NCBI GenBank assembly: GCA_022763185.1
Contig: JALEGL010000014.1
Span: 248,001-312,000, forward strand
Direction: 5' to 3'
Length of the DNA: 64,000 nucleotides
From: a bacterium
Lineage (GTDB): Bacteria > Bdellovibrionota_G > JALEGL01
The position numbers and the translations under genes are program-made. This document shows, in pieces, positions 1 to 64,000 of the stretch. Every line of letters begins with the position of its first letter. The stretch's first letter is position 1. The notes under the pieces are model-generated. The model worked only from the letters and a program-made list of their open reading frames with translations, ran no database searches and was not told the origin of the DNA.

Positions 1-119
1 AGTCTACATGCATAGAGCAACTGAAAAACTATTTTTAAGGGTCTTATAGCTTGCAAGCTTTTAATATAATAAAATGTTTGTAGTTGCCATTGATAGAAGA
101 TTTTTTTTATCGTTGACAT
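1..119 (-). CDS. Partial ORF, N-terminus of the next gene in the polysaccharide operon
   Basis: An ATG lies 15 bases past the end of the ABC ATPase gene on the same strand. From it a frame stays open to the window edge, giving 39 residues beginning MSTIKKIFYQ. It is short, but its placement as the next cistron of a tightly packed operon supports it. No Shine-Dalgarno is obvious, so translation may be coupled to the ATPase gene. The visible residues are basic and aromatic and show no recognisable motif. A further glycosyltransferase or transporter gene would fit the context, but function cannot be assigned. Confidence 0.45.
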   Translation of the reverse strand, partial: MSTIKKIFYQWQLQTFYYIKSLQAIRPLKIVFQLLYACR

Positions 120-133
120 AAATGAGCGTATTC

Positions 134-871
134 TTAGCTGGATTGTTCATACTGTTCAATAACGTCTTTAGGGTCGCCAAAAGCCTTACTGACGCCTTTT
201 TCAATCCATAAAACTTTGTTGCATAAATTTAAAATTGTATCACGGTTATGAGATGTGATGATAGCTGTTGAGTCTGTGTGTTGAATTTTTTCTTTTAAAG
301 CAGCAGTTGATTTTTTCTTAAAGTCACGGTCACCTACACCCAAAACTTCATCAACAAGTAGAATATCAGGTGTAAGCATGAGAGCTGTTGAAAAACCCAA
401 CCTTGATTGCATTCCTGATGAGTAGGTTTCAACTGGATCATCAATAAAGTTTTCTAGTTCGGAAAATTCTATGATTTTATCCATCGAAGCAATGATTTTC
501 TTTCGTTCTATTCCAAGAGCTAAACCTAAAAGCATAATGTTTTTTCTGCCACTTAGGTTTTTCATGATCCCTGTATTAATGGTTAAAAGCATTGCTTTAT
601 TATTATAAGTATTAACTGTTCCTTTATCCGATGAAATAACGTCTCCAATAAGAAGCAGTGTTGTGCTTTTGCCTGCACCATTGTTGCCAACAATGCCAAG
701 AACATCACCTTTGTTAATTTCAAAGCTTACATCTTTAATAGCCCAGTGACCTTTAGGACTATTAAAAATATTTTTTATAAAGTTTTTGCGATGTTTTTTA
801 TAAAAAACACCAACATGGTCAAAAGTCACTGCTGGAGTCGTTGTTTTTTTATTAGAGGGCAATTTTTGCAT
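134..871 (-). CDS. ABC transporter ATP-binding protein, polysaccharide/O-antigen export (Wzt/KpsT type)
   Basis: This 245-residue cytoplasmic ATPase is expected to power export of a lipid-linked or capsular polysaccharide with the permease encoded just upstream. The Walker A motif GNNGAGKS is at residues 62-69, the signature SSGMQSRLGFS at about 151-161, and the Walker B LLVDEVL at about 171-177, followed by the H-loop ITSHNRD. The wording of these motifs is typical of the Wzt/KpsT/TagH branch. The protein ends soon after the H-loop, so it lacks the C-terminal carbohydrate-binding domain of long Wzt proteins. That favours a KpsT-like exporter. The gene overlaps the permease gene by 20 bases, which suggests translational coupling. 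Confidence 0.9.
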   Translation of the reverse strand: MQKLPSNKKTTTPAVTFDHVGVFYKKHRKNFIKNIFNSPKGHWAIKDVSFEINKGDVLGIVGNNGAGKSTTLLLIGDVISSDKGTVNTYNNKAMLLTINTGIMKNLSGRKNIMLLGLALGIERKKIIASMDKIIEFSELENFIDDPVETYSSGMQSRLGFSTALMLTPDILLVDEVLGVGDRDFKKKSTAALKEKIQHTDSTAIITSHNRDTILNLCNKVLWIEKGVSKAFGDPKDVIEQYEQSS

Positions 872-1610
872 ATTTTTTATCCAGTTTTTTTATGATACTA
901 TAACCTGCTACATAAAATATAAGTCCGCTCGACAGTAAAAGTGTTATGGTATAGAGCGTAGGAGGTGTACCCTTCATGATAAGATCACGAAATGCTTGAA
1001 TGCTTAAAGCCAAAGGATTTAGGTTAACAATAAAGTCATATTTTTCTGGTACTCTAGATAAGTCAAAAATCACACCGGAAGGGTAAAAGCCAAGTCTAAT
1101 AAACAGGCCTACAATTATTTTTAAATCAACAAAATAGGGCAAGACAGATGACAAAAGCGTTGATAAACCCAGTGAAAAAATAAATTGAGAAAAGATTAAG
1201 ATTGGCAAGTATAAAATATTTTTAAACACAGGATAGCCAGATAAGCCATAAACTATAACAATTAATGAAAGGATAATTAGAAATTTTACAGCATAAAAAA
1301 CACATTCAATCCACGGAAAAATAATTTTGGGTAAGTTGATTTTTTTATATAAACTTTTAGCCGCATACAAGCTGCTGGTACCAGAAGAAACAGAAGATCC
1401 AAACCATTTCCAGGTTACTATGCCAATAAATAAAAAGTAGATGTAGTCGTCTTCGCCACGATTTAATATAAGCTTAAAAACCAAGTAATATATCGTCACC
1501 AACATTGCAGGCTCAAGAACCCACCATAAATAACCAATATAGTGGTGAATAACCTCATCTTCTAATTTAGCTCTAACGTTGAACAGTATCAAGTCTTTTA
1601 GCTTTGACAT
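852..1610 (-). CDS. ABC-2 type permease, polysaccharide export (Wzm/KpsM type)
   Basis: This 252-residue inner-membrane protein has about six hydrophobic segments and the family's usual length. The N-terminal stretch IGYLWWVLEPAMLV is the hallmark of Wzm/KpsM/TagG permeases. The conserved region with FYPSGVIFDLSRVP and NPLALSIQAFRDLI follows near the C-terminus. It would form the channel through which the polysaccharide crosses the inner membrane, driven by the overlapping downstream ATPase gene. It sits between a large glycosyltransferase gene upstream and the ATPase downstream on the same strand, so the four minus-strand genes at this end look like one export and assembly operon. Confidence 0.9.
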   Translation of the reverse strand: MSKLKDLILFNVRAKLEDEVIHHYIGYLWWVLEPAMLVTIYYLVFKLILNRGEDDYIYFLFIGIVTWKWFGSSVSSGTSSLYAAKSLYKKINLPKIIFPWIECVFYAVKFLIILSLIVIVYGLSGYPVFKNILYLPILIFSQFIFSLGLSTLLSSVLPYFVDLKIIVGLFIRLGFYPSGVIFDLSRVPEKYDFIVNLNPLALSIQAFRDLIMKGTPPTLYTITLLLSSGLIFYVAGYSIIKKLDKKYAKIAL

Positions 1611-1672
1611 AAATCACCATCTATACTAGTTTTTTCAATTGATCAACTCAAGTAGCTGAACTCAATAGAAAC

Positions 1673-3877
1673 CTAATTTTTAACATATACATTCTTAATA
1701 TCTGTATAATAGCTTAGCTTATTAAAAGCTAGATTTTTGCTAACCAATGCAGTCTGATTTGAGTGAAATAGCTGTTTTTCACTGACGTTCCATGTATGTA
1801 TAGATTTTTTATGGCGTACGGCGCAGCAGTTGAAAATACTGGTCGAAAAAGGTTGAATGCCAAGTTTTAAGAACTTTTTAATAAAGTCAGAGTCTGTTCC
1901 TTTGGTTAGACCTTCTGAAAACTGACCAACTTCAAGCCATTTTTTGTAGCTGAATGCTAAAGTACAACCTGACACGTGAAAGGTAAAATTGTATGGCTTT
2001 TTTTTAATAGAGCGCAAAAAAAGTGTGTTGGAGTTATGTGAATAATAAAAAATACAAGCTTTACCTACAAGTGTATCAAGTTGGTTAATGTAAGGTATTT
2101 GTTCGTGAACATATAAAGGAGAATAGTAATCGTCATCGTCAAATTTAAAAATAATATCATCACTTTGTGAAAATTTTTTGATTGCTTGGTTTAAACACAA
2201 ACCCAAGTTATTTTTTGTATCCACCCGTATAATTGAATAATTATCAATCTTTGCTTTTTTGAGTTCAGAGTTAAAATAGTCTTGTGTATCTTCCTTACAG
2301 TTATCAACAATACTTAGGTGTTTGTTTTTGTATTTTTGTCGATTGAAATTGTTGAGGCAGTTTTGAAAAAATTCTTTTCTATACACAGAGGTTACAATAT
2401 GAGCTCTTTTTTTTTCATCATTATGTTGTAAGAGCTCAACAGGGGGAGGTAGTAAGACTTTTGAATTTAAAATTGAATCAGAGATTAGGTTTACAGTACA
2501 GTTTTGAATAATTGAATTTAAATTTTTTTCTTTGAGTGGCTTATAAACTTGTTTCAAATAATCACTTTGCAAAGAAGAAATATTTAAGTATGGTGCTGGA
2601 AAAGATCGTAGAATAGGATTAAAAGCCATTTTTAGCTGAGTGTGTTTACCATGAAAACGTTTATAGTTATTAATATAGCGAGTTCGAAGAATATTTTTTT
2701 TCTTACTATTAGGGGCGTTGACACCCAAGGTTTTACTTTTTGTTAATGATTTGTTGTGTAGACGAGCGTAGTAAAAAACATCATTAATTACTTTAACATC
2801 AGTTTTGCTTTCTTTGATTCTTGATAGGTATTCAGAATCTCCACCGACTTTTACAGTATCAAAAAAACCTACTTTATCTATTATGTCATGCTTAATAAAA
2901 AGCGTGATAAGACTAAACCGCTGAAGCGCAAGGGGACTTGCAGGTAAAAAAACTGGCGACCCTTCTAAGTTTACTCTTATATGATGACCGACCAAAGCAG
3001 ATGCATTACCTATTTTCTTTAAAGAAAGTTCTATTCTATCAAATTTAGAAATATCATCAGAATCATGAAAAGTAATGTAATCACCTTTGGCATGATTCAA
3101 ACCTGTATTTCGACAATAATAGGTTCCTCTGTTCTTATCTAAATGAAAAGTTTTTATGTTTCTATGTTTTGTAGCAATCTGATCAATTATGTTCTTGGTG
3201 TTATCTGTTGAGCAGTCATTGACAATAATTAACTCTATGTTTTTGTGGCTTTGTTTAAGGATAGAATGAATTGCATTGGCAATATAATCTTCGTCATTAA
3301 ATACGCTTAATATAACTGTTACCAAAGGTGCTCGTGTATGTTCTGAAAATTGATACTGCACTGTTTTATTGTTAAGTCTAATTTTTTGGTTATCATCGAG
3401 GTTTATTTCTGGTGATAACGATTTAACTAATGATTTAACTGCTTTGGGGTGTATAAAAGTTTTATTAGAAACACTTTTTTGATTGCTGTCATAAAGATAC
3501 AACCAGGAATATTTAATATTTTGGATGAGGCTAGTGAGTATAATAAACTCACTAGGAGTTAATGGTTGGTCTGATGATAGTCTTAGAGTATCAAAACTCT
3601 TTTTAGAAAAGTTTATTGAATAATTAATAAGCTTTTGATCATAGTTATTTTGAGTAGACCTAACAGTTATAATAGAGTGTTTATATAAAGCTTGCTTACT
3701 TTTGATAACATAGATCTTTAAGTTATAGAAAAATGAAATATTAAATAAAGCTGAAAGAGTTTTGTTTTTTATAGCTCTATAGCGTTTTTTGGGTATGTGG
3801 ATAAGAAACTTCCAAAGTTTTCTCGGCTCTTTGATTGCTTGGAAAAAAATAATTTTTAAGATGTAGATTTGCTTCAT
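1673..3877 (-). CDS. Two-domain family 2 glycosyltransferase
   Basis: This 734-residue protein carries two GT-A type domains. The first runs from about residue 184: VTVILSVFNDEDYI, then IELIIVNDCSTDNT, then the metal-binding FHDSDD near residue 271. The second begins near residue 490 (RAHIVTSVYRKEFF) and has the FKFDDDDYYS acidic motif that would bind the nucleotide sugar. The first 180 residues are lysine-rich and unassigned. Such two-domain enzymes often build alternating linkages of a capsule or O-chain. It is the first gene of the minus-strand operon that continues into the ABC exporter. Acceptor and sugar donor cannot be read from the sequence. Confidence 0.85.
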   Translation of the reverse strand: MKQIYILKIIFFQAIKEPRKLWKFLIHIPKKRYRAIKNKTLSALFNISFFYNLKIYVIKSKQALYKHSIITVRSTQNNYDQKLINYSINFSKKSFDTLRLSSDQPLTPSEFIILTSLIQNIKYSWLYLYDSNQKSVSNKTFIHPKAVKSLVKSLSPEINLDDNQKIRLNNKTVQYQFSEHTRAPLVTVILSVFNDEDYIANAIHSILKQSHKNIELIIVNDCSTDNTKNIIDQIATKHRNIKTFHLDKNRGTYYCRNTGLNHAKGDYITFHDSDDISKFDRIELSLKKIGNASALVGHHIRVNLEGSPVFLPASPLALQRFSLITLFIKHDIIDKVGFFDTVKVGGDSEYLSRIKESKTDVKVINDVFYYARLHNKSLTKSKTLGVNAPNSKKKNILRTRYINNYKRFHGKHTQLKMAFNPILRSFPAPYLNISSLQSDYLKQVYKPLKEKNLNSIIQNCTVNLISDSILNSKVLLPPPVELLQHNDEKKRAHIVTSVYRKEFFQNCLNNFNRQKYKNKHLSIVDNCKEDTQDYFNSELKKAKIDNYSIIRVDTKNNLGLCLNQAIKKFSQSDDIIFKFDDDDYYSPLYVHEQIPYINQLDTLVGKACIFYYSHNSNTLFLRSIKKKPYNFTFHVSGCTLAFSYKKWLEVGQFSEGLTKGTDSDFIKKFLKLGIQPFSTSIFNCCAVRHKKSIHTWNVSEKQLFHSNQTALVSKNLAFNKLSYYTDIKNVYVKN

Positions 3878-3964
3878 TACATTTAGTTAGTTTCCCAGAT
3901 GAGAATTCACTAATAATTGAAATTACTTGTTTTTACAACAACTTTTCATTATTTAGGAAGATCT

Positions 3965-5029
3965 ATGATTGAAAGTGCTTTAAAAGCTAAACTTGAACAG
4001 CTTACACATTCTAATGCGCTTAGGGATCCAGTACTTTTTACTGAGTTTTTACATGCGCGTAGAACAAGGTCAGAAAATAACAAGTATTTTATAGAGCTGG
4101 ATAAAATCAACTTTGATGACATTGCTAAAAAAAGTGGTGTAAAATATCCAGAAGTTTATAAAATATACAGTAATGCAAGTCAGATTGTCTTATCCGAGTT
4201 GCCAGAACATGTGGTGATTAAGCCAATCAACTTGGCTTCAGCTCACGGTGTTTACCTTTTAAGCAAACAGGGCGATAAGTGGTTTGACACTTTTACTCAG
4301 AAAAAATACACTGAAAAACAAATTGTTAATAGTCTCATTCACTGGACAAAACATAAACCTAAAGAAGACAGACAGGTTATTGCTCAGCAATATATATGGA
4401 ATGATGGTGATGGAAATATTAGTATTCCTTGCGACTATAAAATATACACTTTTGGAGACAATATTCCGTTTATTTCCAAAGTTGATAGAGATCATGGTTC
4501 AGTCTTAAGTTTTTACGGCGACGACTTTAGTGACTTTGATTTTAAAAGAAATTTTGCTACGCATTTGCCAAAGTTTACTAAAAAGCATGTTGTATCAGAA
4601 AAGCCTGCTAGATATAAAGAGTTGCTTGAACTTGCTAGAAAAGTATCTCATTATATGAAAGATCCTTTTATGCGAATTGACTGTTACTCTGACGGTGAAG
4701 AGGTTTATTTGGGAGAAGTGACACCCTGTCCGGGAGGACCTTACTATGGCAGACAATTCGCCTTTTCGTATGAATTTGATAAAAAACTTGGTGATTTATG
4801 GAGCAATGAGTTGAAAAAATTAAACTTGCCAAAGCCTAAAGTTTTGGGCTATCCGCCGGTTGTATTAGATATGCGAGATGTTATTGCCGTTCAAAAAGAA
4901 AATGAGCGTTTAAGAAAAATATACAATAATGTTGGATTCATTATCGATAATCCGCTATTAAGGGCATTGCCGTTTTTAAAGAAAAAGCTGTACTTTTTAA
5001 AACCCTTGTACAAACGTATATTTAAGTGA
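3965..5029 (+). CDS. TupA-like ATP-grasp protein, polysaccharide locus
   Basis: This protein (354 residues from this start) resembles the TupA-like ATP-grasp family, named after a teichuronopeptide biosynthesis protein. Features seen are LPEHVVIKPINLASAHGVYL (nucleotide-binding lysine region), IAQQYIWNDGDGNISIPCDY and FMRIDCYSDGEEVYLGEVT, which supplies the acidic metal ligands. Such enzymes would join an amino acid or other carboxylate to an amine on a sugar polymer. The open frame extends back to a TTG at 3917. I chose the ATG at 3965 because AGGAAG sits directly upstream with normal spacing. It is divergent from the glycosyltransferase gene and precedes the nucleotide-sugar dehydrogenase gene. 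Confidence 0.75.
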   Translation: MIESALKAKLEQLTHSNALRDPVLFTEFLHARRTRSENNKYFIELDKINFDDIAKKSGVKYPEVYKIYSNASQIVLSELPEHVVIKPINLASAHGVYLLSKQGDKWFDTFTQKKYTEKQIVNSLIHWTKHKPKEDRQVIAQQYIWNDGDGNISIPCDYKIYTFGDNIPFISKVDRDHGSVLSFYGDDFSDFDFKRNFATHLPKFTKKHVVSEKPARYKELLELARKVSHYMKDPFMRIDCYSDGEEVYLGEVTPCPGGPYYGRQFAFSYEFDKKLGDLWSNELKKLNLPKPKVLGYPPVVLDMRDVIAVQKENERLRKIYNNVGFIIDNPLLRALPFLKKKLYFLKPLYKRIFK

Positions 5030-5060
5030 AAATATATTAACAATGAGCAGATGATAGACA

Positions 5061-6353
5061 ATGTTAAGCGAAAAAATTAAACAAAAAAAAGTGACTGTTG
5101 GCGTTATTGGCCTAGGTTATGTTGGATTACCCTTAGCGGTTGACTTTTCTAAAGCAGGGATCAATGTTTTGGGTTTTGATGTTTCAGAAGCAAAATGTGA
5201 TTCTATCAACAATGGCAGTTCATATGTCGAAGACATATCTGATAACGATTTAAATACAGCTATTTCAACGGGTTTTTTAAAAGCAACAACAGATTTCACT
5301 GAATTAGCCAATGTTGACTGTATTAGTATTTGTGTGCCAACACCTTTGGTTAAAACACAAGATCCTGACATGTCATACATCATGGCTGCGTGTAACAATA
5401 TTTCTCAGCACTTAAGAAAAGGTCAGTTGATTGTCTTAGAATCAACAACTTATCCTGGTACGACTGAAGAAGTCTTGAAAACCATGGTTGAAGAGGCAGG
5501 TTTTGAAGTCGGTAAGGATGTTTTTGTCGCCTTTAGTCCGGAAAGAATTGACCCAGGTAATAAGGTTTATCAATTGCATAATACACCAAAAGTCATCGGA
5601 GGGATTACTGCCAACTGTTTAGAGGTTGCATGTCAATTGTATCAAATAATAGTTGAGCAAGTTGTTCCGGTGTCTTCAGCTAAAGCAGCTGAAATGGTCA
5701 AGTTATTAGAAAATACATTTAGATCAGTCAATATTGGTTTGGCCAATGAAGTAGCCCAAATGTGCCATGTTTTAGAATTGGACAGCAATGAAATTATCAA
5801 TGCAGCAGCGACCAAGCCTTTTGGCTTTACACCGTTTTACCCAGGGCCTGGATTGGGTGGCCACTGTATTCCTATTGATCCACACTATTTATCTTGGAAA
5901 CTTAAAACTTTAAATTATGAAACACGTTTTATTGATTTGGCTTCAAAAATTAATACGGAAATGCCGGAGTTTGTGGTTAATTTGGCGGTTGATAAGCTAA
6001 ACAGCATGCAAAAAAGTGTTAAAGGGTCAAATATATTGGTGGTTGGAGCAGCTTATAAAAAAAACATTTCAGACTTAAGAGAGTCTCCAAGTTTAGATAT
6101 CATTAAACTTCTTTTGACTAAAGGAGCCAACATAATTTACCACGATCCTTATGTTAAAACTTTAAAAGTTGACGGTCATGAGTTTGTTTCGTGTGAGTTT
6201 GACAGCGAACTTATTGCAAACCAAGATTTATGTATTGTTTCTACATGGCATGATCAATTGGATATTCGTTTACTTATAGATCATGCAAACTCAATTATTG
6301 ATGCCAGAAATGCAACAGCAGGTTTCAACGATCCAAAGATTTGTAGAATATAA
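5061..6353 (+). CDS. wbpA: UDP-N-acetyl-D-glucosamine 6-dehydrogenase (WbpA type)
   Basis: This 430-residue NAD-dependent enzyme oxidises C6 of a UDP-sugar to the uronic acid. The Rossmann motif VIGLGYVGLPLA is at residues 15-26, the central region has VLESTTYPGTTEE and FSPERIDPGN, and the catalytic cysteine is Cys269 in GLGGHCIPIDPHY. The C-terminal UDP-binding domain has VVGAAYKKNISDLRESP. The PGNKVY and GHCIPIDPHY wording matches the UDP-GlcNAc branch (WbpA/TviB) better than UDP-glucose dehydrogenase. That fits the wbpB/E/D homologues nearby, although this gene alone is on the plus strand. It ends 4 bases before the convergent decarboxylase gene. Confidence 0.88.
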   Translation: MLSEKIKQKKVTVGVIGLGYVGLPLAVDFSKAGINVLGFDVSEAKCDSINNGSSYVEDISDNDLNTAISTGFLKATTDFTELANVDCISICVPTPLVKTQDPDMSYIMAACNNISQHLRKGQLIVLESTTYPGTTEEVLKTMVEEAGFEVGKDVFVAFSPERIDPGNKVYQLHNTPKVIGGITANCLEVACQLYQIIVEQVVPVSSAKAAEMVKLLENTFRSVNIGLANEVAQMCHVLELDSNEIINAAATKPFGFTPFYPGPGLGGHCIPIDPHYLSWKLKTLNYETRFIDLASKINTEMPEFVVNLAVDKLNSMQKSVKGSNILVVGAAYKKNISDLRESPSLDIIKLLLTKGANIIYHDPYVKTLKVDGHEFVSCEFDSELIANQDLCIVSTWHDQLDIRLLIDHANSIIDARNATAGFNDPKICRI

Positions 6354-6357
6354 TTGA

Positions 6358-7308
6358 TTATATATCATTTTTGAAAAAATCAATGGTTTGATCTAAGCCG
6401 TGATTTAAGTTGGTTTTTGGCATCCAACCAATGTCCTGCTTAACTTTTTTCAAAGAGGGTTTACGTTTACTTGGATCATCTTTAGGCATTGCCAGAGATT
6501 TGAGTTGAAGCTTGGGATTTATTTTTTCAATAACAATGTCTGCCAATTGTTTAATGCTGTACTCAGTGTCGTTTCCTAAATTGTATGGCCCTGTTAGCTC
6601 AGGTTTGCTGTGCATAACCTTGATCATGCCGTCAATTAAGTCGTCAACGAAACAAAAGCTTCGGGTTTGTTGTCCATTCCCATAAACGGTTAAATCATTC
6701 CCTTTTAAAGCTTGTACAATAAAGTTAGAGACAACGCGACCATCTTTAGGGTTCATGTGTGGCCCATAGGTATTAAAAATACGCACAACTTTAATTTTTG
6801 TTCCATGCATACGATAATGATCAAAAAACAAGGACTCTGCACAGCGCTTGCCTTCATCATAACAAGCTCTTATACCAATAGGGTTAACATTACCCCTATA
6901 AAGCTCTTCTTGTGGGTGCACTGTGGGGTCCCCATAAACTTCGCTTGTGGATGCTTGTAAAATGGTAGCGTCGTGAGCGTTTGCCAAATTGAGCATGTTG
7001 ATTGCACCTAAAACGGATGTTTCTGTGGTAAAGATGGGGTCAGATTGATAAATGGGTGGGCTTGCTGGACAGGCTAAATTATAGATTTGATCGATAGCTT
7101 TTTCACTTTTAAAGGGCTGTCTAATGTCATGTTCAATGAGTGTAATGTTTTTTTGTGATTGCAGCCATTCAATATTTTTTGGATAGGCTGAAAAATAATT
7201 GTCCAAGCAGGTGATGTGATAATCTGCTTGCTCAAGGAGTGTTTTAACTAAATTGATACCCAAAAAACCGGCAGCACCGGTAACAAGTACATGCTTCATA
7301 CTTTTCAT
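6358..7308 (-). CDS. UDP-glucuronate decarboxylase (UXS-like, SDR family)
   Basis: This 316-residue extended SDR enzyme probably converts UDP-glucuronate to UDP-xylose. The NAD-binding motif TGAAGFLG is at 10-17, and the catalytic Tyr150 and Lys154 are in ACYDEGKRCAE. The distinctive NLACPASPPIYQSDP and RIFNTYGPHMNPKDGRV stretches are characteristic of UXS. Two in-frame ATGs (7308 and 7299) are possible. It is the last gene of a four-gene minus-strand run (wbpB-wbpD-wbpE-uxs) with small gaps or overlaps. An NAD-dependent epimerase with another substrate is the alternative, but the UXS-specific motifs make that less likely. Confidence 0.88.
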   Translation of the reverse strand: MKSMKHVLVTGAAGFLGINLVKTLLEQADYHITCLDNYFSAYPKNIEWLQSQKNITLIEHDIRQPFKSEKAIDQIYNLACPASPPIYQSDPIFTTETSVLGAINMLNLANAHDATILQASTSEVYGDPTVHPQEELYRGNVNPIGIRACYDEGKRCAESLFFDHYRMHGTKIKVVRIFNTYGPHMNPKDGRVVSNFIVQALKGNDLTVYGNGQQTRSFCFVDDLIDGMIKVMHSKPELTGPYNLGNDTEYSIKQLADIVIEKINPKLQLKSLAMPKDDPSKRKPSLKKVKQDIGWMPKTNLNHGLDQTIDFFKNDI

Positions 7309-7343
7309 TTAACAGCTTGTGAAAAAAAGGTACATTTGTTGAA

Positions 7344-8462
7344 TCAATCAAAGAAATTTTTTATGGCCTGTACAATATAGTTTAAGTTATCCTGTCCCAA
7401 CTCTGGGTAAATGGGAATAGCAAAACTGCTTAAAGCACAATGCTCAGCTACCGGGAAGTCGCCTTTTGTATAGCCTAAATCAGTAAAACACTTCTGAAGG
7501 TGCAAGGGCAAGGGATAATAAAGTGCTGTAGCAATGCCTTTATCTTTTAAATGTTGGCATAAAGAGTCTCTTTGTTCTGGGGCTACTTGCAGCATATACT
7601 GATTAAAAACATGCGTATTATTGTCTTTTACTTTTGGAAGTTTGAGCTTGGGTATGGTGTTTAAACTTTCTTGATAAAAAGCAGCATTCTCTTGGCGTTT
7701 TTTTGTCCATGCATCTAAAAATTGTAATTTTTCACGTAATACAGCTGCTTGCAGGGCATCTAAACGGAAGTTACCGCCAATATATTGGTGGTAGTATTTT
7801 GGTTTGGACCCATGGGCTCTAAGCACACGCATTTTTTCAGCCAAATCTTCATCTTGGCAGCTGATGAAACCTGCATCACCAAAGGCGCCCAGGTTTTTTG
7901 CTGGAAAACAGCTGAAACAGCCAATGTCTCCCATGGAGCCTGCAGCTTTGTTGCTTTGAGAAGCGCCAATCGCTTGAGCAGCATCCTCAATAACTTTAAG
8001 CTTGTATTTATGCGCTATGGCTAAGATTGGAGCCATGTCTGAGCATTGACCAAAAAGGTGGACTGGAATAATAGCTTTGGTTTTATCTGAGATGTAAGGT
8101 TCAACCTTATCTGTATCAATATTAAAGGTATCAGGGTCGATATCTACAAAAACAGGTTTTGCACCCAGGCGTGAAATAGCGCCTACGGTAGCAAAAAATG
8201 TGTAGGGGGTAGTGATGACTTCATCTCCAGGTCCAACACCTAAAGCCATCAAAGCCAAAATCAAAGCATCACTACCGGAAGAAACGCCAATAGCATACTT
8301 TGAGTGCGTGTAAAGAGCGACTTCTAGTTCAAAGGTATTGACTTCTGGACCTAAGATAAAGTGCTGGGAACTCAAAACGCGTTCAAAAGCTTTATCAATG
8401 TGCGGTTTGATCTGTTGATACTGCGCTTTTAAATCCAGTAAGGGTATGTTTTTATGATTCAT
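7344..8462 (-). CDS. wbpE: DegT/DnrJ/EryC1/StrS sugar aminotransferase (WbpE type)
   Basis: This 372-residue PLP enzyme transfers an amino group, usually from glutamate, to C3 of a 3-keto nucleotide sugar. The PLP lysine is Lys189 in CFSCFPAKNLGAFGDAG. The phosphate-binding GVSSGSDALILAL lies near residue 59, and the EDAAQAIGA aspartate (about residue 160) pairs with the pyridine nitrogen. Neighbours match the oxidoreductase WbpB and acetyltransferase WbpD of the same pathway, so a 3-amino-2-acetamido uronic acid product is likely. Its start overlaps the end of the acetyltransferase gene by 11 bases, implying coupled translation. Confidence 0.88.
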   Translation of the reverse strand: MNHKNIPLLDLKAQYQQIKPHIDKAFERVLSSQHFILGPEVNTFELEVALYTHSKYAIGVSSGSDALILALMALGVGPGDEVITTPYTFFATVGAISRLGAKPVFVDIDPDTFNIDTDKVEPYISDKTKAIIPVHLFGQCSDMAPILAIAHKYKLKVIEDAAQAIGASQSNKAAGSMGDIGCFSCFPAKNLGAFGDAGFISCQDEDLAEKMRVLRAHGSKPKYYHQYIGGNFRLDALQAAVLREKLQFLDAWTKKRQENAAFYQESLNTIPKLKLPKVKDNNTHVFNQYMLQVAPEQRDSLCQHLKDKGIATALYYPLPLHLQKCFTDLGYTKGDFPVAEHCALSSFAIPIYPELGQDNLNYIVQAIKNFFD

Positions 8463-9060
8463 GATGATTGATTTCTAAGCCATGTTTTCCCAAGTCATAA
8501 CTTAAGTGACAACTTGAGCAGGTCAGTTTATCTTTGCCAGGGTTAATTCTATGGCCACAAACACACATCCAACCTTTATGCTTTGCAGGGTTACCTACAA
8601 CCAAGGCATGGTTGGGAATGTCATGCAAGACAACACTTCCAGCACCAACAAATGCATATTGTCCAATGGTGATGCCACATCTTATGGTGGCATTGGCGCC
8701 GATTGTGGCGCCTTTCTTTACTCGGGTTTGTATAAATTCTTCTCTACGGTTAACCTCGCTTCTTGGATGTAAAACATTGGTAAATACCATGGAAGGACCA
8801 CAGAAAACAGCATCTTCCAAAATCACACCATCGTATATGGACACATTGTTTTGAACTTTGACGCCATCTCCAATTTTTACCTGGCTGTGGACTACAACAT
8901 TTTGACCAAAATTGCAGTTTGCACCAATATCCGCTCCAGACATGATATGACAGAAATGCCATATTTTAGTGTTTGATCCTATATTTGCGCCATCATCAAT
9001 ATAGCTTGAGGGATGGGCAAAAAACGTTTGTTGTGTATGTTGATCAGACATAATAATCAT
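8452..9060 (-). CDS. wbpD: Nucleotide-sugar N-acetyltransferase, left-handed beta-helix (WbpD/WlbB type)
   Basis: This 202-residue hexapeptide-repeat acetyltransferase runs from about residue 15 through many imperfect I/V-G-X-X-X-X units (GANIGSNTKIWHF, GVKVQNNVSIYDG, IGANATIRCGITIG). It should acetylate the 3-amino group made by the adjacent aminotransferase. The C-terminus holds a small zinc-ribbon-like tail with CVCGH and CSSCH, seen in many WbpD relatives. The ATG at 9060 is preceded by AAGG at good spacing, and its first bases overlap the stop of the upstream oxidoreductase gene. It also overlaps the downstream aminotransferase gene, so all three are probably made together. Confidence 0.88.
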   Translation of the reverse strand: MIIMSDQHTQQTFFAHPSSYIDDGANIGSNTKIWHFCHIMSGADIGANCNFGQNVVVHSQVKIGDGVKVQNNVSIYDGVILEDAVFCGPSMVFTNVLHPRSEVNRREEFIQTRVKKGATIGANATIRCGITIGQYAFVGAGSVVLHDIPNHALVVGNPAKHKGWMCVCGHRINPGKDKLTCSSCHLSYDLGKHGLEINHHES

Positions 9061-10061
9061 TAAACCTTAACTTGCACAGCTTGTCCATTCATCTCTAAAG
9101 AGTTCTGACAACTGTGCAAAACTTTTAAAACATTAAGGCCTTCATGGCCATCGGTTAAAGGTTTGGTTTTATGTTCAATGCACTTTAAAAAATGCAAGCA
9201 TTCTTCTTTTAAGGGTTCTACAGACTGGTCATAAGCAAGGGCTTCGCCTTTGGGCTTTTGCGTAACATACTCTCCTTGAATGAAATCCACGCTTTTATCA
9301 TACAAGACCAGCTTTTGTTCGGCTTGAGCGGCATCATCAAAGACTACCATCTTTTTTTGACCAACAAGAACCAATCGTTGTTCTTTGAAAGGGTGGAGCC
9401 AACTTACATAAATATGGCCTCTAATACCACCGGGAAAAACAAAGGAAGATATGGTGGTGTCTGCAATATTGGGCTGTAAATAACTTCCGCCCATAACATT
9501 CACCTGCAGTGGCATGCTTTGGGTAAACCAAAGCATAAGAGAAATATCGTGAGGTGCAAAAGACCATAAAATATTTTCCTTGGTTCGTATTTTACCTAAA
9601 TTGAGACGATTGGAGTAAACATATTCAAGTTTGCCCAATACACCTTCATCTAGCAGTTTTTTGAGAGTTTTGATGCATGGGTGATACTTTAAGAGATGTC
9701 CAACCATTAAGGTTACTTTGGATTGTTTTGCAAGTTCAATCAATTCCTGGGCATGGGAAACTTCTAATGAAAGTGGTTTTTCAACCAAAACATGTTTTTT
9801 GGCTAATATAGCCTGTTTAGCTAATTCATAATGGCTCTCAGCGGGGGAGGCAATGACAACATTGCTTACTTGCGGGTGGTTTAGAGCGTCTTGGTAGCTT
9901 TTAAATATCTGGCAAGGATAGGTTTGAGCTAATTTTTCTGCTCTTTTTTCATCATGGTCATAGATGCCAAACAGGGCATTGAGCTCATAAAAGTTTCTGA
10001 CATGGTTTTTACCCCAATAACCCGTTCCGCAGACCAAGGTTTCTGCTGTATGTGTATTCAT
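9060..10061 (-). CDS. wbpB: Gfo/Idh/MocA oxidoreductase, UDP-GlcNAcA 3-dehydrogenase (WbpB/WlbA type)
   Basis: This NAD(P)-dependent oxidoreductase would oxidise C3 of the uronic acid sugar made by the WbpA homologue. The N-terminal Rossmann motif VCGTGYWGKNHVRNF and the catalytic-region lysine in HVLVEKPLSL are clear, and the C-terminal half has the family's substrate domain. The frame extends to a GTG at 10109. I prefer the ATG at 10061 because it places the Rossmann strand near the N-terminus and lies seven bases after a TATAGT -10 box. It heads the wbpB-wbpD-wbpE-uxs run and diverges from the TolC-like gene. Confidence 0.87.
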   Translation of the reverse strand: MNTHTAETLVCGTGYWGKNHVRNFYELNALFGIYDHDEKRAEKLAQTYPCQIFKSYQDALNHPQVSNVVIASPAESHYELAKQAILAKKHVLVEKPLSLEVSHAQELIELAKQSKVTLMVGHLLKYHPCIKTLKKLLDEGVLGKLEYVYSNRLNLGKIRTKENILWSFAPHDISLMLWFTQSMPLQVNVMGGSYLQPNIADTTISSFVFPGGIRGHIYVSWLHPFKEQRLVLVGQKKMVVFDDAAQAEQKLVLYDKSVDFIQGEYVTQKPKGEALAYDQSVEPLKEECLHFLKCIEHKTKPLTDGHEGLNVLKVLHSCQNSLEMNGQAVQVKV

Positions 10062-10068
10062 GAAAAAT

Positions 10069-10097
10069 ACTATAGCGTAAGTACGTTTGTAATTTAA
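10069..10097 (-). promoter_or_regulatory. Candidate promoter of wbpB giving a leaderless transcript
   Basis: On the minus strand TATAGT (10074-10069) matches five of six bases of the sigma70 -10 box. It lies 7 bases before the ATG at 10061, so transcription would begin at about the start codon. A weak -35 element TTAAAT sits 17 bases further up. The -35 match is poor, so this rests mainly on the -10 box and its geometry. Confidence 0.4.
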
Positions 10098-10113
10098 GTT
10101 TTCAAGCACTTTC

Positions 10114-10122
10114 TGGTATAAA
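10114..10122 (+). promoter_or_regulatory. Extended -10 promoter of the TolC-like gene
   Basis: TGGTATAAA is an extended -10 element (TGn plus TATAAA). It lies ten bases before the ATG at 10133, giving a predicted 5' leader of only a few bases. It shares the short divergent region with the wbpB promoter. Confidence 0.5.
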
Positions 10123-10132
10123 TAGCCGGCAA

Positions 10133-11428
10133 ATGTTTGAGCGCAAAAACATTCAAAAAAAGTTTCTTCAACATAAAAAGCAGAGTTTTGTTTTTTTTGG
10201 AGTGTTGTTTATTGGACAAATTTCTTTTGCTTTAACTTGGGAACAAGCTAAAGAAAGTCTTAATGACAATAACTATAAGTTAAAAACAAGTTTTGAAAAT
10301 ATTAATATTGCAAGAAATGATCTATCAAAACCGCTTTCGCAACTTTATCCAATTGTATCTTTAAGAGGAGCTGCTGAGCGTTTTTTACAAGAAGATGCAT
10401 CTTTAGGTTTTAGGTCTTTTTTGGGTCCCAGGCTCACTTGGTCTTTGTATCAAGGAGGTAAAATAAAAAATACAATCAAGCAATCACGTATTAATATCAA
10501 TAAGCAAAGAACTTTGTATGGCCTAAACCAGGCAGAGCAAGAGTCTCAGTTGAGGCAAGTTTTTGCTAATGCTGTTTATGCTAAAAAAAATATTGAGTTA
10601 GCTAAAAGGTCTTTACAAAGGGCTAAGAATAATAGTCGTTACATACGTTTGCGATATAAAGGTGGACAAGAGTATGTATGGGTATTTCAAAGCTCACAAA
10701 AAAACATTTTAGAAAGTGAAGCAAACTTAATACAATCTCAACAAGAAGCAAAAAAAGCACTTTTCAGTCTGAGACAAATGATTGGTCAGGAGGAAGTTCA
10801 ATCCATTGATGCCATCAGTGAAGAACATTTTTCAGTTCCAAAAAATATAGAAACCATTGATATCAAAAAATATTTAGGAAAACATCCTGAATTAAGAATG
10901 GCACAGCAAGATTCAGATATTGCAAAATTAAATCATAAAGTTGCAAAGGCGGATCGTTTACCATCCTTGTTATTTAGAACGGATTTTATTATTGCCGATA
11001 CAGATGATTCTCAAGTTTTTCCTTTTTGGTACGCGGGTATCAATTTTTCTGTCCCAATTTTTGAGTCGGGTCGTTACAAAAAAGCTGCACAAAATGCAAA
11101 AGTTAAATTTAGACAATCTCAAAGATTGCTTGAACAAAAACAGCAACAACAAGAGCAAAATATAGAGCAGAAAATATCTAACTACCAATGGGCTTTAAAA
11201 AATCTAGATGTTGCAAAAATAAATTTAGAGTCGATGAACAATAAATATAAACTATTTAAGAAGCAATATAGAGAAGGTTTGGTGCCTTATGTGCAATGGG
11301 ATAGCGCCCAAAAGGAGCTAAGAGCTGCAGAAAGTCAGTGGATTCAGGCTTTACAGTTTTTACAAGTAGAGTATGCAAAATTATTATTAGCTTTGGGAGT
11401 AACAGAAGATGAATTTAAAAATAATTAG
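10133..11428 (+). CDS. TolC-family outer membrane channel
   Basis: This 431-residue outer-membrane efflux protein begins with a basic stretch and a hydrophobic signal segment (FVFFGVLFIGQISFA) and then LTWEQAKESL, the usual start of the mature TolC fold. Two repeats of long, glutamine- and lysine-rich helices follow, with the conserved VSLRGAAERF-type and FSVPIFESGRYK (second beta strand) features. It should form the trimeric exit duct for the adaptor and MacB-like transporter encoded directly downstream; the adaptor gene starts 20 bases before this gene stops. Substrate unknown. Confidence 0.87.
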   Translation: MFERKNIQKKFLQHKKQSFVFFGVLFIGQISFALTWEQAKESLNDNNYKLKTSFENINIARNDLSKPLSQLYPIVSLRGAAERFLQEDASLGFRSFLGPRLTWSLYQGGKIKNTIKQSRININKQRTLYGLNQAEQESQLRQVFANAVYAKKNIELAKRSLQRAKNNSRYIRLRYKGGQEYVWVFQSSQKNILESEANLIQSQQEAKKALFSLRQMIGQEEVQSIDAISEEHFSVPKNIETIDIKKYLGKHPELRMAQQDSDIAKLNHKVAKADRLPSLLFRTDFIIADTDDSQVFPFWYAGINFSVPIFESGRYKKAAQNAKVKFRQSQRLLEQKQQQQEQNIEQKISNYQWALKNLDVAKINLESMNNKYKLFKKQYREGLVPYVQWDSAQKELRAAESQWIQALQFLQVEYAKLLLALGVTEDEFKNN

Positions 11429-12335
11429 TTTCTTGTGTACCATAACTTTATTTTTGCTCTGTTCATGTCAGCGAACTGAGCAGCAAAATCAAGTTGAAAA
11501 GTTTGTTTATTATGAATCTAGTCAAGAAACGTTGGTTAACTATATTGAAACCAATGGAACGGTTGAGCCAAGAAATAGTGTTAGTGTTACAGCACCTTCT
11601 AAAGGAAGATTAGAAAAACTTTTTATTGAAGAAGGGGATCGTGTGCGTAAAGGGCAAGTTATTGCTATCATGAGCTCAGATAAACGAGTTCAAATTTTAG
11701 ATATGGCAGCCAATGAAAGTTTGGAGGAAAAAAAATATTGGAGGGAACAAATACTTCCAACGAAAATATTTTCACCAATAACAGGAGATGTGCTTGAAGT
11801 TGTTACAAGGCCTGGAGATACCGTAGTTAATGAGATTGCAAGAATATCAGATCGTCAAATTGTAAGAGCAAATATTGATGAAATAGATATCTCAAAAGTA
11901 AAGATTAATAGTGATGTTGAAATTTATTTTGATGCTGATGATGAGCAAAGCTTTTTTGGTGAATTAAAAAGAATAGCTCAAACAGCAACTAAAATCAGAA
12001 ATGTTAGCGTTTATCCCATAGAAGTGTTCTTTGATGAAGATGATATTAAAAATAAAAACTTTACCATTAGATCTGGAATGTCTGTGACCATTAAAATACC
12101 CATTAACAAGGTTGAAGAGGCCACTTCTATTGATGCAGCTGCAGTGAATAGTATGTCAAATAGGACTGTGTCTGTAAAAATGAAAGACAACAGTTTACGT
12201 CAGATAAAGTTAGGAAACATATATGGAGATAAAGTGCATGTTGTTGACGGTTTAAAAAAAGGTGAAGAGGTTAAAGTTAGAGCGTTTAAAACAGAGGCAA
12301 AGAAGAAAAAGAGTATTCTTAATTTTTTTAAGTAA
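11409..12335 (+). CDS. Periplasmic adaptor lipoprotein (MacA/HlyD family) with a short hairpin
   Basis: This 308-residue membrane-fusion protein has a lipobox at residues 17-20 (LCSC), so it is probably lipid-anchored in the inner membrane. The first lipoyl half is VTAPSKGRLEKLFIEEGDRV and the second half is FSPITGDVLEVVTRPGDTV. Between them there are only about 40 residues instead of the long coiled-coil hairpin usual in MacA. A beta-barrel region follows, with GMSVTIKIPI, then a membrane-proximal domain. It links the TolC-like channel to the MacB-like transporter in the same operon. The gene overlaps the TolC-like gene and ends 5 bases before macB-like. Confidence 0.85.
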   Translation: MNLKIISFLCTITLFLLCSCQRTEQQNQVEKFVYYESSQETLVNYIETNGTVEPRNSVSVTAPSKGRLEKLFIEEGDRVRKGQVIAIMSSDKRVQILDMAANESLEEKKYWREQILPTKIFSPITGDVLEVVTRPGDTVVNEIARISDRQIVRANIDEIDISKVKINSDVEIYFDADDEQSFFGELKRIAQTATKIRNVSVYPIEVFFDEDDIKNKNFTIRSGMSVTIKIPINKVEEATSIDAAAVNSMSNRTVSVKMKDNSLRQIKLGNIYGDKVHVVDGLKKGEEVKVRAFKTEAKKKKSILNFFK

Positions 12336-12340
12336 ATAGT

Positions 12341-14317
12341 ATGGCACTGATACGTCTCAAAAAAATATCCAAGATATATCAACAAAGTAAAGAAGTTGAA
12401 CCGTTTAAGGCTTTAGATGAAATTGATCTTGAAATAGAAAAAGGCGAGTATGTAGCCATTGTTGGACCATCAGGTTCTGGAAAGTCAACCTTATTACAAA
12501 TTTTAGGTTTGTTAGATAGTCCAAGTTCAGGAGATTATTATTTTGATGAACAAGACGTTTCGGTCTTAGGAGATGATGAACTAACCTTTTTAAGATCAAA
12601 AACTATTGGTTTTATTTTTCAAATGTTCAATTTGCTTCCAAGAATTTCATCAGTTGAAAATGCAGCGCTGCCTATGATCTATAGTGGGCAAAAAGATCAG
12701 ACGTGGGTTAAAGAAATATTAACTCAGTTGGGATTGGAAAATCACTTTGCTAATACTCCTGCTCAGCTTTCAGGAGGACAGCAGCAACGTGTTGCTATTG
12801 CAAGATCTTTGGTTAACAAACCGCAAGTGGTTTTTGCTGATGAACCAACAGGAAATTTACCGCAAAAACAAGCTATAGAGATTATTAAAGAGTTAGAAAG
12901 AATGCATCAGTCAGGTATTACATTGGTGATTATTACGCACTCAGGTGATTTAGCAAAACGTGCTGATAGAATTATAAAAATTGTTGATGGAAAAATTGTT
13001 GAAGATACAAAAAGTAAATCACAAGAAAAAAAATATTCAAATAAAAAGCAAAATGATTTTGAAGCAAACTCTTCAAAAAAAATTAATCCAAGTTTATGGT
13101 TGCAAGTCACAAAAATGTCCTTGCAGTCACTGTTAAGAAATAAAGTGAGAACCTTTTTAACGATGTTGGGCATTATCATAGGCGTTTTTTCAGTAACTTC
13201 AATGCTTGCCATAGGCGATGGTGCAAAAAAATCCGTTGAAGAAGAGTTGAAACAAATGGGCTCAAATATGTTTAGAGTATCAACCTCATGGCCCAAGGTC
13301 AAAGGTAGTCAATCACACCAAAGAACAATTACAAAAATAAATCCAACAGACTTAGAAAGCATAGAAAAGGCTATACAAAGTTCAGATAGTATAAAGTATG
13401 CAGCTGGTACAAGAGATACTGAAGGAGTGATCACTTACCAAGGCTACAGTTACACAACAAAATTGATGGGCGTAAGCTCATCATTTGAAAAGATGAGGAA
13501 TCTTCAGGTTAGGTATGGTCGATTTTTTACTGATTATGAAAATAGCAAGCAGGCCAAAGTCTGTGTTTTAGGTGATACAGTTTATAGCAACATTTTTAAA
13601 GAAGATATTAACCCTGTTGGAAGGTCAATCGATATTAATGGGAGTAAATATAAGGTGATTGGTTTATTGCCAAAAAAAGGCAGTAGTTTTACCGGTGACA
13701 TTGATGATGTTGTCTATATGCCAGAACAAACACTAATCAATAGGATATATGGAAGAAAACAGTATCGCCACCTTTTTGTGGAGGCATCCAGTACAGACAA
13801 GATTGATGCTGCAATGGCGGAAGTGACAAGAATTTTACGTCAGAACCATAGATTACCAGACGAAGTTGAAAATGATTTTAAAATTAAGAACTTTGGTGAA
13901 ATAAGAAAAACCATTGATAGCATATCAAAAAACTTTTTGATCTTAATTATTGTTATTGCTTTAATATCGTTGATTGTGGGTGGTATTGGAATTATGAATA
14001 TTATGCTGGTTTCAGTGACAGAAAGAACAAGAGAAATAGGTTTAAGGAAAGCGGTAGGTGCAAGAAAAAGTGATATCTTAAAACAGTTTTTAATAGAATC
14101 CATATTGATTAGTATGATGGGAGGTTTTATTGGTGTTAGCGGTGCCTATATAGTTGGTATGGTTGTAGAGTATTTATTTAATTGGGAAATCGTTTTTAAA
14201 GCATACATGATCATTTTAGCGTTTGGCTTTTCAATGTGTGTTGGCGTGTTTTTTGGCTGGTACCCCGCAAAAAAGGCTGCTAACTTATCTCCAATACAAG
14301 CATTAAGGTATGAATAG
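12341..14317 (+). CDS. MacB-like ABC exporter, fused ATPase and permease
   Basis: This 658-residue inner-membrane protein has an N-terminal ATPase domain: GPSGSGKST Walker A near residue 43, LSGGQQQRVAIARS signature, and VVFADEPTG Walker B. A first membrane helix follows at about residues 270-295, then a large periplasmic MacB_PCD domain and a C-terminal FtsX domain with three helices. SVTERTREIGLRKAVGAR and WYPAKKAANLSPIQALRYE are the classic MacB/FtsX ending. It works as a mechanotransmitter with an adaptor and TolC to expel peptides, lipoproteins, macrolides or siderophores. It is the last gene of the tripartite operon. Confidence 0.92.
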   Translation: MALIRLKKISKIYQQSKEVEPFKALDEIDLEIEKGEYVAIVGPSGSGKSTLLQILGLLDSPSSGDYYFDEQDVSVLGDDELTFLRSKTIGFIFQMFNLLPRISSVENAALPMIYSGQKDQTWVKEILTQLGLENHFANTPAQLSGGQQQRVAIARSLVNKPQVVFADEPTGNLPQKQAIEIIKELERMHQSGITLVIITHSGDLAKRADRIIKIVDGKIVEDTKSKSQEKKYSNKKQNDFEANSSKKINPSLWLQVTKMSLQSLLRNKVRTFLTMLGIIIGVFSVTSMLAIGDGAKKSVEEELKQMGSNMFRVSTSWPKVKGSQSHQRTITKINPTDLESIEKAIQSSDSIKYAAGTRDTEGVITYQGYSYTTKLMGVSSSFEKMRNLQVRYGRFFTDYENSKQAKVCVLGDTVYSNIFKEDINPVGRSIDINGSKYKVIGLLPKKGSSFTGDIDDVVYMPEQTLINRIYGRKQYRHLFVEASSTDKIDAAMAEVTRILRQNHRLPDEVENDFKIKNFGEIRKTIDSISKNFLILIIVIALISLIVGGIGIMNIMLVSVTERTREIGLRKAVGARKSDILKQFLIESILISMMGGFIGVSGAYIVGMVVEYLFNWEIVFKAYMIILAFGFSMCVGVFFGWYPAKKAANLSPIQALRYE

Positions 14318-14378
14318 CAAAACTCTAAAATTAAAGGCTGATTGTATGTTATGTAATGTTCAAAGTACGGCTTAAATT

Positions 14379-14408
14379 TTAACACTAAAGATAAAACCTG
14401 GGTAAAAT
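14379..14408 (+). promoter_or_regulatory. Promoter of galE with predicted start at the ATG
   Basis: TTAACA (14379-14384) and TAAAAT (14403-14408) are separated by 18 bases, each matching five of six consensus positions. Only AAAG separates the -10 box from the ATG at 14413, so the transcript is predicted to begin at the start codon. No Shine-Dalgarno is seen. Confidence 0.55.
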
Positions 14409-14412
14409 AAAG

Positions 14413-15381
14413 ATGAAAAAAGTGCTGATTACAGGTGGAGCAGGCTATGTGGGGGCTTATGTTGCACAATATTTAAGAGAAAAAGGCTATGAGCCGGTTA
14501 TTTATGATGATTTATCAACCGGTCATAAAGAACATATACGTAGCTTTAAACTATATCATGCTAGCTTGTCTAATGAAGAAAAATTAGATGAATGCTTTGT
14601 TAACGAAAAACCAGCTTTGGTTATTCATTTGGCGGCCAGTGCCCTTGTTCATGAAAGTGAAAGTAATCCAGTTTTGTATTACAAAAACAATATTGAAAAC
14701 AGTATTAAGTTAACCGATGCAATGCTCAGACACAACTGTCGTAGTATTATTTTTAGTTCCAGTGGTGCCAGTTACGGTGAATCAAAGCAAGTTCCTATGT
14801 TAGAAAGTCATTCTCAAAACCCTATCAACAGTTATGGTATGAGCAAATTGGTTTTTGAGATGATTTTAAAAGATTTGGCAAAGAAAAATAAACTATCTTA
14901 TGTTATTTTTCGTTTTTTTAATGCTGCGGGTGAAATTGAACGTTTTAATGGTGGGGAAGTTCATGACCCAGAAACACATTTTATACCCAACCTATGTAAA
15001 GTTGCTTTAAATCAAGATTCTTTGTCTGTTTTTGGTTCAGACTATAAAACAAAAGATGGAACTTGTGTTAGAGACTATGTTCATGTTGAAGATTTATGTG
15101 AAGCACACTTTTTAGCAATGAACCATTTAAACAATAATAAAGAATCTTTGATTTGTAATTTAGGGTCGGGTAAGGGGTACTCCTTATTAGAAATCATCAA
15201 CAGTTTTGAAAAAATAATACAGAAAAAAATTAATGTTAATTTTTTACCGCCAAGACTTGGTGATCCAGCAGAATTATTTGCTGATATAAATCGAGCAAAA
15301 AATAAACTTAATTGGCAGCCTAATAAAAATTTAAATGATATTTTGAAATCTGCTTGGAATTTTCATTCAAGAAGAGTTTGA
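14413..15381 (+). CDS. galE: UDP-glucose 4-epimerase
   Basis: This 322-residue SDR epimerase interconverts UDP-glucose and UDP-galactose, or the N-acetyl forms. GGAGYVGAYVAQYL at residues 7-20 binds NAD, followed by IYDDLSTGH, typical of GalE. The SSSGASYGES loop and Tyr-Lys catalytic pair in NSYGMSKLVFE are present, as are FRFFNAAGE and DGTCVRDYVHVEDL. It supplies precursors for the surface polysaccharide genes nearby. Its end overlaps the convergent sugar-phosphate transferase gene by 15 bases. The epimerisation substrate cannot be decided from sequence alone. Confidence 0.9.
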   Translation: MKKVLITGGAGYVGAYVAQYLREKGYEPVIYDDLSTGHKEHIRSFKLYHASLSNEEKLDECFVNEKPALVIHLAASALVHESESNPVLYYKNNIENSIKLTDAMLRHNCRSIIFSSSGASYGESKQVPMLESHSQNPINSYGMSKLVFEMILKDLAKKNKLSYVIFRFFNAAGEIERFNGGEVHDPETHFIPNLCKVALNQDSLSVFGSDYKTKDGTCVRDYVHVEDLCEAHFLAMNHLNNNKESLICNLGSGKGYSLLEIINSFEKIIQKKINVNFLPPRLGDPAELFADINRAKNKLNWQPNKNLNDILKSAWNFHSRRV

Positions 15382-16578
15382 AGAATCAAATGATTGTAAG
15401 GCTTTTTGCCATTGACTTTCTTGCAAGTCTTGGCGATGTTTTTTTGCTTGAAATGCATCGTATTCTAAAGAAATCAAAAATTGAAAAATAAAAAAGCAAT
15501 AAGATATAGTAATTAGCCAAGCAATAAAAGTTGGAGCTTGAGTGCATAAACAGGCGCACAAACTCCCAAAAAATGCCAACTTGTAGCAAGTGAGGGCTAC
15601 TTTTTTATGTGATAAGTACCGACGCAATAGTCTATGGTGGATATGGTCACCATCAGGCTTCATGATTTTCTTAAAAAGTTGCTTCATAAAAGACCAAGAC
15701 TGTTTTAAAGAGTAAGGTCTAAAGTAAAAGTTATCAATGTGTTTTATTGCTCGCCTAGTCAAAGCGATGCCAGTATCTAAAATAGGGAGGCTCAAAAATA
15801 AAAAAACTACATAGATAGGGTAGGGTACACTTTGTGAGCTTCCGGGAAATTGAGAAAAACTTGCTAGAATGAAGCCTAAGCTAAGACTTCCACTGTCTCC
15901 CATAAATATTTTTGCTGGTGACCAATTAAAAACTAAAAAAGCGCTTAGACTTGCAATAAGAATTAAACTCAACCAACCTAAAATGGGTAAAGAGATGAAA
16001 AAAGATAAAACTGCAATGGATGCTAAAGTAATCCAAGCAACACCCGCAGCCAGGCCATCTATACCATCAATGAAATTAAAAGCATTTTGTAAACCAACCA
16101 AGAATATAACAGTAATAGGCAATGAAAAATGATTGAGATCAATGGTGTAGCTTGCGCTTAAGGCAATATACCTTATTTTAAATCCAAGTAAAAATACCAA
16201 ACCAGCAATGGCAATTTGAAAAAAAAGTTTGTGTTTAGCTTTTAAGTTTTTAAGATCATCAACAAGGCCCAATGTGAACGTTAAACTAATACCTACATAA
16301 ATTGAAAGAAATAATGGAGAGCTTGTAAAGACTTGGTAAACTTTGGGTTTTAAATATAATAATAGGACAGTTCCAATGAAAAAGGTACATATAAAAGCCA
16401 CTCCACCAAGTCTTGGTGTGGGTTGGGTATGGACTCTTCTTTCTTCAGGAAGATCAAGGAACTGAAACCTATGAGAAATATAAAGAATTATTTTAGTTAG
16501 AGTGTAACAAGCAACAAAGCTTACTGTTGTAATAAAAAGTAAAAATAATAATCGATCTTTTATGAAATACTCTGTCAT
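15367..16578 (-). CDS. Undecaprenyl-phosphate sugar-1-phosphate transferase (WecA/TagO/MraY-like)
   Basis: This 403-residue polytopic membrane enzyme starts lipid-linked sugar assembly by moving a sugar-1-phosphate onto undecaprenyl phosphate. Signature stretches are TPRLGGVAF near residue 52, NAFNFIDGIDGLAAG (catalytic aspartates), FMGDSGSLSLGF and DGDHIHHRLL, the histidine motif of the WecA group. About eleven hydrophobic segments are visible. The HIHHRL motif favours a GlcNAc-1-phosphate transferase over MraY. It is convergent with and slightly overlaps galE, and lies 9 bases after the AI-2E-like gene on the same strand. Confidence 0.9.
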   Translation of the reverse strand: MTEYFIKDRLLFLLFITTVSFVACYTLTKIILYISHRFQFLDLPEERRVHTQPTPRLGGVAFICTFFIGTVLLLYLKPKVYQVFTSSPLFLSIYVGISLTFTLGLVDDLKNLKAKHKLFFQIAIAGLVFLLGFKIRYIALSASYTIDLNHFSLPITVIFLVGLQNAFNFIDGIDGLAAGVAWITLASIAVLSFFISLPILGWLSLILIASLSAFLVFNWSPAKIFMGDSGSLSLGFILASFSQFPGSSQSVPYPIYVVFLFLSLPILDTGIALTRRAIKHIDNFYFRPYSLKQSWSFMKQLFKKIMKPDGDHIHHRLLRRYLSHKKVALTCYKLAFFGSLCACLCTQAPTFIAWLITISYCFFIFQFLISLEYDAFQAKKHRQDLQESQWQKALQSFDSSNSS

Positions 16579-16587
16579 GATTGGCTT

Positions 16588-17601
16588 TTAAAGGGGTTCA
16601 TCTTGATAACTGAGTTGACCTTCAAGAAGCTTTGCAATTTTTTTTGTGGCATCAATTTGTTCAAGAATGATTTTTAATATAGAGGTCATGGGCACCGCTA
16701 AAAACATGCCTGGGATTCCCCATACCAAACCCCAAAAAAGTAAGCACAAAAGTATAGTTACTGGATGAAAACCTAAAGTTTGACCCAGTAATTTTGGTTC
16801 AAGAATATTTCCCCAAAGCATTTGTATGGCAATGCTAATGATCAGTAAAATGTAGAAGGGAAAAGTAAAGCCAAACTGTAAAATGGCCAAAGGTAGAGGC
16901 AATAATACGGCTATGATTGAACCAATGTTTGGAATAAAATTGAGTAAAAACGTTAATACGGAAAACATTAATACCATTTCAACATTCAATACGCTCAGTA
17001 AAATTCCCTGAGAAACAGCTGTTCCAAGAGATATAAAAAATTTTGCAATACTGTATTGCGATACTTGCTTTTGCATAAGGTCAATTGTTTTTGATCTGAA
17101 TGTGTTTTTTTGTGTTCCAAAAAATAAAAACAAAACGAAAATAACAATAAGTGCAGCGTTACCAAGAATATTTAACAGTTCACCACTTACATTAGCGATT
17201 AAATCAAAAACAGGTATGTTTTGCAGCATAGACTCTATAGAGTCTATATTGAGATTGATGCTCCATTTTTTTGCAATGCTCTGTAAGAAACTTAAAGATT
17301 CAATCACTTTGTTTTGATATTGCCATGCATTTTGAGCAAAAGCTTGTAAAGATTGAACAATAAATACAACCAACATAGATGCAAAGACCAAGAAACCCAG
17401 CATGGTAATTAAAATTGAAAAATCTCTAGATAATTTGGCTTTTTTTTGCAAAAAGATTGTTATCGGCAAAAAGACAGCGTACATGAATACCGAGATGACA
17501 AAAGGAACTGCAATATTTTTTACATAAGCAAGCGAAAAAGTTAAGGCAATAGCAGTTAAAATGAGAAGGCAAGACTGAGATAGCTTATCTACTTTATTCA
17601 T
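16588..17601 (-). CDS. AI-2E family transporter (PerM/YdiK-like)
   Basis: This integral membrane protein of about 337 residues has the AI-2E/PerM layout: two N-terminal helices, a soluble middle stretch (residues about 90-150), and several C-terminal helices with FIPNIGSIIAVLLPLPLA and the LWGNILEPKLLGQTLGFHP motif. Members export autoinducer-2 or act as Na+/H+ antiporters, so the substrate is open. The frame extends to a TTG at 17610; the ATG at 17601 is preferred because it has a weak GAAAG upstream. It precedes the sugar-phosphate transferase gene with a 9-base gap. Confidence 0.85.
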   Translation of the reverse strand: MNKVDKLSQSCLLILTAIALTFSLAYVKNIAVPFVISVFMYAVFLPITIFLQKKAKLSRDFSILITMLGFLVFASMLVVFIVQSLQAFAQNAWQYQNKVIESLSFLQSIAKKWSINLNIDSIESMLQNIPVFDLIANVSGELLNILGNAALIVIFVLFLFFGTQKNTFRSKTIDLMQKQVSQYSIAKFFISLGTAVSQGILLSVLNVEMVLMFSVLTFLLNFIPNIGSIIAVLLPLPLAILQFGFTFPFYILLIISIAIQMLWGNILEPKLLGQTLGFHPVTILLCLLFWGLVWGIPGMFLAVPMTSILKIILEQIDATKKIAKLLEGQLSYQDEPL

Positions 17602-17742
17602 GTCTTTCAATTATCTTTAAATATATCAAGATGCAACTATTGCGGACTTTTGAAACAGGCACCTATGCTTTCCCCTACAAAAATGGGCCTAAAATCTAGA
17701 AATCTTATATAAAAATAAATAATTGAAATCAAATTAATATTC

Positions 17743-17771
17743 TTGAACATTGAATAAATTTTATTTATATT
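17743..17771 (+). promoter_or_regulatory. Strong promoter of the LysR gene, predicted leaderless
   Basis: TTGAAC (17743-17748) and TATATT (17766-17771) are separated by exactly 17 bases. The ATG at 17778 lies 6 bases after the -10 box, where transcription should start. AAGAG sits one base before the ATG, too close to act as a normal Shine-Dalgarno. Confidence 0.6.
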
Positions 17772-17777
17772 AAGAGT

Positions 17778-18674
17778 ATGGAGTTTCACGATTTAGAAGT
17801 ATTTGTGGTTGTAACACAAGAAAAAAGTTTTTCCCGAGCAGCAAAAAAAATCTTTAGAACACAGCCCGCTGTAAGTTTAGCAATTAGAAGATTAGAAGAA
17901 GAAATGGGAGGAGCTGTTTTTGACCGAGCCAGCAAAGAACCGATCTTAACAGACATAGGGCGTATTTTATATGAATATGCTAGAGAGTTACTAAACTTAA
18001 GAAATCAAGTTATACCTGCGGTTGAAGAGCTGAAAAGTTTAAAGCGAGGTATCATACGCATAGGTTCTAACGAAACAGGAGCCATATTTTTACTCCCACA
18101 CATTATAGAATACAGAAAACAGTTCCCAGATATAAAAGTTGAGGTGTTGCGGTTTAAATCTCGGATGATACCGGATGAAATCATGAAGAGAAACATAGAC
18201 TTGGGTATTATAGGCTATGACCCTAAAGATCCTCATCTATCAGCTCCTATTGTTTATGAAGATCATTTGTCATTGGTTGTTTACCCGTCACATAAGTTTG
18301 CAAAAAAGAAAAAAGTTAACATTAAAGATTTAGCGGGTGAAACATTTGCAGCCCATTTTGTAAGAGCAAGTTTTAGAGATCAGATTATCAGTTTATTTGA
18401 AAAAAAAGGAGTTCCGCTCAATATAGATGTTGAGTTACCTACGGTAGAAGCAATCAAGCAGTTTGTAGAAATGAAACAGGCTGTTGCGATGGTACCCAGT
18501 ATGTGTATAGAAAGTGAAGTTCGTTCAAAACGTTTAGTAGACGTAGAAGTTAGTGAGATTAAGGCGATCCAAAAAAAATTACGAGCAGTTCATATTAAAG
18601 GAAAAACCCATACCTCATTTGCTGCAAGAGCATTTATTTCAATTTTACAAAAAAATAAGGATATAAAGTTTTAA
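17778..18674 (+). CDS. LysR-family transcriptional regulator
   Basis: This 298-residue regulator has an N-terminal winged helix-turn-helix (residues 1-60: FVVVTQEKSFSRAAKKIF, then QPAVSLAIRRLEEEMGG) and a LysR substrate-binding domain from about residue 90 (RGIIRIGSNETGAIFLLPHI). The ligand is not evident. It is transcribed alone, toward the EamA transporter gene, and their ends overlap by 4 bases. Its usual target would be a divergent gene, here the AI-2E-like transporter 176 bases away, which is inference. The promoter geometry suggests a leaderless mRNA. Confidence 0.9.
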   Translation: MEFHDLEVFVVVTQEKSFSRAAKKIFRTQPAVSLAIRRLEEEMGGAVFDRASKEPILTDIGRILYEYARELLNLRNQVIPAVEELKSLKRGIIRIGSNETGAIFLLPHIIEYRKQFPDIKVEVLRFKSRMIPDEIMKRNIDLGIIGYDPKDPHLSAPIVYEDHLSLVVYPSHKFAKKKKVNIKDLAGETFAAHFVRASFRDQIISLFEKKGVPLNIDVELPTVEAIKQFVEMKQAVAMVPSMCIESEVRSKRLVDVEVSEIKAIQKKLRAVHIKGKTHTSFAARAFISILQKNKDIKF

Positions 18675-19564
18675 GCTTTTTGGTTTATATTGCTTGATTT
18701 GGATTTTCTAGCATTGACTTTTGCAGTAAATACACCGCAAGCAATAATAATCGATGCTCCAAGCAAAGCCCATACATCGGGTCTGTCCTTGAAAATAGTT
18801 ATTCCAAAGAAATAGCCAAATACAGGGCTAGTGTAGCTGAATAATGCTAATGTACTGGCTTTTTCAAGTCTTAAAGCGTAAGTCATGGAGATTTGTGCAA
18901 ATAATGCAGATATACCTGATAGGCATAAGTATATCCAAACCCTTGTTGATAAGGGGTTCCAGTAGTATAGAGCTGTTGGTAATGTGAAAAGCGTAGAGAA
19001 AAAAACAAAATAAAAAACGATGGTGAGCGGGTTGTCGCTTTGTCTGAGCTTTCTAATGACAAGAGATATGATTGCAACACCAATTGCTGTACTTAAAGCA
19101 GAAAGAGAAGGAATTAAATTAAAGCTAAGGCTTGGTTTTATAATTAAACTTAAACCTAGTAAGAAAAAAGGAATCATCCAAAAAACAAAAGAATGCGATT
19201 TTTCTTGAGCAATCCAAGGGGATAAAAATGCCACAAACAAAGGAGATGTCGAGACCAGAACCATAACGTCACCCAATGGCAAGTTCATGACAGCAAAAAT
19301 GAAAAACTGCAATTGAATAGCGCCATATAAACCGCGTAAAAAAAGTAATTTGCGCTTGGTTCCCCATAAAGACAGGCCTTGATGCTTGGCAATAGCATAA
19401 AGAATAGGAATTGGAATGATGGAGCGAAAAAAAACCGCCTGAAAATGATTGGCTTCATCACTTGCTAACTTGATGCAAGTTGAGGTTATCACAAAAAGAA
19501 ACACGGATATAATTTTCCAAAATATACCTGAGTGAATAAAGTACACGCCTCTTTGTACGCGCAT
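18671..19564 (-). CDS. EamA/DMT-family transporter
   Basis: This drug/metabolite transporter has about ten hydrophobic segments in two EamA repeats. The first ends with LPLGDVMVLVSTSPLFVAFLSPWI and the second with EKASTLALFSYTSPVFGYFFGI, both typical of the family. From the ATG at 19564 it is 297 residues, the usual length. The longer frame from 19624 would overlap the divergent peptidase gene and adds a non-hydrophobic tail, so I chose the internal start. Substrate is unknown; metabolite or amino-acid efflux is the usual role. Confidence 0.85.
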   Translation of the reverse strand: MRVQRGVYFIHSGIFWKIISVFLFVITSTCIKLASDEANHFQAVFFRSIIPIPILYAIAKHQGLSLWGTKRKLLFLRGLYGAIQLQFFIFAVMNLPLGDVMVLVSTSPLFVAFLSPWIAQEKSHSFVFWMIPFFLLGLSLIIKPSLSFNLIPSLSALSTAIGVAIISLVIRKLRQSDNPLTIVFYFVFFSTLFTLPTALYYWNPLSTRVWIYLCLSGISALFAQISMTYALRLEKASTLALFSYTSPVFGYFFGITIFKDRPDVWALLGASIIIACGVFTAKVNARKSKSSNINQKA

Positions 19565-19604
19565 TTGATCAAAATGACGAGATAAGTTTGTCGTTTTTAG
19601 TTTT

Positions 19605-20948
19605 ATGCAGTATGAAAAGTACATGTTAAATACGAATATTCCAAAGTATTTTAAGCAGCGCCGTCAGCAACTGGTTGATTCTATTGATGAAGGTGTTTTT
19701 GTATTTCCATCGGTTCAAGAGGGTAAGGGGGCCGTGATTAATTATCTTTACCGTCAGGACAGTAGTTTTTATTATTTATCAGGGTTTGATGAAGCAGATG
19801 CGTGCATTGTTATTGTCAAAACTAAAAATCAGCATAAATTTATTGTTTTTGCCCAAGATAGAGATCCTAAAAAAGAGTTGTGGGATGGTGAGCGTTATGG
19901 CTTAAAAAGAATTAAAGAGATATTTTCTGCTGATGAAGTTTATCATTTGTCTGACTTAGAGCATGAGTTGCCAAAGGTATTATCCGGACATCAGCATGTA
20001 TATTATAGTTACGGCAAAGATGAATATTTTGATAAAAGAGTTTTTACTGCTTTAGAAAATCTACGCAAAGTGCAAGGCAGAAGTGGAAAGGGTTTGTTAA
20101 CTTTAAAAGATCCAGTTGAAGTCTTGGGTGAGCTTAGAGTGATTAAAAAAGCCGAAGAAATTGAAAAAATAAAACATGCTTGCAAAGCTTCTGTTGCTGG
20201 ACATAATGCAATTTTAAGTCAAGCTAAGCCTGGAATAACTGAAAGACAAGTGGAAGCTATTTTTGAATACACAATAAAGATGAATGGTTGTAGCAGAACA
20301 GGATATTCAAGTATTGTTGCTAGCGGTGCCAATGCAACCTGTTTACATTATGTCAGAAACAGTAATGAGCTTAAAGCGGGTGATTTATGTTTGGTTGATG
20401 CTGGTGGTGAACATGACTATTACTCTGCTGATATTACCAGAACATTTCCAGTCTCAGGAAAATTTAGCCAAGAACAAAAAGAAATTTATGAGGTGGTGTT
20501 AAAAGCACAAAAAGCGACGATTTCTGCTTTAAAGCCAGGCGTGCCGTATGAAAATAATTACAAAATTTCATGTGAAGTCATGACTCAAGGTTTAATAGAC
20601 TTGGGGATTTTGCAAGGAAGTTTAGAAGAAAATTTAGAAAAAATGACTATAAAAAAATTTTTTCCACATAATATAGGACATTGGTTAGGCGTAGATATTC
20701 ACGATGTTGGTATGTATTCAGATGAAAAGGGAAATTCTAGATCTCTACAAGATGGTATGTTTTTAACAGTTGAGCCGGGTTTATATTTTAACCCTGAAGA
20801 TGATTCTTATCCTGAACAATATAAAGGAATAGGTGTGAGAATTGAGGATGATATATTGATTACTGCTGATGGGCATGAAAATTTAACTGCAGGTGTTCCT
20901 AAAGAAGTTGAAGAAATTGAAGCCATTCGTCAAGAGGCAATAAAGTAA
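19605..20948 (+). CDS. pepP: Xaa-Pro aminopeptidase (aminopeptidase P)
   Basis: This 447-residue cytosolic metallopeptidase removes an N-terminal residue preceding proline. An AMP_N domain (about residues 10-140, with NYLYRQDSSFYYLSGFDEADA) is followed by the pita-bread domain. Dinuclear metal ligands are visible: LVDAGGEHDYYSADITRTFPV (two Asp), HNIGHWLGVDIHDVG (His), LTVEPGLYF (Glu) and GVRIEDDI (Glu). A second ATG at 19623 is possible. It is divergent from the EamA gene across about 40 bases and is followed 19 bases on by a methyltransferase gene in the same direction. Confidence 0.92.
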   Translation: MQYEKYMLNTNIPKYFKQRRQQLVDSIDEGVFVFPSVQEGKGAVINYLYRQDSSFYYLSGFDEADACIVIVKTKNQHKFIVFAQDRDPKKELWDGERYGLKRIKEIFSADEVYHLSDLEHELPKVLSGHQHVYYSYGKDEYFDKRVFTALENLRKVQGRSGKGLLTLKDPVEVLGELRVIKKAEEIEKIKHACKASVAGHNAILSQAKPGITERQVEAIFEYTIKMNGCSRTGYSSIVASGANATCLHYVRNSNELKAGDLCLVDAGGEHDYYSADITRTFPVSGKFSQEQKEIYEVVLKAQKATISALKPGVPYENNYKISCEVMTQGLIDLGILQGSLEENLEKMTIKKFFPHNIGHWLGVDIHDVGMYSDEKGNSRSLQDGMFLTVEPGLYFNPEDDSYPEQYKGIGVRIEDDILITADGHENLTAGVPKEVEEIEAIRQEAIK

Positions 20949-20967
20949 TTAGTGTTGATGAATAACA

Positions 20968-21762
20968 ATGTATAGCAAATATGAATTGTATGAAGCTTCA
21001 GTACAGGACCCTCAGGCTGAAGTTGATTTTTGGCAACAAGCAAGTCAAGAGTTGATTGGAAAACCAGCGCGCAGTATGCGCGAAGATTTTTGTGCAACTT
21101 TTTGGAATGCCGCTACATGGGTTAAACAGCATAAAGATAATACAGCCATAGCTGTTGATATCTCTAAAGATGTTCTCGACTATGGCAAAAAAAAACATTT
21201 TGATACACTTTCTTCTACTGAGCAAAGCCGTTTGCGTATTGTTCAAAATGATGTGATGAAAGTGAATGACCCAAAAGTTGACATGGTCACGGTGTCTAAT
21301 TTTTCAATTTTCTTTTTTAAAGAGCGTTTGAAACTATTGGCTTACTTGAAACAGGCTTTAGGTGTTCTCAATGATAAAGGGTTTATTTGTGTTGATGTTT
21401 TGGGGGGAACGCAGTCAGAAGATGATGATTATGAAGAACGAACATTTAAAGTTCCCAGAAGCAAAGAAGAAATAACCTATATATGGGAGCAAGAAGAGTA
21501 TAATCCTATAAGTCGAGAAACACGGTACTCGATTCATTATAAATTTAAAAATAAGAAAAAGCTTAAAAGAGCATTTACCTATGATTGGCGTATGTGGAGT
21601 ATCCCAGAATTAAAAGACTTAATGTTAGAGGCAGGCTTTAAGGATGTTGTTGTTTATTGGGAAGAGGACGATGAGGACGGTGAGGGCAGCGGTGTTTACT
21701 CGCAGCATGAAGATGCTGAAAATTGTGCTTCATGGATTGCTTACGTCATAGGCATTAAATAA
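20968..21762 (+). CDS. Class I SAM-dependent methyltransferase
   Basis: This 264-residue protein has a Rossmann-type methyltransferase core: REDFCATFWNAATW near residue 38 in place of the usual glycine-rich motif I, AIAVDISKDVLDYGKK (motif II), VDMVTVSNFSIFFF (motif IV), and ICVDVLGGTQSEDD. The family is often annotated only as a SAM methyltransferase, and no substrate is known to me. Acidic residues cluster in WEEDDEDGEGSG near the C-terminus. It probably shares a transcript with pepP and is followed by a strong terminator. Confidence 0.8.
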   Translation: MYSKYELYEASVQDPQAEVDFWQQASQELIGKPARSMREDFCATFWNAATWVKQHKDNTAIAVDISKDVLDYGKKKHFDTLSSTEQSRLRIVQNDVMKVNDPKVDMVTVSNFSIFFFKERLKLLAYLKQALGVLNDKGFICVDVLGGTQSEDDDYEERTFKVPRSKEEITYIWEQEEYNPISRETRYSIHYKFKNKKKLKRAFTYDWRMWSIPELKDLMLEAGFKDVVVYWEEDDEDGEGSGVYSQHEDAENCASWIAYVIGIK

Positions 21763-21776
21763 GATAATTACAGACT

Positions 21777-21813
21777 AAAAGACATACCGTACTATGGAAG
21801 TATGTCTTTTTTT
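21777..21813. terminator. Bidirectional intrinsic terminator
   Basis: An 11-base stem, AAAAGACATAC (21777-21787) with GTATGTCTTTT (21800-21810), closes a 12-base loop and runs into seven T on the plus strand. The minus strand also ends in a T-run. It separates the methyltransferase gene from the convergent lipoprotein gene. Confidence 0.85.
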
Positions 21814-21827
21814 GAATGAGTTTAAAT

Positions 21828-22256
21828 TTATTGGCATTTAAATTCCATAGTAACCAAGTAATTTTCACCTAATATAGTGTCGGTTGCAACACCACTCATA
21901 CCAACAACTTTCCCAGTGTTTTCACCGGATGAACTATCACTTGTAGTAAAAATACCTACACCAACAATTTCAGCAGCCTTACTTACTTTTTTGGCAGTAT
22001 TATAGCTTGTTTCGTCCATTTCACCAGTATACTCTTGTTTTTCAGAGACAACCGCGTAGCCTTTTTTCTCTTTCTTTTTGCAATAACGCTTAGCTTGCTT
22101 AAGGGCATTTTGTGCTCCTTGCTGTTTTGATTCAGCTTTGACTGAAACTTTATGCAAGTTATTGAGACCCGGTCGAACATCTTTATAACCAGCACATGAG
22201 CTTAAATTTGCCACGACCAGTAAAAAACCTAAAGTTAAATATATTTTATTCATCAT
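21828..22256 (-). CDS. Hypothetical lipoprotein
   Basis: This 142-residue protein starts with a signal segment and a lipobox ending at NLSSC, so it should be lipidated at Cys21 or so and sent to the cell envelope. The mature part has a lysine-rich helix (ESKQQGAQNALKQAKRYCKKKEKKG is the densest area, residues about 43-66), a YAVVSEKQEYTGEMDE strand region and a C-terminal LVTMEFKCQ. Two further cysteines might form a disulfide. I do not recognise the family. It is a single gene between the terminator and the suf operon end. Confidence 0.7.
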   Translation of the reverse strand: MMNKIYLTLGFLLVVANLSSCAGYKDVRPGLNNLHKVSVKAESKQQGAQNALKQAKRYCKKKEKKGYAVVSEKQEYTGEMDETSYNTAKKVSKAAEIVGVGIFTTSDSSSGENTGKVVGMSGVATDTILGENYLVTMEFKCQ

Positions 22257-22332
22257 TTCTCCTTGTATCTAAATTTATCAATTAATTTAGTAAAACAAAG
22301 TGAACTGAACATGAACATATTGTTTGCTAAAA

Positions 22333-22962
22333 CTACATTAAACCAAGCTCTAATTTAGCAGCTTCACTGATCATATCCTTATGCCAGGGAGGTTCCCAAG
22401 TTAGATCAATTTTAACATCTTTTACAGTTGGGACGCCTTTTGCTTTTTGTTCTATTTCAGCCGGTAAGGTTTCAGCAGCTGGACAATTAGGCGTGGTGAG
22501 TGTCATGGTGATGGTGGCAATATTGTCTTTATCAAGGCTGATATTGTAAATTAGACCTAGGTCATAGACGTTGACTGGAATTTCAGGATCGTAAACAGTT
22601 TTTAACTCCTCAACAATCAATTGTTCAAGTTCTTCATTATTAGAAGGGAGTTTTGGTTTGTTGGGGTTTTCAATGGCAAAACCTTCCATATTATCCTGTT
22701 GTTTCCAATCAACTTTTGCACCGTGTAAATTTTGAGCACTCTTTGCATCAATATAAGTGCTAAAGTTCTTGAATTGTATAACGACATCATCAGGTTTTTT
22801 TTGATGAGCTTCTTCAAGAGAAAAATAATACTTGAACTTGTCAATTAAGGTTTCTGTGATTTGGATACGCAAGACCATGGTCTCTTTATTTGACGCTTCA
22901 ATAAATGCGCATACTTTTTCTTTGGCAAGGTCGCTAAAACTTATATTAAGTGGGTTATTCAT
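22333..22962 (-). CDS. SufT-like protein: degenerate A-type domain fused to MIP18/DUF59
   Basis: This 209-residue protein has two parts. Residues 1-100 read like an A-type Fe-S carrier (HesB/SufA; ISFSDLAKEKVCAFIEA, then EGFAIENPNKPKL), but the conserved cysteines, including the CGC near the end, are absent. Residues about 108-209 are a MIP18/DUF59 domain: TVYDPEIPVNVYDLGLIYNI, TLTTPNCPAAETLP with its conserved cysteine, and LTWEPPWHKDMISEAAKLELGL. SufT-type DUF59 proteins help mature Fe-S proteins. It is the last gene of the suf operon, two bases after sufS. Confidence 0.88.
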   Translation of the reverse strand: MNNPLNISFSDLAKEKVCAFIEASNKETMVLRIQITETLIDKFKYYFSLEEAHQKKPDDVVIQFKNFSTYIDAKSAQNLHGAKVDWKQQDNMEGFAIENPNKPKLPSNNEELEQLIVEELKTVYDPEIPVNVYDLGLIYNISLDKDNIATITMTLTTPNCPAAETLPAEIEQKAKGVPTVKDVKIDLTWEPPWHKDMISEAAKLELGLM

Positions 22963-22964
22963 CG

Positions 22965-24203
22965 TTATCCTAACATTTTAATAGATTTGTTCAATGCATT
23001 GATAAAATAATCAACTTCTTCATGCGTATTGTACATGGCAAATGAGGCTCTACAGGTTGAAGAAATTTTAAAATGATCCATGATCGGTTGGGCGCAGTGG
23101 TGTCCAGACCTTACTGCAATTCCCATTTGATCCAGGAGCATGGCAATATCATTGGCATGAATGTCTTGATGATAAAAAGATAAAATCGATGCTTTATGTT
23201 CTGCTTGTCCTATAACTTTTATCCCTGAGATTTTTTTAATTTGCTCTTGAGCTGAATTCAATAGGCTTTGTTCATGCGCTTCTATAGTCTGGAGATTGTA
23301 TTGATTAAAATAATCTAAGGAAGCAGAAAAAGCAATGGCTCCCATGATATTGGGCGTACCAGCTTCAAAGCGTGCTGGAGCGTTTTTATAAGTTGATTCT
23401 AATGGGGTAACGTGATCAATCATTTCTCCACCTCCATGGAAGGGGGGGAGCGTGTTTAAAAGGTCTTCTTTGCCATACAGTGCTCCAAACCCTGTAGGGC
23501 CATAAAGTTTATGCGCTGAAAACATCAAAAAATCACAATTTATCTCTTGAACGTTTATTTTTTTATGAGCAATACTTTGTGCTGCATCTACAACAGTTAG
23601 CGCATTGTATTGGTGGGCAAGGTCAATCATCGCATCAATAGGATTAATGGTCCCTAAGGCATTGGATATATGAGAAAAAACAAGCAACTTGGTTTTATCA
23701 TTAAGCAATGTTTTATATATGTCCATATCCAACTCACCTAAATCATTAATAGGAATTACTCTGATTGTAGCTTTGTTGGCCTGAGCAAGCATTTGCCAAG
23801 GAACAATATTAGAGTGATGTTCCATTTCAGTCAGGATGATTTCATCCCCAGGATTGATTTTTGTAGCTAAAACATGGGCCAATAAATTACTGGCTTCCGT
23901 TACACCTCTGAGAAAAATAATTTCATTTTCAGATTGAGCATTAATCAAGTTTTGAATTTTTTTACGAGTAGCTTCTAACAATACTGTAGAACGTTGACTT
24001 AAGCTATGAATACCCCGGTGGACATTGGCATAATCATGTTTTAAAAAGTGACACAATTGATCAATCATGTGCTGAGGTTTTTGTGTTGAAGCAGCGTTAT
24101 CTAGATAGACCAAAGGTTTTGAATTGATGCTTTGATTAAGAATGGGAAAGTCTTTTCTAACTTGCTCAACATCAAATGTTTTTTTATCAACTGTTCTTTG
24201 CAT
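22965..24203 (-). CDS. sufS: Cysteine desulfurase SufS
   Basis: This 412-residue PLP enzyme takes sulfur from cysteine for Fe-S cluster assembly. The PLP lysine is Lys232 in FSAHKLYGPTGFGALYG. The catalytic cysteine, Cys370 in VRSGHHCAQP, is in the short group II loop typical of SufS, not the longer IscS loop. Histidine-rich EMEHHSNIVPW near residue 126 stacks on PLP. No SufE gene is present in the window, so the sulfur acceptor is either elsewhere or SufBCD itself. It lies 6 bases after sufD in the operon. Confidence 0.95.
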   Translation of the reverse strand: MQRTVDKKTFDVEQVRKDFPILNQSINSKPLVYLDNAASTQKPQHMIDQLCHFLKHDYANVHRGIHSLSQRSTVLLEATRKKIQNLINAQSENEIIFLRGVTEASNLLAHVLATKINPGDEIILTEMEHHSNIVPWQMLAQANKATIRVIPINDLGELDMDIYKTLLNDKTKLLVFSHISNALGTINPIDAMIDLAHQYNALTVVDAAQSIAHKKINVQEINCDFLMFSAHKLYGPTGFGALYGKEDLLNTLPPFHGGGEMIDHVTPLESTYKNAPARFEAGTPNIMGAIAFSASLDYFNQYNLQTIEAHEQSLLNSAQEQIKKISGIKVIGQAEHKASILSFYHQDIHANDIAMLLDQMGIAVRSGHHCAQPIMDHFKISSTCRASFAMYNTHEEVDYFINALNKSIKMLG

Positions 24204-24209
24204 GGGAAA

Positions 24210-25451
24210 TCAAGCTTTTTTAAAAAGGTTATCCAGTAAGTACGTGTTAATATAGCTTTGAACGAAGTCTACTTTACACTGCTCTGTGACTTCATTTGCA
24301 TAGGCTTGAATAAGTGCTAGTTTAGCATCATATTCTGAAAAACCCCGTGAACGTAAGTAAAATAACTGTTCCAGGTCAAGTTCACCCACAGTGGAACCAT
24401 GGGCACATTTTACATCATCGGCAAAAATTTCAAGCTGTGGGACTGAGTATGATGAGGCATCGTCCGATAACATCAGATTACGATTCATTTGTTTAGATTC
24501 TATTTTTTGAGCATCTTTTTCTACATAAATTTTTCCAGCAAAAGCAGCTTCCGCCGTATCATTTAAAATACCTTTAAATAATTCAGAGCTAAATGTATTA
24601 GCATGACCATGGTAGATATTGGTGTAGTGATCATGAAACTGCTTGTTTTTTGCAAAATATAAGCCTGACAAATTGGTTTGAGCGTTGTCTTGCAGCAGTT
24701 GAACAGAAGCATCTAATCTAGAGCGATAAGCGCCAAGAGAAAAATTAATAATGTTGCTTGTACTGTTTTTGTTTTGAAAAACATCAATACTACTCTGATG
24801 AATGGCTTGTTGTACATCGTCTTGAATACGAATCAGCGTGAGATGAGCATTGTCATCACAGTGAATGCTTAAGGTTTGGTTTTGAAAGTAATTATCTTGA
24901 GCGACTTGACCAGAAAAAAACTCTACAATAGTAACCTTGCTATTTTTACCAACATTGATTTTGTTTCTATTATTGATTGCAATCCTATTGCCATTAACAG
25001 AGTGCTGAATGACCAGAGTTTCCTCTACATTCGTGTTAGGCATGACATCAATTTGGTAACCTTGCCTTGAAAAAACACGATTGATGTCATGAAGCGTGTT
25101 CCATGTATGGGTTGTTTGTTGTTCATTTTTACATGCAATATCTTGTTCTTGGTCTTGATGAGTTTGCCCAAGTTTTAGTTGATCTTTATTATGAGTATTA
25201 TTAATTTTAAGTTGACCATTGATCAAGTGCGCATGAACGGGGTAGTCTGGCTTATACAATGGATCAGTCTGTAAAGAATCTTCCTTATCAACCAGATAAT
25301 TAAAAGCTTGGTAATCATTTTGCGATAGTTTATTGTATTTAAAGGCTTCAATTTTTTTATTAGGAAAGCCCTGTTCCATAAATTTTAACCATGCCTGTTC
25401 TTGATGGATGGTTAAAGCCTCTTTTTGTTTATATTGATCAATTATTGTCAC
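24210..25451 (-). CDS. sufD: Fe-S cluster assembly protein SufD
   Basis: This 413-residue scaffold component pairs with SufB and SufC. The C-terminal core shows the family hallmark VKCAHGSTVGELDLEQLFYLRSRG, in which the histidine corresponds to the conserved SufD histidine, and beta-helix repeats such as SSELFKGILNDTAEAAFAGKI. The N-terminal half is diverged, as usual, but keeps WLKFMEQGFPNKKIEAFKYN. It sits one base from sufC, so these genes are surely co-translated. Confidence 0.92.
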   Translation of the reverse strand: MTIIDQYKQKEALTIHQEQAWLKFMEQGFPNKKIEAFKYNKLSQNDYQAFNYLVDKEDSLQTDPLYKPDYPVHAHLINGQLKINNTHNKDQLKLGQTHQDQEQDIACKNEQQTTHTWNTLHDINRVFSRQGYQIDVMPNTNVEETLVIQHSVNGNRIAINNRNKINVGKNSKVTIVEFFSGQVAQDNYFQNQTLSIHCDDNAHLTLIRIQDDVQQAIHQSSIDVFQNKNSTSNIINFSLGAYRSRLDASVQLLQDNAQTNLSGLYFAKNKQFHDHYTNIYHGHANTFSSELFKGILNDTAEAAFAGKIYVEKDAQKIESKQMNRNLMLSDDASSYSVPQLEIFADDVKCAHGSTVGELDLEQLFYLRSRGFSEYDAKLALIQAYANEVTEQCKVDFVQSYINTYLLDNLFKKA

Positions 25452-25452
25452 G

Positions 25453-26226
25453 TTATACTCCAGGAAGAGAAACCGTTTTGCTACTGTCTTGGGTTAACCA
25501 AGCATAACCTTTTTCTTCTAGCTCTAAGGCCAGAGATTTATCGCCGGTTTTTATGATTTTACCATTGGCTAAAACGTGAACCACGTCAGGGACAATATAG
25601 TCCAACAAACGCTGGTAATGTGTGATCACCAGCATACTTCTGTCTTTGGATTTTAAACTATTAACACCTTGAGCGACCACTTTTAAGGCGTCAATATCTA
25701 GGCCTGAGTCTGTTTCATCTAAAACAGCAAAGTCTGGTTCGAGCATGGCCATTTGTAAAATCTCATTGCGTTTTTTTTCACCACCAGAGAAACCATCATT
25801 GACCGAGCGGTTTAACAAGTCTTTAGGCAAATCAAGTAATTCAGTTTTGCTTTTGAGAACTTTTAAAAAGTCTGCAGCATTGAGTTCTTCTTTGCCTTGT
25901 GCTTTCAATTTAGCATTGAGACAGGTTCTTAAAAAAACAGTATTTTTAATACCTGCAATAGCAACGGGGTATTGAAATGCTAAGAAAATACCCAGCCACG
26001 CCCGTTCTTCTGGCGCTAGATCATTGATGTTTTGTCCTTTGTATTCAATACTGCCTTGGGTTATCTCGTAGCCATCTTTGCCAGCTAAAACATAAGACAA
26101 GGTACTTTTTCCTGAACCATTGGGTCCCATAATAGCATGGACTTCTCCAGGTTTTATCTCTAGGTTAATCCCTTTTAAAATGTGTTTACCTTCAACTTCT
26201 ACATGTAAATTATTAATTTTAATCAT
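25453..26226 (-). CDS. sufC: Fe-S cluster assembly ATPase SufC
   Basis: This 257-residue soluble ABC-type ATPase drives the SufBCD scaffold. Walker A is MGPNGSGKSTLSYVLAG near residue 34, the signature is NDGFSGGEKKRNEILQMA, and Walker B is FAVLDETDSGLDIDAL. The wording with FSGGEKKRNEILQ and ETDSGLD is SufC-specific. The Q-loop region is IFLAFQYPVAIAG. It is between sufB and sufD, all in one minus-strand operon headed by the Rrf2 regulator. Confidence 0.95.
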   Translation of the reverse strand: MIKINNLHVEVEGKHILKGINLEIKPGEVHAIMGPNGSGKSTLSYVLAGKDGYEITQGSIEYKGQNINDLAPEERAWLGIFLAFQYPVAIAGIKNTVFLRTCLNAKLKAQGKEELNAADFLKVLKSKTELLDLPKDLLNRSVNDGFSGGEKKRNEILQMAMLEPDFAVLDETDSGLDIDALKVVAQGVNSLKSKDRSMLVITHYQRLLDYIVPDVVHVLANGKIIKTGDKSLALELEEKGYAWLTQDSSKTVSLPGV

Positions 26227-26249
26227 TGCTTTTCCTCAAAAATATAATG

Positions 26250-27713
26250 TTATCCTACGCTTCCTTCTAAACTAACTTCTAAAAGTTTTTTTGCTTCTAC
26301 AGCAAACTCCATAGGGAGCTCTTTAAATACGGACTCACAAAACCCATGGACAATCATTTTAACGGCTTGTTCGCCATCTAAACCTCTTTGTTGACAATAA
26401 AACAATTGATCTTCCCCAATTTTTGCGGTGGTGGCTTCATGTTCAACTTGTGTACTTGAGTTTTTGGTTTCTAAATAAGGGAAAGTGTGAGCACCACACT
26501 CATCACCAAGGAGTAAAGAGTCACATTGAGAGTAGTTTCTTGCATTTTTGGCATTTTTCATAACTTTAACCAAGCCCCTGTAGGAATTGTGACTTTTGCC
26601 TGCTGAAATACCTTTAGAAATGATGGTGCTTTTGCTGTTTTCACCAAGGTGAATCATTTTGGTTCCAGTATCGGCTTGTTGGTAATTGTTGGTTACGGCA
26701 ACTGAGTAAAACTCACCCACGGAGTTTTTGCCTTTTAATATACAGCTTGGGTATTTCCACGTGATGGCAGAGCCTGTTTCTACTTGCGTCCATGAAATTT
26801 TTGAAGCTTCACCAGCACAAATCCCTCGTTTGGTTACAAAATTATAAATGCCGCCTTTACCGTTTTTATCCCCAGGGTACCAGTTCTGTACGGTAGAATA
26901 TTTTATTTCGGACCTTTCTTTGGCAACCAACTCAACAACCGCAGCATGCAACTGATTTTCATCACGCATGGGAGCAGTACAGCCTTCAAGATAACTGACA
27001 TAAGAGTCATCATCAGCAATAATTAAGGTTCGTTCAAACTGCCCGGTATTCATGGCATTAATTCTAAAGTAAGTAGACAGTTCCATGGGACAGCGAACAC
27101 CCTTGGGTATATATACAAATGAACCATCAGAGAAAACAGCCGAGTTCAAAGCAGCGTAATAATTATCTGTATAAGGAACAACGGTTCCTAAATATTGTTT
27201 TATAAGTTCAGGGTGATCTTGGGCCGCTTCAGAAAAAGAGCAGAAAATAATTCCTTTTTCAGCCAGTTCTTTCTTATACGTTGTTGCAACTGAAACACTG
27301 TCAAAAACAGCATCAACAGCAACGTTTGCATTGGCAACCCCGGCCAATGCTGCGCGTTCATGTAGAGGAATTCCGAGTTTTTCATACATTTCTAAAAGCT
27401 CTGGATCCACTTCATCCAAGCTTTGTGGTTTTTCATCATTTGACTTAGGGGCAGAGTAATACACAATGTCTTGATAATTAATTTCGGGGATCTTTAAATT
27501 TTGCCAAGAGGGAACCGTTAATGTTTTCCAATGTTCAAAAGCCTTGAGACGCCAATCCAATAAAAATTGAGGTTCTTTTTTTATGGCAGATAATTTGGCT
27601 ATGGTCTCTTCATCAAGGCCTGGATCAAAAGAGTTTGCGGCGATATCAGACGAGAAACCGTACTTGTATTGAGATTGGGTTAGTTCTTTTATTTGGGCAT
27701 TATCATTAGACAT
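26250..27713 (-). CDS. sufB: Fe-S cluster assembly scaffold SufB
   Basis: This 487-residue protein is the main scaffold for new clusters. Family hallmarks are [37 protein letters not shown], the beta-helix core and the C-terminal [20 protein letters not shown] followed by [20 protein letters not shown], which carries conserved cysteines. Length agrees with bacterial SufB. The ATG at 27713 is preceded by AAGGAAG four bases upstream, one of the clearest ribosome sites in the operon. It starts 10 bases after the Rrf2 regulator gene ends. Confidence 0.95.
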
Positions 27714-27723
27714 AAAACTTCCT

Positions 27724-28209
27724 TTAAAACTCCTTATTCATTGGGAGTTCTGATTGTTGGTCATGGTTTTTTTCCTGAAGCTTGTATTCAGGTATAACCA
27801 AAGATTTTTTTAACAAGTCATCCAATTTTAATTTTGCAAGTGTTTCTCTTAGACTTTGATTGATCACTTTCCAGTGCGGTTTAATGAAACAGTCAGCATG
27901 AATAGTGCAGGTTGATGCATCATCAACTGAACATTCAGTCAAGGTAACCGGATTATCTAAAGCTTCAAGGATTTCTATTAAAGAGATATCTTCGGCATTG
28001 CGCAGCAGAAAGTAACCACCTTTATTGCCTTGAGTTGAAGATACAAGGCCTTGATGACTTAAAATTTTAAGAACTTTTGCGGTCATCGGCGTTGATATGT
28101 GCGTTTCTGACGCAATTTTTGTTGCTGATAAAGCGCCTTGCACATGGTTTTTTGCAAGGTAGGCCATGATGACCATGCCATAATCAGCTTGTTTACTCAG
28201 TTGAATCAT
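27724..28209 (-). CDS. Rrf2-family Fe-S sensing regulator of the suf operon
   Basis: This 161-residue repressor has an Rrf2 winged helix ([19 protein letters not shown], then [18 protein letters not shown] and [10 protein letters not shown]) and a cluster-binding loop with Cys93, Cys101, Cys107 and His112. This is the IscR/SufR pattern of three cysteines and a histidine, though with 7 and 5 residue gaps. It heads the suf operon and would repress it when its cluster is filled, giving feedback on Fe-S supply. An inverted repeat operator candidate lies directly before the start codon. No Shine-Dalgarno is seen. Confidence 0.9.
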
Positions 28210-28213
28210 AATC

Positions 28214-28228
28214 GTACCCGACAGGTAC
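28214..28228. promoter_or_regulatory. Candidate Rrf2 operator: GTACC-N5-GGTAC inverted repeat
   Basis: A perfect inverted repeat of 5-base arms with a 5-base spacer lies 4 bases before the Rrf2 start codon. It sits between a consensus -35 box and the gene, so a bound regulator would cover the -10 region and the predicted transcription start. That position is what autorepression of the suf operon would need. Confidence 0.6.
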
Positions 28229-28244
28229 TATTAAAGAACTTTTA

Positions 28245-28250
28245 TGTCAA
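28245..28250 (-). promoter_or_regulatory. -35 element of the suf operon promoter
   Basis: The minus strand reads TTGACA here, a perfect -35 box. The -10 at 17 bases is TACCTG, a poor match lying inside the inverted repeat, so the promoter may depend on regulator state. The start codon is 41 bases from the first T, which leaves a leader of only about 6 bases. Confidence 0.5.
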
Positions 28251-28312
28251 GAAGACATGCGCAAAAATATATCTAAGTCTATGAAAACATTAAGTAATAA
28301 TGATAATTAGAA

Positions 28313-29491
28313 TCATTTGTATTTTAAGATCAAAGACTGGGCCAACTCTTTTAGTTTTAAAAAGGTGGGTAGGACATGGTTTTCCTTGAAATCTACGAGG
28401 GTTTCATATTGAAAGAACCACATATAGGCTATGGCTGAGCCAACACATAAAAACGCAAGAAGAAGTAGGGCAAAAAATGATTTTTTTGAGTTATTGTAAT
28501 TAATGATCTTGGTTTTATAGAGATGCAAAGATTTTTCTGGTGAAGAAAGCTCTTGAATCAACTCATTGGGAAATAATCGTTTAACCTCTTTAACGTGTCC
28601 TTCTTTTAATAGGTAGTTTTGAAGGTGTATTTTAGCGTTAGAGATATTGTTTTTCTTAAAATAGCGTTCACACCAACTTCTTACTTTCTTGGCAGATTCT
28701 GGTCGTTGGTTTGGATCTTTTTTCATGCACTGATGAATGAGGTTACGTTGAGACCAAGAAAATCTACGTGATAACTTTTGATGCTTTCCTTGCGCAACTT
28801 CTTTAAGAAGCTTCTCTAAAGTACCAGATTTAAAAGGCTTAAGTCCTTCAAGTAATTCAAACCAAACAACCCCTAAGGAATAAATATCAACTCTAGAATC
28901 TATATTATCTTTACCCAAAGCTTGCTCTGGGGACATGTAGGCCGGGGTACCCATGATACTCCCTGGAATGGTAAAGGACTCTAGATCAGCACAAAATGAA
29001 ACGCCAAAGTCCATTAACTTTATGTTGCCATCACTGCGAACAAAAATATTGGCCGGCTTAATATCTCTATGAATGATGTTGTAATTGTGCAGGTATTCCA
29101 AAGCACAAGCAATTTGATATATAATACATACACTAATGTCTTGGGGAATTCGAACAGATTTGTCCATTAAATCTCTTAAGTCTAAACCATGGCAGTATTC
29201 AAGAACAATATACTGAGCTTTTTTGGTTTTTATGTAGTCGTAAAGATGCACAAGGTTTTCATGGCTCAAGTGCGCCCAAATTGCGGCTTCACGATTAAAA
29301 CGGGCACTGAGGTCAACGTTTTCTCCATAACTCTCAGGAGAAAAGCGTTTAATGGCCACTTCCCGATTGAGTGAGATTTGATTAGCAAGATAAACGGTTG
29401 CGGTTGAGCCACTGCCCAAAATCTTTTTAATTTGATAGTCTGGAAGATCTTTTTGTAAAAGGCTTTCGGGTTTTTGATGTGTGCTTGCCAT
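28313..29491 (-). CDS. Membrane-anchored eukaryotic-type Ser/Thr protein kinase
   Basis: This 392-residue kinase has a complete catalytic domain: glycine loop ILGSGSTATVYLA (24-36), VAIKRF Lys48, catalytic HRDIKPANIF with Asp143, DFGVSF at 161-166 and GTPAYMSPEQ. After the kinase domain (to about residue 275) comes a helical linker, then one transmembrane helix near residues 335-357, and a short C-terminal tail that would be outside the cytoplasm. No PASTA or other sensor domain is visible in the tail. It is transcribed alone. A TTTTCA-17-TAGAAT promoter candidate lies just before the ATG. Confidence 0.92.
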   Translation of the reverse strand: MASTHQKPESLLQKDLPDYQIKKILGSGSTATVYLANQISLNREVAIKRFSPESYGENVDLSARFNREAAIWAHLSHENLVHLYDYIKTKKAQYIVLEYCHGLDLRDLMDKSVRIPQDISVCIIYQIACALEYLHNYNIIHRDIKPANIFVRSDGNIKLMDFGVSFCADLESFTIPGSIMGTPAYMSPEQALGKDNIDSRVDIYSLGVVWFELLEGLKPFKSGTLEKLLKEVAQGKHQKLSRRFSWSQRNLIHQCMKKDPNQRPESAKKVRSWCERYFKKNNISNAKIHLQNYLLKEGHVKEVKRLFPNELIQELSSPEKSLHLYKTKIINYNNSKKSFFALLLLAFLCVGSAIAYMWFFQYETLVDFKENHVLPTFLKLKELAQSLILKYK

Positions 29492-29560
29492 GTGTTAGTC
29501 TTCTATTCTAACAGCACAGTACTAAAATGAAAATAAATCAAATGATTTAGGCATTGATTT

Positions 29561-29881
29561 TTATGTATTTTTTAGGTGTTTTTTGAGAAGAGCATATGCA
29601 GCATTGAGGTTTTGCATTTTTTCAGCATTTTGTTTTTTTTTGACATTGGTATCTGGGTGGTATTGTTTTGATAATGTTCTGTACTGGCTTTTTACCTCTT
29701 CTAAAGACGCATTGGGTTGAAGATTAAGATCTCTGTATGCAGCATTGATGTCATTTTGAGAGGCACTGATGCCAGTTTTGTTACTTTCTAGAAAAATTTT
29801 TTTAAGGTAATAAAATAAAAAATAGATTGCCAAAATAAATAGAACTTTTCTTAACAATAGCATGGCTGACCATACGATCAT
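29561..29881 (-). CDS. Small membrane-anchored J-domain protein
   Basis: This 106-residue protein has one N-terminal membrane helix (LLLRKVLFILAIYFLFYYL, residues about 8-26) and a C-terminal J domain from about residue 43 with YRDLNLQPNASLEEVKSQYR, the required HPD in KQYHPDTNVKK, and AEKMQNLNAAYALLKKHL. It should recruit and stimulate DnaK at the inner membrane. The arrangement resembles DjlA- or TerB-type J-proteins reduced to the minimum. It follows the kinase gene's start region on the same strand, 69 bases downstream of the kinase stop in transcription order being absent, so it is likely its own unit. Confidence 0.8.
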   Translation of the reverse strand: MIVWSAMLLLRKVLFILAIYFLFYYLKKIFLESNKTGISASQNDINAAYRDLNLQPNASLEEVKSQYRTLSKQYHPDTNVKKKQNAEKMQNLNAAYALLKKHLKNT

Positions 29882-29985
29882 AGCCTGAGATAAAGCTCAA
29901 TATAAAATTAAAAATTTTGAGTATAAAAAACAATAACAGCGAGTGAATAGCTTGATTTTTTTTATGCTTTGAATACTGTTTTAAA

Positions 29986-30360
29986 ATGTTTTGGTTAAGA
30001 TGGGGTATTATTCAGTGTTTTTTGTCAGTGGCTCTAGGAGCATTTGCTGCGCATGCTTTAAAAGATAATATTACTGAGTATTATTTAAAAGTTTTTGAAA
30101 CATCTGTAAGGTATCAGTTTTTTCATGGTTTAGCCTTAATCTTGGTGATACTTGTTATGCAAGCCTACAAACTGCAATTAAATATAGTAGCAAAAGGCTT
30201 TGCTTTTGGCAGTATTATTTTTTGTGGGTCATTGTATGCACTGGTCTTAACTCAATATAAATTTTTTGGAGCTGTAACTCCTATAGGGGGCAGTCTTTGG
30301 CTTTTTGCTTGGGCAGTTATGTTTTTTAAAACCTTTACAGTCAGGGCTAAAAATAATTAA
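29986..30360 (+). CDS. DUF423 (YgdD-like) membrane protein
   Basis: This 124-residue protein has four hydrophobic segments and the DUF423 pattern: ALGAFAAHALKD near the N-terminus, FETSVRYQFFHGLALILV, FAFGSIIFCGSLYAL and GAVTPIGGSLWLFAWAVM. The family is widespread in bacteria and its function is not established. It is convergent with the acetyltransferase gene downstream, overlapping by 4 bases. No Shine-Dalgarno is evident, and a possible TTGATT-16-TACTGT promoter ends 6 bases before the ATG. Confidence 0.87.
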   Translation: MFWLRWGIIQCFLSVALGAFAAHALKDNITEYYLKVFETSVRYQFFHGLALILVILVMQAYKLQLNIVAKGFAFGSIIFCGSLYALVLTQYKFFGAVTPIGGSLWLFAWAVMFFKTFTVRAKNN

Positions 30361-30869
30361 CGGTAGCGTATTTTTTTTGCTGGATTACCCGCTACGATGC
30401 TATTTTCCTCTACATCTTTGGTTACAACAGAATTTGCTCCTATTTGAGCACCGCGATGTAAGGTTACTCCAGGCAAGATAACGCTTCCTACACCGATATC
30501 AACACCATCTTCAATGCTTATTTTTTTAAAATTAAGAGGAGCATTAAGTATGGAGCTGTATTCTAAGGAAAGTTCATGGCTGGATGTGATAAGCTTGCAG
30601 TAGGCACCTATGCCAACATTTTCTCCAATATAAATTTGACCTGCAGCATGAATATAGCAGCTTGGACCTATCCAAACATTGTTTCCAATAACAAGTTTTC
30701 CATTGTGGTAGGCATGAATATAACAATCATGGCCAAAATAAATGTTTGAGTTTAATTCTATGTTTTCTGGATGAAAAAAACGACAGCCATCCTCAACAAT
30801 AATATTGTTTTTCTCTAAGTCTACATTAACTAAGCCATCACCAGTACCATAACTTTTAAACTTTCTCAT
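30357..30869 (-). CDS. Hexapeptide-repeat acyltransferase (LbetaH family)
   Basis: This 170-residue protein is made almost entirely of left-handed beta-helix repeats (NIYFGHDCYIHAYHNGKLVIGNNV is the clearest area, then IGENVGIGAYCKLI and GVDIGVGSVILPGVTLHRGAQIGANSVV), and ends VAGNPAKKIRYR, the usual end of sugar and serine O-acetyltransferases. A histidine that could be catalytic is in SSHELSLE. The likely role is acetylation of a surface sugar. It is divergent from the glycosyltransferase gene next to it, which supports that. Confidence 0.82.
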   Translation of the reverse strand: MRKFKSYGTGDGLVNVDLEKNNIIVEDGCRFFHPENIELNSNIYFGHDCYIHAYHNGKLVIGNNVWIGPSCYIHAAGQIYIGENVGIGAYCKLITSSHELSLEYSSILNAPLNFKKISIEDGVDIGVGSVILPGVTLHRGAQIGANSVVTKDVEENSIVAGNPAKKIRYR

Positions 30870-30914
30870 GACAATAACGTGACATGACTTTAATTGGCTG
30901 GCAAGCTAAACATC

Positions 30915-31619
30915 ATGAATCAAATTACTTTTCAGCAATCCTTAAGCATTGTTGTAACGGCGTACAATGAACAAGCTGTGTTAGAGATTTTTATTAATCA
31001 GCTTATGCATTATTTGCAAGCGCACGTAAAACAGTATGAAGTCATTATTGTTAACGATGGATCAAACGATGCAACGCCAAAAATTATGCAAAGTTTACGC
31101 GAGCAGTACCCTCAATGGATTGAGTTAGTGCACCTTGAGAAAAATTCTGGCATGGGAGCGGCATTGGAAAAAGGATTTTCTCGGGCTCAATATGAGTGGC
31201 TGACATTTTTTCCTGCTGATGGTCAAATCAAACCGATTGAGCTGAATAAAATGTTCACTGTACTTGAGTCAAGTAAAGTAGACTGTGTGACCACAAAGTA
31301 TAAAAACAGAAAGTATACGTTAAAAAGAAAGGTCATTAGCTGGGTTTTTCATGGTTTAACAACACTTATCTTAGGTCAAGACCCAAAAAACCAAGGAATT
31401 TATTTACTTAAAAAATCCGTTTACCAGCAGTTAAAACTCTATTCAAACACATTTCTTTTTAACTTAGAGTTGCCTGTAAAAGTACAAAAAGCAGGGTATA
31501 TCTTGCAAGAGGTTAAAATTCTCTTAAGTCCAAGAATCGCGGGTGTGTCAAAAGCAATGCAGAAACCCCGTATACTGTCTACCTTGTGGCAGATGTTACT
31601 TATTCGAAGCAAGGGCTGA
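30915..31619 (+). CDS. Family 2 glycosyltransferase, DPM1/polyprenyl-phosphate type
   Basis: This GT-A protein (234 residues from this start) opens with LSIVVTAYNEQAVLEIFINQL, then YEVIIVNDGSNDATPKIM and FFPADGQIKPIE, the modified DXD region. The pattern resembles dolichol/undecaprenyl-phosphate sugar synthases. No C-terminal membrane helices are present. The frame begins with a TTG at 30894, but I prefer the ATG at 30915, which gives a normal N-terminus. It likely works with the divergent acyltransferase in surface glycan synthesis. The donor sugar is unknown. Confidence 0.82.
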   Translation: MNQITFQQSLSIVVTAYNEQAVLEIFINQLMHYLQAHVKQYEVIIVNDGSNDATPKIMQSLREQYPQWIELVHLEKNSGMGAALEKGFSRAQYEWLTFFPADGQIKPIELNKMFTVLESSKVDCVTTKYKNRKYTLKRKVISWVFHGLTTLILGQDPKNQGIYLLKKSVYQQLKLYSNTFLFNLELPVKVQKAGYILQEVKILLSPRIAGVSKAMQKPRILSTLWQMLLIRSKG

Positions 31620-31748
31620 GTTTCAAAAGTCTTAACTTAATGCTTGCATCATTGACGCTGGTAAAACTATGGTGGGCCGAGTGTTTTCTGTTTAGTTAAC
31701 TATCTACTTGTTTTTTAAATGATTTTAATCAGTTTTTTGTTTTTATTG

Positions 31749-31778
31749 TTGACAAAAGCAGTTGCACTACATTACATT
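31749..31778 (+). promoter_or_regulatory. Sigma70-like promoter of the helix-hairpin-helix protein gene
   Basis: TTGACA (31749-31754) and TACATT (31773-31778) are 18 bases apart. Transcription would begin near 31786, giving a leader of about 80 bases that ends in a strong ribosome site. The -35 is a perfect match and the -10 matches four of six. Confidence 0.6.
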
Positions 31779-31851
31779 ATACCGCACTAGAATAGTTCGC
31801 ATGTAAAGTTGTTTTTTGAGTATGTCGAAAGATCAATTTGCACAGCCTTTC

Positions 31852-31857
31852 AAGGAG
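31852..31857 (+). promoter_or_regulatory. Ribosome binding site that decides a TTG start
   Basis: AAGGAG lies 8 bases before the TTG at 31866. The frame is open further upstream to 31809, but only this TTG has a good ribosome site, so it is taken as the start. Confidence 0.75.
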
Positions 31858-31865
31858 ATATTATT

Positions 31866-32615
31866 TTGAAAAATAAAACATCATCTACCCAAACCCAGAT
31901 TGTACCCCCTATTACGGATGAAGATCTCAGTACAGACGCTTTTTTTAATGAGTTGGATGTTGCCTTTGAAGAAATTCAAATGGATCCAACGCCAGTTAAA
32001 AGAAAAGTTGGGAAAACCAAAAAAAGAAAATCCGCCTTTGCTAGAAAAACAGCCAAGTCAGGTGCTCTTGAAGTTGGACCCATGCAGCAGACTTATATCT
32101 CACTGGCTAAAGACCATTTAAAACCTATTTCCAGATATTTAAAGGCTATTCGGCAAGGGATTAGCTCTAAGGAATTGCTTGAAGTGATTACCTTAATTGT
32201 AGAACCTTTAAGTGTAAAAACTAAAAAAGTGGGTCTACCTCAACATGCAAAATCCTTGCGTGACTTTAACAAAGTGGTCAAAAGTATTTTGGCGGTTAAA
32301 CAAAAGAAAATCAAAGCGTCTGAAAGTAAGAGTTTAATTTTTGCCTTTGCTTTGGTTAAAAAAGATTTTGGTTTAAATTATCGAGGACACTCAACGGCAG
32401 TTTTAAATGTATTGGCTTTCTACAGAACACTTAAGAAAAGTAAAAAAGTAAAAGACCAAGATATCAAGCGTTTGTTCTCTATTGGTGTGCCTTCAATCAC
32501 TATGTTGAGACAAACTTCCTTAGAAGAGTTATCAAGCTTGACGGGTATTGATATGGAAAAAGTCAAAGACTTACGTGATTTAGCACGCAACTTTACTTTA
32601 TTTGAGCTTGTTTAA
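31866..32615 (+). CDS. Uncharacterised protein with C-terminal helix-hairpin-helix
   Basis: This 249-residue protein has three visible parts. Residues 1-35 are acidic and probably disordered. Residues about 40-65 are strongly basic (KRKVGKTKKRKSAFARKTAK). The rest is helical and ends in what looks like a helix-hairpin-helix: RLFSIGVPSITMLRQTSLEELSSLTGIDMEKVKDL. Basic tail plus HhH suggests nucleic-acid contact, but no catalytic motif is seen. It has its own promoter, an excellent ribosome site with a TTG start, and a strong terminator, so it is a single-gene unit likely to be well expressed. I do not recognise the family. Confidence 0.75.
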   Translation: MKNKTSSTQTQIVPPITDEDLSTDAFFNELDVAFEEIQMDPTPVKRKVGKTKKRKSAFARKTAKSGALEVGPMQQTYISLAKDHLKPISRYLKAIRQGISSKELLEVITLIVEPLSVKTKKVGLPQHAKSLRDFNKVVKSILAVKQKKIKASESKSLIFAFALVKKDFGLNYRGHSTAVLNVLAFYRTLKKSKKVKDQDIKRLFSIGVPSITMLRQTSLEELSSLTGIDMEKVKDLRDLARNFTLFELV

Positions 32616-32656
32616 AAATATTAATCTGGAAAACTTACTTTCCACCTTGTCCTAGT

Positions 32657-32684
32657 AAAAGGGAGCTTCATAGCTCCCTTTTTT
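32657..32684 (+). terminator. Intrinsic terminator after the helix-hairpin-helix gene
   Basis: An 11-base perfect stem, AAAAGGGAGCT (32657-32667) with AGCTCCCTTTT (32672-32682), closes a TCAT loop and is followed by more T. It ends the single-gene unit upstream. Confidence 0.9.
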
Positions 32685-32695
32685 ATTTTAGTTTG

Positions 32696-32704
32696 TGATA
32701 TAGA
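32696..32704 (+). promoter_or_regulatory. Extended -10 promoter of the PIF1-like helicase gene
   Basis: TGATATAGA matches the TGn-TATAAT extended -10 form. It lies 8 bases before the ATG at 32713, so the mRNA would start within about two bases of the start codon. It follows directly on the terminator of the previous gene, with no room for a good -35. Confidence 0.45.
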
Positions 32705-32712
32705 GAATGTGA

Positions 32713-33996
32713 ATGCAGCAAGAACAAACATTTCAGCTAAGTGAAGCGCAACAAATAGCCATGGATAGCATTGTAGAGAAAGGTAATTTTTTTATTACTG
32801 GTCCAGCAGGTGCAGGAAAAAGTTTTTTTGTTAAGCACTACATCAGACAACTGTTAAAACAGCACTCAAAAAAAGAAGTTGCAGTTTTGGGGAGTACGGG
32901 TGCTGCAGCTATTTTGATTGGTGGTAGAACCTTTCACAGCTATTTTGGTTTGGGTATAGGTCAAGGCACACACGATCAAATAGTAGGTAGAGCAATAGAT
33001 AATAAACGGGTGGCCTGGCGCTTACGTAAAGCAAAAGTTATTATTATTGATGAAGTTTCAATGATCCCTGGGCAGCTTTTGGCTGCAGCAGAACATATTA
33101 CTAGAATTGTAAGAGAGAGCGATGAAGCCTGGGGAGGCGTAAAAATTATATGTGTAGGTGATTTTGCCCAGCTGCCCCCAGTATCTCAAGCTTATCAAAA
33201 GCCATGGGCATTTATGCACCCAGTATGGCAGTTTAGTGGTTTTGAGCCAATTGTTTTTGATAAAAGTATTCGAAGTGAAGATGCGTATTTTTTAGAGCAC
33301 TTACATCAAATTAGAAAAGGAACATTTTCACAAACAACAGCCGGATTTTTAGATAGTTTGATGGAGCATGAGCCAAAAGAGTTTTCGACACACTTATATG
33401 CCAGAAAAAATCAAGTGGCATCGTACAATGCTGCAAGATTGGATGAAATAGATGCGAGCAGCAGTTTTTTTACAACAGTTTATCAAGGTAATGAGCGCTA
33501 CTTAGAAAGCTTTAAACGCAGTTTACCCATTGAAGATATCATAGAGCTTAAAATAGGGGCACTGGTTATGATCCGAATCAACGATCCAAAAATGCGTTAT
33601 GTCAATGGTACGCTTGCCAGAGTTGTTAAGACTGAACCTGAGTTGCTTCATTTGTTGACTGAAAAAGGACAAACAATTGAACTGGAAAAGGTAAAGTTTT
33701 CTTTGTTAAATGCCGATGCCGAAATTGCTTTAACTGCAGAAAACTTTCCAGTGAGTTTAGCTTGGGCCTCAACCATTCATAAGATTCAAGGAGCCACTAT
33801 AGATAGGATAAGGGTGGGGATAGAAAATCTCTGGGAGCCAGGACAAGCTTATGTTGCTCTGTCTAGGGTCAGAAAAGCGGAAGATATAGAGTTAATAGCT
33901 TGGGATGAGAACAGCTTAATGGCGGATCCTATGGTTATGCAATTTTATGAAGAAGGCTGCCCGGTTGATTTTAGTGATCGATTTGAAGCGTTCTAA
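32713..33996 (+). CDS. PIF1-like superfamily 1B DNA helicase
   Basis: This 427-residue ATPase has the PIF1/RecD2-like helicase motifs in order: FITGPAGAGKSFFVKHYI (Walker A, near residue 27), GSTGAAAILIGGRTFHSYFGLG (motif Ia), VIIIDEVSMIPGQLL (Walker B), GDFAQLPPV (motif III), LVMIRINDPKMRYVNGT and the late motif ASTIHKIQGATID with YVALSRV. It should unwind DNA 5' to 3' and might act on G-quadruplex or stalled forks. No extra domain is present, so this is a minimal PIF1. It is monocistronic. Confidence 0.9.
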   Translation: MQQEQTFQLSEAQQIAMDSIVEKGNFFITGPAGAGKSFFVKHYIRQLLKQHSKKEVAVLGSTGAAAILIGGRTFHSYFGLGIGQGTHDQIVGRAIDNKRVAWRLRKAKVIIIDEVSMIPGQLLAAAEHITRIVRESDEAWGGVKIICVGDFAQLPPVSQAYQKPWAFMHPVWQFSGFEPIVFDKSIRSEDAYFLEHLHQIRKGTFSQTTAGFLDSLMEHEPKEFSTHLYARKNQVASYNAARLDEIDASSSFFTTVYQGNERYLESFKRSLPIEDIIELKIGALVMIRINDPKMRYVNGTLARVVKTEPELLHLLTEKGQTIELEKVKFSLLNADAEIALTAENFPVSLAWASTIHKIQGATIDRIRVGIENLWEPGQAYVALSRVRKAEDIELIAWDENSLMADPMVMQFYEEGCPVDFSDRFEAF

Positions 33997-34082
33997 TTTT
34001 GTCGCACCGGCTTACTAAAAAAACACCATCTATTTAAAATAATTGAATTATTTCTGGAACAAAAATTGCTTAGTAATGTACT

Positions 34083-34742
34083 ATGCTTAAGTTAGTGGAT
34101 AAAGCTTTAAAAAAACAATTGAAAGCTAGCATAGTTTTACCAACCTTCAACAGAAAAGACTTTTTAAAAAGATCAATTAATTCTGTATTGCTGCAGAAAT
34201 ATACACATTGGGAGCTGATTGTTGTTGATGATGGTAGTACGGATGATACCTATTCATTTTTATTGGGAAACTATTATCAGTTTAATAATATAAAAATAAT
34301 ACGCATTGAAAATTCTGGGCCAGCTATAGCAATGAATACAGGTGCCAGATTCGCTACTGGAAACATACTGTTTTTTTTAGGAAGTGATGATGAGCTACTT
34401 GATAACCACGTCGCTTTTAGAATGAAGATGCACACAGAAAATCCAATGATAGACATATTTCATGGTGGTATAAAAGTTCTGGGGGATCATTGGGTTGCAG
34501 ATAAAGCGAACCCTAAAAATAAAGTAAATATATATCAATGTTCTGCTGGGGGAACTTTTTCAATTAAAAAAAATGTTTTTGATACATTAGAAGGTTTTAA
34601 AAATTTAAATTTTGCTTCAGATGCAGATTTTATAGAGAGGGCAAGTAAACAGTTTCTGGTTTCAAGAATTGATCTTCCCGCAACTTATATTTATCACAGA
34701 AATCACAGTAATAGCATTACAAAAAACATATTGTCCGATTAA
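34083..34742 (+). CDS. Small family 2 glycosyltransferase
   Basis: This 219-residue protein is a compact GT-A enzyme: ASIVLPTFNRKDFLKRSINSV near residue 15, WELIVVDDGSTDDT, then NTGARFATGNILFFLGSDDELL with the SDD metal site near residue 100. The C-terminal part has GTFSIKKNVFDTLEGFKNLNF and an end with HRNHSNSI. It is isolated from the main polysaccharide locus, between a helicase and a TolC-like gene. The gene is AT-rich even for this window, so recent gain is possible but unproven. Confidence 0.82.
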   Translation: MLKLVDKALKKQLKASIVLPTFNRKDFLKRSINSVLLQKYTHWELIVVDDGSTDDTYSFLLGNYYQFNNIKIIRIENSGPAIAMNTGARFATGNILFFLGSDDELLDNHVAFRMKMHTENPMIDIFHGGIKVLGDHWVADKANPKNKVNIYQCSAGGTFSIKKNVFDTLEGFKNLNFASDADFIERASKQFLVSRIDLPATYIYHRNHSNSITKNILSD

Positions 34743-34781
34743 AAAACAAGCTTTTTTGTCTGAAAAAGGTATATAAGCGGT

Positions 34782-36260
34782 ATGCACTTAGAAAAACTTT
34801 TTCGAGTTTTGGTTCTGGCCAATGTGCTTTTTCTTGGTTCTTCCGGTCAAGCACAAACAGTGGTTGACCTGTCAGTAGACAATATTCTTCAACGTCTTGA
34901 ACAAGTATCGTTTGATTATCAGTTGGCAGTTCTGGAAACTAAGGTTTTACAAAGTCAGGGTGAAAGCCTTTTGGGAGTATATGATCCAACCTTAAATACG
35001 CAATTGGGTTATAGATTGGATGCCAGTGATCCAGTTAATGCTGTTTTTGGTACCCGAAACGATACATTGTCCTATACAGCCAACATTCAAAAAAACTTTA
35101 AATACGGTACGTCAGTGGAGTTTGGGTTTTTAGGCTCTAGCCAATCAAGCAACAGTCCTTTTGTTGCTCTCGATCCAGCAATTGATAACCGATGGTATTT
35201 AAAGTTACGTCAATCTTTATGGAAAGATGGTTTAGGTAAAAATATTGTCCGTGAAATAAAAGCTCTAGAAAGTAGAACACAAGGTTCAAAAATACTCAGT
35301 CAAAGAAGAAAAGAAGTTCTTTTAGCCAGTGTATTATTAAACTTAATTCAACTTCAGTATAGCCAGCAAGAACAACTTATTTTAAGCCAAGCTTATCAAA
35401 GAGCATTAGACTTGTATGATAATACAAAAAACAGAAGACGTTTGGGAGTGGCCAATAAATCCGATGTAATGGCTAGTTCAGCCAATACTCTAGCCAGAGA
35501 ACAAAATGTTCAACAATCAAAAAACCAATATAAAACAGCATGTCGAGAGTTACTTTATTTGTTGGCCTATGATTTAGGCAAACACAGCTGTGAAAAAAAT
35601 GATCAACAATCCATACTTGTATGGCAATTTTTAGAACAAGCAAGTGAAAAACAAGAACATAAACATCGTGAAGTTGAAAAACTAAAAAAAGATGTTTTAG
35701 CCCAACAGTTGATAGTTGAAACATTCAAAAACCGCTTAAAGCCTGATTTAAACTTAATTTTGGAGCTGGCATCAAATGGAGTTGATGATGATTGGAGTCG
35801 ATCTTTTCAAGAAAGCTTAAGTCTGGATAACCCAAACTTTTTTGCAGGCCTTGAGCTTAGTGTGCCCTTAGGGAATAGACGAGGTAAAAATAATCTAAAA
35901 CGTGAAAAAATAACAAATGATCAACTCAAGCTACAACTTAAACGTTTGCAGTCAACAATTGAAAAAGACTATTTAAATGCATTAGAAAACTATCAAAGTT
36001 ATAAGAAGCAGTTGGAGATTTCCTTGCAGCAGGTCAGTGTTGAAGAGAGAAAATTAAAAGAAAAAAACAATGATTTTAAAATTGGTAGGGCAGAAATAGC
36101 AGATGTGATTTTGTATCAACAAGATGTTTTAAGTGCCCAGCTGAATGTAAAACGTAATGAAACTCAAATGCGTATTGCAATAGTCAATAAAGCCTTAGCA
36201 GATGGCAGCTTGCTCAATACACTTAACTCTAAAAAAGAGGTCAATAATGAAATGGATTGA
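34782..36260 (+). CDS. TolC-family outer membrane channel paired with the RND pump
   Basis: This 492-residue outer-membrane efflux protein has a signal peptide (VLVLANVLFLGSSGQAQT) and two long-helix repeats; NPNFFAGLELSVPLGNRRGKNNL is the second strand region. It shares little wording with the other TolC-like protein in the window. Its gene overlaps the RND gene, so the two are certainly made together. The extra spacing features seen in lipidated OprM-type proteins are absent, and there is no lipobox. Substrate unknown. Confidence 0.85.
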   Translation: MHLEKLFRVLVLANVLFLGSSGQAQTVVDLSVDNILQRLEQVSFDYQLAVLETKVLQSQGESLLGVYDPTLNTQLGYRLDASDPVNAVFGTRNDTLSYTANIQKNFKYGTSVEFGFLGSSQSSNSPFVALDPAIDNRWYLKLRQSLWKDGLGKNIVREIKALESRTQGSKILSQRRKEVLLASVLLNLIQLQYSQQEQLILSQAYQRALDLYDNTKNRRRLGVANKSDVMASSANTLAREQNVQQSKNQYKTACRELLYLLAYDLGKHSCEKNDQQSILVWQFLEQASEKQEHKHREVEKLKKDVLAQQLIVETFKNRLKPDLNLILELASNGVDDDWSRSFQESLSLDNPNFFAGLELSVPLGNRRGKNNLKREKITNDQLKLQLKRLQSTIEKDYLNALENYQSYKKQLEISLQQVSVEERKLKEKNNDFKIGRAEIADVILYQQDVLSAQLNVKRNETQMRIAIVNKALADGSLLNTLNSKKEVNNEMD

Positions 36261-39200
36261 GTTCTCTGTTAAAAATAGCTTGGTTGTTAATCTTCTTGCT
36301 GTTTTTGTTACCGTGGCAGGATTACTTACAGCCTTATCAATGAATCGCGAAGCCTTTCCTTTATTCTCATTTGATATCGTTTCAATTAATACGACTTATC
36401 CTGGAGCAACTCCAGAAGAAGTTGAAAAGTTGATTACACAACCTATAGAGGAAGAATTACGCAGTATTTCAGATTTGGATAAGGTTGAATCGATATCTGC
36501 AGAAGGTTATAGCCTGATTTACGTGACGATTGATCCAGATGCAAAAAATAAAAGTAGAATTGTCACAGATATTCAACAAGCAGTGGATAGAGTAGAGGGA
36601 TTGCCCATTGATTTAGAAGATGATCCTATTGCTACTGAAATTAGAACTCAGGACAGTCCTATTATTGAGTTGGTTCTTTTTGGTGATATGAGTAGGGTTG
36701 AGTTACAAGCCCAAGCTGAAGAAATTGAAAAGCAACTGCTGGATATTTCCTTGGTAGCAGACATTCAAAAAAAGGGTTGGAAAGAGCAAGAAATCTGGGT
36801 TGAACTGAACCCAAAAAAACTTAAACGTTATCAATTGTCTATCAATGAAGTTTCTTCAGCCATTAAAGCGAGAAATATTAATGTACCGGGAGGTATATTT
36901 GATGATGGTCGAGAGGAACTTTTAGTTAGGACCAATGCTGAGTTTACTCAACCAGAGGAAATTGATGAGATTGTTATCAGAGCAAATACGTCTGGAAAAG
37001 TGATCCAGGTTAAAGATGTGGGGCAAGCGAGGTATGCTTTTGAAGACTCAGATACAACCGTACGTGTAAATGGTGAAAACTCTGTTAGTTTAGTCGTCGT
37101 TAAAAAAGCAGTAGGTGATACCATTAACTTGGTTGAGCAAGTACAAAGTGTAACGGATAACTTTATTAAAAACTCCAACTCAAACCTTCAGTACAGCTTT
37201 ATCAATGACGTTTCTGTTTACGTCAAAAGGCGTCTCAATATTTTATTAAGTAATGGCTGGATTGGCTTATTATTGGTCATTATCTCTTTATTTGTGTTTT
37301 TAAGTCCTAGGGTGGCTTTGTGGACAGCTTTAGGTTTACCCATGGCTATGGGTATGGGACTTTGGATGATGGGAATGTTTGATATTACCATCAATTTGAT
37401 ATCCATGTTTGGGCTTATTTTAATTTTGGGCATGCTGGTTGATGATAGTATTGTTGTCGCTGAAAGTATTTACAGATTTTTAGAGCAAGGTAAAAACCCA
37501 GTAGAGGCAGCCATTTTAGGAACTAAAGAGGTTGTAAAACCTGTAGTGATGACCATTTTAACCACAGTGGTTTTTTTCCTGCCCTTGGCATTCATGTCAG
37601 GAATTTTTGGTAAATTTCTAAAGCCAATACCGATTGTGGTGATTATTACTCTGTTAGCAAGCTTGGTTGAGTGTTTTATTATTTTACCTAGTCATTTAGC
37701 GGATTTTGGCGCAAGTAAAAAACAAAAAGAAAGTACCCAGAATAATACCCCTCAAGTGAAACACTATTCTAAGTGGTTTGAGAGCTTAAAGAACTTATAT
37801 GGACAGTGCATGCAAGTTATATTTAAAGGTCACTTTGTAGTTACAAGCTTATCGTTAACCATATTGATTGCTGGAATACACTATGGTTTCAAAACAACGT
37901 CAATTAACCTTTTTCCTGGTAAAGATATAGAAATCTTTTTTATAAGAGCGGAAGGTGAAGTGGGCACATCTTTAGAGTTAACTGAAAAAAAAATTGAAGC
38001 ACTTGAAGATTTAGTAAAAAAATTACCTCAAGATGAACTTAAAGATTATGCAACGCAAATTGGTTTGGTTCAGCAAGACCCTAATGATCCAGCAACTTTA
38101 AGAGGTAGCCATGTTGCCCAAGTGGCAGTTTATTTGACAGCAAAAGAAGAACGACAAAGAGAAACCAAACAGATAACCGATCAGCTGAGGAATGAAATAA
38201 AAAATGTAGAAGGCTTTAAAAGAGTATGGATTGATGAGGTTAAGCCAGGTCCACCACAAGGAAAAGCTGTGAGTTTAAGAATAAGGGGCCCTAACTTTGA
38301 GACATCAAGAGAAATTGTTAACAAAATCAAGACAGATTTGAAAAAAATTCCAGGAGTTCGTGACATTAGAGACGATTTTGAACCGGGCAAAAAAGAAGTT
38401 CAGGTTATTCTTGATGAAAAAAATATTGCCAGGGCTTCACTATCCCCGATAACTGTTGCTCAAACAGTTCGAGCAGCAGTCGATGGCGATTTGACAACTG
38501 TGATTAAAGAAGGTGAAGATGAAGTTAATGTCTTTGTAAAACTGGATGAAAATTTAAATCAGTCTTATACCACTTTGAATGATCTTTACGTTCAAAACCC
38601 TTTTGGTTTTCAAGTGCCTCTATCGAGATTAGTTTCTTTTCAAGAAGGGCAAAGCGTAAGCCAAATCAAGCATTATGACTTTAAACGAGTGGTTGGTTTA
38701 AGCGCTAATATTGATGAGGATGTAACGAGTTCAAAAGAAGTCAATGATATTATTCGTAATAAGTACAGTGACCTAGGACAGCAGTACTTCGGTTATGATT
38801 TGTTTTTTGGAGGTGAAGAAAAAGATACACAAGAGTCTTTGGATAGCCTCATGCGAGCTGCTATTTTAGCATTGATGATGGCCTTTTTTATTTTAGCGGC
38901 CGCATTCAACTCATTGTCTCAACCTCTGTTGATCTTATTGGCAATTCCTTATGGTTTGTTTGCAGCTATTTATGCTTTGAAGTTTCATGGTGAACCCTTA
39001 AGCTTTTTAGCTTTTTTAGGCTTAATTGGTTTGTCAGGTGTAACAGTGAATGACTCTGTTATCTTGATAGATTATATCAATCAAAAAAGAAAAACCTGTG
39101 AAGATAGACTTGAAGCTGTTTTGATAGCTTGCAAGACCAGATTAAGACCAGTGATTCTTACAAGTGTGACCACAGTATTAGGCTTAGCTCCAGTAGCATA

Positions 39201-39351
39201 TGGTATAGGCGGTAATGACCCATTTTTAAAACCAATGGCATTAACAATGACTTGGGGTTTAGCTTTTGGAACAATACTAACTTTAGTGTTGATTCCTTGT
39301 GCTTATTTGACTTTAGATAGCATAAGCTCTGTTTTTAAAAAGCGTAGTTAG
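36247..39351 (+). CDS. RND-family efflux transporter (AcrB/MMPL-like)
   Basis: This 1034-residue inner-membrane pump follows AcrB-type architecture: one helix, a large periplasmic loop (residues about 35-320), helices 2-6, a second loop, and a final helix block. GMLVDDSIVVAES carries the two aspartates of the proton relay in helix 4, and GVTVNDSVILIDYIN is the matching repeat. The ATG at 36247 is chosen because GAGG lies 6 bases upstream; the frame opens earlier at 36202. No periplasmic adaptor gene stands next to it, although such pumps normally need one. The gene overlaps the TolC-like gene by 14 bases. Confidence 0.9.
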   Translation: MKWIEFSVKNSLVVNLLAVFVTVAGLLTALSMNREAFPLFSFDIVSINTTYPGATPEEVEKLITQPIEEELRSISDLDKVESISAEGYSLIYVTIDPDAKNKSRIVTDIQQAVDRVEGLPIDLEDDPIATEIRTQDSPIIELVLFGDMSRVELQAQAEEIEKQLLDISLVADIQKKGWKEQEIWVELNPKKLKRYQLSINEVSSAIKARNINVPGGIFDDGREELLVRTNAEFTQPEEIDEIVIRANTSGKVIQVKDVGQARYAFEDSDTTVRVNGENSVSLVVVKKAVGDTINLVEQVQSVTDNFIKNSNSNLQYSFINDVSVYVKRRLNILLSNGWIGLLLVIISLFVFLSPRVALWTALGLPMAMGMGLWMMGMFDITINLISMFGLILILGMLVDDSIVVAESIYRFLEQGKNPVEAAILGTKEVVKPVVMTILTTVVFFLPLAFMSGIFGKFLKPIPIVVIITLLASLVECFIILPSHLADFGASKKQKESTQNNTPQVKHYSKWFESLKNLYGQCMQVIFKGHFVVTSLSLTILIAGIHYGFKTTSINLFPGKDIEIFFIRAEGEVGTSLELTEKKIEALEDLVKKLPQDELKDYATQIGLVQQDPNDPATLRGSHVAQVAVYLTAKEERQRETKQITDQLRNEIKNVEGFKRVWIDEVKPGPPQGKAVSLRIRGPNFETSREIVNKIKTDLKKIPGVRDIRDDFEPGKKEVQVILDEKNIARASLSPITVAQTVRAAVDGDLTTVIKEGEDEVNVFVKLDENLNQSYTTLNDLYVQNPFGFQVPLSRLVSFQEGQSVSQIKHYDFKRVVGLSANIDEDVTSSKEVNDIIRNKYSDLGQQYFGYDLFFGGEEKDTQESLDSLMRAAILALMMAFFILAAAFNSLSQPLLILLAIPYGLFAAIYALKFHGEPLSFLAFLGLIGLSGVTVNDSVILIDYINQKRKTCEDRLEAVLIACKTRLRPVILTSVTTVLGLAPVAYGIGGNDPFLKPMALTMTWGLAFGTILTLVLIPCAYLTLDSISSVFKKRS

Positions 39352-39438
39352 GGGTTTTAGCTTTTAGAATAGTTTTTTTAATACAAAATCATTGTTCAAT
39401 TATGCTTTGCTGGAGCTATGATAGTTTTTATAATGTAC

Positions 39439-41106
39439 TTAAAGCTTATAAATGTCGTAGTTTGGATTCCACATTTTTGCTTCTATTACGTCACGGCTTT
39501 TGCTATTGAATGGGTTACGATTGATTCCCAGTCTATCTGCTTCTTCCCATACTCTGTAAGCAATGTTTTTACTTGTTTCTCTTAATTTTGAAAGAGGGGG
39601 GAGTAACTTTCCTTGATCTATATCTTCTTGAGTCATCATTTCACCAATGGCTTTTGCAGCAACCGTGAACATTCCTTCAGTGATGGTTCTGGTACCAGAT
39701 ACAATTGCGCCTAAGCCAATTCCAGGAAAAACATAAACATTATTGCCTTGGCTTATGGTGTAGCTTTTATTTTTATACTCAACTTTTCCAAAAGGACTTC
39801 CTGTTGCTACAATCGCTTTACCATCTGACCATTCTATCAAATCTTGTGGTGTAGCTTCAGAGTTTGTGTTGGGATTTGAAAACGGAAAAATAATAGGATG
39901 CTCAGTGTAACTAAGCATTGAATGAACAATGGTCTTATTAATTAAACCTTTTTGACCAGAGGTCCCAATAATAATAGTAGGTTTATATTTATTAACCAAA
40001 CTTTCAAGATTGTTTAAATCTTCAGTTTCAATGGTAAAATGCTCTTGTGTTAACTTTGACCATGCAAGCGGTTGCTTTTCTTCATCATGGTTTGGACCTT
40101 CAACCAATAAACCTTTGCTATCAGTCAGTGCAATACGACTATTGATTTCAGATTTGTTTAGTTTTTTAAAGTTATAGTACTGTTTTAACAAGTCTGCTAT
40201 GCCAAGACCAGCAGCACCAGCACCAACAATGAGAACTCTGTGGTCAATTAATTTGGTTTTTGTTTTTTTACAGGCAGAGCGCATACAAGCCATGGCAACG
40301 GCAGCTGTACCTTGAATATCATCATTAAAGTTTGGAATTCTATTTTTATGTCTTTTTAAGAGCATTGAGGCATTTTCTTTTCTAAAATCTTCCCATTGAA
40401 TCAACGCTTTTGGAAAAACTTGCTTAACAGCAAAAACAAACTCATCCAGCACCTCTTTGTATTCATTGCCCTCAATTCTTTTATTTGGCCAACCAAGATA
40501 CTTTTTATCGTTAAGGAGCTCTTGGTTGTTGGTTCCCACATCTAAACTTATGGCTAAAGTTTGTGAGGGATGAATGCCGGCTGCAATAACATACAAAGCC
40601 AATTTGCCAATAGGGATACCCATCCCACCAGCCCCTAAATCACCCAAGCCTAATATTCTTTCATTATCGGTGACAACAATTAAGCGAATATTTTTGTTAG
40701 GATAGTTTTCTAACGTTTCTAAAATATTACCTTTGTGATCAGGTGTAATCCAAAGTCCTTGCATTTGACGATATATATGACTAAATTTTTGACAGGCTTT
40801 GCCTACGGTAGGCGTATAAACAATAGGCATCAGTTCATTGAGGTGGTTGCTAAGTACTTTATAATAAAGCGTTTCATTGCGGTTTTGTAAAGCAACCAGA
40901 GCAATATGTTTATCTAAATCTGAAGATTTTTTTTGAATTTCATCGTATATTCTTTGGCACTGCTCATCCAAAGTACTCACTCTATGCGGCAGTAGTCCAT
41001 TAAGCTTAAAATTTTTTCTTTCTTCTTGAGTGAAGGCTGTTCCTTTATTGAGTTTAGGATTACTTAATAAGGCAGTACCAAAACTCGTTATTTTAATGGT
41101 TTTCAT
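39439..41106 (-). CDS. NAD-dependent malic enzyme
   Basis: This enzyme of about 555 residues oxidatively decarboxylates malate to pyruvate. The long-form pattern is present: LNELMPIVYTPTVGKACQ, RIYDEIQKKSSDLDKHIALVALQ, GLGDLGAGGMGIPIGKLALY, and VGAGAAGLGIADLL (NAD site). Metal-site residues lie in QWEDFRKENA and NDDIQGTAAVAMA. It is the long eukaryote/SfcA type (about 560 residues), not the short MaeB. The start is set at 41106 because TGGAGT lies 6 bases upstream; the earlier ATG at 41118 has no ribosome site. Confidence 0.93.
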   Translation of the reverse strand: MKTIKITSFGTALLSNPKLNKGTAFTQEERKNFKLNGLLPHRVSTLDEQCQRIYDEIQKKSSDLDKHIALVALQNRNETLYYKVLSNHLNELMPIVYTPTVGKACQKFSHIYRQMQGLWITPDHKGNILETLENYPNKNIRLIVVTDNERILGLGDLGAGGMGIPIGKLALYVIAAGIHPSQTLAISLDVGTNNQELLNDKKYLGWPNKRIEGNEYKEVLDEFVFAVKQVFPKALIQWEDFRKENASMLLKRHKNRIPNFNDDIQGTAAVAMACMRSACKKTKTKLIDHRVLIVGAGAAGLGIADLLKQYYNFKKLNKSEINSRIALTDSKGLLVEGPNHDEEKQPLAWSKLTQEHFTIETEDLNNLESLVNKYKPTIIIGTSGQKGLINKTIVHSMLSYTEHPIIFPFSNPNTNSEATPQDLIEWSDGKAIVATGSPFGKVEYKNKSYTISQGNNVYVFPGIGLGAIVSGTRTITEGMFTVAAKAIGEMMTQEDIDQGKLLPPLSKLRETSKNIAYRVWEEADRLGINRNPFNSKSRDVIEAKMWNPNYDIYKL

Positions 41107-41165
41107 CAATGACTCCATTTATAATATTCAGCAAATTATTATATCCATATAAAAATGCTGTGTTT

Positions 41166-42737
41166 TTATTTGATTAATGAATCGTTAGACATAACATGTT
41201 TGTATATTGAAGGAAATGGCTTTTTGAGTAAGGCTCCTTTTTCTATTTGTGGGTAAAGTTCTTCATAGTTTTTAACATGACTCAAATCTATTCGCCTAAA
41301 TATATGTTTTGGACTGAGTTGATCAGGGCTTTCTAATCCCATTGAGCTTAAGAGCTCACCAAAAGACTTTAAGGTTTCTCTGTGGTACTCGGCAACACGT
41401 TTTGACTTAAGTTCTACATCTAAGCCTTTAACCAAATTAGGTTTTTGGGTGGCAACACCTGTTGGACAAGTGTTATTATTACATTTAAGGGCTTGGATAC
41501 AGCCAATCGCAAGCATCATAGCTCGGGCGCTATAACAAGCATCAGCACCCAAGGCAATTAATTTAACCATATGAAAACTAGTGAGTACCTTGCCAGAAGC
41601 TAAAACCTTAATTTTATCTCTTAAATCAAAACCCAATAAGGTTTGGTGCGCAAAAACCAAACCATCTATCAAAGGCATCCCTACAGAGTTTGTGTATTCA
41701 ATAGGAGCAGCACCTGTTCCTCCTTCTCCACCATCAATAGCAAAGTAATCTGGATAAATTCCAGTTTTTAAAATACTTTTACAAATATCAATAAACTCAC
41801 TTGGCTTACCAATACAAAGTTTTATGCCAACGGGTTTTCCTGAGCTATACTCTCTAAGTTGTTGAACGAAATGAAGCATTTCATCGGTATTTGAAAATGC
41901 TGAATGTGAAGGTGGTGACAAAACATCTTGCCCCATAGGAACATTACGTATTTTGGCTAATTCTGGAGTAAGTTTTTTTGCAGGCAGTATCCCTCCATGC
42001 CCAGGCTTAGCACCTTGTGATAATTTGATTTCTATGGCTTTTATGTTGGGGTGATTGGCTTGCTCTTTAAAACTTTCTGCGCAAAACAAGCCACCTTCTT
42101 TACGAGCACCAAAGTAACCTGTCCCAATTTGCCAAATTAAATCGCCACCATGCTTTAAATGATAAGGAGAAACCCCACCTTCACCGGTATTATGAGCAAA
42201 ATTTCCAATTTGTGCACCTTTATTTAAAGCCATGATTGCATGACTGCTCAAGGAGCCATAGCTCATGGCAGAAATATTAAGTAAACTCATTGGGTAAGGT
42301 TGTTTGCATTGGTGGTTACCCAGTTCAAATTTAAAGTTATGTTTATGAAAAGGTTTAGTGAAAATAGAATGACTGACCCATTCATAGCCTTCTTCGTATA
42401 CATCTCTTTTTGTTCCAAAAGGAACAGTATCCAGTTGATCTTTAGAGCGTTGATAGACAACAGACCTGTATTCTCTATTGATAGGGCTTCCATTGGTTTC
42501 AGACTCAATAAAGTATTGACTGATTTCAGGACGGATACTTTCAAATAAATACCTGAAATGACCAAGGATTGGAAAATTTCTAAGTATGGTATGTTTTTTT
42601 TGCATAACATCGTAGAGTGCAATCAGTGTTAAAGGAACCAAAAGATAAAGTAGTCCAAAGTACCCTTCAGATAGTTTACTTAATAAAAATATCAAAAGAT
42701 ACAAGAGGGCAATAACGGTAAATATCCAAAGTCTCAT
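41166..42737 (-). CDS. Membrane-anchored FMN-binding glutamate synthase-family protein
   Basis: This 523-residue protein has two N-terminal membrane helices (residues about 3-45) and a glutamate-synthase central FMN domain. The FMN site is seen as LLNISAMSYGSLSSHAIMALN, EGGVSPYHLKHGGDLIWQIG, and SQGAKPGHGGILPAKKL. DGGEGGTGAAPIEY and a cysteine cluster CNNNTCPTG near residue 425 suggest an Fe-S site. No amidotransferase domain is present, so it is not a complete GltB; the reaction is unknown for this family. It lies 47 bases upstream of malic enzyme on the same strand. Confidence 0.85.
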   Translation of the reverse strand: MRLWIFTVIALLYLLIFLLSKLSEGYFGLLYLLVPLTLIALYDVMQKKHTILRNFPILGHFRYLFESIRPEISQYFIESETNGSPINREYRSVVYQRSKDQLDTVPFGTKRDVYEEGYEWVSHSIFTKPFHKHNFKFELGNHQCKQPYPMSLLNISAMSYGSLSSHAIMALNKGAQIGNFAHNTGEGGVSPYHLKHGGDLIWQIGTGYFGARKEGGLFCAESFKEQANHPNIKAIEIKLSQGAKPGHGGILPAKKLTPELAKIRNVPMGQDVLSPPSHSAFSNTDEMLHFVQQLREYSSGKPVGIKLCIGKPSEFIDICKSILKTGIYPDYFAIDGGEGGTGAAPIEYTNSVGMPLIDGLVFAHQTLLGFDLRDKIKVLASGKVLTSFHMVKLIALGADACYSARAMMLAIGCIQALKCNNNTCPTGVATQKPNLVKGLDVELKSKRVAEYHRETLKSFGELLSSMGLESPDQLSPKHIFRRIDLSHVKNYEELYPQIEKGALLKKPFPSIYKHVMSNDSLIK

Positions 42738-42747
42738 AGAAGCTATT

Positions 42748-42774
42748 GATGTATGACTTAAGTGTTCTTGTCAA
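42748..42774 (-). promoter_or_regulatory. Candidate promoter of the glutamate-synthase-like gene
   Basis: On the minus strand a perfect TTGACA (42774-42769) is followed after 15 bases by TACATC (42753-42748). The ATG is 10 bases past the -10 element, so the leader would be only a few bases. The spacing is short and the -10 weak. Confidence 0.4.
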
Positions 42775-42872
42775 AAATTTATGATCAGGACTAATAAAAT
42801 TATAAGTTTAAAAAATAAATATAATTTATTTAAATTGTTGACGTATAAAAAAAATTACGATTAGCAAGTTGA

Positions 42873-44771
42873 ATGCAAAAAAATCAAATTAAAGAGTTTT
42901 CATTATTTTCAGTTTTTTTAGGTATCATTTTATCTATTGTGATGGGAGCGGCCAACGTTTACCTTGGTTTAAAGGTGGGGATGACGGTTAGCGCATCGAT
43001 TCCAGCAGCAGTTATTGCTTTAGGAATATTGCGAGGCATATTTAGAAGAAAGTCAATTTTAGAAGCCAATTTGGTTCAGACATCTGCTTCGGCTGGAGAG
43101 TCTTTGGCTGCGGGTGTTATTTTTACAATGCCAGCCTTAATACTGATTGGTATATGGACAGAGTTTGATTTTTGGACCACAACTTTAGTCAGTATGACCG
43201 GAGGTTTATTAGGAATTTTATTCATGATTCCTATGCGTAAAGTTTTTGTGGTTGAGTCTAATGAATTAAAGTATCCCGAGGGTGTCGCTTGTGCTGAAAT
43301 ACTTACTGCTAGTGAAGACGATGATGAAGATAGCGCATCTAATTTAAAGATGCTTTTTGCTGCTGTTGGTATTGGTGGACTTTTTGAGTTTGGTAAAAAG
43401 TTTTTCCATATTATATCTTCCACAGTAGAAGGCGCGGCCATTTTTGGTAAAAAACTGTTTTGTTTTGGTTTTGATGTTTCACCTGCCTTGATCGGTGTTG
43501 GTTATATTGTGGGTTTATCGGTTGCAACGCAGGTTTTTTTGGGTGGCTGTATAGGTTGGTTGATAGCAATACCCGTCATTTCAAATGTTGACCCCTCACA
43601 GTTGGATGGTTCTGCAATAGATATGGCGTATGGTCTTTGGAGTACAAAAATACGATACATCGGTGTTGGAGCAATGATTGTTGGAGGTGTTGCATCAATT
43701 TTTAAAGTGCGGCACAGTATGGTAGATGCTGTTAAGGAACTTTTTGCCCAGATGTCGAATTTATCAAATTCAGAAAATGTTCCTGAAACAGAAAAAAATA
43801 TTCCTGGTAAAGCGATTATCGCATTAACTGTTGCAACCTTGCTTACTGTGGCAGGTACATATTATCAACTGCTGAACCATGATATTAAAATAACCCTGCT
43901 CACAACGATGATTATATTTGTTGCATCTTTCTTTTTTACTGCTGTGGCTAGTTATATTGTAGGCTTGGTAGGTAACTCCAACAGTCCTGTTTCCGGTATG
44001 ACAATAACTGCAGTATTGATGACAGGGCTTCTTCTATATGTTTTTGGTTTTACCGGAACTCAAGGTATTGTTGCGGTGTTAGTTGTAGCGGGTGTTGTTT
44101 GTTGTGTGTGTTGTACTGCTGGAGATGTTTGTAATGATCTGAAAACAGGACAACTGGTGGGAGCGAGCCCAAGAAAACAACAATGGATGCAGATTATCGG
44201 TGTTGTTGTTGCGTCTTTTGTGATGGCGCCAGTTTTAACAGCCATCCATGAAGGCTCTATTAATGCCGGTACTGGCGGAATTGGTGGAAAAGATTTACCT
44301 GCGCCTCAAGCGGGTCTTTTTGCTTCTTTAGCAGAAGGTTTTTTTGGTGATGTTGCATTACCATGGGACTATATCGCTGCAGGTGCCATCATAGCGGTCT
44401 TAATTTTGGTTGCTAATAAACTTTTTGAGGCCAGTAAAAGCTCTATTCAGTTGTACGTTATGCCTGTCGCTGTAGGAATTTACTTGCCTGTTGGTATCTC
44501 TGTTCCCATTATGTTGGGTGGAGTTATGCATTACTTGGTTTCTAAAGCAGGAAATAATAATAAACAAGGTCTTAAAAAGGGAACCTTGATATCATCAGGG
44601 TTGATTGCTGGGGAATCACTCATGGGGGTTATTTTAGCCATCTTCGCCTATAAGAATATAACAGGGCCAGCATGGGATGTTTCTCAAACGCTTACAGCAA
44701 TATTGGGGACTGTGGTGACATTTGGTGTAGCTTATTGGATTTATAAAGCATCTAAAACAGATAAAGCCTAA
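42873..44771 (+). CDS. OPT-family oligopeptide transporter
   Basis: This 632-residue membrane protein has about fifteen hydrophobic segments. OPT hallmarks are the N-terminal VYLGLKVGMTVSASIPAAVIALG and NLVQTSASAGESLAAGVIFT, the ELKYPEGVACAEIL loop and a second NSPVSGMTITAV region. CCTAGDVCNDLKTGQLVGASP is the conserved loop of the bacterial branch. Substrates in this family are small peptides or metal chelates. No ribosome site is seen; a TTGACG box lies 35 bases before the ATG, but its -10 is poor. A decayed toxin-antitoxin pair follows it. Confidence 0.9.
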   Translation: MQKNQIKEFSLFSVFLGIILSIVMGAANVYLGLKVGMTVSASIPAAVIALGILRGIFRRKSILEANLVQTSASAGESLAAGVIFTMPALILIGIWTEFDFWTTTLVSMTGGLLGILFMIPMRKVFVVESNELKYPEGVACAEILTASEDDDEDSASNLKMLFAAVGIGGLFEFGKKFFHIISSTVEGAAIFGKKLFCFGFDVSPALIGVGYIVGLSVATQVFLGGCIGWLIAIPVISNVDPSQLDGSAIDMAYGLWSTKIRYIGVGAMIVGGVASIFKVRHSMVDAVKELFAQMSNLSNSENVPETEKNIPGKAIIALTVATLLTVAGTYYQLLNHDIKITLLTTMIIFVASFFFTAVASYIVGLVGNSNSPVSGMTITAVLMTGLLLYVFGFTGTQGIVAVLVVAGVVCCVCCTAGDVCNDLKTGQLVGASPRKQQWMQIIGVVVASFVMAPVLTAIHEGSINAGTGGIGGKDLPAPQAGLFASLAEGFFGDVALPWDYIAAGAIIAVLILVANKLFEASKSSIQLYVMPVAVGIYLPVGISVPIMLGGVMHYLVSKAGNNNKQGLKKGTLISSGLIAGESLMGVILAIFAYKNITGPAWDVSQTLTAILGTVVTFGVAYWIYKASKTDKA

Positions 44772-44780
44772 AAAAACTAA

Positions 44781-45065
44781 ATCTACTTAAACCGATTTAT
44801 AAAGATTTTAGGAGAGCGTTTTGAAGCCTATAGAAGGACTCAATTAATGCAAGATCAAGATGTGTTTGATAAAGGCGAGGTTAAAAAAAATGCCTTGGCT
44901 AATTTTAAAAAAGGAATAAATACATCTTTATCTACTTAACTTTATAAAATCCTTAGAGGTGGAGGCTTGTTAGGCTTTTTAGAGCCCCTCGTTCCTGGAG
45001 TTGAAACCTTTAGCCCAATTCATGAAATAAAAACCAACAAAAAGAACTCTTGCAAGAATACATAA
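44781..45065 (+). pseudogene. Remnant of a HipB-like (XRE) antitoxin gene
   Basis: One reading frame across this stretch, broken only by a TAA at 44937-44939, spells an XRE helix-turn-helix antitoxin: LGERFEAYRRTQLM, KKNALANFKKGINTSLST, then after the stop LYKILRGGGLLGFLEPLVP and FSPIHEIK. The order (LGxRxxxxR, xALxNxxxGxxxSL, LxxxLRxxGLL, LVPxxxxSPxxxxK) matches antitoxins that accompany HipA toxins. There is no start codon at the expected place. It lies directly before a HipA remnant, which supports the reading. The sequence is decayed, so no function is expected. Confidence 0.7.
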
Positions 45066-45103
45066 GAAAAGTCAAACACAGGACAAAAAGTTTCAGTCGG
45101 GAG

Positions 45104-45513
45104 ATGAAGAGTGACACCACCTCGCAGTATTCATCTTTGGAACCATTGGAGCTGTTTCACATAAAAAGAATGACAAACGTACAGCTCTATTTGAATATCA
45201 TCCTGATATTTTAAACTCCAATATTCAACTTTCGCCAGTAAGTATGCCGCTTAGGAAAAATATACGCTCTTTTCCTGATACAAGTCAAAGAACATTCAAA
45301 GGCTTACCTGGCATTTCAATAGACAGTTTATTTGATAAATTTTTTAATCAGTTGATAGATCAGCATATGGCCAGTAAAGGTTATACTCTCAATGAGATAG
45401 TGCAATTGATCGACTATTGTATGTTGGGGTAGAGAGGCATGGGAGTGCTTGAATATCAACCGGCTCTCAATATAGATAGTGATCAATACTATACAGGAAC
45501 AGATGGATTGTAA
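45104..45513 (+). pseudogene. Truncated, decayed HipA-like toxin kinase gene
   Basis: Reading from an ATG at 45104, then shifting frame by one base before 45127, gives VFIFGTIGAVSHKKNDKRT, FEYHPDILNSNIQLSPVSMPLR, TFKGLPGISIDSLFDKFFNQ and, after an in-frame TAG at 45430-45432, RGMGVLEYQPALNI. These match the N-terminal part of HipA proteins (SPLxMPL, TFKGLPGxxxDSLPDKF, GxRGMGALEYxPA). The frame ends at 45513 and the kinase domain is missing. A frameshift, an internal stop and truncation together mark a dead gene. It lies just after the antitoxin remnant. Confidence 0.8.
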
Positions 45514-45533
45514 TTCTAACTAAAAACAACAAA

Positions 45534-47738
45534 TCAGTTAAAAATTTCTTTAAAGTTGATGTCTTCACTGGCCAAGGTGATGCAAGTTAGAGGCAATTTT
45601 TCTGTCTTCTTTCTAAGAGATGTATAGTAGTCTATGTATGAATCCACAGTTTCTTCCTCTTGTGGAGCACGCATACCTAAAAAAACTAAATCTGCGCCTG
45701 TTGAGTTTGATTGAATCACTTCAAAAGGGTTTTGATTTTTTTCACAGATGAATACTTCTGGGGTTATGTTTAGACGTCCTGATTTTATAAATTGTTTTAA
45801 TACATCTAATGCTTGCTCTTGATCTTCACCTTCATGAATCGTTGTTTTTAAAAAAATGTTGGTTTTACCTTGAGGGGAGTATTGTTGCATAAGGTGAGCT
45901 AAAGCTAACATGAGGTTAGCATTTTGCTGTTCACGACCCCACCAAATATCAATTCTTTTTAAAGGAAGATCTTGTCCCAGTTCAGCTTCTTCTTTTTCTT
46001 CATCCATTCTGTTTTTTAAAATCAGAACATTTTTTTCTTTTCTGTAACATGACTGCAGCAAGGAAATATAATCGGGTAAGTTTTCATCTTTGTCACAATC
46101 ACCAAAAAGAATCGTATTGGGTCGGATAGGACCCATGCCATAGCTAAAAATACTGTTTTTTATGCTTTTCCAAGTGTTTTCACCAATGGTAACGGAAACC
46201 AAGGCGGCAATATGTTTTTTATTGAGAAATTCTTTAATAGATTTTTCCAGCTTAACACTTCTGTCATCAGAAACCTTATCACCTGTTATGCTTGCGCCTA
46301 AACTTAAAAAGCCTTTATCTTTGGTCAGCATATTGGCAAATTGAACCAAAGACCAGCGACTTTTAGGAGAGCCAGTAAGAGCATAAATATTAGGTCGCCA
46401 TGAACGAGCATCTGGGTCCATGCTATCAAGTTTATAAATAGCATTTCTAACCAAGCTCATCCACAAACCTCTTCTGATATCAGACCAATGACTGCCTAAG
46501 TTTCTTTTTTTGGTGATGATGTAAATTACTGTAACACAAGCAGTTGCAAGAAAAGTAGCACCAGGGTTGATCATTAGCATGGCTGCTAAGCAGCCGACTG
46601 CCCCAAACAAGCTGGTTAAAAAATGGGTTCTAAATTCTGGTCGCCAAGATGGGTTGCCCATAAGTTGTTCAAAAGCAGCTGATAGATTAAGAAAGCCATA
46701 AGATGTTAAGAAAAACATAGATAAAATAGAGGCGATGGCATTGAGGTCTCCAAGGAAAAATACACAGGCAGCAACAAGCAAAGAGAAAATTGTTGCACGC
46801 TGAGGAATATCTTTTTCATCAGAACCTTTGGCAAAAAATGAAAAAACAACTCTATCTTTTGCTAATGCTTGCAATGTTCTTGGTGCACCTAACATCGCAC
46901 CAAGAGCACTAGATAAAGTAGAGCCCCATAAACCTAAAACAACAAATAAAGGGATAAATGCAACGCTTTTTACAATCAAGGTATCACTCAATAGTACATC
47001 TTGATTTAAGCCCAGGTTATCAAGTTTTATGCTAAAAAGAGCGTAAACAATAAAGCCGGTGATTACGGCCAATAAGGTACCAATAGGTAAGGCTTTAGAA
47101 GCATTTTTTAAGTCTCCAGACATGGACAAACCAGCTTCTATACCAGTGACAGCAGGAAAGAAAACAGCAAACACTGCCCAAAAAGAGACTTTGGGTTGCA
47201 TCATATGATCAATTGGTGAAAGATGGTTGACATCTTGGCCTAAAAAAAATGAAACAATAGATATAAGAATTAAAACCAAAATTATGCCTTGCGTTTTTAA
47301 GGCAAAGTCAGTTGATTTATAGGCTGTTGCACCAATGATACTAAGAAATAAAAGCTTGATGGGGAGCTCAGGAATAAATGGAAATAACATGATCACTGAC
47401 TCAGCAAAACCAGTGATATAAAATGCAATACCTAAGCTTTGAGCAAAAAACAAAGGTATACCAATGGCTGCACCCGCTTCAAGACCAAATGACCTTGAAA
47501 TCATATAGTAAGCGCCACCACCTTCAACTTTCATATTTGTTGCTGTAGAAGCAATAGAGAGGGCAGTTAAAAAAGTAATCAAAGAAGATAGGGTGACAAT
47601 AAGCAAAGAAGCCACTAAGCCCACTTGTCCCAGCATCCAGCCCATTCTTAAAAACATCACGGCGCCAAAGATTGTTAAAATACTTGGGATATAAACGCCT
47701 TTAACCCAGCCAAATTTAATTTTATTATCTGTTGTCAT
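45534..47738 (-). CDS. SLC12-like cation-chloride/amino-acid permease (APC superfamily)
   Basis: This 734-residue protein begins with the conserved WVKGVYIPSILTIFGAVMFLRMGWM, and has about twelve membrane helices (residues about 15-415), including GGGAYYMISRSFGLEAGAAIG and FFPAVTGIEAGLSMSGDLKNASKALPIG. The C-terminal 300 residues are a soluble domain that resembles the SLC12 cytoplasmic domain. Family members move K+, Na+ and Cl- or amino acids together. It is 15 bases after the Ppx/GppA gene, probably in the same operon as that gene and the MFS carrier. Confidence 0.87.
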   Translation of the reverse strand: MTTDNKIKFGWVKGVYIPSILTIFGAVMFLRMGWMLGQVGLVASLLIVTLSSLITFLTALSIASTATNMKVEGGGAYYMISRSFGLEAGAAIGIPLFFAQSLGIAFYITGFAESVIMLFPFIPELPIKLLFLSIIGATAYKSTDFALKTQGIILVLILISIVSFFLGQDVNHLSPIDHMMQPKVSFWAVFAVFFPAVTGIEAGLSMSGDLKNASKALPIGTLLAVITGFIVYALFSIKLDNLGLNQDVLLSDTLIVKSVAFIPLFVVLGLWGSTLSSALGAMLGAPRTLQALAKDRVVFSFFAKGSDEKDIPQRATIFSLLVAACVFFLGDLNAIASILSMFFLTSYGFLNLSAAFEQLMGNPSWRPEFRTHFLTSLFGAVGCLAAMLMINPGATFLATACVTVIYIITKKRNLGSHWSDIRRGLWMSLVRNAIYKLDSMDPDARSWRPNIYALTGSPKSRWSLVQFANMLTKDKGFLSLGASITGDKVSDDRSVKLEKSIKEFLNKKHIAALVSVTIGENTWKSIKNSIFSYGMGPIRPNTILFGDCDKDENLPDYISLLQSCYRKEKNVLILKNRMDEEKEEAELGQDLPLKRIDIWWGREQQNANLMLALAHLMQQYSPQGKTNIFLKTTIHEGEDQEQALDVLKQFIKSGRLNITPEVFICEKNQNPFEVIQSNSTGADLVFLGMRAPQEEETVDSYIDYYTSLRKKTEKLPLTCITLASEDINFKEIFN

Positions 47739-47753
47739 GTTGGTTTTGTCGTC

Positions 47754-49199
47754 TTATAAAAGTTTTATTTTAAGATCAAACTGTTCTTCAAATGATTTTT
47801 TTATTTGATCGAATTGTTTTTGTTTTAAAAAGCTTCTTTTAGTTAGTTCTATATAAAAATATTTCTTTGAAACCTTGTAAGTATAGATCCATCTTGGATT
47901 ATTGTTGAATAACCATAATATAACTTTAAGGGCAACTGCTATTTTTTTAAGCAGTTGTTTTTTTTCATGTTCAAAAAAGGTGCGGTCATCTGATTCTAAC
48001 AAGAGTTGAAAAATACTTAGAATATCGGAGTATTCTTCTTGAGACTGATAATATGGATAGTTTTGCGCAATTAGCATGTAATCGGAAAAACGATAGTTAA
48101 GTTTTTTAGCGTTACAGAGCCGTCCTAATACCGTAGCAGTCATGCCAAGCTTGATTGAACTTTTATCTTTAATTAGGATTCTTGAAAAGAGCTTTTTGAG
48201 ATGTGGTAGCCATTGTTTGTGGCTTGAAGGTAAAGTATTTTTTTTGAAAAATATTGAAGAGAAGTCAATGTTTTGTATTTGAGTGTATTTAGGTTTTTGC
48301 GCCTTTAACGCTGAGTTAAGTAACCCTTCTTTTAATGCAGTATCAGTATAACTTAAGCTGGAGCATTCAAAGAATTTTAATATTTCATTTAAAAGAATAT
48401 TGCCGCCAGTAAACATATCAATACGTTTTTCTTCTAAGTAAGGAACTGCCTTAAGTTGTTCGGTGTTAAGTAGTGCAGTTTGCTCAAGAAGTTTTGATAA
48501 GTTTGTAGAAGAGCAATTTTGATTAATGTAGCGCCCCTTGTTTAAAACTTTAATGATACCTTTGACAGTGCCACTTGAACCATAAGCAATTAACGATTTT
48601 ACTTTTGGCCATGTTTTTAAATGTTTTTTTAAATGTTTTTGGACATACTCTTGCAAATTTTTTTGCTCTTGAATGTTGGGTGTTGTTTTCTTTAAAAACT
48701 GTGCTCTAATTAAAGAGGATCCCAGTGGAATGCTGTGATGATACACTTTGCTTTTATGACTCAAGCTAAGCTCTGTGCTTCCTCCGCCAATATCGATGCA
48801 TAGAAAGCTTTTCTCTTGTGGGTGGACTAAATTTTTTTTAATGCCTTGATAAATCAGTTTTGCTTCTTGTTTTCCTGAAATCTCAGTCAACTTAATATTT
48901 GAGCGTTGATGAATGGTGTTGATGAACTCATCTTTATTGTTTGCATAGCGTACTGCTGCAGTCGCGTAAGCATGGATCTGATCAACATACAGTTGTTCAG
49001 AGATCTGACTGAAATGTTTAAAGACTTGTGAAGTATTGTTAATGCTGTTTTTAGAAAAAAAACCCTTGGCAAAAACATCTTTGCCCAATTGAATCATTAG
49101 TTTTTCACCGTAGAGCTTTTTATAAGTTTGATCGCCAAAAAGTTGATAAATATCAAACCTAACAGAGTTGCTCCCAAGATCTATAATACTAATCCTCAT
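47754..49199 (-). CDS. Exopolyphosphatase / pppGpp phosphohydrolase (Ppx/GppA family)
   Basis: This 481-residue enzyme has the ASKHA fold: ISIIDLGSNSVRFDIYQL at the N-terminus (phosphate 1), AAVRYANNKDEF, and FLCIDIGGGSTELSLSHKS (phosphate 2) near residue 140. The C-terminal region has the all-helical HD-like domain of longer Ppx proteins. It cleaves polyphosphate or pppGpp. The gene overlaps the MFS gene upstream by 4 bases (ATGA type) and precedes the SLC12-like gene. Confidence 0.9.
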   Translation of the reverse strand: MRISIIDLGSNSVRFDIYQLFGDQTYKKLYGEKLMIQLGKDVFAKGFFSKNSINNTSQVFKHFSQISEQLYVDQIHAYATAAVRYANNKDEFINTIHQRSNIKLTEISGKQEAKLIYQGIKKNLVHPQEKSFLCIDIGGGSTELSLSHKSKVYHHSIPLGSSLIRAQFLKKTTPNIQEQKNLQEYVQKHLKKHLKTWPKVKSLIAYGSSGTVKGIIKVLNKGRYINQNCSSTNLSKLLEQTALLNTEQLKAVPYLEEKRIDMFTGGNILLNEILKFFECSSLSYTDTALKEGLLNSALKAQKPKYTQIQNIDFSSIFFKKNTLPSSHKQWLPHLKKLFSRILIKDKSSIKLGMTATVLGRLCNAKKLNYRFSDYMLIAQNYPYYQSQEEYSDILSIFQLLLESDDRTFFEHEKKQLLKKIAVALKVILWLFNNNPRWIYTYKVSKKYFYIELTKRSFLKQKQFDQIKKSFEEQFDLKIKLL

Positions 49200-50428
49200 T
49201 GTATATCCTCTTTATGAAGTTCATCTAGGTTCCATAAGCTTGGAAAAAGTTTTCTCCATGATAAGGCTATCAAAACGGTGCCAAGCCCTCCTAAGGCAGC
49301 TGCCCAGACTGTACCAAACCATTTAGCCGTTACCCCAGACTCAAACTCTCCCAGTTCATTAGAGGCCCCAATAAACATAAGGTTGATTGCACTAATTCTA
49401 CCCCGCATGTTGGAAGGGGTTAAAACTTGCACTAAAGTTCCTCGTGTAACGACACTAATAATATCACTAGCACCCATGCAAAATAAGAAAAACAAACTTA
49501 AAATGAAAGACCTTGATAAAGCAAAACCTAAGGTAAATAAACCAAAACACAGTACAGCAAGAAGCATGCGTTTACCTATATTACGCTTAATTGGCTTGTA
49601 ACTTAAAAATATAGCCATTAAAGTAGCACCCAAGGCAGGAGCACTTCTTAAAATGCCTAGGCCTTGGGGTCCAACGTGTAAGATGTCTTTAGCATAAATA
49701 GGGAGGAGTGCCGTTGCTCCTCCTAGAAGAACAGCAAACAAATCAAGAGAAATGGCACCTAAGAGTCTTGTTTCTTGCTTTAAAAAATTAAAACCTTCTT
49801 TAATTTGATTAAAAAATGAATGAGTCAGGGTTTGGCTGATTGAGGAGCTTTGAATTGTGATGAAGCAAAGTAGAGACAAAAATACACAGAGACCAGCAAT
49901 TAAATAAGTCATATAAACAGCTTGGATAAAGTAAGCGTATAAAAAGCCACCTAAAGATGGACCGATGATAATGGCAATTTGCCAGGCAGAACTATTTTTT
50001 GCTACATATTGTGAGAAATCGTTTTTAGTTACAATATTGGGTAAAAAAGATTGGGTGGCGGCGCCGACAAAAGCTCTGACAATGCCTAGACCAATCATTA
50101 AAAGATAAATTGTATTTTGATTCAAACTTTTTTGGTAGCTTAGACCAGCCAAACTAAGTGAGATACAAGTTCCAAAAAAAAAGCATGCTCTAATAATATT
50201 TTTTTTATTGTATTTATCTGCACAAATACCGGCGTATGGTGAGAACAAAGCCATTGGCAAAAACTGACTTAAACCAACGTATCCAAGGCTTAAAGGATTA
50301 GAAGTTAAGTCATAAATAAACCAAGCTATGGCAAGTGATTGTATTTGAAAAGAAATAACTGAAAAAAATCTTGCAGTTATAAATTTTCTAAAATCAGCCT
50401 TGTGTGTTTTATCTGCAAATGCTTTCAT
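49196..50428 (-). CDS. MFS transporter (enterobactin exporter EntS-like)
   Basis: This 410-residue carrier has about twelve hydrophobic segments and the MFS loop motif GICADKYNKKNIIRA near residue 72 (GxxxDRxGRR pattern, degenerate). The N-terminal RFFSVISFQIQSLAIAWFIYDLTSNPLSLGYVGL and a later SFLPNIVTKNDFSQYVAKNSSAWQIAIIIGPSLGGFL follow the EntS/MFS_3 branch of effluxers. It could export a siderophore or drug, which is inference. It heads the gene pair with Ppx/GppA. Confidence 0.85.
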   Translation of the reverse strand: MKAFADKTHKADFRKFITARFFSVISFQIQSLAIAWFIYDLTSNPLSLGYVGLSQFLPMALFSPYAGICADKYNKKNIIRACFFFGTCISLSLAGLSYQKSLNQNTIYLLMIGLGIVRAFVGAATQSFLPNIVTKNDFSQYVAKNSSAWQIAIIIGPSLGGFLYAYFIQAVYMTYLIAGLCVFLSLLCFITIQSSSISQTLTHSFFNQIKEGFNFLKQETRLLGAISLDLFAVLLGGATALLPIYAKDILHVGPQGLGILRSAPALGATLMAIFLSYKPIKRNIGKRMLLAVLCFGLFTLGFALSRSFILSLFFLFCMGASDIISVVTRGTLVQVLTPSNMRGRISAINLMFIGASNELGEFESGVTAKWFGTVWAAALGGLGTVLIALSWRKLFPSLWNLDELHKEDIQ

Positions 50429-50508
50429 TATTTTATCTTACAAACAATCAATAAATTAAATAAAAAAGTTGAATAATTTCCCAGTCTTTGCTTTTGTAAA
50501 AAACATTA

Positions 50509-51036
50509 ATGAAAGCTTATATTCAATTTATATTGCTTATACCAATTTTTTTCTGCATTGAGATACTTTATGCATCTACAACAGAAAAAATAAACAATGA
50601 TAACTACTACAACGTTGGTGTTGGAGATGTTGAGTTAGATTTGAAACTCAATAGCAGTTTTTATGGTGATAGTTCTGGACCGAGTGTTTTTACCTTTCAA
50701 GTGGGTGGAAATTACTTTATTTCAAAAAATTTGGCTCCTGGGGTGGAGCTGTTTATTCAGGACGTCGAGGGTGAATCACAATTTAGGGTATTACCCAATG
50801 TTAAATTATACCTTCCAGGGCATGATCGGATACTGCCATATGTTCAAGCTGGTTTGGGTTTGGCAAACGTTCCTCAGGCAAGTGGTTTAAATTTACGTTT
50901 GGGTGGAGGGGTAAATTATTTGCTGACTCGCTCAGTCGCAATAGGTGTGGCTTTGCAGTATGATTTTTTAATGGCTGAAGATGGTCTGCACCGTATCGAG
51001 ATACCCGTAGGGTTTCATTTCTACTTTAAATATTGA
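50509..51036 (+). CDS. Outer membrane beta-barrel protein
   Basis: This 175-residue protein has a signal peptide (FILLIPIFFCIEILYAS) and a mature part of alternating beta strands such as VFTFQVGGNYFISKNLAPGVELF, ILPYVQAGLGLANVP and GLNLRLGGGVNYLL. It ends in the aromatic FHFYFKY expected for BAM recognition. Length and pattern fit the OmpW/OmpX-like eight-strand barrels. No specific function is evident. A weak promoter TTGAAT with a short leader precedes it. The NSS transporter gene follows 33 bases later. Confidence 0.8.
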   Translation: MKAYIQFILLIPIFFCIEILYASTTEKINNDNYYNVGVGDVELDLKLNSSFYGDSSGPSVFTFQVGGNYFISKNLAPGVELFIQDVEGESQFRVLPNVKLYLPGHDRILPYVQAGLGLANVPQASGLNLRLGGGVNYLLTRSVAIGVALQYDFLMAEDGLHRIEIPVGFHFYFKY

Positions 51037-51069
51037 GCAAAAATTATAGAAAGTTAAGGGTTTAGAAGT

Positions 51070-52608
51070 ATGGGTAAGAACAGTAAGAAAGAATCATGGG
51101 GATCTAAATTAGGGGTTATTATGGCTGTAGCCGGTTCAGCCGTAGGTTTAGGTAACTTCTTGAGATTCCCTGGCCAAGCCGCTCAAAATGGTGGCGGAGC
51201 ATTCATGATTCCTTATTTTGTTTCATTGCTGTTAATTGGTATTCCTTTGGCTTGGGCAGAGTGGACTATGGCGAGATATGGTGGTCAAAAAGGTTTTCAT
51301 AGTGCGCCGGGCGTATTTCAGAGCTTATGGAAAAATAAGATTTCTAAATACTTGGGGTCATTGGCCATTCTTATTCCCTTGATTATTTTTATGTATTATG
51401 TGGTGATTGAAGCCTGGTGTTTAAGTTACGCAATAGATTATTTAAATGGTAGCTTAATGAAGGGTAATGATGCCAAAGCTTACAGTGATTTTTTTGCTCA
51501 ACAGGTAGGTATTTCTGCAGATGGATCTTTGTTTCAAAAAGGTAGCATGAAAGTTATTCTAGTATTGATTTTTACCTTTGCTTTTAATTTTTTCCTCATT
51601 GCTAAAGGCCTCATGGGTGGAATTGAGCGCTTTGTGAAAGTGGCCATCCCCATCATGACTGTTTGTGCGATATGTGTATTGATTAGAGTGCTTACTTTAA
51701 AAACACCCGATCCAAGCTTACCAGAGCAATCGGTTATTGGAGGTTTGGGTTTTATGTGGAATCCAAACTTTGAAAAATTAACGGATCCACAAACGTGGTT
51801 GGCCGCTGCCAGTCAAATCTTTTTTAGTTTGTCTGTTGGTTTTGGTGTAATTATCAACTATGCAAGTTACCTAAAAGAAAAAGATGATGTTGTTTTAAGT
51901 GGTTTAACAGCTTGTAGTATGAACGAGTTTTTTGAAGTTTGCCTTGGGGGGTTAATTACCTTACCAGCGGCTTTTATATTTATGGGAGCAGGCTTGGCTA
52001 GCGTTTCGGGATCTACCTTTGGTTTAGGTTTTAATGCTTTACCTAATGTTTTCGCCCAGATGCCTGCGGGACAATTTTTTGGCTTCTTATGGTTTTTTAT
52101 GCTGTTTCTGGCAGCGGTGACCAGTAGCTTATCCATGATTCAGCCAGTTTTTGCTTTTGTTAAAGAAATAGGCATAGAGCACAAAAAGGCAATCAAGGGG
52201 GTTGCCTTAATCAGTGCTGTTGGTGCGGGCTTTGTTGTTTATTTTTCCAAAGATCTTAAAGCTTTGGATACCATGGATTTTTGGGTTGGAACCTTTTTGA
52301 TTTTTATTCTAGCCATGATGCAATCAATTATTTTTGCTTGGATTTTTGGTGTCGATAGAGGCTTTGAGGAGGCTCACAAAGGGGCAAGTATTAATATTCC
52401 AGGCTTTGTTAAACCCATCTTAAAATATGTGACTCCAGTATATTTATTAGTTATATTTATTGGCTTTGCAGTCAATAATGCCCCAGCTTATTTTAAGAGC
52501 CTCTTAAGTGATAGCGTTGCAGGAGTAAGTGTTGCGTTTATCATGTTTATTTTAGCAGGTATCTTATATTTGATACACAAACACAGAAAACTATGGGAAC
52601 ACGTTTAA
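51070..52608 (+). CDS. Neurotransmitter:sodium symporter (NSS) family transporter
   Basis: This 512-residue LeuT-fold carrier has twelve hydrophobic segments. Hallmarks include [25 protein letters not shown] with the Na+-binding AVGLGN in helix 1, [10 protein letters not shown] in helix 2, and [18 protein letters not shown] in helix 6. Bacterial members take up amino acids such as alanine, methionine or tryptophan with sodium. A 29-residue membrane peptide gene follows, and this pairing is typical of the two-component MetP/MetS-like transporters. Confidence 0.93.
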
Positions 52609-52634
52609 TTAAACAGAGTAGAAACGGACAGTAT

Positions 52635-52640
52635 AAGGAG
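52635..52640 (+). promoter_or_regulatory. Ribosome binding site of the small NSS subunit
   Basis: AAGGAG lies 7 bases before the ATG at 52648, an ideal distance. It identifies a real gene too short for routine gene calling. Confidence 0.75.
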
Positions 52641-52647
52641 CAATGGT

Positions 52648-52737
52648 ATGACTTTGGGTGGCTGGATAATGATGAGTTTGTCAATATCAACAGTTTTGAT
52701 ATTGATCAGCTTTTGTATGTATAAAGTATTTAGATAA
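52648..52737 (+). CDS. MetS-like small subunit of an NSS transporter
   Basis: A 29-residue ORF, beginning MTLGGWIMMSLSIS and ending SFCMYKVFR, is a single membrane helix with a short basic C-terminus. It begins 40 bases after the NSS transporter gene, with an excellent ribosome site. Small peptides of this shape and position (MetS family NSS transporter small subunit) are known partners of the large subunit. The nucleoside transporter gene follows 12 bases later, so the three may share a transcript. The assignment rests on position, size, and one hydrophobic helix. Confidence 0.75.
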   Translation: MTLGGWIMMSLSISTVLILISFCMYKVFR

Positions 52738-52749
52738 GAGGCAAAACAT

Positions 52750-54039
52750 ATGTTATATAATTTAGTATCTTTACTGGGTATAGCCGGTATTATTGGTCTA
52801 GCCTGGTTGATGTCAAACAATAAAAAAGCCTTTCCATGGCGCATCGTTTTATGGGGATTGGGCTTACAGTTTATAATTGCCATTTTTGTTTTTGTTCTTC
52901 CAATAGGAAAGAGCTTTTTCTTATGGGTCAATGATTTGGCTGTAACTCTAATTAGTTTTGCTACTGAAGGAGGCAAGTTTGTTTTTGGAGGATTAGCAAC
53001 CCGTAGCATGGAAGTAAAAGAGGGCGCTGCTCCAGGTTCAGACTTTGTCTTTGCTTTTGAAGTGTTAACCACGGTTATTTTTATCTCGTCTTTGATTGGG
53101 GTTTTGTATTATTTGAAAATCATGCAAGTGATAGTAAAAGCGTTTGCTTGGGTCATGCGAAAAACTTTAAAAGTTTCAGGGGCTGAGGCCCTGGTTGCAT
53201 CGGCCAATATATTCTTTGGACAATCAGAAGCTCCTATTACAGTAAGACCCTATATCGCAAAAATGACACAGTCAGAAATCATGTCTATGATGACAGGAGG
53301 CTTTGCTACAGTAGCTGGTGGAGTTATGGCAGCATACATTGGTATGTTACATGAAGTTTTTCCAAATATAGCGGGCCACATGATCTCTGCATCTTTACTG
53401 TCTGCTCCTTCTGCTTTGATGTTGGCTAAAGTTGTACTGCCTGAAACCGAAAAGCCACTCACTCAGGGAAATGTGGACATGAACGTAGAGACTGAGGATG
53501 TGAATGTTCTTGATGCTGCTGCAAGCGGTGCTGCATCTGGTCTTCATCTTGCGCTCAATATTGGTGCCATGTTAATAGCCTTTATCGCTTTGTTGGCAAT
53601 GATCAATGCCATGATTGGCTATGCTGGAGCATTGATAGGGGTAGAAAGCTTAAGTTTACAAAAGATTCTTGGCTGGACACATTACCCTATTGCCTTAATG
53701 ATGGGAGTATATCCTCAAGATGCCATGACTGTAGCTACATTGTTAGGTGAAAAACTGGTGCTTACAGAATTTGTAAGTTATCTACATTTAACTCAGATTT
53801 TAAAAGAAGGTGTTATACAACTTCATCCTAGATCAGTGGTTATTGCAACTTATGGCCTGTGTGGTTTTGCAAACTTTGCTTCTATTGCCATTCAAATCGG
53901 AGGTATTCGGGCAATAGCTCCATCACGATCTGGAGATTTAGCGCGTCTAGGTTTAAAGGCTATGTTTGCTGGAGCTCTTGCGGCTTACCTAACAGGCAGT
54001 ATTGCAGGTATTTTCTTTAACGGGAATGCAATTTTATAG
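52750..54039 (+). CDS. nupC: Concentrative nucleoside transporter (NupC/CNT family)
   Basis: This 429-residue carrier has the CNT pattern: an N-terminal three-helix block, the FPWRIVLWGLGLQFIIAIFV segment, ALVASANIFFGQSEAPITVRPYI, VAGGVMAAYIGML, and the C-terminal YGLCGFANFASIAIQIGG, which carries substrate and sodium contacts. It takes up nucleosides with Na+ or H+. Purine nucleoside phosphorylase, hypoxanthine phosphoribosyltransferase and a deaminase gene lie next to it, which argues for purine nucleosides. AGAGG lies about ten bases before the ATG. Confidence 0.92.
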   Translation: MLYNLVSLLGIAGIIGLAWLMSNNKKAFPWRIVLWGLGLQFIIAIFVFVLPIGKSFFLWVNDLAVTLISFATEGGKFVFGGLATRSMEVKEGAAPGSDFVFAFEVLTTVIFISSLIGVLYYLKIMQVIVKAFAWVMRKTLKVSGAEALVASANIFFGQSEAPITVRPYIAKMTQSEIMSMMTGGFATVAGGVMAAYIGMLHEVFPNIAGHMISASLLSAPSALMLAKVVLPETEKPLTQGNVDMNVETEDVNVLDAAASGAASGLHLALNIGAMLIAFIALLAMINAMIGYAGALIGVESLSLQKILGWTHYPIALMMGVYPQDAMTVATLLGEKLVLTEFVSYLHLTQILKEGVIQLHPRSVVIATYGLCGFANFASIAIQIGGIRAIAPSRSGDLARLGLKAMFAGALAAYLTGSIAGIFFNGNAIL

Positions 54040-54225
54040 TTTTATAGTTTTGAGTTAGGAATCAACGCTTCTATCTTTTTTCACCCAAAACAAAACTTTT
54101 GCTTTGGATATTGAGTATAGAGTGCGGTCGACTATTCAGACCAAAACTAACAATATACCTCTTCTAGTTATAAGCGTGTTTAATCAAAACCGAGTTTTTT
54201 GTGATCTATTGCACTATTGATAAAG

Positions 54226-55053
54226 CTAATCATTTTTTTCTGCTAACTTGTTGTCAATATCTTCACGAGTAAAAGAAAAGATTTGTTCACTTAATTTGAT
54301 CAAATCTTTATCTTCGGTTGCGAGTTGTTCAAACTTTAAGTTTTGAGCACCAGCAATCCATTGCCATACAAAGGGATTGTATTTAAACTTTTCACCAATC
54401 GCCATGGCTCCAGCATTGGATGTTTTTTGAGGAGAGTCTTTCCCCAAAAACTCATTTTGTACCAAATCACCATCAATCGCTGAAGAAATAGACCTTTCAG
54501 CTTTGGCATTGATGATCATCACCATGCACATAGGACAAGGCTCTAAGGTTCCGTAGACATAATAGCCATTTTTATTGAATTTTTGAGTTTCTTCATTTGT
54601 ACTTACAGAATATTGTGTCAAAGGATCAACTATAGCTGATCTTGATAAGTTGTGATCATCCATTTTAACACCATATTTATTTTTTCCTTCATTGATGATG
54701 TGATTTCTGTAAGCCACGGCGTCTTCTAAAGCTCTGGCTTCAGCATGATCTGTCACACCAGCGCCGGTCACCATAGCATTTCTACCTGGAAATTCATAAA
54801 TGATACCGTCATGAACCAACAAAACTAAGGCGCCAATCCCATAGTTATTTTCATTAAAAGCTTTTAAAGCAGAAGCTAATGCTTTTCTTGCATAATAGGC
54901 ATGTTGCCCAACTTGATAAGTGTTTTTTGTTCTTTCTAAATAGTTTTTAACCTGAGTAGCTATGTGTACATCGTTAGTATTGGTTTGAGCAATGCTAGAT
55001 TGATGACTAAAAATTAGAAAACAAACACCGAATAAAAAAAATAGTTTTTTCAT
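54226..55053 (-). CDS. Secreted cytidine/nucleoside deaminase-like protein
   Basis: This protein of 275 residues has a cleavable signal peptide (KKLFFLFGVCFLIFSHQSSIAQ), so it acts outside the cytoplasm. The zinc-binding motifs of the cytidine-deaminase fold are present: HAEARALED (His and catalytic Glu) and EPCPMCMVM (two Cys). Most relatives (tRNA adenosine or guanine deaminases) are cytoplasmic, so secretion is unusual. The ATG at 55053 is used because GGGGA lies upstream; the frame also starts at TTG 55065. It is divergent from the purine phosphorylase gene. Substrate is not decided; adenosine, guanosine or cytidine derivatives are possible. Confidence 0.8.
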   Translation of the reverse strand: MKKLFFLFGVCFLIFSHQSSIAQTNTNDVHIATQVKNYLERTKNTYQVGQHAYYARKALASALKAFNENNYGIGALVLLVHDGIIYEFPGRNAMVTGAGVTDHAEARALEDAVAYRNHIINEGKNKYGVKMDDHNLSRSAIVDPLTQYSVSTNEETQKFNKNGYYVYGTLEPCPMCMVMIINAKAERSISSAIDGDLVQNEFLGKDSPQKTSNAGAMAIGEKFKYNPFVWQWIAGAQNLKFEQLATEDKDLIKLSEQIFSFTREDIDNKLAEKND

Positions 55054-55107
55054 GGTAATCCCCAATAGAATTATATTTTAGTAAAATACGATATAGCAGT
55101 TTACATA

Positions 55108-55136
55108 TTGTGATTCAAATGAAAAATAATTAAAAA
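55108..55136 (+). promoter_or_regulatory. Candidate promoter of the purine phosphorylase gene
   Basis: TTGTGA (55108-55113) and TAAAAA (55131-55136) are 17 bases apart. The ATG at 55145 is 8 bases past the -10 element, so this would be another leaderless transcript and would support the longest start. Confidence 0.4.
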
Positions 55137-55144
55137 TACGCACT

Positions 55145-56047
55145 ATGTTGTTTTTTAAAGGCTTACAATATATGTCAGCCATCATGATTGATATAGATGT
55201 ATTAAGAAAAAAAATAAAGAGTGCGGTTGATTATTTATCAAATGCTAATGTAGCGAATATAAAAGCAAAATATCTTATTGTCTTAGGTTCTGGACTCAGT
55301 GAAGCGATTGATGATTGGGAAATGATTCACGCATTTGCGTATAAACAAATTCCCGGATTCCCTAAGCACATTATAGAAGGGCATAAAGGCGAAGTTAGAC
55401 TTTATAAAATCAATAATACAGAGGGTGACTATGCATGGGTATTAACGGGAAGATTTCATAGTTACCAAGGTTATGACCCTGCGGAGTGCGCTATTCCAAT
55501 TCGAGTGGCTGCTTGTTTGGGTGTTAGTCATGTAATTTTGACCTGCGCTGCTGGTGGAATCAATCAGGCCTATAATCCTGGAGATATCATGTTTTTAAAT
55601 GATCATATCAATAGCACAGGGATGAGCCCTTTTAGAGGAGCTAATTTAGAGGAGTATGGGCCTCAATTTTTAGATTTAACGCAAGTTTATGATGACGAAT
55701 TATTGCAACACTTTAAACATGCTGCAAAACAAGCCGATATCAATACCCATGAAGGGGTTTATGTCTGGCATTGGGGACCAGAATACGAAACCCCAGCAGA
55801 GATAAAACGCTGGTCTATTCTCGGTGGAGATGCTATTGGTATGTCCATGGTGCCAGAAGCCATGGTTGCGCGGCACCATCAGTTGAAAGTTGCAGGTATT
55901 GCTTGCATTAGCAATAAAGCGGCAGGCATGTCAGATCAAGGCAGAAAAGGCAAGTTGGACCATAAAGAAGTCTTAGAAGTGGGCCAACACAGTAGCCAAA
56001 AGCTAAAACAGATATTAAATAACTATTTTAATAATGAGAGAAAGTAA
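55145..56047 (+). CDS. Purine nucleoside phosphorylase
   Basis: This 300-residue enzyme of the trimeric PNP family splits purine nucleosides to base and ribose-1-phosphate. Motifs are YLIVLGSGLSEAIDDWE, PGFPKHIIEGHKGEVRL, GRFHSYQGYDPAECAIPIR with the conserved His, LTCAAGGINQAYNPGDIMFLNDH, and GPEYETPAEIKRWSILGGDAIGMS. Other in-frame ATGs (55172, 55184) exist; promoter geometry favours the first. It overlaps the next ORF's possible start. In context it passes free purine base to the phosphoribosyltransferase downstream. Confidence 0.9.
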   Translation: MLFFKGLQYMSAIMIDIDVLRKKIKSAVDYLSNANVANIKAKYLIVLGSGLSEAIDDWEMIHAFAYKQIPGFPKHIIEGHKGEVRLYKINNTEGDYAWVLTGRFHSYQGYDPAECAIPIRVAACLGVSHVILTCAAGGINQAYNPGDIMFLNDHINSTGMSPFRGANLEEYGPQFLDLTQVYDDELLQHFKHAAKQADINTHEGVYVWHWGPEYETPAEIKRWSILGGDAIGMSMVPEAMVARHHQLKVAGIACISNKAAGMSDQGRKGKLDHKEVLEVGQHSSQKLKQILNNYFNNERK

Positions 56048-56048
56048 G

Positions 56049-56597
56049 ATGTTGGATTTTCCCAAAGACTATTGTTTACCTCCCCTTATCAAACAGGAAC
56101 AGTTGAAAGCCAAAATTCATGAATTGGGTCAGCAAATAAGCCAAGACTATCAGGGCAAAGAGATCTTATGCATTGGTGTTCTCAATGGAGCAGTTCAATT
56201 TTTGGTACATTTAATTGAGGAAATAAAACTTCCTCTTAATATAGATTTTATTTCTGTATCAAGTTACGGTAATTCAACTCAATCTAGTGGTCAAATATCT
56301 TGGCGTTTAAAATTATTACAAGACATCAGCAATAAGCATGTAATCATCGTTGAAGACATTGTTGATACAGGCATTACCTTAAGTGAAGTTAAAAAAGAGT
56401 TTTTAAAACACAAGCCAAAATCATTAAAGATTGCATCCCTTTTTTCTAAACCTTCAAGGCGTGAAGTTAAAGTTGATATAGATTACTTAGGGTTTGAAAT
56501 AGAAAACCACTATGTTGTAGGCTTTGGTTTTGATTATCAAGGTTACTATAGAAACTTACCACATGTAGCCATTCTGCCTGAAGACCGATACAAATAA
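56049..56597 (+). CDS. hpt: Hypoxanthine phosphoribosyltransferase
   Basis: This 182-residue enzyme from the ATG at 56049 turns hypoxanthine or guanine into the nucleotide using PRPP. The PRPP-binding motif VIIVEDIVDTGITLSEV is near residue 96, and FISVSSYGNSTQSSG is the flexible loop region. The C-terminal VVGFGFDYQGYYRNLPHVAIL is the standard HPRT end. An in-frame ATG at 56034 overlaps the phosphorylase stop codon. It completes the salvage chain nucleoside, base, nucleotide with the neighbouring genes, and is followed by a strong terminator. Confidence 0.92.
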   Translation: MLDFPKDYCLPPLIKQEQLKAKIHELGQQISQDYQGKEILCIGVLNGAVQFLVHLIEEIKLPLNIDFISVSSYGNSTQSSGQISWRLKLLQDISNKHVIIVEDIVDTGITLSEVKKEFLKHKPKSLKIASLFSKPSRREVKVDIDYLGFEIENHYVVGFGFDYQGYYRNLPHVAILPEDRYK

Positions 56598-56631
56598 TAT
56601 AAGCAGCAAGCAATTTTAAGGTTTACATGCA

Positions 56632-56667
56632 AAAAAAAGCCTATGCAAAATGCATAGGCTTTTTTTG
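56632..56667. terminator. Bidirectional intrinsic terminator between hpt and rpsD
   Basis: The plus strand reads eight A, then GCCTATGCA paired with TGCATAGGC (56652-56660) over a 3-base loop, then seven T. Stem and both tracts are symmetrical, so it stops transcription from hpt and from the convergent rpsD gene. Confidence 0.9.
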
Positions 56668-56689
56668 TAAGATTATTTTAAAGAATAAA

Positions 56690-57310
56690 CTATTTAACCA
56701 ATCTAGAATAGTACTCAATGACCATTGGAATTTCCACTACAAATGGAAAGTCTTCTCTGCCTGGTGTAGAAGTTAATGTTGCAGTCATGCTGGCATCATC
56801 ATAACGTGACCACTCTGGGTGGTTGCCTGTAGCTTTACGCTCTTCAACTTCAGACTGAACGAGGATCATTTTTTTACCTTTTTCAGTTAAAGAAATCTCT
56901 TCACCTTGTTTGGTTTGATAAGAGGCAACATCAACGCGTTTGCCATTGACTAAAATTTTACCATGCGCTACCAATTGACGGGCAGCAGCAATAGAAGGAG
57001 CAAAACCAATGCAATAAACTACATTGTCTAAACGTCTTTCTAAAATATCTAATAAGTTTTTACCAGGGTCACCTTTTTTACGGAAAGATTGTGAAACGGC
57101 TCTTCTTAACTGCCTTTCACCTAAACCGTAGTTGTAACGTACTTTTTGTTTTTCAATCAACTGTGTACCGTATACACTTTTCTTTTTGCGTTTATCACCG
57201 TGTTGTCCGGGAGGGTATGGGCGACGTTCTGGTCTTTTTCTGGATAGACCGGGTAAATCTGCACCCAGTGCACGCATAACTTTCAATCTTGGTCCTGTGT
57301 ATCTTGCCAT
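56690..57310 (-). CDS. rpsD: 30S ribosomal protein S4
   Basis: This 206-residue protein has the S4 pattern: YTGPRLKVMRALGADLPGL, YPPGQHGDKRKKKS, GLGERQLRRAVSQSF and the S4 RNA-binding domain ILERRLDNVVYCIGFAPSIAAARQLVAHGKILVNGKRV. The N-terminal zinc-finger cysteines of one S4 class are absent, so this is the zinc-free form. It binds 16S rRNA early in 30S assembly. The gene is not among other ribosomal protein or rpoA genes, as it would be in an alpha operon. AAGGAAG lies 5 bases before the ATG. Confidence 0.95.
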   Translation of the reverse strand: MARYTGPRLKVMRALGADLPGLSRKRPERRPYPPGQHGDKRKKKSVYGTQLIEKQKVRYNYGLGERQLRRAVSQSFRKKGDPGKNLLDILERRLDNVVYCIGFAPSIAAARQLVAHGKILVNGKRVDVASYQTKQGEEISLTEKGKKMILVQSEVEERKATGNHPEWSRYDDASMTATLTSTPGREDFPFVVEIPMVIEYYSRLVK

Positions 57311-57328
57311 TTAAGCTTCCTTATTTTT

Positions 57329-57393
57329 GAGTATTTTACTCATAAAATCAATAATTTCTATTTAATATAAACATTCCAAAAACCCATTTGGAA
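57329..57393 (-). promoter_or_regulatory. rpsD leader with two hairpins
   Basis: The 5' leader contains TTCCAA (57393-57388) paired with TTGGAA (57379-57374) over an 8-base loop at the transcript's start, and GAGTA with TACTC (57341-57329) near the ribosome site. S4 is a known autoregulator in other bacteria through leader RNA, so this could be a control element. That is inference; both hairpins are small. Confidence 0.35.
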
Positions 57394-57400
57394 GTAGTCG

Positions 57401-57428
57401 TTGATATCACGTTGAGAGCCTTTGTCAA
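57401..57428 (-). promoter_or_regulatory. Promoter of rpsD
   Basis: On the minus strand a perfect TTGACA (57428-57423) is followed after 16 bases by TATCAA (57406-57401). Transcription would begin near 57394, giving an 84-base leader. That leader starts with a hairpin and holds a second small one. Confidence 0.65.
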
Positions 57429-57439
57429 GCCTGATAAGA

Positions 57440-58069
57440 TTATTTTTTACTCAGCCTAGAGCTTACAAGCCCACTAAAAACGGGAATGAGCGAGATAAAA
57501 ATAATCAATAAAACAGCTTTCTCAAAGTTTTCCTGAATAATGGGTATATTCCCTAAAAAATAGCCTGCAAGTGTCATTGAGCTGATCCAGGCAATACCAC
57601 CAACAATATTGAAACTGACAAATTTTTTATAATCCATGTTGGCCATACCTGCTACAAAGGGAGCAAAAGTTCTTACAATAGGAACAAATCGTGCCAAAAT
57701 AATGGTTTTACCGCCATGCTTCTTGTAAAAAGCTTGGGTTTTTTCAAGGTGTGATTTTTTAAAGAACATAGAATTGTCTTTAAATTGAATACGATTTCCA
57801 GATGTCTTACCTAAAAAATATCCCACTGTATCTCCAACAATAGCTGCAATAATGAGCAAGATATTGAGCCATACAATATTAAGTACGCCTGTGCTTGCTG
57901 CAAAACCAGTAACAAATAAAAGTGAGTCACCAGGAAAGAAAAATCCAATCAATAAACCCGTTTCTGCAAAGATAATAGCAAATAGAATAGGGTAGGATAT
58001 CCATCCCCAGGTTTCCATAAAAACGGGTAGTTGTTGCAAATCAAAAAGTGTTTTTATCTGTTCAATCAT
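57440..58069 (-). CDS. DedA-family membrane protein
   Basis: This 209-residue membrane protein has the DedA/SNARE-associated domain: FAETGLLIGFFFPGDSLLFVTGF near residue 35, GDTVGYFLGKTSG, and RFVPIVRTFAPFVAGMANMDYKKF, with the conserved arginines in FARFVP-like and G-x3-R positions. Bacterial DedA proteins recycle undecaprenyl phosphate across the inner membrane and affect proton homeostasis. It is the last gene of the right-end operon and overlaps the NhaC gene by 4 bases. Confidence 0.88.
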   Translation of the reverse strand: MIEQIKTLFDLQQLPVFMETWGWISYPILFAIIFAETGLLIGFFFPGDSLLFVTGFAASTGVLNIVWLNILLIIAAIVGDTVGYFLGKTSGNRIQFKDNSMFFKKSHLEKTQAFYKKHGGKTIILARFVPIVRTFAPFVAGMANMDYKKFVSFNIVGGIAWISSMTLAGYFLGNIPIIQENFEKAVLLIIFISLIPVFSGLVSSRLSKK

Positions 58070-59646
58070 ACCGGATCACTTGTGTTGGGTTTTCCAAAAA
58101 TATTCACAGTGATTACTAATATTACAGCACCGAGCAATAAGCTAATAAAAGGTGAAAAACCTAAAATTAATGCAGACTCTCCCACCAATAAGCCAACAAA
58201 GGCAACCAGTAAGGCATAGGGAAGCTGGGTTTGGACATGGGTCATTAAATTACATTCTGAGGACGATGAAGACATTACGGTAGTGTCTGATATTGGAGAA
58301 CAGTGATCCCCAAAAATAGATCCTGCTAATACAGAACCAACACTGGCCGTAACCAGCATTTGAATATCTGCGGCACTGATACCCGCTTCAGTAGCTATAG
58401 AGTATGCCAATGGAGCTGAAATAGGCATAATGATGGCCATGGTTCCATAACTTGTTCCTGTAGCAAAGGAGACAATTGCAGCTGTCATAAATGTCATGGC
58501 TGGTATAAAGTAAGGAGATATTTTGCCTTGCAGGAGTTGCAAAATATATTCTGCACTTTTTAAGTCCTTGGTCACCTGTGCCAATGCCCAGGCCAGCACC
58601 AAAATAACACAAGCAGGCAACATGGATTCAAATCCATTCATGATGGCTTGCATGGATCTTTCTGTATTCAATGTTTTACCAGCAAGGCTAAAGAGAATAG
58701 TAAATACCAAACTTAAACTTGCTCCCCAGATTAAACTTTTGTAGGCATTTGCATTTCCTAGCGCTTCTTGAATAAACGCAATACCACTGAGGCCATGGTT
58801 TTGGTCAAGTGATTGATATCCAGTAATGAATAAGCTGATCAGACATGAAAAAATTAAAAACAACAGGGGTACAATGGCAAATACACTGGATGTAGCTTTG
58901 TTTAAAGCATCTTCTGAGCCTGTATTAATTTGTGTTCTTGAGTCAATAGGAGAATCGCTGAGTTTGGTGTATTTGGCCATAGCCCATAAATCTTTGCCTT
59001 TGTAAATGGTATAAAATACAAAAAAAATCATGAGCAGTGGGTAGAACCTGTAGGGTAAAGAGTTGATAAACATTTGATAAGCGCTGATGGGGGATTCAAA
59101 GTTCATATCTTTGAGGGCATCACCAATAAGGCCCACTTCTGTGCTGACCCAGGTCGACACTAAAGCAATGCTTGCAATGGGAGCGCTGGTAGCATCAACA
59201 ATAAAAGCTAACTTTTCTCGGGATATCTTATATTTGTCATATAAGGGGCGCATGGTTTTGCCTAAAATTAAACTGTTGGCATAATCATCAAAGAAAATGC
59301 ACAAGCCCAAAAACCAAGTGCTCAACTGGATGCTTTTTGAACCTTTAGCTTTTGAGCTAATCCAATTGACCATGGCTTTGGTTCCCCCATTGTATTGAAT
59401 GAGACTGCTAATAGCTCCAATAAAGAGTAAACTGATCAATATAGCGGCATGGTCACCATCGCCTAAAGCATTGAGTAAATATGTGTCAAAGCTTTTAAAA
59501 AAAGCAGAAAAGATACTTCCATCGTGCAATAAAAAAACACCTAACCAAATTCCGGCCAACAAAGACACATACACTTGTTTGGTAAGAAAGCCTAAAACAA
59601 TGGCCAAAATGGGGGGCAATAAACTGTTAAAGCTTGGATTATCCAT
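58066..59646 (-). CDS. NhaC-family Na+/H+ antiporter
   Basis: This 526-residue membrane protein has about a dozen hydrophobic segments and the NhaC pattern: STWFLGLCIFFDDYANSLILGKTMRPLYDKYKIS, FIVDATSAPIASIALVSTWVSTEVGLIG, and FATGTSYGTMAIIMPISAPLA with IFGDHCSPISDTTVMSS. Members exchange Na+ for H+, or malate for lactate, or basic amino acids. In this operon it might move an amino-acid product instead of only ions; that is inference. It overlaps both neighbours (8 bases with the racemase gene, 4 with dedA). Confidence 0.88.
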   Translation of the reverse strand: MDNPSFNSLLPPILAIVLGFLTKQVYVSLLAGIWLGVFLLHDGSIFSAFFKSFDTYLLNALGDGDHAAILISLLFIGAISSLIQYNGGTKAMVNWISSKAKGSKSIQLSTWFLGLCIFFDDYANSLILGKTMRPLYDKYKISREKLAFIVDATSAPIASIALVSTWVSTEVGLIGDALKDMNFESPISAYQMFINSLPYRFYPLLMIFFVFYTIYKGKDLWAMAKYTKLSDSPIDSRTQINTGSEDALNKATSSVFAIVPLLFLIFSCLISLFITGYQSLDQNHGLSGIAFIQEALGNANAYKSLIWGASLSLVFTILFSLAGKTLNTERSMQAIMNGFESMLPACVILVLAWALAQVTKDLKSAEYILQLLQGKISPYFIPAMTFMTAAIVSFATGTSYGTMAIIMPISAPLAYSIATEAGISAADIQMLVTASVGSVLAGSIFGDHCSPISDTTVMSSSSSECNLMTHVQTQLPYALLVAFVGLLVGESALILGFSPFISLLLGAVILVITVNIFGKPNTSDPV

Positions 59647-60820
59647 AACTTATCTCCTTAATGGTTTTATGGTGATTTGTCATATTTTTACAATGCTTAT
59701 CATTGATAAAACTTTTCTCAATAGGACCATGACCCAAGCGAGTCATGATGTTATACGAAACCGTATTTTCCCAAGTAGCTAGATCGTCAAAGCTAATTAT
59801 TTCATTTCCTTGCTGCCCAACCAAGATCACCTCGTCATCTAATTGGAGGTTTGGAATATGAGTTACATCAATCATGCTGGCATCCATGCTGTTACCGCCA
59901 ACAATTCCCGCTTTTTGACCATGAACCAAAACATGACCTACATTGCGTATTCTGGGGTAGCCTTGGCCATAGCCTAAAGGAATGGCCGCAATGGTTTTCT
60001 TTTCTTTCACTTTGTAATGCATGCCGTAACCAATACAATCACCGGGAAGAAATTTTTTTATTGAGCATATTTTAGATTTTAAAGAGAGAATGGGGTGCAG
60101 TTCATTAATCTGTCGACAGCTTTTTGATGGATGTAAACCATAAAGTAAGACTCCCAACCTTACCATATTAAAGTGGGCATCAGGTAAATCTAGGTATCCA
60201 CCTGAATTACAGGCATGAATGGTTGGCTTATGTTGAGCTATAAAAGAGGGTATCTTACTGAGACAATGCTTAAAACGATTTAGTTGTTCATAAGCATACA
60301 TTTTACTATTTGCATCAGATTGAGCAAAGTGTGTCATTAAACCAGATACAGAAATATTTAGAAGTGCAAGCACTTGATTAAAAAAATCTATAAATTGATC
60401 GTACTGAATACCAAAACGTCCAAGCCCAGTATCAATATTGATATGACATTTAGCAACCTTACCAAGTTTGATCGATAGTTGATTAGCATATTGTGCTTGC
60501 CATAATGAAGAAAGAATAAATATATAACCTTTATCAATGCAATGACTGATGCTTTCTTTGGTAGGCTCACCCAAGATGATTATGGGAATATTTTGAACGT
60601 AAGGTTGAATGTTAAAGGCTTCTTCTACACGCGCAACTGCAAACATATTTGGCTTTAAGTACAATGTTAAAAAATTAACCATATGACATGCATCATGACC
60701 ATAGGCATTATCTTTGACCACACAGCAAAGTTTTAAGTTTTTAGGTATATCTTTTTTTAAAATTTTAATATTGTTTTTAAGAATAGAAAAATCTATTTCT
60801 ATTTTATTAGGTGAGATCAT
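59639..60820 (-). CDS. alr: Alanine racemase-family enzyme (type III PLP fold)
   Basis: This 393-residue PLP enzyme has Lys36 in CCVVKDNAYGHDACH as the PLP lysine, where most alanine racemases read VKADAYGHG. The C-terminal catalytic tyrosine is in CIGYGMHYKVKEKKT, and IPLGYGQGYPR, GGNSMDASMIDVT and a final RLGHGPIEKS follow. The overall length is right for Alr or a broad-specificity amino-acid racemase. D-alanine for peptidoglycan is the default role. Its place between a PurD-like ligase and a transporter, and the varied motif, leave another amino acid possible. Confidence 0.87.
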   Translation of the reverse strand: MISPNKIEIDFSILKNNIKILKKDIPKNLKLCCVVKDNAYGHDACHMVNFLTLYLKPNMFAVARVEEAFNIQPYVQNIPIIILGEPTKESISHCIDKGYIFILSSLWQAQYANQLSIKLGKVAKCHINIDTGLGRFGIQYDQFIDFFNQVLALLNISVSGLMTHFAQSDANSKMYAYEQLNRFKHCLSKIPSFIAQHKPTIHACNSGGYLDLPDAHFNMVRLGVLLYGLHPSKSCRQINELHPILSLKSKICSIKKFLPGDCIGYGMHYKVKEKKTIAAIPLGYGQGYPRIRNVGHVLVHGQKAGIVGGNSMDASMIDVTHIPNLQLDDEVILVGQQGNEIISFDDLATWENTVSYNIMTRLGHGPIEKSFINDKHCKNMTNHHKTIKEISYG

Positions 60821-60828
60821 AGTCTATC

Positions 60829-62031
60829 TCATAAAGGCCAAAGGGTTTTACCAATATCAGTTCTATAAAAGCTTCCATAAGACTGAATATCTTGTGCACA
60901 AGTATAGAGCTTTTCTATACATAAGTTAAAATGATCATGAGATGAGATGATGTTTACAATGCCATGACCTTTTTGAGCATAATAAGTACGATTTTTTTCT
61001 ATAATATTGTCCCAAAAATACACGCCATCTGTATAGATTTTCATTTCAATAGGATAGTATTGAGGTGAATTTTTATAAGGGTACTGGTGAGAAACAATAT
61101 GAAGTAGACTAGAGTATTTTTTGTTAGGCTTTATTTCTATATCAAATGCTTTACCAAGGTAGATGTTTTTAAATGTATTGAAAAAATTATTCATGCTTAA
61201 CATGATCATGGGACCAGAGCTTACACCTAGACGAGCGTTGTATTCTAAAACATGCCAAGTATGATTCTTTTTTATTGCTGTAACTTGCAAAGGACCACAA
61301 TAAGCTACTTTTTTAAACCAAGGTATTAAGGGTTGAATAAGGTGTTCCACCAATCCATAATGATCCTTTTGGTCAATTTCAACAATACCTCCCATGGGAG
61401 TGGATAAAGTTTCACCTAAATTGCCTGTATACAGCTTTTTATACTCTTGGTTGGTGCAAAAAGGATAGACCTTACCGTTAGTGATAAAAACAGTATGACC
61501 TGCTTCATCTTCGCCTGCATATTTTTGCAAAAAAATACCATCACTACAGTCTGTTTGCTTAATGATGGCAAGAGTTTGTTCATAGCTAGTACAAACGGTT
61601 GTTTTTATTTTACTGTTTGGAGAAGAATATCTATTTTTAATAACATACGCTGCAGGATTATTTTGAATAAAGCTTACTGCTTCGCTTTGCCTATCAAAAG
61701 TATAAGATTCAATAAAAGGTATTTTGTATTCATTACAAAGGGTCTTAGCAAAAAATCTGTCCTTTTCAATAGCCAGAGCTTGTTTGTTAACGGCTAAAAC
61801 TTTTATTTTTTGTTGTTTTATAAAAGCTTCATCAACGAATTGGCGCCAATTAATTGATGTTGGATACACATAATTTATTTGATGTTTAAGCATATAGTTA
61901 TTCAAAGCCTGCTTTGAAAAAGAACTGTTGGTTTCTAAGTGAAATATGTTTAAGCTCTCATTGCATGGTTCACTTTTTTTAAGCGCATCAAATAAAATTT
62001 TATTACCTAAAATCAGTAAGTTCTGTTTCAT
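60829..62031 (-). CDS. PurD-like ATP-grasp ligase, divergent
   Basis: This 400-residue protein follows phosphoribosylamine-glycine ligase in layout: an N-terminal domain (MKQNLLILGNKILFDAL, lacking the usual GREHAL), a pre-grasp region with AIEKDRFFAKTLCNEYKIPF, an ATP-grasp core with AAYVIKNRYSSPNSK and IFLQKYAGEDEAGHTVFI, metal-site residues in HVLEYNARLGVSSGP, and a YRTDIGKTLWPL end. It is much diverged and probably not the purine enzyme. It likely forms an amide between an amino acid and an unknown amine. It is 34 bases after the kinase gene and 8 bases before the racemase gene. Confidence 0.75.
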   Translation of the reverse strand: MKQNLLILGNKILFDALKKSEPCNESLNIFHLETNSSFSKQALNNYMLKHQINYVYPTSINWRQFVDEAFIKQQKIKVLAVNKQALAIEKDRFFAKTLCNEYKIPFIESYTFDRQSEAVSFIQNNPAAYVIKNRYSSPNSKIKTTVCTSYEQTLAIIKQTDCSDGIFLQKYAGEDEAGHTVFITNGKVYPFCTNQEYKKLYTGNLGETLSTPMGGIVEIDQKDHYGLVEHLIQPLIPWFKKVAYCGPLQVTAIKKNHTWHVLEYNARLGVSSGPMIMLSMNNFFNTFKNIYLGKAFDIEIKPNKKYSSLLHIVSHQYPYKNSPQYYPIEMKIYTDGVYFWDNIIEKNRTYYAQKGHGIVNIISSHDHFNLCIEKLYTCAQDIQSYGSFYRTDIGKTLWPL

Positions 62032-62065
62032 GATTTTATTCCTATAAAGTAAATGGTGTTTATAG

Positions 62066-63058
62066 CTATTGACAAAGATGAAGGTATAAAGAACTTATAT
62101 ATTCATGCAGTTGAGATTTTGCTATGTTGTGGGTTTCTACAGAATGGTTTCCAAGCATGAATTTTAGTTGAGAAAAGTCTTTATTGTTTTCTATCAAAGC
62201 AAAGATATTTTTAACTTCAGTGTTTGGATTGCATAAGATTATAATTTTATAAAGGCTGTTGTCTTGTTGTTGATACAGTATGCCCATAATAGCTTGTTGA
62301 TAACTTTGCGTGCTATGAATTTCTGTCGCTTGGTCATTAAGAGCAGAAGAAGTCAGCATAAGTTTTATGTCATGTTTTTTAGCGTAGTTGATGGCTTTTT
62401 CATGAATTATTGTGCTTGTATTTTCGGAAAATAAACTTAACTGCGTATAGTCTAAATTGGAGATCGTTTTTGCTTTCTTAACAATCATAGGGTTGCATAT
62501 ATGCAATGCTCCAGGATTTTTTAAAAATATGCATTGTTGAGCGTTGTAAAGCTTTGTTAAGTGCAGTGCTGTTACATCAGAGCAGTCAAAATTCATAGCC
62601 TGATAATTATTTTGTTTTGATTGACCTATGAAACCGGGGACAATAGGAATAATATTTTGTTTAATACAGTTAGATATATCTTCTTGATTGATTTTTTCTA
62701 TTTCCCATTCCCGAGCATTGTCTTTACTCAATAGCTGAGTAGGTGTTTTTTCAAAAATTAAAGCTTTGCTGTTGAGTTGATGCTGGTTGAAATATGTTTC
62801 AATCAGATTGCATGAAAAAAATTCAGCATGACAAAATAAAGTGTTGTAGCTGTCCAAATTTACAGCTGCAATGTTCTCTATGATTTTTTTGATTTTTCTA
62901 CTGTGACCCGATAAAGCTGAGACAACTAAAATAATTTTTTTATTTTGCTTTTGTAAGTGATGTAAAAAAGCAATAATTTTTGGGAGTGAGCGTTTTAAGT
63001 CTTTGCTTTTACCTAAGCTAGATTCGCCTAACTTAACAACAAAAAGGTTTTGATGCAT
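62066..63058 (-). CDS. Aspartokinase-like amino-acid kinase, atypical
   Basis: This 330-residue protein reads like aspartate kinase, but key motifs are changed. KLGESSLGKS stands where KFGGTSV is usual, VVSALSGHSRKIKKI is normal, and FDCSDVTALHLTKLY replaces the GRGGSDTTA motif. IFLKNPGALHICNPMIVKKAKTI matches the TDVxGIxxxDPR region without the aspartates, and the HEKAINYAKKHDIKLMLT stretch is kept. Only a short C-terminal domain, perhaps one degenerate ACT, follows. It is the first gene of a five-gene operon. It could phosphorylate a carboxylate other than aspartate, or be a binding protein. Confidence 0.75.
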   Translation of the reverse strand: MHQNLFVVKLGESSLGKSKDLKRSLPKIIAFLHHLQKQNKKIILVVSALSGHSRKIKKIIENIAAVNLDSYNTLFCHAEFFSCNLIETYFNQHQLNSKALIFEKTPTQLLSKDNAREWEIEKINQEDISNCIKQNIIPIVPGFIGQSKQNNYQAMNFDCSDVTALHLTKLYNAQQCIFLKNPGALHICNPMIVKKAKTISNLDYTQLSLFSENTSTIIHEKAINYAKKHDIKLMLTSSALNDQATEIHSTQSYQQAIMGILYQQQDNSLYKIIILCNPNTEVKNIFALIENNKDFSQLKFMLGNHSVETHNIAKSQLHEYISSLYLHLCQ

Positions 63059-63148
63059 TTATATGTCCTTAGATTTACAAGTAATGATAAAAGTCTATTG
63101 GGACTGAGCGATCTGCTTAATTATTTAACTATCAAATAAAAATAGAGT

Positions 63149-63154
63149 GTCAAT
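63149..63154 (-). promoter_or_regulatory. -35 element before the right-end operon
   Basis: The minus strand reads TTGACA here, about 95 bases before the kinase-like start codon. A clear -10 is not seen at the right spacing; TTAAAT lies 19 bases on. It is the best promoter candidate for the operon. Confidence 0.35.
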
Positions 63155-63267
63155 ATTTTTGTCTTGCATAAAATTAAAAAAACATGGATTGTTGCATGAA
63201 GCAGATTGCTTTGTGCTGAGCACCAATTTAAATTTCAAATGCACACCTTTAAGGAGCTCACAGCACA

Positions 63268-64000
63268 ATGAAACAGGCAGCTTTAAGTTCTCCATATTTT
63301 AATACATGGACCTATTTAAAAATACTCAATAATTCAGGATGCATCAATCAACATGAAGACTGGTTGCTGTATGGGCTTGTAGTTAAGAACAATCAATACA
63401 CTATAATAAAATTGAGAAACCCAGTTAAAAACCAGGTTAAGTTGGAGCAGTATGAGGCTGTATTACCTTTTTTTATAAGGTATTATTCTAATGACGATTT
63501 TTCTCACGATAATTTTTGTATAAAGTATGTTCAAGAACATATAAAAACAAGCTACTATCCAAAAGTTCAAGTTTGTTTACCCTATGTGCCGATAGCCGAG
63601 GATAAGTTTATTCAACGCAATAAAACCTTAAGTGTTAATAAAGTATATGAATCTTTATTGCTTTGGGCAGAGCAAAAAAAATACAGTTCAGTGCATGTCA
63701 CATTACCTTCAAAAAAGGATTATGAAACTTTAAAAAGTTTAGGGTTCTTTAGTTCAAAAAAACAACTGTGTTACTGGTATAATAAAAATTATCAAGCCTT
63801 TGAAGGTTTTTTAGCGGCATTAAAGTCTAAGTATCGTTGTCAGATTAAAAAAGAACGCAGTCATATTCATCAAAAAGGCTATCAAAAACAAACTCTGACT
63901 GGGGACACTATTAAAAAATTGCACATTGATTGTTTTTGGCACTTGTTTAAATTGACCCATCACAGAAAACAATGGATCATGTCAAAATTAAACAAAAACT
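63268..64000 (+). CDS. FemAB/GNAT-like peptidyl or aminoacyl transferase, partial
   Basis: From an ATG at 63268 a frame stays open to the window end (244 residues seen). AAGGAG lies 11 bases before it. The visible part matches the FemAB-like acetyltransferase family often labelled peptidoglycan biosynthesis (PF04339 type): YSSVHVTLPSKKDYETLKSLGF, CYWYNKNYQAFEGFLAALKS, QIKKERSHIHQKGY, and a WHLFKLTHHRKQW stretch. It is divergent from the kinase/ligase operon and may use its product. The 3' end lies outside the window. Confidence 0.7.
   Translation, partial: MKQAALSSPYFNTWTYLKILNNSGCINQHEDWLLYGLVVKNNQYTIIKLRNPVKNQVKLEQYEAVLPFFIRYYSNDDFSHDNFCIKYVQEHIKTSYYPKVQVCLPYVPIAEDKFIQRNKTLSVNKVYESLLLWAEQKKYSSVHVTLPSKKDYETLKSLGFFSSKKQLCYWYNKNYQAFEGFLAALKSKYRCQIKKERSHIHQKGYQKQTLTGDTIKKLHIDCFWHLFKLTHHRKQWIMSKLNKN

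Follow-up and report, generated by a model that had tools for sequence, protein, structure and literature searches.

A PurD-like ATP-grasp ligase and an alanine racemase-family protein encoded side by side in several bacterial phyla: a candidate D-amino-acid ligation module

Described ligase–racemase systems and the operon in the window

An Alr-fold racemase is partnered with an ATP-grasp ligase in the VanT and VanC/G systems, which consist of a serine racemase and a D-Ala-D-Ser ligase, while ATE1, aminoacyl-PG synthase (A-PGS)/MprF and FemX all use aminoacyl-tRNA. In Lactococcus, aslA and racD encode an ATP-grasp D-Asp ligase and a racemase in one operon, and D-Asp is placed onto peptidoglycan precursors (PMC4155827). 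Fem-type enzymes add L-amino acids from tRNA, and Fem and ATE proteins are related aminoacyl-tRNA-dependent ligases (PMC2922099). Here we describe a bacterial operon, and a gene module that it shares with distant bacteria, in which other protein families may, by analogy, perform the same three jobs as AslA, RacD and Fem.

The operon lies at positions 57440–64000 of a 64,000-nucleotide stretch of DNA (the window) from a genome of 2.25 Mb that is 97% complete, one of five genomes of its phylum in the compared set. An earlier note on this DNA had described a tight minus-strand operon of five genes, and we found these five open reading frames as claimed, with gaps of 34 and 8 bases followed by overlaps of 8 and 4. 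They encode an aspartokinase-like protein of 330 aa (62066–63058; AA_kinase, 90.3 bits), a PurD-like ATP-grasp ligase of 400 aa (60829–62031; GARS_A, about 38–39 bits; GARS_C, 22 bits, below its cut-off), an Alr-family protein of 393 aa (59639–60820; Ala_racemase, 173 and 114 bits), an NhaC-family carrier of 526 aa (58066–59646; Na_H_antiporter, 174 bits) and a DedA-family membrane protein of 209 aa (57440–58069; VTT_dom, 70.9 bits; PRK10847, 213.6 against a cut-off of 236). The divergent FemAB-like gene of the same description is also present, on the plus strand and 209 bases upstream of the operon; it encodes a GNAT-fold FemAB_like (PF04339) protein of 365 aa and runs from 63268 to about 64365, beyond the window end, matching PF04339 at 119.5 bits over the part inside the window and at 218.7 bits over the whole gene. 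The 209-bp intergenic stretch between this gene and the kinase gene (63059–63267) is a candidate shared promoter region, where promoter-like consensus matches were no more frequent than in shuffles.

The ligase–racemase pair and its transferase-type partners

The PurD-like protein scores 91.8 bits against the purD equivalog model, well short of the cut-off of 288. A true PurD is encoded elsewhere in the genome (C6:311007–312008; GARS_A, 223 bits), which rules out the window protein as the genome's purine enzyme, and a Ddl (C3:37871; 163.7 bits) likewise rules it out as a missing Ddl. In a tree with 37 true PurD proteins, the window protein falls with 21 relatives in a separate clade of what we term module ligases, on the other side of a branch with 100/100 support. 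The acceptor and nucleotide signatures of PurD (GGRE, GLAAGKG, NTGGMG and GDPE) are replaced throughout this clade, which has invariant residues of its own (NQEYK, W62, H179, P212, W238 and W259), and a changed acceptor is the natural inference. Module ligases resemble PurD in fold and domain order, in their retained ATP-grasp catalytic residues K132, E176, E263, N265 and R267, including the ATP-grasp Lys, the Glu/Asn metal ligands and the Arg that follows them, and in a C-terminal YR.D.G motif, but they differ in the loss of those signatures and in sitting with a racemase rather than with purine genes. The best fold matches of an AF2 model of the window protein (pLDDT 85.7) are GAR synthetases, with a TM of about 0.8 (2yw2), and by fold and catalytic residues the protein is predicted to be an ATP-grasp carboxylate–amine ligase. 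It lacks the N-terminal motifs GVGAF and TRDYAHYGP that are common to its relatives, so its function may have changed or it may be decaying.

The window racemase passes the alanine-racemase equivalog cut-off of 168 with 288 bits and retains all catalytic residues (the PLP lysine K36, R135, R221, Y265 and M312). Score, PLP Lys, catalytic Tyr and Arg residues all place it in the alanine racemase family, with alanine as a candidate substrate. Against the VanT-G model it scores 254.6 bits, below the cut-off of 460, and the module also differs from VanT with VanC/G in having no membrane domain, a ligase of another family and no VanX/Y. In a tree, 18 module racemases form their own clade (100/99), apart from 30 other Alr proteins and with D37 and G207–G208 as clade-specific residues, so that their specificity may differ. 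The genome holds two further Alr copies, which rules out the window racemase as its sole Alr; the one on C6 clusters in the tree with proteins of order relatives and is likely the housekeeping copy. The third copy (G000:C3:154000–161000, L061) has among its neighbours a second Ala_racemase_N-type PLP protein of 356 aa, a GNAT protein, an M20-type amidohydrolase and a sodium:solute symporter, their roles judged by eye, and this cluster is perhaps another D-amino-acid route in the genome.

Among 385 genomes searched, the PurD-like protein has one strong relative (36% identity, 260 bits), encoded between a FemX-like gene and an Alr gene; the next-best match, at 74 bits, is an ordinary PurD encoded among purine genes, and the phylum's other four genomes compared gave no module-grade match. 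A single-protein scan of genome contigs found no match, and a two-row alignment of the window ligase with the distant ortholog retrieved 21 loci in GTDB species genomes, from Verrucomicrobiota, Calditrichota, KSB1, KSB3 and Alteromonadaceae, a count that is a lower bound biased to the more conserved members, since the loci were retrieved by exact peptide patterns. The loci are mostly on MAG contigs, and some of their titles may be wrong (e.g. Akkermansia muciniphila, L085).

An Alr-clade gene lies downstream of the ligase gene and on the same strand in 17 of these loci, directly beside it in 15 and no more than 2.1 kb away in two; the other four show no racemase nearby, one of them being cut by a contig end. 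Pairwise distances among the ligases and among the racemases are strongly correlated (r = 0.92, 0 of 5000 permutations; r = 0.86 without the window). The two window proteins have diverged further than all others in the set, with mean distances of 0.68 and 0.63 compared to 0.47 among the others, and as long branches their position inside the module clades is unsure. Of the dedicated pathway proposed in the earlier note, the gene order from PurD-like ligase to Alr is conserved across phyla, while the remainder is not: the kinase, NhaC and DedA genes are local additions outside the conserved set, and a search of the neighbourhoods of the other module loci gave no match to NhaC or DedA. The heart of the finding is a conserved ligase–racemase module and not a five-gene pathway. 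No copy of it was found in IMG/VR viral contigs, and a literature search limited to open-licence papers returned no published description of the gene set, so that the PurD-like/Alr pair is apparently previously undescribed.

In 11 of the 21 loci (KSB1, Calditrichota and Verrucomicrobiota), Alr is followed by an ATE-like (arginyl-tRNA-transferase-like, GNAT-fold) gene that mostly overlaps or abuts it. All eight ATE-like members tested match ATE_C weakly (one at 22.6 bits against a cut-off of 25; best E 1.6e-5), arginyltransferase models give 45 bits, and a partial fold model of low confidence (pLDDT 59, better in the core at 60–195) is nearest to ATE1, A-PGS/MprF and FemX. In both KSB3 loci, a FemX-like gene lies just before the ligase gene, and the FemX-like proteins match the UDP-MurNAc-pentapeptide alanyltransferase model at 43.8 bits. 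The third module gene is therefore kin to these transferases, while differing from them in that its scores lie below or near the family cut-offs and in that the family itself changes between lineages. Ligase, racemase and an ATE/Fem-type transferase are all present in 13 of the 21 loci, which agrees with the earlier idea of a ligase and racemase acting with a FemAB-like protein, as the pair usually comes with a gene of the tRNA-dependent aminoacyl-transferase type. The arrangement resembles the peptidoglycan cross-bridge system of AslA/Aslfm with RacD in combining an ATP-grasp ligase with an amino-acid racemase, alongside aminoacyl-tRNA-dependent transferases (PMC4155827), but the ligase and racemase families are different ones: the module ligase belongs to the PurD branch, the racemase has the PLP Alr fold and is not of the aspartate-racemase kind, and the hosts are mostly Gram-negative.

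The FemAB_like gene of the window is present in single copy in its genome, absent from the phylum's other four genomes and encoded on the strand opposite to the module; although not orthologous to the ATE-like or FemX-like genes, and linked to the module only by its position and by co-occurrence at the phylum level, it may take the transferase role. In the four Alteromonadaceae loci, no such transferase is encoded near the ligase and racemase genes, and the pair stands alone, adjoining a homocysteine-synthase-like gene and a coiled-coil gene. In three Verrucomicrobiota loci (L085, L086 and L088), the gene that comes after the triad belongs to one and the same cluster; in L085 it was identified as DUF3570 and precedes ApbE and thioredoxin-like genes.

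The aspartokinase-like protein and its genome context

The aspartokinase-like protein reaches 93 bits against the best aspartate-kinase equivalog model, whose cut-off is 535; this protein and the PurD-like one, both far under their equivalog cut-offs, are the two enzymes of the three to which the earlier description as strongly altered applies. The protein shares the AA-kinase fold with LysC over residues 5–236 and aligns with it in the catalytic domain only, differing in its length and in lacking the full ACT region; three relatives within the phylum have LysC-length kinases of 399–413 aa. Some catalytic residues are retained, namely the equivalents of LysC K8, S39, A40, E119, S201 and D202, whereas those of E. 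coli LysC G11, G197, R198, D222, Y227 and K257 are E, N, F, N, H and T, and the KFGGT motif reads KLGES. Three of the replaced positions, R198, D222 and K257 (F157, N181 and T216 in the window kinase), are each invariant in the 14 sequences compared. In LysC, Arg198 binds the alpha-carboxylate of aspartate and a Glu binds its amino group (PMC5481828); the window kinase retains the Glu and has Phe in place of the Arg. Judged by these residues, it is probably not an aspartokinase, and the loss of residues that bind aspartate and ATP makes the carboxylate-activating step assigned to it in the earlier note doubtful.

This kinase is the sole LysC-like gene of the genome, the only other AA-kinase-family match being a pyrH-like gene on C6. 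It nevertheless cannot be an ordinary LysC: family searches, on which the gene absences in this genome rest, gave no match to the Asd domain (PF01118) or to DAP epimerase (DapF), and the absence of Asd blocks every aspartate-derived route. With neither enzyme present in a genome of this completeness, the kinase cannot feed lysine or DAP synthesis, and an ordinary role there is ruled out. The proposal of recruitment to a new pathway fits the genome in so far as it has a PurD besides the PurD-like protein, three Alr proteins including the window racemase, and no aspartate pathway downstream of the kinase.

No kinase ortholog was found among the 385 genomes, where the best match (70 bits) is to ordinary LysC-length proteins, nor in plasmids, nor at the other module loci, one of which (L076) has a LysC-like gene of 405 aa on the opposite strand. 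Rhizobium 'uridylate kinases' were rejected as orthologs, being LysC-like and lying beside asd or nif genes, not beside the module; plasmid p4 of Rhizobium ruizarguesonis (L072, 8955–11089), for instance, carries asd and an aspartokinase-like gene annotated 'uridylate kinase' beside nif genes. The window protein could be a pseudo-kinase or a kinase of another substrate, both being possible, and we favour a pseudo-kinase: a local addition that, from its active-site residues, is probably inactive. In this genome, the strongly diverged module shares an operon with a probably non-catalytic aspartokinase relative, NhaC and DedA.

Two penicillin-binding-protein-like (PBP-like) genes lie just beyond the window (L059, 8037–10340 and 16738–18108), and since Asd and DapF are absent, the cell must either import the third residue of the stem peptide or use another in its place. 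Inside the window, at 42873–44771, lies a gene for an OPT oligopeptide transporter.

Proposed function and alternative readings

From protein families, catalytic residues and gene order, we consider it reasonably probable that the racemase and the ATP-grasp ligase make an amide or peptide that contains a D-amino acid, usually in company with a tRNA-dependent aminoacyl transferase. In the reaction and order of steps that we infer, the Alr-clade PLP racemase would supply a D-amino acid (D-Ala or another small one), and the PurD-derived ligase would activate a carboxylate as an acyl phosphate and join it to an amine, the D-amino acid being donor or acceptor in this step. A GNAT-fold enzyme of the ATE or FemX type would then, in most lineages, add another amino acid, an L one, from aminoacyl-tRNA, giving a short D-amino-acid-containing amide or peptide that may be free or mounted on an envelope precursor. 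As the pair has been kept together in very different bacteria, usually beside a tRNA-dependent enzyme, it probably makes a mirror-image amino-acid compound or a surface decoration. More tentatively, with nearly even chances, we suggest a pathway spanning several phyla, in which the PurD-derived ligase and its dedicated racemase make a D-amino-acid amide that the tRNA-dependent transferase extends or attaches; that the PurD paralogue in it moved from purine synthesis to peptide chemistry is put forward with the same reserve. If true, two genes likely to be annotated automatically as PurD and alanine racemase would instead form a system dedicated to D-amino-acid ligation, with a tRNA-dependent partner, which would point to a new D-amino-acid product in members of the Verrucomicrobiota, the Calditrichota and the marine Alteromonadaceae. 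Since Opacimonas viscosa LMIT007, a named strain, is among the carriers, experiments on this question may be feasible.

The product could also be a secreted small molecule, namely a soluble dipeptide or amide that contains a D-amino acid, serves as a signal, antimetabolite or osmolyte, and leaves the cell or is recycled through varying carriers and hydrolases, which we regard as possible though on the unlikely side. The varying neighbours of the module, among them MFS carriers, a proline-iminopeptidase-like hydrolase, members of the penicillin-amidase family and a TonB receptor, together with NhaC and DedA in the window, are consistent with such a product, as is the fact that small systems of ATP-grasp enzymes and transferases for soluble metabolites are a known kind (PMC2922099); in addition, a PurD paralogue on a Pantoea plasmid is clustered with a second ATP-grasp gene, a dioxygenase and an MFS carrier. 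However, conservation does not extend to any one carrier, genes for TonB receptors and the like are common in general, and no precursor-supply or resistance gene is common to the loci. The Pantoea cluster (Pantoea agglomerans plasmid NZ_CP143422.1, 1–9719; L074) reads ThiF – TauD dioxygenase – GNAT – CapA – ATP-grasp – PurD – MFS – amidase and looks like a small natural-product cluster.

An envelope variant, in which a peptidoglycan (or lipid) precursor receives a D-amino acid from the module and an L-amino acid from the GNAT-fold partner, appears unlikely. It would involve the same three enzyme types as the AslA/RacD/Fem systems (PMC4155827; PMC2922099), the partners include the FemX-like proteins that match the alanyltransferase model, and the PBP-like genes and ordinary Ddl of the window's genome imply that a precursor exists for decoration. 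Against this, the ligase is derived from PurD rather than from the branch of Ddl and AslA, the partner met most often is ATE-like, with known relatives that act on protein N-termini, the mostly Gram-negative hosts are ones in which side-chain bridges are unusual, and neither Mur nor PBP genes were noticed next to the module loci.

We judge it improbable that the window operon is what is left of an anciently acquired module, decaying as the kinase and the ligase lose their function: the divergence of the window proteins, the missing N-terminal motifs of the ligase, the broken active site of the kinase and a GC content of 0.31–0.32 in the ligase, kinase and FemAB_like genes (window mean, 0.355) point that way, but all five reading frames are intact and tightly spaced, and every catalytic residue of the ATP-grasp enzyme and the racemase is retained. 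The full pathway of the earlier note, with the aspartokinase-like protein activating a carboxylate for the ligase and racemase, is highly doubtful, since the kinase gene, although first in the operon, 34 bases from the ligase gene, with the K8, E119 and D202 equivalents kept and no Asd to consume aspartyl phosphate, has lost the R198, K257 and D222 equivalents and reads E at G11, has no ortholog beside the module in any other genome, and would serve ligases of a class that makes its own acyl phosphate.

Elsewhere in the window, a deaminase-like protein with an apparent signal peptide (54226–56597) adjoins purine nucleoside phosphorylase and HPRT genes, and a concentrative-nucleoside-transporter-like open reading frame lies close by at 52750–54039, forming a purine salvage group in a genome that also carries PurD and a PurH-like gene.
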